Below, piece by piece: positions 1 to 32,907 of a DNA stretch of 32,907 bases (position 1 is the stretch's first letter; the number at the start of each line of letters is the position of its first letter). Position numbers and translations under genes: made by a program. The notes beneath the pieces are model-generated. The model had not been told where the DNA came from and did not search any database. It saw only the letters and a program-made list of their open reading frames with translations. Source of the DNA: Methylobacter sp. (GTDB lineage Bacteria > Pseudomonadota > Gammaproteobacteria > Methylococcales > Methylomonadaceae); assembly GCA_026399025.1 (NCBI GenBank), contig JAPLRU010000118.1, positions 1 through 32,907 on the forward strand. Reading direction: 5' to 3'.

Positions 1-12
1 ATTCAGTCTGCA

Positions 13-79
13 ACGCTCCAGCGTTGCGGGACGCTGGAGCGTCTACCACTGCATTCCCACGCCGGAGCGTGGGAACGAT
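13..79. repeat. REP hairpin pair (BIME-like), 3' side of RAYT gene
   Basis: There are two hairpins in tandem. The first has a perfect 12-bp stem (13-24 ACGCTCCAGCGT pairing with 31-42). The second has a 9-bp stem, TTCCCACGC (54-62) with GCGTGGGAA (67-75), around the loop CGGA. The second hairpin is repeated almost exactly at 732-757, on the other side of the transposase gene. Such flanking pairs are typical of REP/BIME elements associated with RAYT genes. Confidence 0.85.
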
Positions 80-144
80 GCACGGTGCAAATGACGATGT
101 ACCGCAGACACTTGAGTATAAAGATGAGCGCTCCAGTATCGTCT

Positions 145-675
145 TTACCATAAATCCATCTCTATCAAACCCTCCAGCCCCGCATAATTAGAAGCACTCG
201 AATAACGCCAATGTTCCGCCAAGCTGACGTAACCCCGTTTCACAGGATTGCCATGAATATAATCCAGCTTCTCCCGCATCATCGCTTCACTAAAGACCTG
301 CTCAGGATGAACGCCCTCTTGCCAGAACTGATATTCCCGGTCTGCTTTATGCGCTCGTTTGAAAAAACGTAAATGCGCTAATAAGCGCTCAACGTGCTGT
401 GCCTGCAAATGGTCGATTATCTGCCGGGCGGTATAGGACTTGAAGCTGGCCACGCATTTACTCAGGTCTTTCGCTTGAGCTATAAAATGTAAATGGTTTT
501 CGAGGATAACGTAGCCGTAGAGTCGTAAACCTTCGTGTTCTCGTTGATAGCGCCAACAGTCAAGTATGATTTGTACGGTTTCAGGTCGGGTGAAAACCGG
601 CAACCATTCCAATACCGTACAGGTCATGAAATGCGGCCTGTCGGGTTCGGTTATGGTGTAGCGGCTTCTTCCCAT
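145..675 (-). CDS. REP-associated tyrosine transposase (RAYT, Y1_Tnp/IS200-like fold)
   Basis: A protein of 176 aa that resembles the single-domain tyrosine HUH transposases (TnpA_REP/RAYT). In that family an HxH motif and one Tyr nick single-stranded REP DNA. Seen here: the N-terminal GRSRYTITEPDRPHFMT, the HUH motif in 'ENHLHFIAQA', and the C-terminal stretch 'KLDYIHGNPVKRGYV...HWRYSSASNY' that is typical of the family. The start is placed at 675 because AGGA lies about 11 bases upstream; a longer frame to 738 would run into the upstream REP hairpins. REP hairpins flank the gene on both sides (13-79 and 705-757), the classic arrangement in which the transposase is the presumed mover of those repeats. 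Codon use does not look broken and the frame is intact, so the gene is probably functional. Activity on the other repeats in this window is an inference. Confidence 0.9.
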   Translation of the reverse strand: MGRSRYTITEPDRPHFMTCTVLEWLPVFTRPETVQIILDCWRYQREHEGLRLYGYVILENHLHFIAQAKDLSKCVASFKSYTARQIIDHLQAQHVERLLAHLRFFKRAHKADREYQFWQEGVHPEQVFSEAMMREKLDYIHGNPVKRGYVSLAEHWRYSSASNYAGLEGLIEMDLW

Positions 676-704
676 GATGGTCGTAGTCCTTATATTTGTT
701 GGAA

Positions 705-757
705 CGGGACGCCGGAGCGTCCCGGACTGCATTCCCACGCTGGAGCGTGGGAACGAT
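705..757. repeat. REP hairpin pair (BIME-like), 5' side of RAYT gene
   Basis: Two hairpins: CGGGACGC (705-712) with GCGTCCCG (717-724) around CGGA, and TTCCCACGC (732-740) with GCGTGGGAA (745-753) around TGGA, followed by CGAT. The second matches the hairpin at 54-79 apart from the loop. This same hairpin, split open at its loop, forms the outer arms of the composite elements at 7118, 11429 and 14534. Confidence 0.85.
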
Positions 758-776
758 ATGACGAGGCGAATCCGGC

Positions 777-2627
777 TTAATGCCCAATCATCGCCGCATT
801 CCGCTTTTCAAACTTAATCACCTGCATCATGCCCATATCCTCATGGGACAACAAATGACAATGCAACACCGTGGTGCCGTCGAAATCTTCATAACGGGTC
901 AGGATGGTTTGCGGCTGGCCGTATTTGACCAACAAGCTGTCGCGCCACAGGGTTTCGGTGTTGCCGAGCGGGTCGGTGCGGGTGGTTTGGAAGTCGTTGG
1001 TGTGGATATGGAAAACATGGTTACGGGTCGCATCGGCGGAGGGGATCAACCAGCTGTCGGTGCCGGTTTGCGGGCCGTTGTCGTCTTCCGGCGCTTTGGC
1101 CAGTTCTTCGGCATTAGGTCGCAGTTCTAAAAGGCGCGGTTGCGTGGCATCGAAAACATGACCGTTGACCTGGAAGCCTATCGGATAGCAAGGGGTTTTA
1201 TCTTTTACCGGGTTGCAGGCGATGCCGCCATCGTTGCCGCCTAGCGGTTGGTCACGGTTAAAGGTGGCAAGTTGGTTGTATTTGACGTTGCTGTTTTTAA
1301 CGTCGGTATACGGATACAGTTTCGCCATTTCTTCGTTGCTCGGCAGGCCGGTATCGGCAACCGGATCGCCGTCCACTTCGATCCAGGCCACTACGTAATC
1401 GGTAAAGCTGGCGGTAGACGGGTCCAAGCGGCCGGTGATGTAGGTGTCGGCGGACAGTTTGTAGCGGCCGGGCGTTTTGCTCGCTTGCACCAGTATGTCG
1501 CTGCGGCTGCCGGGGATTAATTCCACGGTTTGCCTTTTTAGTTTAAAGGTTTGCTCTTGATCCCATTTGCCGGTGCAGCAGTAGTCTTTTTGTTCCCAAT
1601 TATTCACCCAGGTATCGCGCTGGCTTAAATAATTACCGTCCACGGCGATTTCGTGCAAGTCGTGTTTTTCCAGGCTGAGTTGGGCGGTGCGGTTAAACGA
1701 GCTGTCGATAAAACGCCAGCGCTGCACTTCGCCCGGATGCATTTTGATGGTCGGCGCGATTTGGCCGTTGACCAGCAAATAGCGGTTGCGCACAAACGCC
1801 CGGTCGTCGCCCAAGGCCAAGAAGTCGTTGACTTTGCCGGTGTCGTCGTAGGGGATGGTTTGCAGCATGAAGATTTTTTCGTTGGCGTTGGCTTTGATGA
1901 TCGAATCCGGGGTTTTGGCCGGATCGTCTTCAACGATAATCGCGCCTTCCATGCCGCTGCCGACTTGGACGCCGGTCGAACCATGCACATGAGGATGATA
2001 CCAATAAGTGCCGGGGCTATGGTTTTTCGGGATGTTGATGGTGATTTGCCGGGGATTGGAGCTTATGCCGTTGCTGACTTTTTTGTCGGGATTGGTGTAA
2101 GGCACCGGCGGCACTTTGACCAGGACATTGTCGGCCGCGCCGCTGGGCGATACATGCATACCGTGGGTGTGCAGGTTGGTGCAATTGAAATTATCGGGCA
2201 GCGGCGAGCCGCCGAAAGCGTCATGCGGGTTGTTGCAAAGATCTTCCGGTTTGGCTTTGCCTTCCTGGCCCAACTGGTTGGTGAGGGTGATATTCAAGGT
2301 ATCGCCGGGCTTGACGCGCAGGGTCGGGCCGACCAGTTCGCCGTTATAGGAACGCAGGCTGACTTTGCAACCGGCGATTTTGGTTTCTTCGGTTTTTTTA
2401 GCTTCTTTAGAATTGGTAAAAACGACATTCAATTCGGCGTTCAGTTTGCCGTCAACCGACCTGATTTCTTTGGGCGCTACGTAAGCTTGGCCGCCGTAGG
2501 TTTTAAGGTCGGTTTCCTGATAAATACAGGCCGGGTCGGGCGGTACGTTGTCTGCGGCGAGTGTCGGCATTGAGCTTAAACCGGCGATCAGGGTGAGTAA
2601 GGTGGTGCGAGTGGTGAAATAGAACAT
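777..2627 (-). CDS. Periplasmic multicopper oxidase
   Basis: A 616-aa three-domain cupredoxin oxidase. It should couple one-electron oxidation of a phenolic, metal or similar substrate at a type 1 copper to reduction of O2 to water at a trinuclear copper cluster. All four copper-binding motifs are visible: HTHG at 153-156, HPHVHG at 211-216, HVFHIH at 537-542, and HCHLLSHEDMGMM at 589-601. In the last, Cys590, His595 and Met600 are the expected type 1 ligands. The N-terminus (about residues 1-25, ending in LAA-D) looks like a Sec signal peptide, so the enzyme is periplasmic. AGGAG lies 7 bases before the ATG. It begins 14 bases after a small Cys-rich exported protein, so the two are probably cotranscribed. 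The substrate cannot be read from sequence; CotA/bilirubin-oxidase/laccase-like enzymes are the general comparison. Confidence 0.92.
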   Translation of the reverse strand: MFYFTTRTTLLTLIAGLSSMPTLAADNVPPDPACIYQETDLKTYGGQAYVAPKEIRSVDGKLNAELNVVFTNSKEAKKTEETKIAGCKVSLRSYNGELVGPTLRVKPGDTLNITLTNQLGQEGKAKPEDLCNNPHDAFGGSPLPDNFNCTNLHTHGMHVSPSGAADNVLVKVPPVPYTNPDKKVSNGISSNPRQITINIPKNHSPGTYWYHPHVHGSTGVQVGSGMEGAIIVEDDPAKTPDSIIKANANEKIFMLQTIPYDDTGKVNDFLALGDDRAFVRNRYLLVNGQIAPTIKMHPGEVQRWRFIDSSFNRTAQLSLEKHDLHEIAVDGNYLSQRDTWVNNWEQKDYCCTGKWDQEQTFKLKRQTVELIPGSRSDILVQASKTPGRYKLSADTYITGRLDPSTASFTDYVVAWIEVDGDPVADTGLPSNEEMAKLYPYTDVKNSNVKYNQLATFNRDQPLGGNDGGIACNPVKDKTPCYPIGFQVNGHVFDATQPRLLELRPNAEELAKAPEDDNGPQTGTDSWLIPSADATRNHVFHIHTNDFQTTRTDPLGNTETLWRDSLLVKYGQPQTILTRYEDFDGTTVLHCHLLSHEDMGMMQVIKFEKRNAAMIGH

Positions 2628-2641
2628 GGTTATCTCCTGAT

Positions 2642-2917
2642 TCAGTGAGGCTTGACGGGTGGGCAGTTACGCTCGGCCGCGTCAGTATCGGCAACGGTCG
2701 CTTTGGTGCGTTCGTTGTGGCAGGAAGGACAACCGGGAGCGGCGCATTTAACGCATTGCGCCGGAACTCCGGGATAATTCGCGTCGTACTCGCCGGTGGG
2801 GCAAGCATGGACGGCGTCTTGGGGCATTGCGGAAGCGGTTGGCGAAGGATCGGCGAGGGCGGACCCTACCAGCAGCGCAAGCGTGGCCGCTAGGCCGACA
2901 GTCTTGATAGTGAACAT
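2642..2917 (-). CDS. Small exported Cys-rich protein, probable partner of the multicopper oxidase
   Basis: A 91-aa protein of no family I recognise. Residues 1-22 form a signal peptide (hydrophobic core ATLALLVGS, cleavage after ALA), which leaves about 69 mature residues. The mature part has six cysteines: Cys39, then the tight cluster Cys55-x2-Cys58-x4-Cys63-x2-Cys66-His67, then Cys85. The cluster could be a metal-binding knuckle (copper or zinc). Its last part, CPSCH, also satisfies the CxxCH heme c pattern, though no obvious distal heme ligand is recognisable. The gene lies directly upstream of the oxidase with a 14-base gap and the same strand, which suggests a role in copper delivery, electron transfer or oxidase maturation (inference). 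The ribosome site (AAGAGA) is weak. Confidence 0.75.
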   Translation of the reverse strand: MFTIKTVGLAATLALLVGSALADPSPTASAMPQDAVHACPTGEYDANYPGVPAQCVKCAAPGCPSCHNERTKATVADTDAAERNCPPVKPH

Positions 2918-3425
2918 GATGCATTATCTCTTGTTATTATTGTTATATTTAGGCGGCGTAGATTGGCGACAGCTCTTATCAAGCCGATTCCTATCCCCGA
3001 GCCTGTCCGGCGCTTAAGAATCGCGGAGAATAGATATTCCGTGGGTTTTCGCCCTATCCGGCTAAAATGATGCGCTTCGGATGTGAAACGTGATCAATCG
3101 ACAGCCTCTTCCAAGATAAAACGATTCAAAAAGCGCGATGCATTCTAACGGAAATAGTTAGCCCGGCAAATGTTAAATGTGCTTGATCGGCGGTCGGTAA
3201 AACCGTTTGCTTTAGAATAAGGACGCAGTTTTTTAGTTGGCGGGGTAAATAGCCGCCTTTGGGCTTGGCTATTTACCCTAACGCAAGGACAAGAAAAGCC
3301 GGTCTTATGACGTATAATGGCGGCTTGCAAAATCCATTAAAAGCGCCAAAAGCTGTTTGAAATAGGGCATCATTTTTTAAAATAAAAGAACGCATTATTT
3401 AGAACTATTAATGAAGAAATAGAAC
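2918..3425. other. 508-bp intergenic region between the oxidase operon and murI
   Basis: This region separates divergent transcription units, so it should hold both promoters. On the minus strand, TATAAC (complement of 2942-2947) could be a -10 element for the Cys-rich/oxidase pair, with only a poor -35. On the plus strand a perfect TATAAT occurs at 3313-3318, about 110 bases before murI, again without a good -35. The only strong structure is the hairpin at 3243-3278. A 61-codon minus-strand frame at 3145-3330 has no support as a gene. Confidence 0.5.
3243..3278. repeat. Perfect 12-bp inverted repeat upstream of murI
   Basis: GGGTAAATAGCC (3243-3254) is exactly complementary to GGCTATTTACCC (3267-3278), with a 12-base spacer. 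No T-tract follows on either strand, so it is not a standard intrinsic terminator. It could be a lone hairpin repeat, a protein-binding site or an RNA structure in the murI leader; the sequence does not decide. Confidence 0.6.
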
Positions 3426-4274
3426 ATGAATGCCGCAAATCCCATTGGTGTTTTCGATTCAGGTGTGGGCGGGTTGTCGGTCCTGCACGAAATTCGCAGG
3501 AGCTTGCCCAACGAAAATCTGTTGTATGTGGCCGATTCGGCCCATGCGCCGTATGGGGATAAATCCCGGCAATTTATCGAAGACAGGTCGATTGCGATTA
3601 GCGAGTTTTTAATCAACCGACAAGCCAAGGCTATCGTCGTGGCCTGCAATACGGCAACCGGCGCGGCGGTAACGGCATTGCGCTCACGGTTTTCGATGCC
3701 GATTATTGCGATGGAACCTGCCGTTAAACCGGCGGTCGCGAATACCCGGTCGGGGATTATCGGGGTCTTGGCGACTCGCCGGACCTTGGCCGGCGATAAT
3801 TTTGTGCGTTTGTTCGCACGTTACAGCGCGGAGGTTGAGATATTGGGTCAGGCTTGCCCCGGCTTGGTTGAGCAGGTGGAAGCGGGCGATTTGTCGGGCG
3901 AAAAAACCCGCTTATTGCTGGAGCACTATGTGTTGCCCTTGGTCGAACAAGGCGCCGATACGATAGTATTGGGCTGCACCCATTATCCGTTTTTGGCGCC
4001 GCTGATCCAAGATATAGCGGGGCCTGCGGTGGCGGTGATCGATTCCGCCGCAGCCGTTGCCCGGCAATTGTATCGTCGGCTTGAAGTGGGGAACTTGTTG
4101 GCAGTCAAAGAGGTCGCGGGAGCGCAAACCGAGGCAAGGATAGGCACGGAATGCTTTTGGACGAGTAACGGGCTCGATAGTGCACAACCGATAATCTCGC
4201 AATTATGGAAGAGGGATGTTGAGGTCTGTCTATTGCCGATATTACACGCCGACGAAATATCGACAATAGACTGA
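3426..4274 (+). CDS. murI: Glutamate racemase
   Basis: A 282-aa cytoplasmic enzyme that interconverts L- and D-glutamate, supplying D-Glu for the peptidoglycan stem peptide. The two catalytic cysteines are visible in the conserved contexts VVACNTAT (Cys74) and LGCTHYPF (Cys184). The substrate-binding N-terminus IGVFDSGVGGLSV (7-19) and VADSAHAPYG are also present. The length is normal for the family. It stands alone: the gap downstream to folA is filled by a repeat element, so they are probably separate units. The upstream ribosome site is poor (AAGAAA). Together with mpl further downstream it gives two peptidoglycan-precursor genes in the window. Confidence 0.96.
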   Translation: MNAANPIGVFDSGVGGLSVLHEIRRSLPNENLLYVADSAHAPYGDKSRQFIEDRSIAISEFLINRQAKAIVVACNTATGAAVTALRSRFSMPIIAMEPAVKPAVANTRSGIIGVLATRRTLAGDNFVRLFARYSAEVEILGQACPGLVEQVEAGDLSGEKTRLLLEHYVLPLVEQGADTIVLGCTHYPFLAPLIQDIAGPAVAVIDSAAAVARQLYRRLEVGNLLAVKEVAGAQTEARIGTECFWTSNGLDSAQPIISQLWKRDVEVCLLPILHADEISTID

Positions 4275-4342
4275 AAATAATTTGCACGGTAGGTAGTCAG
4301 AGGCTGAGTGACGTACCATCTTGACTATATAAATAAAATAGC

Positions 4343-4565
4343 ATCGTTCCACGCGAAGAGACAGTGAAAGTATTAGCCGGATCAGTTTAAAAACCTATTC
4401 ACTACTAAGGCACGAACGACTTGGAGCAATTGCCGAGAGCACGAAGTTTTTAATAGGTTGAGCTAAAACCATTATTTTCTTCGTGTACTTCGTGCCTTCG
4501 TGGTGAATGCTTTTTGCTTTTGTTCTAAACAAATACTTTCACAGTCTTCGAAGCGGGGGAACGAT
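4343..4565 (-). mobile_element. MITE-like element inside a REP hairpin (copy 1, inverted, loop CGAAG)
   Basis: The element proper is 4359-4547, with terminal inverted repeats AGACAGTGAAAGTAT and ATACTTTCACAGTCT. It is flanked by direct repeats CGAAG (4354-4358 and 4549-4553). Outside these are the arms of a REP-like hairpin: ATCGTTCC on the left, GGAACGAT on the right. Its internal CACGAAG palindrome and asymmetric segments run opposite to the copies at 7118, 11429 and 14534. It also carries a shortened 23-bp version of the mini-insert (4417-4439). This element fills most of the 334-bp gap between murI and folA; no gene is seen in that gap. Confidence 0.75.
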
Positions 4566-4608
4566 GGCTGAAACAGAATTTTAATCTCTCAAGCAATGCC
4601 GCATTAAC

Positions 4609-5100
4609 ATGAAAATTTCACTTATCGTCGCGATGGCGAGCAACCGGGCTATCGGCCTGAATAATCAAATCCCCTGGCATTTATCCGCCGATCTTAAAAA
4701 ATTTAAAAAAATAACGATGGGCGCGCCCATTTTGATGGGCAGAAAAACGTATGAGTCGATAGGCAGGCCGCTGCCGGGACGCAGCAATATCATTATCAGC
4801 AGGAATCCTGAATACCGGCAAGCGGGTTGTCTGGTTTTTAACGATATTGAACAGGCTTTGGAAAGTTGCCGTGACCACGCTGAGATTTTTGTTATCGGCG
4901 GCTCGGATTTTTATCGGTCGATGCTGGCTGTGGCCGATACGCTCTACCTGACGCAAATACATCGAGAGTTTCCGGGCGATACGTTTTTTCCGGAGCTTGA
5001 TGCCAGTCAGTGGATTGAAGTGGAACGGGAAGATATTCAGGACGATCCTGATGTTGCCTTCAGCTATAGTTTTTTGAAGCTGGAAAAACGAAGGGATTGA
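4609..5100 (+). CDS. folA: Dihydrofolate reductase
   Basis: A 163-aa enzyme that reduces dihydrofolate to tetrahydrofolate with NADPH, needed for thymidylate, purine and methionine synthesis. The family pattern is clear: the N-terminal strand and Met20-type loop (MASNRAIGLNNQIPWHL), the acidic catalytic residue Asp28 in 'SADLKKFKK', the cofactor segment MGRKTYESIG with GRSNIIISR, and the FVIGGSDFYRSML motif. The length equals that of chromosomal FolA proteins. No strong Shine-Dalgarno site precedes the ATG. It lies between the repeat element on its left and a small palindrome on its right, and is convergent with apaH. Confidence 0.96.
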   Translation: MKISLIVAMASNRAIGLNNQIPWHLSADLKKFKKITMGAPILMGRKTYESIGRPLPGRSNIIISRNPEYRQAGCLVFNDIEQALESCRDHAEIFVIGGSDFYRSMLAVADTLYLTQIHREFPGDTFFPELDASQWIEVEREDIQDDPDVAFSYSFLKLEKRRD

Positions 5101-5118
5101 AGAAATAAAAAATTATTA

Positions 5119-5170
5119 TCACGAAGTTCCCCGAAGCAATAAACTTCGTGTCCTTCGTGGTGAATAAAAA
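5119..5170. repeat. Isolated CACGAAG palindrome between folA and apaH
   Basis: ATCACGAAGTT...AACTTCGTGTCCTTCGTGGTGAA forms an imperfect hairpin. It is the same palindrome found at the centre of the MITE-like elements, but without their terminal repeats or REP arms. It lies between two convergent genes and could act as a bidirectional transcription stop. Confidence 0.7.
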
Positions 5171-5174
5171 ATCT

Positions 5175-6020
5175 TTAACCCGCCGCCGCTAAATTATTCT
5201 TACGCGGTTTTCTAGCCTCGGGACAATCAATGCTAATACGCTGTACCGGCTCGCCCAGCTTTAATGCGGTGAGTTGACCGCCCCAAAGACAACCGGTATC
5301 AATCGCGTAACAATTCGGCCCCTCGTAATAACCCAAGGTCGACCAGTGGCCGAAGATGACGCGCATGTCTGCGTTTTTCCGTTTAGGCACGGCAAACCAC
5401 GGAACAAGGCCTTTAGGCTGGGAGCCTATCGGCCCGCTTTCAACAAAATCCAAACGGCCGTTCGCATCGCAATAGCGCATTCGGGTAAAGCAATTGACGA
5501 TAAAACGCAACTTGTCGACGCCTTTTAAATCGGATGACCAGACGTTCGGCTTGTTGCCATACAGCTGTTTTAAAAACACCTGATAATCCGGCGCTTTCAA
5601 GGCCTGTTCCGCCAGCAAGGCCATTTTTTGGGTTCTTTTAAAATCCCATTGCGGGGGCAGACCGGCGTGAACCAAACAAAAATCATCGTTACAATGAAAC
5701 AGCGGCCGGTGCCTTAGCCAATGGATTAACTCATCCCGGTCCGGCGCTTCAAGCACCGGCAGCAGCGTGTCTTTTTTATGGGCTATTTTGGGAGTGCTGG
5801 AAGCAACCAATAAATGCAAATCATGGTTGCCCAATACCGTAACGGCCGCATCCCCCAGCGATTTGACGAAACGCAGCGTTTCTAAAGATTTGGGACCGCG
5901 ATTGACCAAGTCCCCGGCAAACCACAGCTGATCGGTGTGCTCATTAAAAGAGATGGTATCAAGCAGTCTTAATAATTCATCAAAACAGCCTTGAATATCA
6001 CCGATAGCATAAATAGCCAT
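5175..6020 (-). CDS. apaH: Symmetrical bis(5'-nucleosyl)-tetraphosphatase
   Basis: A 281-aa metallophosphoesterase that splits Ap4A into two ADP and also removes Np4 caps from RNA in enterobacteria. The metal-binding motifs appear in order: GDIQG (7-11), GDLVNRGP (36-43) and GNHD (64-67). Further on are the family's HAGLPPQWD and FGHWS(T)LGYYEG segments. Length is normal. It follows apaG with a two-base gap, the usual apaG-apaH pairing; the ksgA gene that precedes them in enterobacteria is not here. It is convergent with folA. Confidence 0.96.
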   Translation of the reverse strand: MAIYAIGDIQGCFDELLRLLDTISFNEHTDQLWFAGDLVNRGPKSLETLRFVKSLGDAAVTVLGNHDLHLLVASSTPKIAHKKDTLLPVLEAPDRDELIHWLRHRPLFHCNDDFCLVHAGLPPQWDFKRTQKMALLAEQALKAPDYQVFLKQLYGNKPNVWSSDLKGVDKLRFIVNCFTRMRYCDANGRLDFVESGPIGSQPKGLVPWFAVPKRKNADMRVIFGHWSTLGYYEGPNCYAIDTGCLWGGQLTALKLGEPVQRISIDCPEARKPRKNNLAAAG

Positions 6021-6022
6021 GA

Positions 6023-6400
6023 TTAATGCAGGGTTCTGGGAATCGACAAGGTAAAGCGCGGAACGGCGGCGAGGAAATCATCACCCTCATCCGAATGCAT
6101 GGTGTAATTGCCCTGCATGGTGCCGACCGGCGTCGCTATCATCGCGCCGCTGGTGTAGCAAAAAGACTCGCCGGGCTTAAGATACGGATGCTCGCCGATA
6201 ACGCCATCGCCTCTGACTTCCTGAATTTTGCCGTTGGAATCGGTAATCAGCCAATGCCGCTGAAGCAGCTTCGCCGGTATTTCGCCGGCGTTGGTGATCG
6301 TGATGGTGTAAGCGAACACATAACGATTCTCATCGGGGGAAGATTGCGCTTCGATGAAATGCGGCGTCGCTTCAACTATTATTTTGTTTTTTTCGTTCAT
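6023..6400 (-). CDS. apaG: ApaG domain protein
   Basis: A 125-aa protein that is a single ApaG (DUF525) domain with a fibronectin-III-like fold. Recognisable stretches are 'ENRYVFAYTITITNAG', 'LLQRHWLITDSNG', 'VRGDGVIGEHPYLKPGE', and 'GTMQGNYTM'. The biochemical role of ApaG is not settled; the pairing with apaH is widely conserved and suggests a link to dinucleoside polyphosphate metabolism. The normal length and two-base spacing to apaH indicate one operon. It is divergent from the ankyrin-repeat gene, with only 72 bases between them for both promoters. Confidence 0.95.
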   Translation of the reverse strand: MNEKNKIIVEATPHFIEAQSSPDENRYVFAYTITITNAGEIPAKLLQRHWLITDSNGKIQEVRGDGVIGEHPYLKPGESFCYTSGAMIATPVGTMQGNYTMHSDEGDDFLAAVPRFTLSIPRTLH

Positions 6401-6472
6401 TATTAGATCATATAGAGTGGTATGGTGATTATTTCATCGTAACTTTTCCTTAAACGCAAGCAACTATTCAGT

Positions 6473-7057
6473 ATGAAATACAAAGAGGGCTTTTTAATCC
6501 TGTTGTTGTCACTGTCATCAACGGCTTATGCGGAAGACGGCAAAGATTTATTTGCGGCGGCCATGATGGGTAAGCTCGAACGGGCCGAGGCTTTGCTGGC
6601 GCAAGGGGTTGATGTGAACAGCAAAACGGCGGGCGGCCGCACCGCACTGATGGCGGCAAGCTTTAACGGCAATGTTCACATTGTTAAAGCCTTGTTGGGC
6701 TACGGCGCCGACATCAGCATTGCCGATAATTCGGGAACCACCGCGCTAATGGATGCGCTGGTGTTTGGTAATGAAGATATCGTGAACTTACTGGTTGCAG
6801 CCGGTTCGGATGTCAATGCGGTGGATAAACAGAATGCGAAGGTCATGGACAGAGCCAAGAAAAACGGTTACGAAAAAGTTATTAAAATATTGGAAAAAGC
6901 CGGGGCAAAAGGCACTGAAGTAGCGGCAGAGGAACCGGCAGCCGCCGAGGGCACCGAGGGCGCGGAAGGGAAAGCGGATGCTAAAGAAGGCGCGGGCGAC
7001 AAACCGGCGGAGAAGCCCGCTGAAAAACCGGAAACCAAACCACCCGCTAAAAAATAA
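6473..7057 (+). CDS. Exported ankyrin-repeat protein with charged Pro/Lys/Glu tail
   Basis: A 194-aa protein with a signal peptide (residues 1-20, cleavage after AYA). About three to four ankyrin repeats follow at roughly residues 25-145, with the typical helix-turn phrases 'GRTALMAASFNGNVHIVKALLGYGAD' and 'SGTTALMDALVFGNEDIVNLLVAAG' shown here only as signatures. The last 45 or so residues are low-complexity (GTEGAEGKADAKEGAG and repeats of KPAEKPE), probably an unstructured tail. Ankyrin repeats mediate protein-protein contacts; in the periplasm of proteobacteria such small proteins are sometimes linked to oxidative-stress or inhibitor functions, but the partner cannot be named. It stands alone, with no clear ribosome site. 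Confidence 0.85.
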   Translation: MKYKEGFLILLLSLSSTAYAEDGKDLFAAAMMGKLERAEALLAQGVDVNSKTAGGRTALMAASFNGNVHIVKALLGYGADISIADNSGTTALMDALVFGNEDIVNLLVAAGSDVNAVDKQNAKVMDRAKKNGYEKVIKILEKAGAKGTEVAAEEPAAAEGTEGAEGKADAKEGAGDKPAEKPAEKPETKPPAKK

Positions 7058-7117
7058 CTTCAACGTTAACATAAGGCGACTTTTCATTCACCTCAGTCGG
7101 TATTTTCAAATATTACT

Positions 7118-7325
7118 ATCGTTCCCACGCTCCGGAGACTGTGAAAGTATTCGTTTTAGAACAAAAGCAAAAGCATTCAACACGAAGGCACGAAGGACAC
7201 GAAGTTTTCAATACATTGAGTTTATACAATTATTTTTTCCTTCGTGCTCTTCGTGTCTTCGTGGTGAATAGGTTTTTAAACTGATTTTGATAATACTTTC
7301 ACAGCCTCTCCGGCGTGGGAACGAT
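7118..7325 (+). mobile_element. MITE-like element inside a REP hairpin (copy 2, loop CTCCGG)
   Basis: Element 7136-7307 (172 bp) has ends AGACTGTGAAAGTAT and ATACTTTCACAGCCT, which are inverted repeats with one mismatch. CTCCGG occurs on both sides (7130-7135 and 7308-7313). The outer sequence, ATCGTTCCCACG on the left and CGTGGGAACGAT on the right, would rejoin into a REP hairpin like that at 54-79 if the element and one CTCCGG were removed. Inside is a long palindrome built from CACGAAG units. It has no coding capacity. Confidence 0.8.
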
Positions 7326-7368
7326 GTCGCTTTATCCGTTCCGGCAACTATATTTTCAAAATATTTTA

Positions 7369-7507
7369 TTCGCCGCAAAGGCACGAAAAAATACAACTTC
7401 GTGCTCTCGGCAACCGCTCCTGCGTTGCTCTACCTCCTGCATCCATGCAAGTCGTTCGTGCCTTCGTGGTGAATGCTTTTATTTTAAAACGAATACTTTC
7501 ACAGTCT
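7369..7507 (+). mobile_element. Left-truncated MITE-like copy carrying the mini-insert
   Basis: The right end, ATACTTTCACAGTCT (7493-7507), and the inner CACGAAG-type palindrome are present. The left terminal repeat is missing or degenerate. Within one arm is the 51-bp mini-insert (7404-7454). The sequence to the right (CAGCAGCTTGGGAAT) looks like half of a REP hairpin. Confidence 0.6.
7404..7454 (-). repeat. Mini-insert repeat, copy B
   Basis: Read on the minus strand it begins CGACTTGCATGGATGCAGG and ends GGTTGCCGAGAG. It matches 18687-18738 over nearly its full length and 4417-4439 at both ends. It interrupts the CACGAAG palindrome: CACGAA lies on both sides. Confidence 0.75.
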
Positions 7508-7571
7508 CAGCAGCTTGGGAATAAGCGAATGAATAGGCTATTAACAATCACAAATCAGTAAGGACAAAACA

Positions 7572-8927
7572 GTGCATATTCACATCTTAGGTATTTGCGG
7601 AACATTCATGGGTGGACTGGCTGTGATTGCCCGGCAGTTAGGGCATCAGGTCAGCGGTTCCGATCAGAATGTGTATCCGCCGATGAGTACGCAGTTGCAA
7701 CAGCAAGGCATCGTGCTGATGGACGGTTACCGGGCCGAAAATCTGGACGCTAAACCCGATTTAGTCATTATCGGTAATGCTCTGTCGCGCGGCAATACTG
7801 AAGTCGAAGCGGTGCTTAATCGAGGACTGCGCTATGTCTCGGGCCCGCAATGGCTGGCCGAGCATGTGTTGCAGGATAAATGGGTGCTTGGCGTTGCCGG
7901 AACTCATGGTAAAACCACTACGACCGGTATGCTCAGCTGGATATTGGAGCACCAAGGTTTTAAGCCGGGCTTTTTAATCGGCGGCATTCCGTTAAATTTC
8001 GGCATTTCGGCGCGGCTGGGCGAATCCGATTTTTTTGTGATTGAAGCCGATGAATACGATTCCGCGTTTTTCGACAAGCGTTCGAAGTTTGTCCATTACC
8101 GGCCCAGAACCGCTATTTTAAATAATCTTGAATACGATCATGCCGATATTTTCCCGGATCTCGATGCGATCAAAAAACAATTTCACCATTTGGTCAGGAC
8201 GGTGCCCGGCGAAGGCTTGATTATCGGCCCCGAATGCGACGCCAATATCAATGAGGTATTGGCGATGGGGTGTTGGACACCGGTCGCCAAGACTTCGATT
8301 AACTCGGACGCGCAATGGAATGCCCAGCTGATCAACAACGACGGCAGCCGGTTTGACGTATTGATGGACCATCAACTGCAAGGTTGTGTCGAGTGGTCAT
8401 TAACCGGCAATCATAACGTTTATAACGCGCTGTCCGCGCTAGCCGCGGCAAGACATATCGGCATTCTACCCAACGATGCGATAACCGCGCTGGGACAGTT
8501 TAAGAACGTAAAACGCCGCATGGAAGTAATCGCTGAAATAAACGGCGTGACACTTTATGATGACTTCGCTCATCACCCGACCGCGATACAAACGACGCTG
8601 GACGGCTTGCGCAAGCAGGTGGGGCAACAGCGTATCATTGCCATCGTCGAACCGCGCTCGAACACCATGCGCCTGGGCGTGCATACCAAGACCTTGGCCG
8701 AATCCTTGGGCAATGCCGATCTGGCGATTATCTACCAACCGGAAGCGATGGGTTGGGATTTAGGCGAGCTGAAAAAATACGCCGGTAATATTGAAATCCT
8801 TGCGTCGTTGGATGAGATCATTAATAAGCTCAAATTCGAAGCGCGTTACGGCGGCCATTTTGTGTTGATGAGTAACGGCGGCTTCGGCGGCATTTACCGG
8901 CGTTTGCAGGATGAGCTAACTAGCTGA
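7572..8927 (+). CDS. mpl: UDP-N-acetylmuramate:L-alanyl-gamma-D-glutamyl-meso-diaminopimelate ligase
   Basis: A 451-aa Mur-ligase-family enzyme that reattaches the recycled murein tripeptide to UDP-MurNAc in the cytoplasm. Seen: the N-terminal dinucleotide-fold start MHIHILGICGTFMGGLA, which distinguishes Mpl from MurC; the ATP-binding loop GTHGKTTTTG (110-119); 'EADEYDSAFFDKRSKF', a Mpl signature; 'NHNVYNALSALAA'; and 'DDFAHHPTAI'. The length is typical. The start is GTG, supported by AAGGA 8-13 bases upstream and by alignment of the first residues with the family. It is monocistronic between repeat-rich gaps. Confidence 0.96.
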   Translation: MHIHILGICGTFMGGLAVIARQLGHQVSGSDQNVYPPMSTQLQQQGIVLMDGYRAENLDAKPDLVIIGNALSRGNTEVEAVLNRGLRYVSGPQWLAEHVLQDKWVLGVAGTHGKTTTTGMLSWILEHQGFKPGFLIGGIPLNFGISARLGESDFFVIEADEYDSAFFDKRSKFVHYRPRTAILNNLEYDHADIFPDLDAIKKQFHHLVRTVPGEGLIIGPECDANINEVLAMGCWTPVAKTSINSDAQWNAQLINNDGSRFDVLMDHQLQGCVEWSLTGNHNVYNALSALAAARHIGILPNDAITALGQFKNVKRRMEVIAEINGVTLYDDFAHHPTAIQTTLDGLRKQVGQQRIIAIVEPRSNTMRLGVHTKTLAESLGNADLAIIYQPEAMGWDLGELKKYAGNIEILASLDEIINKLKFEARYGGHFVLMSNGGFGGIYRRLQDELTS

Positions 8928-8941
8928 TTTTAAATGATGGA

Positions 8942-9175
8942 ACACGGATGACACGGATTCGGCCGATAGACACAGATAAAGCATTTGGGTAATTATTCAG
9001 TCCCCCTCTTTGAAAAAGAGGGGTTAGGGGAGATTTTTTAAATAAATCCCCCTCGATCCCCCTTTTTCAAAGGGGAGGTGAATACTTACGCATTTGGTAG
9101 AGCCTAACGCGCCTTATTAGAAAGCATGTAAAAGAAATCATCCGTTTAAATCCGCCTAATCAGCGTCATCCGTGT
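8942..9175. repeat. Nested palindromic repeat in the mpl-trpD gap
   Basis: Three layers are visible. The outer arms are ACACGGATGAC (8942-8952) and GTCATCCGTGT (9165-9175), perfect complements. Inside are copies of GCATTTGG in direct orientation near both ends. In the centre are two G/C-block hairpins: CCCCTCTTT (9003-9011) with AAAGAGGGG (9015-9023), and CCCCCTTTTTCAAAGGGG (9057-9074). The central motif 'gaggggttaggggag' is a repeat type common in many bacterial genomes. No gene is present in this 279-bp gap. Confidence 0.75.
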
Positions 9176-9206
9176 GCTATTTTTTCGATAAATAAAATTA
9201 ATTAAA

Positions 9207-10223
9207 ATGCAAATACAACAAGCCCTGCAAGCCCTGCTCAATAAGCAAAATCTTAGCTCCGATCAAATGCGCGAAGTGATGCGGCAAATCATGAGCGGCA
9301 ATGCCACCGACGCGCAAATCGGCGGTTTCTTAATCGCCCTGCGTTGCAAAGGCGAAAGCATCGACGAAATCGCCGCCGCCGCCGAAGTAATGCGCGAACT
9401 GGCCGCGAAAGTGCCGGTACAAGGCGACCATGTCATCGATACCTGCGGCACCGGCGGCGACGGTGCGAACACCTTTAATATTTCCACCACCTGCGCTTTT
9501 GTCGTCGCCGCAGCCGGAGGCCAAGTCGCCAAACACGGCAACCGGTCCGTTTCCAGCAGTTGCGGCAGCGCCGACTTGCTGGAAGCCGCCGGGGTCAATC
9601 TGGATTTAAGCGCCGAGCAAGTCGCACACTGCGTCAACGAAATCGGCGTCGGCTTTTTATTCGCGCCCAAACATCACGGCGCGATGAAATACACCAGCAA
9701 TGCCCGCAAGGAAATGGGCGTCAGAACCTTGTTTAATCTCTTAGGCCCGTTATCGAATCCCGCCGGAGCACCGAACCAGTTAATCGGCGTCTTTGCCAAA
9801 CAATGGCTGGAACCGTTGGCGCATGTTTTAAAAAAACTCGGCAGCGAGCATGTGCTGGTGGTTAATGCCGACGATGGCTTGGATGAAATCAGCATTGCCT
9901 CGCCCTCCACCGTTGCCGAACTTAAACACGGCGTCGTCACGACTTACACCATTACCCCGGAGCAGTTCGGTTTTCAACGCGCCAGTCTGGCTGAATTGGC
10001 CGTTGAAGATGCGGCATCAAGCTTGGTGATGGTAAAATCGGTGCTGGACAATAAAGCCGGCGCCGCCAGGGACATCGTCGCACTCAATGCGGGAGCGGCA
10101 ATTTATGCGGCCAATATCACCGATTCCTTAAGCGCGGGCATAGAAAAAGCCCAAGCGCTTATCGCCAATGGCGCGGCAAAAGCCAAATTTGCCGCGTTAA
10201 TCGCCTATTCAAAAACTTCATAA
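9207..10223 (+). CDS. trpD: Anthranilate phosphoribosyltransferase
   Basis: A 338-aa enzyme that transfers the phosphoribosyl group of PRPP to anthranilate, the second step of tryptophan synthesis. The PRPP/Mg site [16 protein letters not shown] (78-93), the KHGNRSVSS loop (109-116) and the '[10 protein letters not shown]' helix are all conserved; '[16 protein letters not shown]' and '[11 protein letters not shown]' confirm the family. It is a stand-alone TrpD, not fused to the TrpG glutaminase. trpC follows after 14 bases. No trpG precedes it in the window; its place is taken by the nested repeat. The ATG has no strong ribosome site. Confidence 0.97.
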
Positions 10224-10237
10224 AACGACTAGAAACC

Positions 10238-11038
10238 ATGACTGATACCCCCGATATTTTAAAAAAAATCCTCGATAAAAAAGCCGAAGAGGTTGCCAGA
10301 CGAAGAGTAGGCATGACCATCGCCAATCTGGAAGAAATTGCCGGAGGCGTGGAAGGCCCGCGCGGATTTTATAAGGCCTTGCAAAGCAAGGTATTGGCAA
10401 AAAAACCGGCCATTATTGCGGAAATCAAAAAAGCCTCGCCCAGCAAAGGCGTAATCAGGGAAGACTTTCAGCCTATCGCGATCGGTCAGGATTACGCCAT
10501 GAACGGTGCGGCTTGCTTGTCGGTATTAACCGATAAGGATTTTTTCCAAGGTTCGGAAGTTTACCTGCAAATGGTCCGGGAACGCTGTCCGCTGCCGGTA
10601 TTAAGAAAAGACTTCATGATCGACCCTTACCAAATCTATGAAGCCAGAGCCTTGGGCGCGGACTGCATATTGCTGATTGTCGCCGCCTTGGCCGACAGCC
10701 AAATGCACGAGTTGTCGGATGCCGCAAGCCAATTGGGCATGGATGTCTTGGTGGAAGTGCATAATGCGGAAGAATTGCAAAGAGCATTAACGCTGGATAC
10801 CAAACTGATCGGCATCAACAACCGTAATCTGCGCACTTTTGAAACTTCTTTGCAGACTACCTTAGAGTTAAAGGCCGATGTGCCTTCAGACCGCTTAATC
10901 ATCACCGAAAGCGGCATTCACAGCCATGACGACGTGCAGTTGATGCTGGATAACGGCATCTACACCTTTCTGGTCGGGGAAGCGTTTATGCGGGCGGAAA
11001 GTCCGGGGCAAAAGATGCGGGAATTATTTAATTTGTAA
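10238..11038 (+). CDS. trpC: Indole-3-glycerol-phosphate synthase
   Basis: A 266-aa TIM-barrel enzyme that closes the indole ring from carboxyphenylamino-deoxyribulose phosphate in tryptophan synthesis. Diagnostic stretches: [11 protein letters not shown] (61-71) with the catalytic Lys, '[21 protein letters not shown]' (cited as the KDF motif), 'LVEVHNAEE', '[12 protein letters not shown]', and the C-terminal '[12 protein letters not shown]' and '[10 protein letters not shown]'. It is a single-domain TrpC, not fused to TrpF. It is the second gene of a trpDC operon and is followed by a long repeat-rich gap. Confidence 0.97.
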
Positions 11039-11097
11039 GAGCCGCCGTTGGCGCAATAAAACACGGCTTGGGTTATCTGTTAAGCGGCACTCAAGCG

Positions 11098-11132
11098 TTA
11101 TTCACAAAACCTGTGGATAACTCTGTGGATTG
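11098..11132. promoter_or_regulatory. DnaA-box-like cluster next to an AT-rich stretch
   Basis: TTATTCACA (11098-11106) and, on the other strand, TTATCCACA (complement of 11112-11120) both match the DnaA-box consensus TTATNCACA. A third, weaker match (TGTGGATTG, 11124-11132) follows. To the right is an AT-rich region with repeated ATCAATAAC. Binding by DnaA is an inference; dnaA, dnaN or mnmG are not nearby. Confidence 0.4.
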
Positions 11133-11375
11133 ATTGTTTTATTGAACGCTTACTTGCGGTTTTTGTTGGGCTTTTGTTAAATTGTATAAAAACTTAACAA
11201 ATCAATAACGCCTTAAAATATCAATAACTTAGAATGTATTATCGGGTTTTGAAGTGCTCATTTAAAAGCTGCGCTAAGTGATTGATTGTTGCTGTGTGCA
11301 AATGTTAAAGAGGCGTCAAAAACCGATCGATTAATGCGCTGCTTTGTTGGCCTCGACTAAAAAAATTAAAGAATT

Positions 11376-11417
11376 TCACCACGAAGACACGAAGAGCACG
11401 AAGTTTTATAGGTTTCG
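11376..11417. repeat. Truncated CACGAAG palindrome
   Basis: TTCACCACGAAGACACGAAG on the left, with a partial complementary arm TTTCGTGTCTTC on the right, running almost directly into the REP arm of the next element at 11429. It is a lone copy of the inner palindrome without terminal repeats. Confidence 0.6.
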
Positions 11418-11428
11418 TGTCTTCTGTT

Positions 11429-11645
11429 ATCGTTCCCACGCTCCGGAGACTGTGAAAGTATTCGTTTTAGAACAAAAGCAAAAGCCTTCACCACGAAGAC
11501 ACGAAGGACACGAAGTTTTTAATGCATTGAGTTTAATCAATTATTTTTTCTTCGTGAACTTCGTGAACTTCGTGTCTTCGTGGTGAATAGTTTTTTAAAC
11601 TGATTTTGATAATACTTGCACACTCTCTCCGACGTGGGAACAATG
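11429..11645 (+). mobile_element. MITE-like element inside a REP hairpin (copy 3, loop CTCCGG)
   Basis: Element 11447-11626 (180 bp) begins AGACTGTGAAAGTAT and ends with a decayed inverted copy (AATACTTGCACACTCT). The flanks are CTCCGG (11441-11446) and CTCCGA (11627-11632), within the REP arms ATCGTTCCCACG and CGTGGGAACAAT. It has the same orientation as copy 2. The decay of its right end suggests an older copy. Confidence 0.75.
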
Positions 11646-11701
11646 TCGCATTTTCAATGCGCGGCTCTGTTTGCCTCGACTAAGAAACCTACCAAAGCGG
11701 C

Positions 11702-11757
11702 GCCACCGAAGGACACAAATTTTTTTCTTCGTGCTCTTCGTGCCTTCGTGGTGAATA
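11702..11757. repeat. Isolated CACGAAG palindrome
   Basis: GCCACCGAAGGACACAAA on the left pairs with TTCGTGCCTTCGTGGTGAA on the right. No AGACTGTG terminal repeats or REP arms flank it, so it is the inner layer alone. Confidence 0.6.
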
Positions 11758-11837
11758 GTAATTTTTAAGCATCTATTTGTTTCTCGACATGCCGCATTTG
11801 ATTCCGCTGTTGTCACTAAACGCAGCCTGAAACAGGC

Positions 11838-13397
11838 TCACTCGTGAACTGCCACCGCCTTTTCGCGGCCCACCTTTTTTAGAAAAGGCGCAACCGCCAA
11901 CGAAGCCAAGAAGATAAGCGCAATAACGTGGAACAGGTTATTAAAAGTCATCACTTCCGCTTCCCGTAAGGCCAGTCCGGTGATTTGTTTTAAGGCGGCC
12001 AAATCGGGATGAGGCAAATTCATCTGCGTCATTGCCGCGCTTAATTCTTCCAGCCTATGCTGCGCCTGATAATTCGTTGCGGTAACCGATTCGCGCAGTG
12101 TCGCGTAATGGGCTTTAGTCAAATAAATCATTTGGGTATTGGCGACCGCCAAGCCGATTGCGCCGCCCAGATTGCGCATCAGATTATAAAGTCCGCTGGC
12201 GTTTTTGATTTCGTCGACCGGCAAGCGGCCTAACGTCAGGGTGTTGATCGGCAAAAAACACAGCATCAAGGCGCTGCCGCGAATGGCTTGCGGCAAAAAA
12301 AACTCCCAGTAACCGGATTCTCCGGTTAAATTGCCATTCAGCCATGAGCCCAGTGCAAACAAGCCAAAGCCTAAGCCCATCATCCAGCGCAAATCCATTT
12401 TTTTCTCCAACGGACCGGCTATAAACGCCGACAGCAATTGGAAGAGCCCGACCACCATTAAGTAATAACCGATTTGCAGGCTGTTAAGGCCTTTGACGCT
12501 GGATAGATAAATCGGCGTTAAATAAATAATGGTATAAAGGCCCACGCCCAGCACAAAACTGTAAGCGCAACCGACGGCAAAATTGATATTGCGAAAGGCG
12601 TAAAGATCGATGATCGGGTGAGGATTTTTTAACTCCCAAACCAGCATGGCGATGCCGCTGACCAAGGCGATAAGGCTCAAGGCGACGATCAGCGCGTCTT
12701 CAAACCATTGTTTACTTGCGCCTTCTTCGAGTACGAACTGCATACTGCCTAAAAACACGGCAATCAGGGCGATGCCGACAAAGTCGATTTTTTGCAGCAA
12801 GGCCCATTCCGGCCGATCAATATCAAGATACCGCCACACTGTGAAGCAAACGATGATGCCGGGGATGATGTTGATTAGAAACAATAACTCCCAGTTATAA
12901 GTTTCGGTCAGATAACCGCCCAGCACCGGGCCGATCGTCGGCGCCATGGTTACGATCAAGCCCAGTACGATGGACATGGTCGGTTGCAGACGCGGCGGAA
13001 ATAAAATAAAAATCACGGTAAAGGTCATCGGAATCATCGCGCCGCCCAAAAAGCCCTGCAAACAGCGGAACACGATCATCGACGGCAGATTCCAGGCGAA
13101 TGCGCACAGCAGGCTGGTCAAGGTAAATCCGCCTGCGGACAACACATAGAGATAGCGGGTTGAAAATACCCGACCGAGCCAGCCGGATAACGGGATAATG
13201 ATGACTTCGGCAATCAGGTAAGAAGTCTGCACCCAAGCGATTTCATCTTTGGTCGCGGATAATCCGGCCTGAATTTTCTGCAATGAACTGGCGACAATTT
13301 GGATGTCCAGCACCGCCATGAACACGCCAACCGCCATGCTGAAAAAGCCGATCCACTGGCCCGGCGTCAGCGGTGTTTCCGAATGTGTGTCCGTCAC
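11838..13397 (-). CDS. emrB: DHA2-family MFS drug efflux permease (EmrB/QacA type)
   Basis: A 519-aa inner-membrane proton-driven exporter. The sequence has the hydrophobic pattern of 14 transmembrane segments, with the TM1 acid in 'AVLDIQIVASSL', the cytoplasmic loop motif 'SGWLGRVFSTRY', and the antiporter motif 'GPVLGGYLTETYNW', all typical of drug:H+ antiporter family 2. The start is GTG at 13397, four bases after the emrA stop, with AGGTG inside the emrA end as ribosome site; the two are translationally close. With the fusion protein EmrA and the TolC-like protein across the divergent promoter it would form a tripartite pump. Substrates are not readable. A short hairpin (AGCCTG/CAGGCT) follows the stop. 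Confidence 0.95.
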   Translation of the reverse strand: MTDTHSETPLTPGQWIGFFSMAVGVFMAVLDIQIVASSLQKIQAGLSATKDEIAWVQTSYLIAEVIIIPLSGWLGRVFSTRYLYVLSAGGFTLTSLLCAFAWNLPSMIVFRCLQGFLGGAMIPMTFTVIFILFPPRLQPTMSIVLGLIVTMAPTIGPVLGGYLTETYNWELLFLINIIPGIIVCFTVWRYLDIDRPEWALLQKIDFVGIALIAVFLGSMQFVLEEGASKQWFEDALIVALSLIALVSGIAMLVWELKNPHPIIDLYAFRNINFAVGCAYSFVLGVGLYTIIYLTPIYLSSVKGLNSLQIGYYLMVVGLFQLLSAFIAGPLEKKMDLRWMMGLGFGLFALGSWLNGNLTGESGYWEFFLPQAIRGSALMLCFLPINTLTLGRLPVDEIKNASGLYNLMRNLGGAIGLAVANTQMIYLTKAHYATLRESVTATNYQAQHRLEELSAAMTQMNLPHPDLAALKQITGLALREAEVMTFNNLFHVIALIFLASLAVAPFLKKVGREKAVAVHE

Positions 13398-13401
13398 GGG
13401 A

Positions 13402-14418
13402 TTAATACACCTTGACTTTGACTTCAGCCGACAAGCCCGGCCTTAGTAATTGAGTGTTCTCAGCCGCATCGAAGGCTATTTTTACCGGCACCCGGCGCAC
13501 GATTTTGGTGAAATTACCGGTGGCGTTCTCTTCTGGCAGGATGCTGAATTCGGAACCGCTGGCCGGTGCGAAACTGTCTATTTTGCCGGTCAAGTCAAGA
13601 TCGGGATAAGCATCCACTTTAATCGTCACCGCTTGGCCTAAACGCATGTCTTGCAATTGGGTTTCCTTAAAATTCGCTTCCACCCAGATGTTGCTGTTTT
13701 CGACCAGAGAGGCCAAGGCTACGCCGGGGCGAACCAATTGCCCGAGTTGCACGCCGCGATTGCCGATGATGCCGTCTATCGGCGCTTTCACTTGGGTATG
13801 TTCCAGGTCGATTTTCGCCAAGGTCAATTGCGCTTGAGCGTTCTCCAGACGCGCCTGGGTTTCGGTGATTTCAATATCGAGCGCGGCCAATCGGCTGTTT
13901 TCGGCACCGGCCGCCGCCTGCGAACCTCTCAGTTGGGCGGCGGCCTGCTTGGCTTCCGATTGAATCTTGTCCAGCGACTGCCGGGCCGCCGAGCCCCGGT
14001 CAATCAAGTTATGAAAACGCTGCAAATCTTGTTGAATTTGCTCTCGTCTGGCCTGTACCGCGGCTATGTCGGCGCCTGCGGTTTCGATATGCGCCCGTTG
14101 AGAGGCTTTCATGGCCCGCAGCCGTTCAATATGGGCGGTTTCTTCGTGGATGTCGGCTTCGGCCTGAATCACTTTGGCCTGATAATCCCGGTCGTCAATC
14201 GTCAGCAAAACGTCATTTTGCCTGACCGCCTGATTATCATTGATGGCGATGCTTGTTACATAGCCTTCCACTCTGGGACTGATTAACACGATATTGCTGT
14301 GCAGGTAAGCGTCATCGGTCGTTTCGTAATGCCGGCGCTCCAGCAACCAATAGCCGACTCCTGTGAACAAAGGGATGACAATCAACAAAATCAGTAACAC
14401 GGAACGGAAACGGGACAT
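13402..14418 (-). CDS. emrA: HlyD/EmrA-family periplasmic adaptor (membrane fusion protein)
   Basis: A 338-aa adaptor that links the EmrB permease to an outer-membrane channel. It has an N-terminal membrane anchor (about residues 7-27, LLILLIVIPLFTGVGYWLL). Then comes a split lipoyl/barrel-sandwich domain ('DDAYLHSNIVLISPRVEGYV' on one side, 'VKAPIDGIIGNRGVQLGQLV' on the other), with a coiled-coil hairpin of about 110 residues between them (about residues 75-205) and a beta-barrel C-terminal part. AAGG sits 8 bases before the ATG. A 19-bp palindromic operator lies immediately upstream. emrB follows after four bases. Confidence 0.95.
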   Translation of the reverse strand: MSRFRSVLLILLIVIPLFTGVGYWLLERRHYETTDDAYLHSNIVLISPRVEGYVTSIAINDNQAVRQNDVLLTIDDRDYQAKVIQAEADIHEETAHIERLRAMKASQRAHIETAGADIAAVQARREQIQQDLQRFHNLIDRGSAARQSLDKIQSEAKQAAAQLRGSQAAAGAENSRLAALDIEITETQARLENAQAQLTLAKIDLEHTQVKAPIDGIIGNRGVQLGQLVRPGVALASLVENSNIWVEANFKETQLQDMRLGQAVTIKVDAYPDLDLTGKIDSFAPASGSEFSILPEENATGNFTKIVRRVPVKIAFDAAENTQLLRPGLSAEVKVKVY

Positions 14419-14432
14419 AAAACGACCTTGAT

Positions 14433-14451
14433 AAACTAAACGGTTTAGTTT
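14433..14451. promoter_or_regulatory. Probable TetR-family operator upstream of emrA
   Basis: AAACTAAACGGTTTAGTTT is a perfect 19-bp palindrome around a single central G. It ends 15 bases before the emrA start codon and just upstream of its ribosome site, so a bound repressor would cover the start of transcription. Operators of this size and form are usual for TetR/AcrR repressors, and a tetR gene is divergent from emrA. The pairing of this site with that protein is inferred from position. Confidence 0.75.
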
Positions 14452-14533
14452 AGTCTAACTCATCAATTAGGATTTCGCAAAAAGTTATAGATTCACCACG
14501 AACGGTTGTCCTAGCAGGGAAGGATAAACCAAC

Positions 14534-14737
14534 ATCGTTCCCACGCTCCGGAGACTGTGAAAGTATCGTTTTAGAACAAAAGCAAAAGCCTTCACCACGA
14601 AGACACGAAGGACACGAAGTTTTTAATGCGTTGAGTTTAATCAATTATTTTTTCTTCGTGAACTTCGTGTCTTCGTGGTAAATAGATTTTTAAACTGATT
14701 TTGATAATACTTTCACAGCCTCTCCGGCGTGGGAACG
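14534..14737 (+). mobile_element. MITE-like element inside a REP hairpin (copy 4, loop CTCCGG)
   Basis: Element 14552-14721 (170 bp) has ends AGACTGTGAAAGTAT and ATACTTTCACAGCCT and identical CTCCGG flanks (14546-14551 and 14722-14727), with REP arms ATCGTTCCCACG and CGTGGGAACG. It has the same orientation as copies 2 and 3. It separates the emrA operator from tetR. Confidence 0.8.
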
Positions 14738-14784
14738 CCGGAATACCGCTCCAGCGGTACGGGACGCGGGAGCGTAGGAACGAT
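14738..14784. repeat. REP-like hairpins next to MITE copy 4
   Basis: GTACCGCT/AGCGGTAC-type arms (TACCGCT at 14744-14750, AGCGGTA at 14753-14759) are followed by GGGACGCGGGAGCGTAGGAACGAT, a degenerate relative of the REP hairpins at 705-757. Confidence 0.6.
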
Positions 14785-14863
14785 AGTCTACCCTCTGCGC
14801 TTTGTGTCGCGTTATCAACTTTGAACTCTATATATAGCCATCACTCTTAAAGTTAACAACTAA

Positions 14864-15478
14864 ATGACTTCTGAACCCATCGATCCCAAGCGCCAAGCCA
14901 TTCTTGACGGCGCCACCCGCATGTTCCTGGCGCACGGCTACCGTAACGCAAGCATGGAAAAAATCGCCCAGGCCGCGCCGGTGTCCAAAGCGACGCTGTA
15001 TAACCATTTCGACAGTAAAAACGCCCTGTTTGCGGCCGTTATCGCCGAACGTTGCGCGTCTTTATTGCAGACCATGAGCCAAGTGACGGTCAAGTCGGAT
15101 AGCGTGGAAAGCAACCTGACTAAAATCGCAAGCGCCGCCGTAGAACTGATTTTTTCCGAAGAGGCTTTGGCGATTTACCGCTTGGTGGTCGCGGAAAGCC
15201 CTGATTTTCCGGAACTGGGGCAGCTGTTTTACCAGAGCGGCCCGCAAACCGTTTTGATCCAGCTGGAAGATTATTTTCGTCAATTGAATGCTGAAGATAG
15301 CTTTAATATTGCCGACCCGGTATTTGCGGCGGATGCATTTTTCAGCATGTTGAAAGGCGACCTGCATTTAAGATGCCTGTTAACCGAAACCTTACGACCG
15401 TGCGCTGACCAGAAAAATCACTTGGTTGCACAGGTCATCGCTTTTTACATGCGAGGTATTCTTCATGCCAAGGTATAA
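14864..15478 (+). CDS. TetR/AcrR-family transcriptional repressor of the efflux genes
   Basis: A 204-aa regulator. Residues about 10-56 form the TetR helix-turn-helix (ILDGATRMFLAHGYRNASM and 'VSKATLYNHFDSKNALFAAV'). The remainder is an all-helical ligand-binding and dimerisation domain of the AcrR C-terminal type. It is divergent from emrAB and overlaps the following tolC-type gene by 14 bases, so it would be cotranscribed with the outer-membrane part of the pump. It most likely represses emrAB by binding the palindrome at 14433-14451, with relief by a pump substrate; this is inferred from arrangement. Confidence 0.92.
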   Translation: MTSEPIDPKRQAILDGATRMFLAHGYRNASMEKIAQAAPVSKATLYNHFDSKNALFAAVIAERCASLLQTMSQVTVKSDSVESNLTKIASAAVELIFSEEALAIYRLVVAESPDFPELGQLFYQSGPQTVLIQLEDYFRQLNAEDSFNIADPVFAADAFFSMLKGDLHLRCLLTETLRPCADQKNHLVAQVIAFYMRGILHAKV

Positions 15479-16742
15479 AAATCATTTAATCGGTGCAGCC
15501 CTATTTTTTGCCGCGACAGGCGCTTTCGCGGAAACGCTGGAAGACGCCTGGAACAGCGCGCTTAATAACAATCATCAAATCAAATCGGCGCAAGCCGATA
15601 CCCGCGCTGTTGAACAGCAATTGCATTCGGCGCAAGGACAACGCCTGCCCGAACTGAACGTGAGCAGCGGCTACACCCAGTTTAGCGAGACACCGGCAGT
15701 AAAAGCCCACATTGCAGGCCAGACCGCTCAATTCAATTCCGCTCAAGCCGGCAGTGTCAAGGCCCAGGCGATTGCTTCGGTGCCGATTTTTACCAGCGGA
15801 CGCATCAGCCATAATATCGATGCCGCCGAAGCTTCGTTGCAAGCCGTTCAATCGAATGAGATCACCTCGGTATTGAACATTAAAATGCAAGTGGCGGAAG
15901 CTTATATCGCCGTGTTGCGCATGGACAGCGCTTTACAGATAGCACAAAGCCATGTCGATAGCTTGACCGCGCATGTTAAGGATGTCGGCGATTTGTTCGA
16001 TCAAGGTATCGTCGCGCGCAACGACGTATTGGCGGCTAATGTCGAACGGGTCAACGCTCAACAGCTGGTGGTCCGGGCGAACAATCAACTGGATATTGCC
16101 AAGGCGCGTTATAACCAACTATTGGATCGAAATCTTGCCGATGCGGTTAAATTGACGCATCAATTTCCTGAAGTTCCGCAAGGATCGTTAACCGAGCTGA
16201 GCGGCAATGCCTTAAAACAACGTCCCGAATTGCTCGCCTTGGCGCAGCAAATAGAGTCGCTAGACCAACAGGCGCAAAGCGTAAAAGCCGGGTTGCTGCC
16301 GCAAGTCGCGGTTAACGGGGGCTATCAATATCAGCAAAATCGCTACCAGGCTTTTGAAGGCATGTGGACGGCTAATGTCGGTATGGATTGGAAGCTATTT
16401 GACGGCAGTTCCGGCCATCGCAGCGATGCGCTGACCCGGCAAGCCTTGTCTTTAAAAGAACAACGCGATGACTTGGCCGGTATGATCGGCTTGCAGGTAC
16501 GCCAAGCTTGGCTGGATATTCAAGAGACGCAAAAACGCATCGCCGTGACTCAGCAGGCCATTGCACAAGCCGATGAAAACCTGAAAGTCACCACCGATCG
16601 TTATCAGCAGGGCTTATCGACCAATACCGAAGTGCTTAAGGCCGAAGATTTGCGCACGATGACTCAGGGTAATTTTAACGATGCGAATTATGATGCGGCT
16701 TTAGCGGCATTACATTTGCGGCGCGCTGTAGGTGTTTTGTAA
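15465..16742 (+). CDS. TolC-family outer-membrane efflux protein
   Basis: A 425-aa outer-membrane channel subunit. It has a signal peptide (residues 1-22, cleavage after AFA) and then two repeated OEP halves with long coiled-coil helices ('TLEDAWNSALNNNHQIKSAQADTRAV', cited for the family-typical opening, and 'RYQQGLSTNTEVLKAEDLR' near the end). A trimer of such proteins forms the exit duct for EmrAB-type pumps. The ATG at 15465 is preferred because GAGG lies 8 bases upstream and a signal peptide follows directly; an in-frame TTG at 15426 would bury the signal peptide. The start lies within the end of tetR (14-base overlap), so it is translationally coupled to tetR. Confidence 0.94.
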   Translation: MPRYKNHLIGAALFFAATGAFAETLEDAWNSALNNNHQIKSAQADTRAVEQQLHSAQGQRLPELNVSSGYTQFSETPAVKAHIAGQTAQFNSAQAGSVKAQAIASVPIFTSGRISHNIDAAEASLQAVQSNEITSVLNIKMQVAEAYIAVLRMDSALQIAQSHVDSLTAHVKDVGDLFDQGIVARNDVLAANVERVNAQQLVVRANNQLDIAKARYNQLLDRNLADAVKLTHQFPEVPQGSLTELSGNALKQRPELLALAQQIESLDQQAQSVKAGLLPQVAVNGGYQYQQNRYQAFEGMWTANVGMDWKLFDGSSGHRSDALTRQALSLKEQRDDLAGMIGLQVRQAWLDIQETQKRIAVTQQAIAQADENLKVTTDRYQQGLSTNTEVLKAEDLRTMTQGNFNDANYDAALAALHLRRAVGVL

Positions 16743-16812
16743 CGTGATTAACGGCAAGCTTACTTTTTGACGCGCTATTAATAAAACCCACAAGAGCTTG
16801 ATTAAAAAAATT

Positions 16813-16875
16813 TCACCACGAAGACACGAAGAGTCACGAAGTTTTATAAGCTTCGTGATCCTTCGTAGTGAATAA
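16813..16875. repeat. Isolated CACGAAG palindrome between tolC-type gene and yceI-type gene
   Basis: TTCACCACGAAGACACGAAG... pairs with ...CTTCGTGATCCTTCGTAGTGAA around a short AT-rich loop. No REP arms or terminal repeats are present, so it is the inner layer alone. Confidence 0.7.
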
Positions 16876-16944
16876 AAAATGCTGCGTGTTTCTGGCTCCA
16901 GCTTTGGAACGAGCAGACTATTTTCGAAAAATGGAGACATTGCC

Positions 16945-17511
16945 ATGAACAAAACCACCCTCGCTTCCATTATCGGCACGACGCTGAGCCTGCCTGCCGT
17001 TGCCGCCGAGTCTTATACTATCGACCCTCGGCATACCTTTCCCAGCTTTGAAATCAACCATTTGGGCTTTTCCATTCAACGGGGACGGTTCAATCAAACC
17101 GGCGGCAAAATCATGCTGGACCCGGAGTCGGCAAGCGGCAGTATTCAAGTCGCTATCGACACGGCTTCGATCAGCACCGGACTCGCCGAGCTGGAAGAGC
17201 ATCTGCGCGGCAAGGATTTTCTGGATGCGGCGCGCTATCCTAAAATTACTTTTTCATCGGATAAATTGAGCTTTAATAAAGACCGACTCGTTGCCGTTGA
17301 GGGTAATTTAACCTTGCATGGCATTACTAAGCCGGTGCATTTGGTGGTAGATTATTTTCATTGCGGAATAAATATGATCGCGCTGAAAAATGTGTGCGGC
17401 GCTAACGCCACGACAACCATCAAGCGATCCGATTTTGGCGTAGACAAATATGCGCCGGCCCTGGCCGATGATGTCAAAATTGTGCTTCAAATTGAAGCCA
17501 TTAAAGACTGA
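16945..17511 (+). CDS. YceI-family periplasmic lipid-binding protein
   Basis: A 188-aa protein. It has a signal peptide (about residues 1-21, ...LPAVAA-ES), then one YceI-like domain, an extended lipocalin-like beta-barrel that binds polyisoprenoids or similar lipids in characterised members. Typical stretches: 'YTIDPRHTFPSFEINHLGFS', 'GGKIMLDPES', 'LEEHLRGKDFLDAARYPKITF' (cited as the family's DFFDxxxYP-type segment), 'GNLTLHGITKPV', 'SDFGVDKYAP'. The ATG at 16945 has GGAGA 8 bases upstream and begins the signal peptide; a longer frame from 16879 adds an unlikely leader. The glutathione transferase follows after 38 bases, possibly in one transcript. Confidence 0.93.
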   Translation: MNKTTLASIIGTTLSLPAVAAESYTIDPRHTFPSFEINHLGFSIQRGRFNQTGGKIMLDPESASGSIQVAIDTASISTGLAELEEHLRGKDFLDAARYPKITFSSDKLSFNKDRLVAVEGNLTLHGITKPVHLVVDYFHCGINMIALKNVCGANATTTIKRSDFGVDKYAPALADDVKIVLQIEAIKD

Positions 17512-17549
17512 TCGGCCTTATTTATTAATACAGCCCGGAGGAAAAAACT

Positions 17550-18158
17550 ATGAAACTTTATTACAGCAAAGGCGCTTGTTCATTATCGCCTCATATTACC
17601 GCCTGCGAAGCGGAATTGCCGATAGAACTGATCGGCGTGGATTTGAAAAGCAAGCTCAGCACAACCGGAGAAGATTTCCGCTTGGTCAATCCTAACGGTT
17701 ACGTGCCGGTACTGATCCTTGACGACGGCAATAAACTGACCGAAGGCCCGGCTATCGTGCAGTATCTGGCCGATCAAGCGCCGGATAAAAAATTAGCGCC
17801 ACCGGCCGGTACGTTCGAGCGCTATCAGTTGCAGCAATGGCTGAATTTTATTTCAACCGAGATTCATAAAGGCGGATTTTCTTCGTTGTTTAACCCGGCT
17901 ACGCCCGAAGCCGCAAAAAAAATGGCGATTGCTTCGTTGACTTCGCGTTTGGATACGGTGGCCGAGCATCTTTCGAATCGGACATATTTGCTGGGCGAAT
18001 ATTTTACCGTGGCTGACGTCTATTTATTCGTCACCTTGCGTTGGAGTATTTATGTCGATGTTGAGCTTTCCCGCTGGCCGGTGCTGGTGGATTATGTCGC
18101 TAAAATCACTGTGCGTCCCGCCGTGCAAAAAGCGTTGACGGAAGAAGGGCTGGTTTGA
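17550..18158 (+). CDS. Glutathione S-transferase (beta-class-like)
   Basis: A 202-aa cytosolic transferase with an N-terminal thioredoxin-fold domain (1-80) and a helical C-terminal domain. The start MKLYYSKGACSLSPHI is characteristic of bacterial beta-class enzymes, in which Cys10 forms a mixed disulfide with glutathione. The glutathione-binding 'GYVPVLIL' (cis-Pro) and 'LTEGPAIVQYL' (Ser/Thr-Glu-Gly) motifs are present, as is the 'YFTVADVYLFVTLRW' N-capping helix of the second domain. A strong GGAGG precedes the ATG. The likely role is detoxification or thiol protection; the substrate is unknown. Confidence 0.94.
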   Translation: MKLYYSKGACSLSPHITACEAELPIELIGVDLKSKLSTTGEDFRLVNPNGYVPVLILDDGNKLTEGPAIVQYLADQAPDKKLAPPAGTFERYQLQQWLNFISTEIHKGGFSSLFNPATPEAAKKMAIASLTSRLDTVAEHLSNRTYLLGEYFTVADVYLFVTLRWSIYVDVELSRWPVLVDYVAKITVRPAVQKALTEEGLV

Positions 18159-18317
18159 GTATCGCGCAACTTCTCATTAACCACGGGCAGTATTTAAAAA
18201 TGTTACGGAAGTATATGGCTTTAGCTCATTATCCGTATCGGTGGAATCTTTGTGAGCTATTGACAGCCGTCAACCTTACAGGCTACTTTGTCCTCTTTAA
18301 ATTGACGGATGCGCACT

Positions 18318-18581
18318 ATGACCACCGTAACCTTTGATACGCTAAAATTTACACAGCGTTTAGAGCAAGCTGGAATTTCTCGTGACCAGGCTGTAGCTAT
18401 GGCCGAAGCTCAAAAAGAATCTTTGCCCGAAATAATGGAAGCACATCTAGCCACTAAAAATGATGTTCAGGATGTGAAAATAAAGCAAGTAGAGCACGAT
18501 GGTCAATTTACCCTTATTAAATGGATGCTTGGCATATTAATAACCGGGGTTTTGTCGATTATGATTAAGATGTTTTTCTGA
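18318..18581 (+). CDS. Small coiled-coil protein with C-terminal membrane anchor (DUF1640-like)
   Basis: An 87-aa protein starting MTTVTFDTLKF, with a helical charged middle and a C-terminal hydrophobic segment (about residues 66-84, WMLGILITGVLSIMIKMFF). It closely parallels the protein at 28377-28640, which begins MSTVTFDTLKY and ends with the same FTL(I/V)KWM membrane segment. That parallel fixes the start at 18318 rather than the in-frame ATG three codons earlier. The arrangement resembles DUF1640/CCDC90-like proteins; function unknown. A TTGACA hexamer at 18260 may belong to its promoter, but the -10 is poor. Confidence 0.75.
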   Translation: MTTVTFDTLKFTQRLEQAGISRDQAVAMAEAQKESLPEIMEAHLATKNDVQDVKIKQVEHDGQFTLIKWMLGILITGVLSIMIKMFF

Positions 18582-18630
18582 AATCAAGCTCCGTATAACG
18601 GAAAGCCTTTACCTACGTCTACTGCCGGGC

Positions 18631-18798
18631 ATAACTTAGGAACGCGCATGAAATAACGTCGGCAACTGGCTCCCTCTCCTGCTGGACGACTTGCATGGAT
18701 GCAGGAGGTAGAGCAATGAATGGAGCAATTGCCGAGAGGGTTGGGGCGAAGGAGAATCAAATGCTCAAGTTATTTCATGCACGTTCTTTAGCCGTTAT
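18631..18798. repeat. Nested palindromic repeat with mini-insert at its centre
   Basis: The outer arms are ATAACTTAGGAACGCGCATG(AAATAAC) at 18631-18657 and its near-complement at 18769-18798. Inside them is a CCCTCTCC / GAGAGGG hairpin with 'ggttggggcgaaggag', a widespread intergenic repeat type. Inside that is the 52-bp mini-insert. The three layers share no sequence with each other. Confidence 0.7.
18687..18738 (+). repeat. Mini-insert repeat, copy C
   Basis: It starts CGACTTGCATGGATGCAGG and ends GCAATTGCCGAGAG, and includes TGCATGGATGCA (a 5-bp hairpin) and AGGAGGT followed 6 bases later by ATG. The same sequence is at 7404-7454 (opposite strand), and a short form is at 4417-4439. Here it sits in a host repeat unrelated to the one hosting the other two. 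Confidence 0.75.
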
Positions 18799-18887
18799 TG
18801 ATGGAAGATTTTTATACCGGGTATATCTATCAAATTGGGGACTATTTCTTTGAAAATGCCGATATGGCGCATGTTGGGTACTGTGTC

Positions 18888-20429
18888 TTACAAAACGCAA
18901 CACCGGTTGCGGCCTTGCTCTTTGGCCAGATAAAGCGCTTGGTCGGCGCGCTCAAACGCGCTTTCATCGGTGTCATCCGGCATAAACTCGGTAATGCCGC
19001 AGGAAATGGTAATGGCAACGGACGCGCCGCTCGCATTAAATCCTGTTTTTTCAATGGCTTGACGAAGCTGATTGGCTACTTTCAAAGCTGATTGGCTGTC
19101 GGTATTCGGCAGCAGCATAGTAAATTCTTCACCGCCAAAACGGGAAATAAAATCGGTGGCGCGCGAATGATCGGATAATTGTTTAGCGATTAACAGCAGC
19201 ACTTTATCGCCGGCTTTATGGCCGTAGTTGTCATTGATACTTTTAAAGTGATCGATATCCCAGATGATAAGGCTTAACGGGGAATGGTAACGTTTCCAGC
19301 GAGCGAGTTCGGTTTCCAGGCGTTCGTTATAGGCATTGCGGTTTGGCAGGCCGGTTAAGGTGTCGCGTAAAGCCTGGGTATTGGCAATTTTCAGTTTGGA
19401 TTTGAGTTCGCAGGATTCCGATTCCATGTCTTTTATTTTATTGACTAAATGGTCCAATTGCTGCTGGGTTTTTTGGCGCTGAATCGCTTCTTTTTGGCTG
19501 TGTTCCTGAATTTCTTTGACGATACTGGCTAAGCGGCTGGTGATAATCCCTTTTAAAGGCTCCAGTTTGGTCGCGTTGGTTGAGCTTAACTGCAATTGCT
19601 CCATCTGTTCGGAAACGGACTGATCGAGTTTGTTTCTGTTTTCGGCTGATTGTTGAGTGGCCGTGCTGGCTCCCATGACGCTGATGTCCAGCGCCGCCAA
19701 TTGTTCGGTGATATGAGACAGAAATTTATCAATGTCTTGTTGTTCCGATTGATTGTGTTGCTTGATTTTAAGCAGCAGCTTAAAAGACTTATCTAAAATA
19801 GGTTCAAAAGCCGCCGTGGTTTGATTAGACGCGGCCAGCAATTGTTTTGCGGTTTGCGCTTGTTGATCAAAAATGCTCGGAATTTCGATGCCTTCCAGCA
19901 AAAGCAACAAGTGCTTGCTGACGACGCCTATATCGATGTGGTTGGCGATGGCAGGAGGAGCCGATTTATCTTCTATCGGCGACTCGATAGCCTCAAATAA
20001 GGCGATAAATAATTGATTGGCGGTTCCGAATTTTGCGGTTTCCGCTTGCTGTCTCAGAAGCTTTAACGCGTTTTGTTGTTTGTCGCTTGTATAGTGCTTA
20101 AGCAGGAAATCGAAGAGCAGATCGGTTTCCAATGAACGACTTGGCGGCGGCGCATGTTTGATTTGAGCGACTGAATGAGTGAATTTTTCAAGTTCTTCTT
20201 TAAGCGCCTGGCTATTGACCCCCCTTTTTAATTGGTCGCGGATATTTAGCAGGTGCGGATCCAAAAGCGGGTCCAGCCCGGTGGTCGCAATCGTTAAGCG
20301 GATGATGGTTTTACACAGCAAGTCTTCTTTTTCTCGGTAAGACTCCCCCGAATGTTCGTGTTCATCAAGTAAGTTTAAATATTTTTCTTTCCATTTATCC
20401 TGATCCCCCGCCTTATTAAAAAAACTCAT
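18888..20429 (-). CDS. Cytoplasmic diguanylate cyclase (GGDEF) with helical N-terminal region
   Basis: A 513-aa protein. The C-terminal GGDEF domain (about 345-513) makes cyclic di-GMP from two GTP. It has 'RDTLTGLPNRNAYNERL', 'WDIDHFKSINDNYGHKAGD', the active-site GGEEF at 432-436, and an intact product-inhibition site RATD five residues before it. The first 340 or so residues are helical and Gln/Glu/Lys-rich. They have no transmembrane segment, PAS, GAF or REC motif that I recognise; the part just before the catalytic domain looks like a coiled coil that would bring two GGDEF domains together. The ATG at 20429 has AAGG about 8 bases upstream; a TTG five codons earlier is less likely. The signal sensed is unknown. 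Confidence 0.93.
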   Translation of the reverse strand: MSFFNKAGDQDKWKEKYLNLLDEHEHSGESYREKEDLLCKTIIRLTIATTGLDPLLDPHLLNIRDQLKRGVNSQALKEELEKFTHSVAQIKHAPPPSRSLETDLLFDFLLKHYTSDKQQNALKLLRQQAETAKFGTANQLFIALFEAIESPIEDKSAPPAIANHIDIGVVSKHLLLLLEGIEIPSIFDQQAQTAKQLLAASNQTTAAFEPILDKSFKLLLKIKQHNQSEQQDIDKFLSHITEQLAALDISVMGASTATQQSAENRNKLDQSVSEQMEQLQLSSTNATKLEPLKGIITSRLASIVKEIQEHSQKEAIQRQKTQQQLDHLVNKIKDMESESCELKSKLKIANTQALRDTLTGLPNRNAYNERLETELARWKRYHSPLSLIIWDIDHFKSINDNYGHKAGDKVLLLIAKQLSDHSRATDFISRFGGEEFTMLLPNTDSQSALKVANQLRQAIEKTGFNASGASVAITISCGITEFMPDDTDESAFERADQALYLAKEQGRNRCCVL

Positions 20430-20493
20430 GATAGACCTTGTCAATGATTAAGGAGCGATTGTTCGTGTAGCGTTCGAAGAGGGTAAAGCGATG

Positions 20494-20542
20494 TAAAGCC
20501 CTCCTTTTTCAGCGGCAGAGGGCTAGGGGATTTTTTACTAAC
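20494..20542. repeat. G/C-block hairpin repeat (partial)
   Basis: 'agccctcctttttcagcggcagagggctaggggatttttta' is related to the central layer of the repeat at 8942-9175 (CCCCTCTTTGAAAAAGAGGGG and ggttaggggagattttt). It lies in the gap between the dsbA end and the cyclase start. Confidence 0.5.
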
Positions 20543-20681
20543 TTCGGTTACTATATAAGTGCAGTGGGCAGCGGTGAGCTGCGCCGTTTGGATTGATTAT
20601 AAGCACATGGACAGCGTCAGTTGCTTAAAAAAAATGATGAAGTAACTCGCTTTGTGATGGGGCAGGCGACTGATGACACAA

Positions 20682-21302
20682 TTATTTTGCCGCGCTTTCC
20701 TGCTGAATCAGACGATCAACAACCTCAATCATTTTTTCTTGAGAACCGGCCAGAGGCCCATTGGTTTTATATTTACCGTTAACAATCAGCGCCGGAACGC
20801 CGCTGACGCCGTAGCGGGCGGCCGTGGCAGTGGCTTGGCGCATTTTGGCGTCAACTAGAAATGAATTGTAGGCGTTGTGGAAATCGGCTTCATTAACGCC
20901 GTGCGCGACAAAGAATTTAGCCAGTTGATCTTCAGTCTCAAGGTTTTGTTTTTTGTTTTGTATCGCATCGAAAAAGTCGGCATGAACCTTATCGACCACG
21001 GCCAACGCTTCGGCAGTAAAATAAGCTTTCGCATGTTTGCCCCAGAGATCGCTGAATACGGCGGGCTGGCGGATGAATTGAACGTTTTTGGGCAGGTTTG
21101 CCACCCATTTTTCCAGTACAGGTTCAAAACTGTAGCAATGAGGGCAGCCGTACCAGAAAAATTCAATGACTTCGATTTTATCGGGATTTTGGGTGGGTTG
21201 TGCCGGCGACAGGGTTTCATAACCGACGGATTCGGCTTTTAACAGGGCCGAGCAGGAAAACAACAAGATTAATAGGCCAGCTTGAGTGAATTTTTTAAGC
21301 AT
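20682..21302 (-). CDS. dsbA: Thiol:disulfide interchange protein DsbA
   Basis: A 206-aa periplasmic oxidase that introduces disulfides into exported proteins. It has a signal peptide (about residues 1-23; ...LLKA-ES), a thioredoxin fold with a helical insert, the active site EFFWYGCPHCYSFEP (Cys53, Cys56), and the cis-proline loop GVSGVPALIVNGKY. Length matches DsbA. The gene order dsbA, cytochrome c4, engB is the same as in Pseudomonas, supporting orthology. It follows cytochrome c4 by about 100 bases on the same strand. Confidence 0.95.
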   Translation of the reverse strand: MLKKFTQAGLLILLFSCSALLKAESVGYETLSPAQPTQNPDKIEVIEFFWYGCPHCYSFEPVLEKWVANLPKNVQFIRQPAVFSDLWGKHAKAYFTAEALAVVDKVHADFFDAIQNKKQNLETEDQLAKFFVAHGVNEADFHNAYNSFLVDAKMRQATATAARYGVSGVPALIVNGKYKTNGPLAGSQEKMIEVVDRLIQQESAAK

Positions 21303-21400
21303 GAGTTAACGCTCTCTGTAAGTGTGGGCCGGTTTTTGTGCATGAACAAACCCGGCCTGCGAAATTTTCTGTAATGGCGGCTTACTGGATCGCCTCGATT

Positions 21401-22063
21401 TTATTTCATCATTGATATGCGATAAGAAACGGCTTTTATTTCTTGATCGCTCATCTTTTTTGCAATCATATGCATGATGTTTTCCGGATTGTTACTGCGT
21501 GCTCCGGATTTAAAGTCAGTGAGCGCTTTTATTAAGTAGTCGGCATGTTGCGATTTTAATGCCGGGAATGAAGCCGGTTTGTTGCCCTCGCCGAAAGGAC
21601 CATGGCACGCGATACAGGCGGAAACTGCGCTTTGCAGATTGCCGTTACGGTATAAATTGCTGCCTTGAGTAATAAGCGATTGGACGGCATCGTTAGTACC
21701 TGCCGGTTTTTCGTCTTCATCGGCAACCGAAACCGGCAGACTGTTTTCGGAAACTTTTTGTGCTGCGTAGTAGGCGGAAATGTCCTGTATATCTTCGTCA
21801 GCTAAGGTCATCGCAATGGCTGACATCATCGGATCGGAGCGGGTGCCGTCCTTGAATGCGTGTAACTGCTGTTGCAGGTAGGAGGAATGCTGATGTGCAA
21901 GCTTGGGGAATGTTGCTACCATGCTGTTACCGTCTTCGCCGTGACAACCGGCGCAGGACGTTGCTTTTTGTTTTCCTGCGTTAATATTGCCTTCTGCATG
22001 TAAAATACTTGCAGCACTGGTCAAAGCCAGAGAAATTGAAAGCACCTGCAATTTTTTCTTCAT
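21401..22063 (-). CDS. Diheme cytochrome c4
   Basis: A 220-aa exported cytochrome made of two homologous class I heme c domains. It has a signal peptide (residues 1-23, ...LHA-EG). The heme sites are CAGCH (37-41) and CIACH (150-154). Axial methionine candidates are Met79/80 in 'TRSDPMMSAIA' and in 'NPENIMHMIAKKMSD'. The repeated 'FPKLAHQHSSYLQQQLHAFKDG' / 'FPALKSQHADYLIKALTDFKSG' segments confirm the duplication. It carries electrons in the periplasm, in many gammaproteobacteria to cbb3-type oxidases. The start at 22063 follows AAGGGGAA; it is divergent from engB. Confidence 0.95.
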   Translation of the reverse strand: MKKKLQVLSISLALTSAASILHAEGNINAGKQKATSCAGCHGEDGNSMVATFPKLAHQHSSYLQQQLHAFKDGTRSDPMMSAIAMTLADEDIQDISAYYAAQKVSENSLPVSVADEDEKPAGTNDAVQSLITQGSNLYRNGNLQSAVSACIACHGPFGEGNKPASFPALKSQHADYLIKALTDFKSGARSNNPENIMHMIAKKMSDQEIKAVSYRISMMK

Positions 22064-22169
22064 CAAATTCCCCTTCGGAATAGTTAATCATTTCTGCCAG
22101 TCTTTTAGTTATTCAGGCTTCGATACATCCATAATTTTACTCTAAATAATAACGCTAAGCGAGACAACG

Positions 22170-22802
22170 ATGAATCCAGTTTATACCCAGGCAAAATTTA
22201 TTAACAGTTCGCCGCAGCTCAAGAATACGCCGCCGGATCAGGGCATGGAAGTGGCTTTTGCCGGGCGCTCGAATGCAGGTAAATCGAGTGCGATTAATAC
22301 CTTAACCCGGCAGCACGGATTGGCTCGGATCAGTAAAACGCCGGGCAGGACCCAGATGCTTAATTTTTTCGAAATTAATGAGCGGCAGCGGTTTGTCGAT
22401 TTACCGGGTTACGGTTATGCCAAAGTGCCTTTAGCGGTGAAGAAAGAATGGCACAAGTTGATGGAAACTTATTTAACCAACCGTAAATCGTTATGCGCGA
22501 TTATTTTGGTGATGGATGTCCGTCATCCCTTAACCGAATTTGATTGGCAGATGGTCGAATGGTGCGAATACACCCGGTTGCCGCTGCATATATTATTAAC
22601 CAAGGCCGATAAACTGAATTACGGAGCGGCTAAAAATACTTTATTGCAGGTGCAACAGGAGCTAAAAGAGGCCAATTTTCCGTTGACGATACAGCTGTTT
22701 TCGGCATTGAAAAAAACCGGTATTGATGAAGTGCATTGTGCGCTGGATCGGCTGTTTAAGCCTGTTGCTCAAGATCATAGCGAAATATCGACAGCTTCCT
22801 GA
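22170..22802 (+). CDS. engB: Ribosome-biogenesis GTPase EngB (YihA/YsxC)
   Basis: A 210-aa essential-type GTPase of the TRAFAC class that acts in large-subunit ribosome assembly. GTP-binding motifs in order: G1 GRSNAGKSS (32-40), G2 'TPGRTQMLNFF', G3 DLPGYGYA, G4 TKADKL, and G5-like 'LFSALKKTG'. The family-specific 'KKEWHKLMETYL' is also present. The last 20 or so residues are not conserved. It is divergent from the cytochrome c4 gene with 106 bases between them, and is followed by a hairpin before the convergent gene. Confidence 0.96.
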   Translation: MNPVYTQAKFINSSPQLKNTPPDQGMEVAFAGRSNAGKSSAINTLTRQHGLARISKTPGRTQMLNFFEINERQRFVDLPGYGYAKVPLAVKKEWHKLMETYLTNRKSLCAIILVMDVRHPLTEFDWQMVEWCEYTRLPLHILLTKADKLNYGAAKNTLLQVQQELKEANFPLTIQLFSALKKTGIDEVHCALDRLFKPVAQDHSEISTAS

Positions 22803-22917
22803 GCGCGCACTAACTCGCAACTATCGCCGAAATAGTTTTTCATCTGCGTTCTATTTTGGGCGAGCCGCTTGCTCCGTTACACAGTAATAGTGTTTTCGCG
22901 CTGATGCTGCCGAACCA

Positions 22918-22946
22918 CCGATAGGCTAAGATGGCTTAGCCATCGG
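22918..22946. terminator. Hairpin between convergent engB and small membrane protein gene
   Basis: CCGAT-A-GGCTAAG pairs with CTTAGCC-ATCGG around ATGG, with a single bulged A: 12 base pairs. It lies in the 154-bp convergent gap, where a bidirectional stop is expected. No T-tract follows on either strand, so it is not a standard intrinsic terminator. Confidence 0.4.
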
Positions 22947-22956
22947 CGAGGGAAGG

Positions 22957-23328
22957 TCAATCCTTAGCCGGCCGGTCGGAATTTAGCGCATTCCACCCGA
23001 CGACAATTCTGAATACCAACAGCATAATGGTTGCAATTAGAATAAAAAGACCGACGCCCAACTCAAAAGTCAATCCGGCCAATGCGAAACCGGCCAGAGT
23101 CATCCACACGGTTTTGATCTGCCAGTCGAAATGGGATTCAAGCCAAGTGCCCCTGACTTCATCCCGTTTCATCAGGTTGATAGCCACACCGACCAACAAA
23201 GGCAAACCGGCAAATGCGAAGGATAATACCTGACACAAGTAAACAATTGTTGCCAGTTTTTTTAATGAGTGCAATCTGTCACTATCAGTCTGATTCGTAT
23301 CAATTTGATTCGTCGAACTTTCATTCAT
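22957..23328 (-). CDS. Small integral membrane protein (DUF4870-like)
   Basis: A 123-aa protein with a polar N-terminus (about residues 1-22) and three hydrophobic segments (about 25-52, 76-98, 93-115). Between the first and second is the charged loop 'MKRDEVRGTWLESHFDWQIKTVW', whose 'G-T-x-x-x-S-H-x-x-W-Q' pattern recurs in a family of small proteobacterial membrane proteins of unknown function; I place it near DUF4870 without certainty. The ATG at 23328 has AGGTGG close upstream, which is preferred to the start 12 codons earlier. No functional clue from neighbours. Confidence 0.7.
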   Translation of the reverse strand: MNESSTNQIDTNQTDSDRLHSLKKLATIVYLCQVLSFAFAGLPLLVGVAINLMKRDEVRGTWLESHFDWQIKTVWMTLAGFALAGLTFELGVGLFILIATIMLLVFRIVVGWNALNSDRPAKD

Positions 23329-23455
23329 AACCCACCTGCCTGTTGATTTGTTTAATGATGACAAGCAAAAAACGCACGTTGCCTCAATGCTTATATATAC
23401 GCCTTATCACCAACAAATCAACCGATACCCAACTTATTTTAATCTCTACAAAACC

Positions 23456-23929
23456 TCAAAAACCGAATTCGGACAGAGCGGGATGATCTTCGGGTCTCGG
23501 CCCCAACAGCCAATGGAATTTCCGCTCGGCCTCGGTGATCGGCAAATCGTTGATGCTGGCCAGACGGCGCTTCATCAGGCCGTTTCGGTCGAATTCCCAA
23601 TTTTCATTGCCGTAAGAACGGAACCAGTTGCCCGAATCGTCATGCCATTCATAAGCAAAACGCACGGCAATGCGCGCATCATGAAAAGCCCATAGTTCTT
23701 TTATCAGGCGGTAGTCGAGTTCCTTGGCCCATTTTTGCTTTAGAAATTGCACAATCTGATCGCGCCCGGTCAAAAATTGCGCGCGGTTACGCCATTGACT
23801 ATCTACTGTATAGGCCAGCGCTATTTTCTCGGGATCATGAGTATTCCAGGCATTTTCGGCGGCTCGAACTTTTTGCGCGGCCGTTTCGGCGGTAAAGGGC
23901 GGCAGTGGGGGGCGAATATTTTCAGTCAT
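23456..23929 (-). CDS. DUF1348 family protein (SnoaL/NTF2-like fold)
   Basis: A 157-aa single-domain protein that matches the conserved DUF1348 pattern: '[20 protein letters not shown]', '[15 protein letters not shown]', '[18 protein letters not shown]', '[12 protein letters not shown]', and '[14 protein letters not shown]'. The family has an NTF2-like cone fold and no established activity. AGGA precedes the ATG. It lies between two unrelated genes on the same strand, with gaps of 127 bases to the left and 62 to the right. Confidence 0.92.
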
Positions 23930-23991
23930 TTTCCGATCCTCGTTATTGTTGGGAACATTGTGACGGGATGTAGATGTGCTTTCTACGAATT

Positions 23992-24801
23992 TTATTGTAA
24001 TACGAATTTAAGCCCGATCAGCATCAGGATAGAAGCCAAAATCGGCCGCAAGAATCGCTCAGGGATTTTCGCGCTCAAATGACTGCCGATCCAGATACCG
24101 GGCAAAGAGCCGACCAGCAAACTGCTTAATAAAACCAGATCCACATTGCCCATGCTCAGGTGGCCCAAACCGGCAACGGCTGTCAGCGGAATAGCATGAG
24201 CCAAGTCGGTGCCGACAATTTTCAGCGTGGTCATTCTGGGATAAAGAAATAACAGCGCGACAGTACCGAGCGCCCCCGCCCCCACCGAAGACAGCGTTAC
24301 TAAGATGCCCAACACGGCGCCGATAAGCACGGTGGCCGGAATTTGCAGGTGCTTGAAGCGACCGGTATTTTCGGGAGTGCTATGCTCATCGTCAATAGGC
24401 TTAAGCTTTGCCGCCCGACTCAATAATATGCTGCGCACTATCAGCGAGAAGGCGGTCAGCAGCAGCGCGACACCCAAAGTAAAAGTGATCGCGCCGGTAG
24501 TTTCCTTGCCGACTTCCATAAAATGCTTGAGGACAAACAAGGTCGCCACCGCGAAAGGTATGCTGCCCAGTCCCAGCCAGCCGACGATTTTCCAATCCAC
24601 CGAACCGTGCTTGCCGTGATGCACCCAAACGCCGCCGGTTTTGGTGATGGCCGCAAACAGAAGGTCGGTACCGACCGCAACGGCAGGCTTGAATCCGAAC
24701 AGGAAAACCAGCAACGGCGTCATTAGCGAGCCACCGCCGACGCCGGTCAAGCCTACCAACATCCCCACAGTAAGACCGGAAAAAGTATATGCCCAATTCA
24801 T
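23992..24801 (-). CDS. TSUP (TauE/SafE) family sulfite/organosulfur exporter-like permease
   Basis: A 269-aa inner-membrane protein with about eight transmembrane segments. It has the duplicated TSUP pattern: '[25 protein letters not shown]' in the first half, and '[24 protein letters not shown]' with '[21 protein letters not shown]' in the second. Relatives export sulfite, sulfoacetate or other anions; the substrate here is not readable. A cytoplasmic loop at about 128-147 is charged. AAGGG lies about 10 bases before the ATG. No sulfur-metabolism genes are adjacent. Confidence 0.9.
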
Positions 24802-24974
24802 AAAAACTAACCCTTTTTTAATGCGTTTAAAAAGTTGCGCATTATAACAGGCGAGTGCTGGTATTTTTTAACAGTTGCTTATAAATGAGGGCGGAATGTC
24901 GGCTTTTTCTGCCGACACAGCCGGACGGGGTACTGGGACTTTATCATTTATCTGTACTTTTGTACGGAGTAACC

Positions 24975-25000
24975 AACCATTGCATTTTGAATGCATGGTT
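24975..25000. terminator. Hairpin downstream of the ligA remnant
   Basis: AACCAT-TGCATT pairs with AATGCA-TGGTT with one bulged T. It lies 37 bases beyond the stop of the ligA 3' remnant on the minus strand, where a ligA transcript would once have ended. There is no following T-tract, so terminator function is uncertain. A second short hairpin, GTCGGC/GCCGAC, is at 24898-24916. Confidence 0.35.
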
Positions 25001-25036
25001 GAAGCTCAAAATTCAAATATCGCGTAAACGCCATAA

Positions 25037-25155
25037 TTACTCCTCCAACAACGCCAAATATTCCTCTTCACTAATAACCCGTACCCCCTTTTCCGTGGCA
25101 GCAGCGATTTTTGCCGCGCCCACATCGGAACCGGTCACCAGGAAATCGGTCTTCC
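25037..25155 (-). pseudogene. Remnant of a ligA 3' end (last 38 codons and stop)
   Basis: On the minus strand this reads KTDFLVTGSDVGAAKIAAA, then TEKGVRVISEEEYLALLEE and a stop. The full ligA ends with the same stretch apart from six substitutions (positions 26318-26434). The DNA differs at many more, mostly synonymous, positions, and the frame is free of stops. It has no start or upstream domains, so it is a displaced or duplicated tail, not a gene. It abuts the stop codon of the WD40 gene directly. Confidence 0.9.
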
Positions 25156-25156
25156 T

Positions 25157-26230
25157 TTATCCCGGTTTAGGAGGAAAGAAAAAGGCTTTCGTCGATTTAT
25201 ATTGAGCGGCGATCAATAAAGCAAGGGGAGGAATAAATTCGACTACTGTCAATTTAGTATTTGCAATATACATCCTCGATATTTCAGTGGGTAATGAAAT
25301 CACCTCGACAAAGCTAGCCCCTACCCCAACACTATCTACGGTCCCACCTAAAGCAAGTAATTCACTGGCCTGAAGAAATGCAACTGAGTGAATATGCTTC
25401 AGAACAGTTCCTATTGATCGCCTCTTCTCAAATGTGCTGACTGTCCATTCATCAATCGATCCGGAACGGGCAACGGAGTATAGGTTTTTGCCATTTGATG
25501 AAAATTGCAAGCCGACGATCCAGTTTCCTATGTCATAGGGCTTTACACTTGAAATCTTTCGAAGACTTGGTTCTTCCTTGTTCTCAGAAAACTGCCATAT
25601 CTCTATGCTTCCGGATGCAGTGCCAATCGCTATCTGTTCGGATGCATTGTCCGCTGCTATAGCAGTTACTACCCCATCTGACACATATTTTTCAGGAAAC
25701 AATAACTTTCGCTCGTTATCAAAGAAACGAATGTGCTCATTATTGGCAATAAGATAGATGTTTTCGCTTGGTGTCGCACAGACCGGCCCTCGCGTGTCAG
25801 GTATTGAATGCAGTAGTTCTCCTGTTTTTGCGCTCCACAGTTTCGTTGATGTTTCGAAATACGAATTCGAGAAAAAGCTATTACCATCGGAGGTGAAAGC
25901 GATTAAATTAGCGCGATGCTCATGGGCTTTGATCTCACGTTTAGACAGAGCCTTCTTAGCGTCCCAGATATCGATTTTGCCGGATTCATGTCCAACGACT
26001 AGATATTTTTCTTTGTCATCATACTTCAAGCTTACGACGAGACTCTCAAAGTAATTATCAGAGGTGTTGCTGTCTTCACTGAAATTGGTTAAGAAATCTT
26101 TGTGTATACCCCTGGAGCATATTGAAAAAATAAATAAAAATACCAACAGAATAAATATCATCCAATACAAGTACCTACGATAGGACATCGATTGTCGTAA
26201 AAGAAATCCAATTTGTCGTATATTCTTCAT
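25157..26230 (-). CDS. Membrane-anchored WD40 beta-propeller protein, inserted at the ligA 3' end
   Basis: A 357-aa protein. It has a short basic N-terminus, one transmembrane helix (about 23-41, LYWMIFILLVFLFIFSICS), and then WD40-type repeats to the end. Recognisable blades: 'DDKEKYLVVGHESGKIDIWDAKK', 'FTSDGNSFFSNSYFETSTKLWSAKTGEL', 'ASEQIAIGTASGSIEIWQF', 'FSSNGKNLYSVARSGSIDEWTV'; later blades are degenerate. It probably acts as a periplasmic-side scaffold (type II topology, inferred). Hand count of three lines gives about 40% GC, below its neighbours. A weak ribosome site precedes it. It is sandwiched between ligA and a second ligA tail, indicating horizontal acquisition. No function can be assigned. 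Confidence 0.8.
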   Translation of the reverse strand: MKNIRQIGFLLRQSMSYRRYLYWMIFILLVFLFIFSICSRGIHKDFLTNFSEDSNTSDNYFESLVVSLKYDDKEKYLVVGHESGKIDIWDAKKALSKREIKAHEHRANLIAFTSDGNSFFSNSYFETSTKLWSAKTGELLHSIPDTRGPVCATPSENIYLIANNEHIRFFDNERKLLFPEKYVSDGVVTAIAADNASEQIAIGTASGSIEIWQFSENKEEPSLRKISSVKPYDIGNWIVGLQFSSNGKNLYSVARSGSIDEWTVSTFEKRRSIGTVLKHIHSVAFLQASELLALGGTVDSVGVGASFVEVISLPTEISRMYIANTKLTVVEFIPPLALLIAAQYKSTKAFFFPPKPG

Positions 26231-26317
26231 CAATCTAACTTTTTATTTTCTAAGCCCACTTGCACTAACAGGACAGACCGTATAGACAAATACGACACCA
26301 TCAACCCACAAAAAAAA

Positions 26318-28276
26318 TCACTTCCCCAACACTCCCAAATACTCCTCTTCACTAATAACCTGCACTCCCTTTTCCATAGCGGCAGCGATTTTTGCCGCCC
26401 CCACATCGGAGCCGGTCACCAGAAAATCGGTTTTCCCGGTCACGGATGCGCCCACTTTTGCGCCTAAACGTTTGGCTTCCTTGCTCATATCATCGCGTTT
26501 ACCGTGAATCATGGTGCCGGTAAAGACGATGGTTTTGCCGGAAATCGGGCTGATGTGTTGCTGTTGTTCAGCAAGCAACGGCGTTGGGATTAAATTAAAA
26601 CCCAGACCGTAAATTTGCATGAAATCATCTTTGATTTTTGCCAAACATTCGACCACGGCGGCGCTGGTTTTGTCGGCGAAGCCTTCGATAGCCATCACGT
26701 CTTCAACGGTCAGATTGAAAATATCCAGCAAACGATGATGTTGCAGCAGGCGTTCGCAATTGCCCAAGCCCATGCGGTGAATGCCGAAAGCGCCCAGAAA
26801 GCGCCAGTCTTCTATGGCTTCGGTTCGGCTGCGTTGCAACTGATCCAGCAGATTTTGCGCGGTTTTGTCGCCAAAACCCATGGCTTGCAGTTGCTCCATG
26901 TCCAATTGATAAACGGCATAAACCGAATTGATGCCGAAAGCGTGGAGTTTTTCGACGGTTTTTTGCCCGAAACCGTCGACATTGGCCAAGGTTCTGAAAA
27001 AATGCTCGATGGTGTTTTCGATTTGCGCCGGACATTTCGTGGTGTTCAGGCAATAAAGATAATCGCTGTCCCAAACCAGCTCACTGCCGCAACTGGGGCA
27101 ATGCTCGGGGATTTGCGGCGTTGCCGGGGTAATGACCCGCTCGATTTTAGGTATCACCAAGCCTGAGCGGGTTAATTCAATTAAGGTGCCTTCCCCGATG
27201 CCCAGCTCCTTGACCATGCCGTAATGATGCGCCGTCACCCTGGAAATCATCGCACCGCTGAGTTTGGTCGGGGTCAGCTCGGCAACCGGATTCACCCGGC
27301 CGGAACGGGAGGTTTGCGGAGTGACCTTCAACACGATCACTTCGGCGGTTTGGACATTGTTTTTATAGGCAATCTGCCAGCGATGGTGATGCCGGGTCGC
27401 GCCCAAATACCGCTTTATACGGTCATTATCGGCCAGCTCGAAAACCACGCCGTCGACATCGTAATCGATCTGGGTGTAGACGGTTTCGATAATCCGGTCG
27501 AAATCGGTCAGCACTTCGGCGGCCGGACCTTGCCAAGCGGGCAATTGGGAAAACGGAAAAAACACCGCCGCATGGTTTTGTATGGCTTCTAGGGCGTGTT
27601 GTTCCAGTTCTTTTTCTTTAATAATGCTGGCCTGAAAATTCCGGGAATTTTCAAAATACTCGGCCAAATGCGTGTTGAAATACATTTGGCTGACGACGAT
27701 TTCACCCGCGCCCTGCCCTCTTTCGCCATTGCCGCCGACGCTCAAACCGCGCTCGAAAACCCGGCTAATGTCGGTGCCTTTACGGCCGTCGCCGCGCGTA
27801 TAGAGGGCTTTACCGTCGTCATAAGCGGCGTAACCGTCCAGCTTGGGCGTGGCCCGAATCGTCAACGTGGAGAAATCTACGTCACAGTCTTCGGCCGCTT
27901 TTTTTAGCCGGGCCAGCCATTTTTCAATGCCGCTGCGGGTATAGGTTTTCTCCGTTGACAGCATAGGCTCGGGCAGGGCAACGGTTTTGCCGACGGCGAT
28001 AACTTCCGGCTCGACGGTTTCTAAATAGCGATGATGAGGGTGACGCTTTTGCAGTTCCGCCAGAAAAACAAGGTCATAATCCGCATCGGAAATCAGAGGC
28101 TCTCCGGCACGATACAAAGCATTGCAGCGTTGTAAAAACTCCAGCAACTGCTCGTCGCTGAGTTGTTCGGCGTTGGCCTGTGTTGCGATTTGAGCGATCA
28201 GTTCAGGAGATAAATGGGTCGGTTCAAGGTCGGCTTCTTTTAGAAGCTCTAATTGTGTATGGCTGAGGGATGGCAT
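26318..28276 (-). CDS. ligA: NAD+-dependent DNA ligase (divergent form)
   Basis: A 652-aa ligase that seals nicks in replication and repair. In order: domain Ia ('YRAGEPLISDADYD'); the adenylation domain with the catalytic lysine in 'TPKLDGYAAYDDGK' (Lys145) and 'TRGDGRKGTDISR'; 'DVDGVVFELAD'; the OB fold ('LKVTPQTSRSGRVNPVAEL'); a four-Cys zinc finger (Cys393, 396, 409, 415); helix-hairpin-helix repeats; and a C-terminal BRCT domain (about 575-652). Several usually invariant spots differ: MLSTEKT instead of MLSLDN, and GTDIS instead of GEDVT. It lies at the standard smc-zipA-ligA locus but is separated from zipA by a small gene. No clear ribosome site precedes the ATG. Confidence 0.93.
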   Translation of the reverse strand: MPSLSHTQLELLKEADLEPTHLSPELIAQIATQANAEQLSDEQLLEFLQRCNALYRAGEPLISDADYDLVFLAELQKRHPHHRYLETVEPEVIAVGKTVALPEPMLSTEKTYTRSGIEKWLARLKKAAEDCDVDFSTLTIRATPKLDGYAAYDDGKALYTRGDGRKGTDISRVFERGLSVGGNGERGQGAGEIVVSQMYFNTHLAEYFENSRNFQASIIKEKELEQHALEAIQNHAAVFFPFSQLPAWQGPAAEVLTDFDRIIETVYTQIDYDVDGVVFELADNDRIKRYLGATRHHHRWQIAYKNNVQTAEVIVLKVTPQTSRSGRVNPVAELTPTKLSGAMISRVTAHHYGMVKELGIGEGTLIELTRSGLVIPKIERVITPATPQIPEHCPSCGSELVWDSDYLYCLNTTKCPAQIENTIEHFFRTLANVDGFGQKTVEKLHAFGINSVYAVYQLDMEQLQAMGFGDKTAQNLLDQLQRSRTEAIEDWRFLGAFGIHRMGLGNCERLLQHHRLLDIFNLTVEDVMAIEGFADKTSAAVVECLAKIKDDFMQIYGLGFNLIPTPLLAEQQQHISPISGKTIVFTGTMIHGKRDDMSKEAKRLGAKVGASVTGKTDFLVTGSDVGAAKIAAAMEKGVQVISEEEYLGVLGK

Positions 28277-28376
28277 TTAAATAATCTGGAGGGGGATACG
28301 AATGTGTAGGCCGACTGTGCTTGCCTTTAGTATTCATTGGCTCACACAGCGCGCCCTATAAGATTAAAGATTTGGA

Positions 28377-28640
28377 CTAGCTGAAAGTTTTAAACAGAAT
28401 GGAAACCGATATAGCTAAATTAAAGCCAATCATCCATTTTACCAGCGTAAATTCGCCTTGGATTTTTTCAAACCACGCGTCAATCTTTAACGCCAATTCT
28501 TTGATGTCGTGCTTTGTAGTTACTTCGAAGTTAAGCACTTCCTTTAAAGCTTCCGATTGCGCTCTGGCTTGATTTTCCGGGACACCGCCCTTTTGCAAAG
28601 CTTCCACATATTTCAAAGTGTCAAAAGTAACCGTACTCAT
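28377..28640 (-). CDS. Small coiled-coil protein with C-terminal membrane anchor (DUF1640-like), paralog of 18318-18581
   Basis: An 87-aa protein starting MSTVTFDTLKY, with a charged helical middle ('TTKHDIKELALKIDAWFEKI' region) and a C-terminal membrane helix after 'GEFTLVKWM'. It shares its first ten residues, its length and its membrane segment with 18318-18581. The ATG at 28640 is chosen because AAAGGA is directly upstream; that purine run would be coding if a GTG five codons earlier were used. It lies between zipA and ligA, which are usually adjacent, so it has probably been inserted there. Function unknown. Confidence 0.78.
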   Translation of the reverse strand: MSTVTFDTLKYVEALQKGGVPENQARAQSEALKEVLNFEVTTKHDIKELALKIDAWFEKIQGEFTLVKWMIGFNLAISVSILFKTFS

Positions 28641-28691
28641 CTTTTTTCCTTTCACGAATAGAACAGGGACGCCAAAAGCAGGCAGTTAAAA

Positions 28692-29402
28692 TCACAAACT
28701 CTGCCGAATAGCCCGAACCGTCGCTTCGGTCAGCGGTTGCCGTCTATGATCAAGCACCACGCCGTCCAATTTCGCCGCCAACAAGTTGATAGTTTCAATG
28801 TAATCGTCAAAAACGGCCTGGGCGTCATCCAAGGCTTCGGGCTGCATAAAAAACACGATGCCGGGACAATAAAACTTGTCCAAATCTTTATCCGGGAAAG
28901 TGCCGGGTTCTACAATACAGGCTACACCGAAATCGACCAGCCGGTTAACATCCAGACGTTCGAATATTTTCAAGCTGCCGTATTCAAGCCCAACCATATT
29001 AAAGGCCTCAACCAAATCGGCGCCGTTAAAATCTTCGTCCGCTTTGGTGATAATGCTGAATTGGATAATCGCCGGTGCGGCGGCTCTCGGCGGCGGCTCT
29101 ACGTCGTCGTCATCCTCATCATAGTATTCATTGTCGTCATCGTCCTGATCGTAGTAACGATCCGACTTGTCATGGCCTTGACGAGCATCCGGGCCGGCTT
29201 TAGCAGCCCCTAATGGAGCAAGATCGAAGTCGTCCTTGCCGCCGCCCAAACTATCAACCGCCACTGCATCATCGTCGTCATCATCATAGAAATCCATCTC
29301 TTCCTGGGCTTTTTTGTCCTTTATATAAGCCATGATCAACATGCCGATGACTACAACCATACCGGTTGCGATAATTACAATTCTTAAAATTTCTTTATCC
29401 AT
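28692..29402 (-). CDS. zipA: Cell-division protein ZipA
   Basis: A 236-aa inner-membrane protein that tethers FtsZ to the membrane at the division septum. It has an N-terminal anchor (about residues 5-26, ILRIVIIATGMVVVIGMLIM), then a linker, then the C-terminal FtsZ-binding domain (about 110-236) with 'FNGADLVEAFNMVGLEYG', 'LKIFERLD' and 'PGIVFFMQPEALDD'. The linker is short and strongly acidic, with runs of Asp and Tyr (e.g. FYDDDDDDAV and YYDEDDDDVEPPP), in place of the Pro/Gln-rich linker of the enteric protein. The start overlaps the smc stop by one base (TAATG), implying coupled translation. Confidence 0.93.
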   Translation of the reverse strand: MDKEILRIVIIATGMVVVIGMLIMAYIKDKKAQEEMDFYDDDDDDAVAVDSLGGGKDDFDLAPLGAAKAGPDARQGHDKSDRYYDQDDDDNEYYDEDDDDVEPPPRAAAPAIIQFSIITKADEDFNGADLVEAFNMVGLEYGSLKIFERLDVNRLVDFGVACIVEPGTFPDKDLDKFYCPGIVFFMQPEALDDAQAVFDDYIETINLLAAKLDGVVLDHRRQPLTEATVRAIRQSL

Positions 29403-32400
29403 TAGATTTCCGCCAGACTCACTGCTTCTTCAATATCAACTGCGACCATCCGGGACACGCCCGGCTCTTTCATAGTAACACCTGCCAGTTGTTTTGCAAT
29501 TTCCATAGTGACTTTGTTATGGGAAATATACAAAAACTGCACCGATGCCGACATCTCTTCCACCATTTTTGAAAACCGTCCAACATTAGCATCGTCCAAT
29601 GGCGCATCGACTTCATCCAACAAACAAAAAGGCGCGGGATTGAGTTCGAAAATCGAGAACACCAAAGCCACCGCCGTTAACGCTTTCTCTCCACCCGATA
29701 GTAAATGGATAGAGCTGTTTTTCTTGCCGGGAGGTCTGGCGATAATATTTACCCCCGATTCCAGCTCGTCCTGTTCGGTCAATTCCAAGTAAGCATGACC
29801 GCCGCCGAATAATTTCGGAAACTTCTCCTGTAAGCCGGTGTTTATTTTATCGAATGTTTCCTTAAAACGCAGCCGACTTTCTTTATCGATTTTGCTGATT
29901 GCCTGATCCAAGGTCTGCAAGGCCTCGACTAAATCGGCATGTTGCTCGTTAAGAAAATTCATCCGCTCGGATTGAGCCTTGTATTCTTCTATCGCGGTCA
30001 GGTTTATGGTGCCTAATCTTTCGATTTGCGCCAATAAGTCGTCAAGCGTTGTTTTCCAACGGTTTTCTTCGGCTTGTTCGGGCAAGCTTTGCAGCACCTG
30101 AGCGACATCCGCATCGATTTCTTTCAGCTGTTCGTTGACGGTTTGCCGGCGCACTTTGCTTTCCTGCAATTCAAAACGAAGCGTATCCAGCGCTTCTTTT
30201 TGTTTTTCCAAGGCGCGTTGCGTTCGGAGATGTTGTTCGGATAAACGGGTAATTTCCGCTTCACTATCGTCCTGAACTTGGCGCTGTTGTTTCAGCCGGG
30301 TTTCCAGTTGCTGCTTATCGATAAGCATCTGTTCCAGCTGCTGTTTTTCACCATCTATCGGCGTCAGCGTTTGCTGCAGATTAAGTTCCAATTCGGCGAT
30401 GCGTTCAAGCGATTGTTGATGTTGCAGGCGCAAACGGTCCAGCTGCTTAGCGGTTAAAGTTTCGGAAGACCGTAGCGATTCAATCTGCGACTTGATGCTG
30501 TAAACCTGTAATCTGGCTTCATTGGCGGCTTGATCGATGCGCTGTTGCTCGGCTTGCAAGGTTTGGCTTAAAGCTTCCAGGCTTTGTTTTTTTTGCTCCT
30601 GTTCGGCCATGACCTGTTCGGCCTGCTCTTGCAGCAATTGGGCTTCTGCGATCGTTTCGGCATTGTCGGCGGTCTCGCGGCTGATGTCGTCGATGTCGTT
30701 ACAGACCTGCTCCAGGCGGCGTTGCTGATGTTCAAGCCGGGCCGAATACGCGCTGAACTCGGCGCTTTTTAGTGAAAGCTCGCTACCCAGGCTATTGTCT
30801 TGCTGTTGGATAGCTTCGCGTTGGGCTTCTGCCTCTTTCAGACCGGTTTCGACGCTTTCCAGCTGGTCTTCAAAGGTTTCGATTTCGACATGCAGGTCTT
30901 CCTGTCGCTGTTTTAACAAGCGTAATTCTTTTTCGCGCTGCAATACGCCGGTTTTGCTGTCTTTGGCGCGGATGATTCTGATCCAACCGGACCCGAACCA
31001 AGTACCGTCGGGGGCGATAACCGATTCATGCGCTTTAAGTTGGACGGATAAGGTTCTCGCCGTTTCGGCATCCTCAACGCAGTAAATCCCTGCCAGTAGA
31101 TTACTTAAGTCCCACGGCGCTTTTACTTTATCCAGTAAGCGGGTGTGGGCCGGGCTTGATTCGGCGTAACCCGACGTTTTAACGCCGGTTTCAACCAACA
31201 TCAACGACTCGTCCGTCAACCGCTGCAAGCCCGGAATAACGTGGTCGGCGCTGTCTACGCAAATCGCCTCAAGGTAACTGCCCAACACCGTTTCAACCGC
31301 CGTATCCCAGCCTGATTGCACCTCCAGAAACTCGGCAAGCCGCCGGTTTTCGGTTAAATCCACAGACTTCAACCATGCGCTTAAATGCTTATTGTCTTTG
31401 CCCATCGCATGTTGCTGCAATAATTCCAGCGAGGTGATTTTGCCTTTTACGTTTTGCATTTCCGAACGGCGCGTATGCAATTCGTCATGATACTGCTTGA
31501 TCTGTTGCCGCTGCTCGCGTATTTGCCGATGCAAGTGTTCAAGCCGATTTTGGAGTTCGTCGCGTTGCGCTTCAATGATTTCAATACCGGCATCCAGCGA
31601 GTCGATCTCGCTTTGCAAGTCGTCGGCCTCCAGTTCAGTGCGCTCGCCGTGCAACTTATCCAGACGGATTTGCAACTGGCGATTCTGGTTTTCCAACTGC
31701 ACGTTTTTTACCCGTTGCACTTCGGCTTGTTCTTTATAACTTGAATGGGTGCTTCGGTATGCTTCCCAGTGTTCCTGCCAGGCGCTTTTTTGTTGCTGAA
31801 CGTCTTGCTGATGATATAAAACGTCTTCTTGCCTCTCTTCGGCGACAATTAACGCTTCTTCCGCTTCAAACAAGGCCTCTTTAATTTCTTCCAACTGCTG
31901 CATGTCAGCTTCGAGTTCCGCTAATGACTGCTCGGCCTGTTGACGTAAGCGGTTAATCTCAATCGTGGTTTGTTCGCGGCTGCTTTCGCTGTGCTTGATG
32001 GTTTGTTCAAGACCGCTGACTTCGGCGACAATCCGGTAATAATCGCCCTGGAAACTGTTGGTTTGCTGTTGCTGGGTTTTATGTTCGGCGCGCTTGGCTT
32101 CGATAGCGCTGTCGAGGTCGCGCACGCAGACAAACAAGCGGTTATGCTCGTGCGCCACTTGCTGCAATTTCTCATCCAATTGCTTGGCGGCTTGGTGATA
32201 AGTGTTCCAACGCATCGCCAACAATTCCAGCTTGAATTGGCGTTCCTGCTTTTTAAGCTCGGTGTATTTTTCGGCTTTTTCGGCTTGCTTTTGCAGATGC
32301 TTTATTTGTTTTTCGACTTCGTCGCGCAAATCGTCCAGCCGCTCCAGGTTCTCGCGGGTATGCTTCATCCGGGTTTCGGTTTCGCTGCGGCGTTCCTTAT

Positions 32401-32907
32401 ATTTGGACACGCCCGCCGCTTCCTCGATATGAATCCGCAAATCGTCCGGCTTGGCTTCGACCATCCGGGAAATCGTGCCCTGCTCGATAATCGCATAGCT
32501 TCTTGAACCTAAGCCGGTACCCAGGAAAATATCGGTAATGTCTTTCCGGCGGCAACGCGACCCGTTCAGCATAAACACCGAAGTGCCGTCGCGGCTGACT
32601 TGGCGTTTAATCGCGATGGTATCGTACTGCGAATATTCGCCGCCCAGCTTGCCTTCGGTATTATTAAACACCAGCTCTACGGAAGCCGTGCTGACCGGCT
32701 TGCGCCCCGACGAACCGTTAAAAATCACATCGGCCATGCTGCCGCCGCGCAAATGCTTGGCCGAACTTTCGCCCATCACCCAGCGCACCGCATCGATAAT
32801 ATTGGATTTGCCGCAGCCGTTAGGCCCGACAATCGCCGTCAAATTCCCGCTAATCGGAATAACCGTGGTATCAACAAAGGATTTAAAACCCGAAAGTTTG
32901 ATTTTTT
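29402..32907 (-). CDS. smc: Chromosome partition protein SMC (5' end outside window)
   Basis: An ATPase that forms the core of condensin and organises and segregates chromosomes. About 1,167 residues are visible; the beginning reads IKLSGFKSFVDTTVIPI, so only a few N-terminal residues lie beyond the edge. The Walker A GPNGCGKSNIIDAVRW is near the start. Two long coiled coils flank a hinge (around residues 500-640). The C-terminal head has the signature LLSGGEKALTAVAL, Walker B FCLLDEVDAPLDD and the H-loop LYISHNK. Size is normal for bacterial SMC. It heads the smc-zipA-(small gene)-ligA cluster; scpA/scpB are not in view. Confidence 0.97.
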   Translation of the reverse strand, partial: KIKLSGFKSFVDTTVIPISGNLTAIVGPNGCGKSNIIDAVRWVMGESSAKHLRGGSMADVIFNGSSGRKPVSTASVELVFNNTEGKLGGEYSQYDTIAIKRQVSRDGTSVFMLNGSRCRRKDITDIFLGTGLGSRSYAIIEQGTISRMVEAKPDDLRIHIEEAAGVSKYKERRSETETRMKHTRENLERLDDLRDEVEKQIKHLQKQAEKAEKYTELKKQERQFKLELLAMRWNTYHQAAKQLDEKLQQVAHEHNRLFVCVRDLDSAIEAKRAEHKTQQQQTNSFQGDYYRIVAEVSGLEQTIKHSESSREQTTIEINRLRQQAEQSLAELEADMQQLEEIKEALFEAEEALIVAEERQEDVLYHQQDVQQQKSAWQEHWEAYRSTHSSYKEQAEVQRVKNVQLENQNRQLQIRLDKLHGERTELEADDLQSEIDSLDAGIEIIEAQRDELQNRLEHLHRQIREQRQQIKQYHDELHTRRSEMQNVKGKITSLELLQQHAMGKDNKHLSAWLKSVDLTENRRLAEFLEVQSGWDTAVETVLGSYLEAICVDSADHVIPGLQRLTDESLMLVETGVKTSGYAESSPAHTRLLDKVKAPWDLSNLLAGIYCVEDAETARTLSVQLKAHESVIAPDGTWFGSGWIRIIRAKDSKTGVLQREKELRLLKQRQEDLHVEIETFEDQLESVETGLKEAEAQREAIQQQDNSLGSELSLKSAEFSAYSARLEHQQRRLEQVCNDIDDISRETADNAETIAEAQLLQEQAEQVMAEQEQKKQSLEALSQTLQAEQQRIDQAANEARLQVYSIKSQIESLRSSETLTAKQLDRLRLQHQQSLERIAELELNLQQTLTPIDGEKQQLEQMLIDKQQLETRLKQQRQVQDDSEAEITRLSEQHLRTQRALEKQKEALDTLRFELQESKVRRQTVNEQLKEIDADVAQVLQSLPEQAEENRWKTTLDDLLAQIERLGTINLTAIEEYKAQSERMNFLNEQHADLVEALQTLDQAISKIDKESRLRFKETFDKINTGLQEKFPKLFGGGHAYLELTEQDELESGVNIIARPPGKKNSSIHLLSGGEKALTAVALVFSIFELNPAPFCLLDEVDAPLDDANVGRFSKMVEEMSASVQFLYISHNKVTMEIAKQLAGVTMKEPGVSRMVAVDIEEAVSLAEI

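Follow-up and report, generated by a model that had tools for sequence, protein, structure and literature searches.

How a short repeat could come to lie exactly in the loop of a REP hairpin, at several places in one genome, is the question raised by the stretch of Methylobacter sp. DNA analysed here (the window, i.e., the whole stretch of 32,907 nucleotides). The preliminary description of this DNA had reported that at 7118-7325, 11429-11645 and 14534-14737 an element with terminal inverted repeats splits a REP hairpin at its loop, with CTCCGG on both sides, and had read this arrangement as a target-site duplication of 6 bp made by an element for which no name was known. We assign a probability of about 0.9 to the reading that the element is a non-autonomous MITE belonging to a branch of the IS1182 family, which is aimed at the centres of palindromes and duplicates the 4 bp of the loop.

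The splitting of the hairpins was confirmed: REP arms and CTCCGG flanks were found at each of the three places, the one-sided CTCCGA of the second copy being on its right, and the hairpin at 54-79, which had been taken as the intact form, is indeed uninterrupted (Table 1). The element spans from GAGRCTGTGAAAGTATT to the inverted copy of GAGRCTGTGAAAGTATT, and the terminal repeats of the three window elements have the form AGRCTGTGAAAGTAT. The window also carries a gene for a REP-associated tyrosine transposase (RAYT), which presumably disperses the REPs and not the MITE. A search for Rfam RNA families at the gathering score gave 0 matches in the window.

Table 1. Positions of the MITE copies, of their target duplications and of the related REP features in the window.
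Feature	Position	Strand	Remarks
MITE copy 1	7135..7308	+	174 bp; ends GAGACTGTGAAAGTATT / AATACTTTCACAGCCTC
Left TCCG target duplication (REP loop), copy 1	7131..7134	n/a	
Right TCCG duplication, copy 1	7309..7312	n/a	
Split REP hairpin, left arm, copy 1	7118..7130	+	ATCGTTCCCACGC
Split REP hairpin, right arm, copy 1	7313..7325	+	GCGTGGGAACGAT
MITE copy 2	11446..11627	+	182 bp; mutated right end
Left TCCG duplication, copy 2	11442..11445	n/a	
Right TCCG duplication, copy 2	11628..11631	n/a	Next base A, not G (the CTCCGA of the preliminary description)
MITE copy 3	14551..14722	+	172 bp
Left TCCG duplication, copy 3	14547..14550	n/a	
Right TCCG duplication, copy 3	14723..14726	n/a	
MITE copy 4	4358..4548	-	191 bp; inverted, more diverged; absent from the preliminary description
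CGAA duplications, copy 4	4354-4357 and 4549-4552		Decayed REP hairpin
Remnant of a fifth copy	7451..7508	-	Single end, then AGCA and GCTTGGGAA (REP arm)
Uninterrupted REP hairpin	54..79	+	Loop CGGA, complement of TCCG; same class as the split ones
RAYT gene	145..738	-	REP on either side; NF047646 match

The genome from which the window comes (G000; 5.23 Mb in 138 contigs) contains 55 exact two-ended pairs (42 whose ends are separated by 128-158 bases, 13 by 159-189), and the reversed-pattern control found 0 at both spacings; the element is therefore not a product of chance. Single ends with at most one mismatch number 140 in forward and 129 in reverse orientation in the same genome (controls: 1 and 13), and strict uninterrupted hairpins of the form GTTCCCACGC-NNNN-GCGTGGGAAC occur 14 times. 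The copies of this genome are 121-222 bp long and lack a transposase gene; being short, gene-less, numerous, bounded by terminal inverted repeats and flanked by a target-site duplication (52/66), they are MITEs by the usual definition. Two-ended copies are present in 16 further genomes, and a scan of contigs of nine relatives found both ends in four, one end in two and neither in three. A broader family search matched 22 of 61 genomes, many through the inner repeat only, so that 22 is no count of carriers. Copies 118-121 bp long form a class in other genera (L045, L047-L052, L113-L119) whose members have little in common beyond the terminal repeats: the length is kept, the interiors differ, and some (e.g., L050 and L052) contain a long inner hairpin.

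The boundaries were read from 131 distinct two-ended copies (66 from the window's own genome and 65 from other genomes), 11 of which exceed 1 kb; solitary ends, ends with more than two mismatches, pairs near the end of a stretch and duplicates by flank were kept out of the duplication counts. With the element read as GAG...CTC and four bases compared on each side, an exact 4-bp direct repeat was present in 98/131 copies (52/66 own, 46/65 others, 8/11 long ones), in a set that takes in part of the genome's copies and in which a few rows are perhaps non-independent (the flanks of L124 and L249 are nearly alike). Shuffling of the right flanks yielded a mean of 13.1 exact repeats and a maximum of 24 for the whole set, 15.8 and 28 for the own copies and 4.2 and 12 for the others, and shifting both boundaries by one base or more reduced the exact repeats to 0-4 of 66 and 0-11 of 65, respectively. 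The duplicated tetramers are of 25 types, or 19 once complements are merged. An exact repeat is missing from 33 of the 131 copies, including 3 of the 11 long ones; eight further copies match at three of four positions and seven carry loop copies that are inverted with respect to each other. These seven (L006, L010, L062, L080, L288, L290 and L297) show TCCG/CGGA or TCCA/TGGA, and our guess would be that they arose by exchange between copies.

The duplication thus has 4 bp, the length of the loop, and not the 6 bp that had been proposed. The larger figure is apparent only and results from the C that precedes and the G that follows the loop in REP stems. In 15 rows a base other than C precedes the repeat; 13 of these elements nonetheless have C as their last base, and none has copied the preceding base. 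In 18 rows a base other than G follows the repeat; 17 of these elements have G as their first base, and one has copied the following base. The terminal G and C hence belong to the element itself, which rules out a 6-bp duplication. Single-strand insertion of the IS200/IS605 kind leaves no target duplication and was rejected for that reason.

Insertion into a hairpin implies that related genomes may hold the site uninterrupted, and a search for such empty sites, proposed in the preliminary description, succeeded in part. The cleanest case is that of a full-length IS, L101 of genome G037, which interrupts the hairpin CTTTCCCAAGC-TCCA-GCTTGGGAAAG; in the sister species G060 this hairpin is uninterrupted and has a single TCCA, with 95.5% identity over 696 aligned bases through the junction. 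G060 is the only one of five sister species to align through the junction, both flanks being matched and the spacer being different in G010, G081, G082 and G083. A second case concerns a MITE copy, L039 of G037, which is common to G010, where its right end has been lost. The left flanks of G081 and G082, 91-93% identical, can be aligned up to the insertion point and continue as the uninterrupted hairpin CATTCCCACGC-TGGA-GCGTGGGAACGAGGA, and an uninterrupted hairpin of the same sort lies in this spacer in G060 and G083; the case is less clean than the former, since the right flank past the arm is a field of repeats that cannot be aligned base by base and the final stretch of the left flank resembles a repeat as well. 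For the window's own copies, orthologous spacers were sought in 23 genomes of the genus, the window's own included, and no empty site was obtained for the copies at 7118 and 14534. At 7118 both anchors were located in 20/20 stretches and no REP was detected in these 20 same-genus relatives, the anchors adjoining or overlapping in 17 (where the hairpin scan covers a narrow strip) and enclosing a REP-less insert in three. At 14534 both anchors were found in 13/15 stretches, with a REP-like uninterrupted hairpin in G072 only and there not in exact register, and for the spacer at 4354 the upstream anchor was absent from 5/5 stretches. We also noted that the hairpins holding a full-length IS of G037 (L102) and a 142-bp MITE of G010 (L219) have their near flanks in common; they may represent one site or one repeat family.

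The ends for which no named element was known can be assigned to a transposon of the IS1182 family. A first, smaller set of loci contained no convincing end pairs at the length of an IS; genome G037 has four exact end pairs 1703 bp apart, which delimit an element of 1707 bp with one long open reading frame. The transposase of 500 aa matches NF033551, the NCBIfam model of IS1182, with 425.9 bits (cut-off 270; E 2.3e-127), as well as the Pfam domains DDE_Tnp_1_6, DUF772 and DDE_Tnp_1. All four copies lie in REP loops, which are duplicated (TCCA, TGGA, TAGA and TGGA), and their ends are identical to those of the MITE: the longest match of an own MITE end to an IS end is of 18 bases on the left in 48/66 copies and of 19 bases on the right in 32/66. 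What is shared between MITE and IS is the ends and not the interior. These ends are also borne by ISs of Methylobacter luteus (one genome with two copies, of which one has an exact repeat), of a Methylovulum MAG, of a Methylococcaceae MAG and of G024, G039 and G080; no exact repeat flanks the copies of G039 and G080. The named relatives point to a methanotroph of the Methylococcaceae group as the probable host. G080 belongs to the same genus as the window, and its IS of 1709 bp lies between AAGC and GCTTGG arms, with loop copies that differ (TCAA and CGGA). The search that was positive in G037 gave no IS1182 transposase above the family cut-off when applied to the window's own genome, its one match having an E of 1.3e-4, in an assembly whose 138 contigs could hide a copy; a further search of that genome was empty as well. 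Further IS1182 groups occur in multiple copies in G053 and G080 (L247, L270, L258, L271); they have reading frames of 452 and 464 aa and ends GAGTCTGTCGGACA and GAGACTGTCGGA lying beside the self-complementary CTAG at both outer edges, two copies of each having been compared.

Could the hairpin arms, instead of being a target, form part of the mobile unit? A composite of single origin (REP arm, element, REP arm) might have been amplified in its entirety, perhaps by RAYT in the manner of a REPIN-like doublet, with CTCCGG as part of the unit. One REP class does hold most of the own copies, a REP-armed query aligns nearly end to end at many places, and a RAYT gene and REPs are found inside the window. 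We nevertheless consider such an origin extremely improbable. A uniform CTCCGG, which the preliminary description had named as the mark of a single amplified unit, is not what tabulation of the flanks gave: the loops vary, yet do so in step on the left and the right (TTCG, TCCA, AGGA, TAAA, TTCA and others). The stems remain matched as well: where each arm of an own copy is either ACGC or AAGC (51 copies), the pair is ACGC/ACGC in 43 cases, AAGC/AAGC in 7 and mixed in 1 (Fisher p 7e-8), and the element is present in both orientations relative to the loop (TCCG/TCCG in 24, CGGA/CGGA in 12). In other genera the targets are unrelated palindromes with centres such as GTAC, GTTA and TTTA; GTAC stands between GTAGG and CCTAC in G053 and Methylobacter luteus, and TTTA between AAATAGC and GCTATTT in G026. 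Together with the uninterrupted hairpins at filled sites, these matched tetramers bear out the earlier proposal of insertion into a loop that becomes duplicated. Varied tetramers, matched stems and both orientations point to many independent insertions and, in general, not to amplification of the composite as a unit; the matched variation of loop and stem speaks against such amplification as the overall explanation. Some copies may have been amplified locally, many copies sharing TCCG. It is also very unlikely, to our mind, that the hairpin-targeting MITE is driven by a different transposase and resembles the IS1182 element at its ends by coincidence. Such a view would agree with the failure to find an IS1182 transposase in the own genome and with the restriction of the likeness to the ends, but it has to contend with 18-19 bp of end sequence, the length of the duplication and the class of target, all of which the MITE has in common with the IS of G037, and with the presence of the 1709-bp IS between REP-like arms within the genus, even if the loop copies of the latter differ.

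The sequences themselves establish the ends, the 4-bp duplication, the independence of the insertions, a preference for REP loops, an empty site and, in a relative, a full-length IS that is alike in ends, target and duplication. The MITE is very probably mobilised by an IS1182 transposase, as judged from the shared ends, duplication and target. A DDE transposase supplied by a full-length relative would bind the terminal repeats GAGRCTGTGAAAGTATT, mobilise the element in trans and join it to a two-fold symmetric target through staggered cuts, 4 bp apart, that span the symmetry centre. In a REP hairpin (stem ...CCCACGC/GCGTGGG... or ...CCCAAGC/GCTTGGG...) this centre would be the 4-nt loop, and after gap repair a loop copy would consequently flank the element at either end. 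The supply of targets would probably come from the dispersal of REPs by RAYT, which suggests a layered parasitism wherein a repeat associated with RAYT serves as the landing pad for a second mobile element.

What the enzyme recognises at its target is a separate matter, and it would appear to read the symmetry of the site. It is also possible, although we regard it as somewhat unlikely, that the enzyme reads the sequence of the target, namely the REP arm, rather than its symmetry or fold, loops being struck since REPs are the commonest carriers of the arm. Seven own exact-repeat copies in which a REP arm is clear on one side only (L029, L276, L278, L287, L291, L292 and L294) speak for such reading of the arm; the different palindromes of other genera speak against it, as do 38 rows without a REP-like half, in which 136/304 positions pair across the 4-bp centre (shuffle mean 104; reached by 1 of 5000 shuffles), in a set that comes from a crude filter, retains a few REP-like hairpins (the window copy at 4358, L080, L095 and L275) and several similar G053 sites, and is not fully independent. 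Conversely, the transposase might recognise an extruded hairpin (a cruciform) and cut at either end of the loop, which would make a site of every hairpin whose loop has 4 nt, regardless of sequence; we put this forward tentatively and think it rather unlikely. In 18/52 own exact-repeat copies the perfect stem beside the loop is no longer than 3; out of 12 positions, 8 of these copies still pair at 8 or more and the other 10 at no more than 5. In other genomes the perfect stem is shorter than 4 in 24/46 exact copies. The weak stems of these 18 own copies and the seven one-sided REP arms argue against a hairpin being strictly required. If the cruciform were nevertheless the substrate, the enzyme would be a DDE integrase guided by structure, sparing the stem and duplicating the loop, a counterpart of IS1272, which removes the stem-loop. 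The many matched sites make recognition of a cruciform versus that of duplex DNA directly testable.

Several known systems share features with the MITE, and no paper on this element was recognised in the literature searched. REPINs are short palindromic repeats moved by a RAYT that is encoded elsewhere. The MITE resembles them in being a short palindromic repeat and, very probably, in being moved by an enzyme from elsewhere; here, however, the ends are of IS1182 type and the REP serves as target instead of being what moves. A REPIN, which consists of two complete inverted REPs, was rejected: each side of the element has one arm of a single REP, and the empty site contains just one REP. Among insertion sequences, IS1397 enters the REP loop. 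Insertion into REPs has been described for IS1397 and ISKpn1, of the IS3 family, and for other ISs, and the families named in the portion of that source available to us are IS3, IS110, IS4, IS256 and IS5, with IS1182 not among them there (PMC1525189); on this partial basis the likeness is in the insertion into REPs and the difference in the transposase family.

The closest comparison is with IS1272 and TnSha1, IS1182-family elements of Staphylococcus, which, in the available parts of two papers, target inverted repeats without common sequence and delete or replace the stem-loop without making a duplication (PMC4923244, PMC5678879). As far as these parts go, the IS1182-family transposase (here that of the partner in G037) and the inverted-repeat targets are alike, and the outcome differs in that the stem is kept and the loop duplicated. 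Inverted-repeat replacement of the IS1272 type was rejected for our element: the comparison of the G037 site with the empty G060 site shows the stem to be retained, and most compiled copies have the exact duplication. Duplication of the loop only is drawn as one possible pathway for IS1272 (PMC5678879, Fig. 13, pathway c), and the sites described here, within what that source shows us, look like natural examples of this alternative path, in a MITE family from an IS1182 branch with loop duplication. Their significance is that natural filled and empty sites indicate that an element of IS1182 type can keep the hairpin stem and duplicate the loop, and that an unnamed repeat is tied to a known transposase family. 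IS1182 elements on plasmids (from Sulfurimonas aquatica, H2, H6 and H14) have transposases that are 43-44% identical and, except for H6, 4-bp repeats at perfect 16-bp inverted ends; they differ in that none lies in a REP-like hairpin, one copy of each having been available. The Sulfurimonas aquatica element has ends GAGACTGTGAAAGAAC and TGTA on both sides (6 bp, CTGTAG, is an equal reading); the flanking repeat is GGCC in H2 and in H14, the latter annotated ISPa7, and the best ends of H6, annotated ISPmo1, lack one. H1 and H8 were excluded, as their best inverted ends look unconvincing.

Some minor observations concern the interior of the MITE and the remainder of the window. A small nested insert of 47 bp (CGACTGCACGGATGCAGGAGGTAGAGCAACGCAGGAGCAGTTGCCGA and variants) occupies one fixed place in the inner CACGAAG repeat of the 220-bp MITE class (L061-L066, L288-L293); it is also found in the window at 4358-4548 (shortened), 7425-7455 and 18686-18716. 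L294 carries this insert in the opposite arm, and a related repeat of G080 (L180) has it too. Outside the MITE, the inner arm TTCACCACGAAGACACGAAG...CTTCGTGTCTTCGTGGTGAA stands alone at 11375-11419, 16796-16880 and 5151-5172 of the window, has short matches in several related genomes, and looks like a second REP-like family within the MITE. Finally, a direct repeat of 121 bp, 86% identical between its two copies (25035-25155 and 26316-26436), lies near the 3' ends of two adjacent minus-strand open reading frames of the window.
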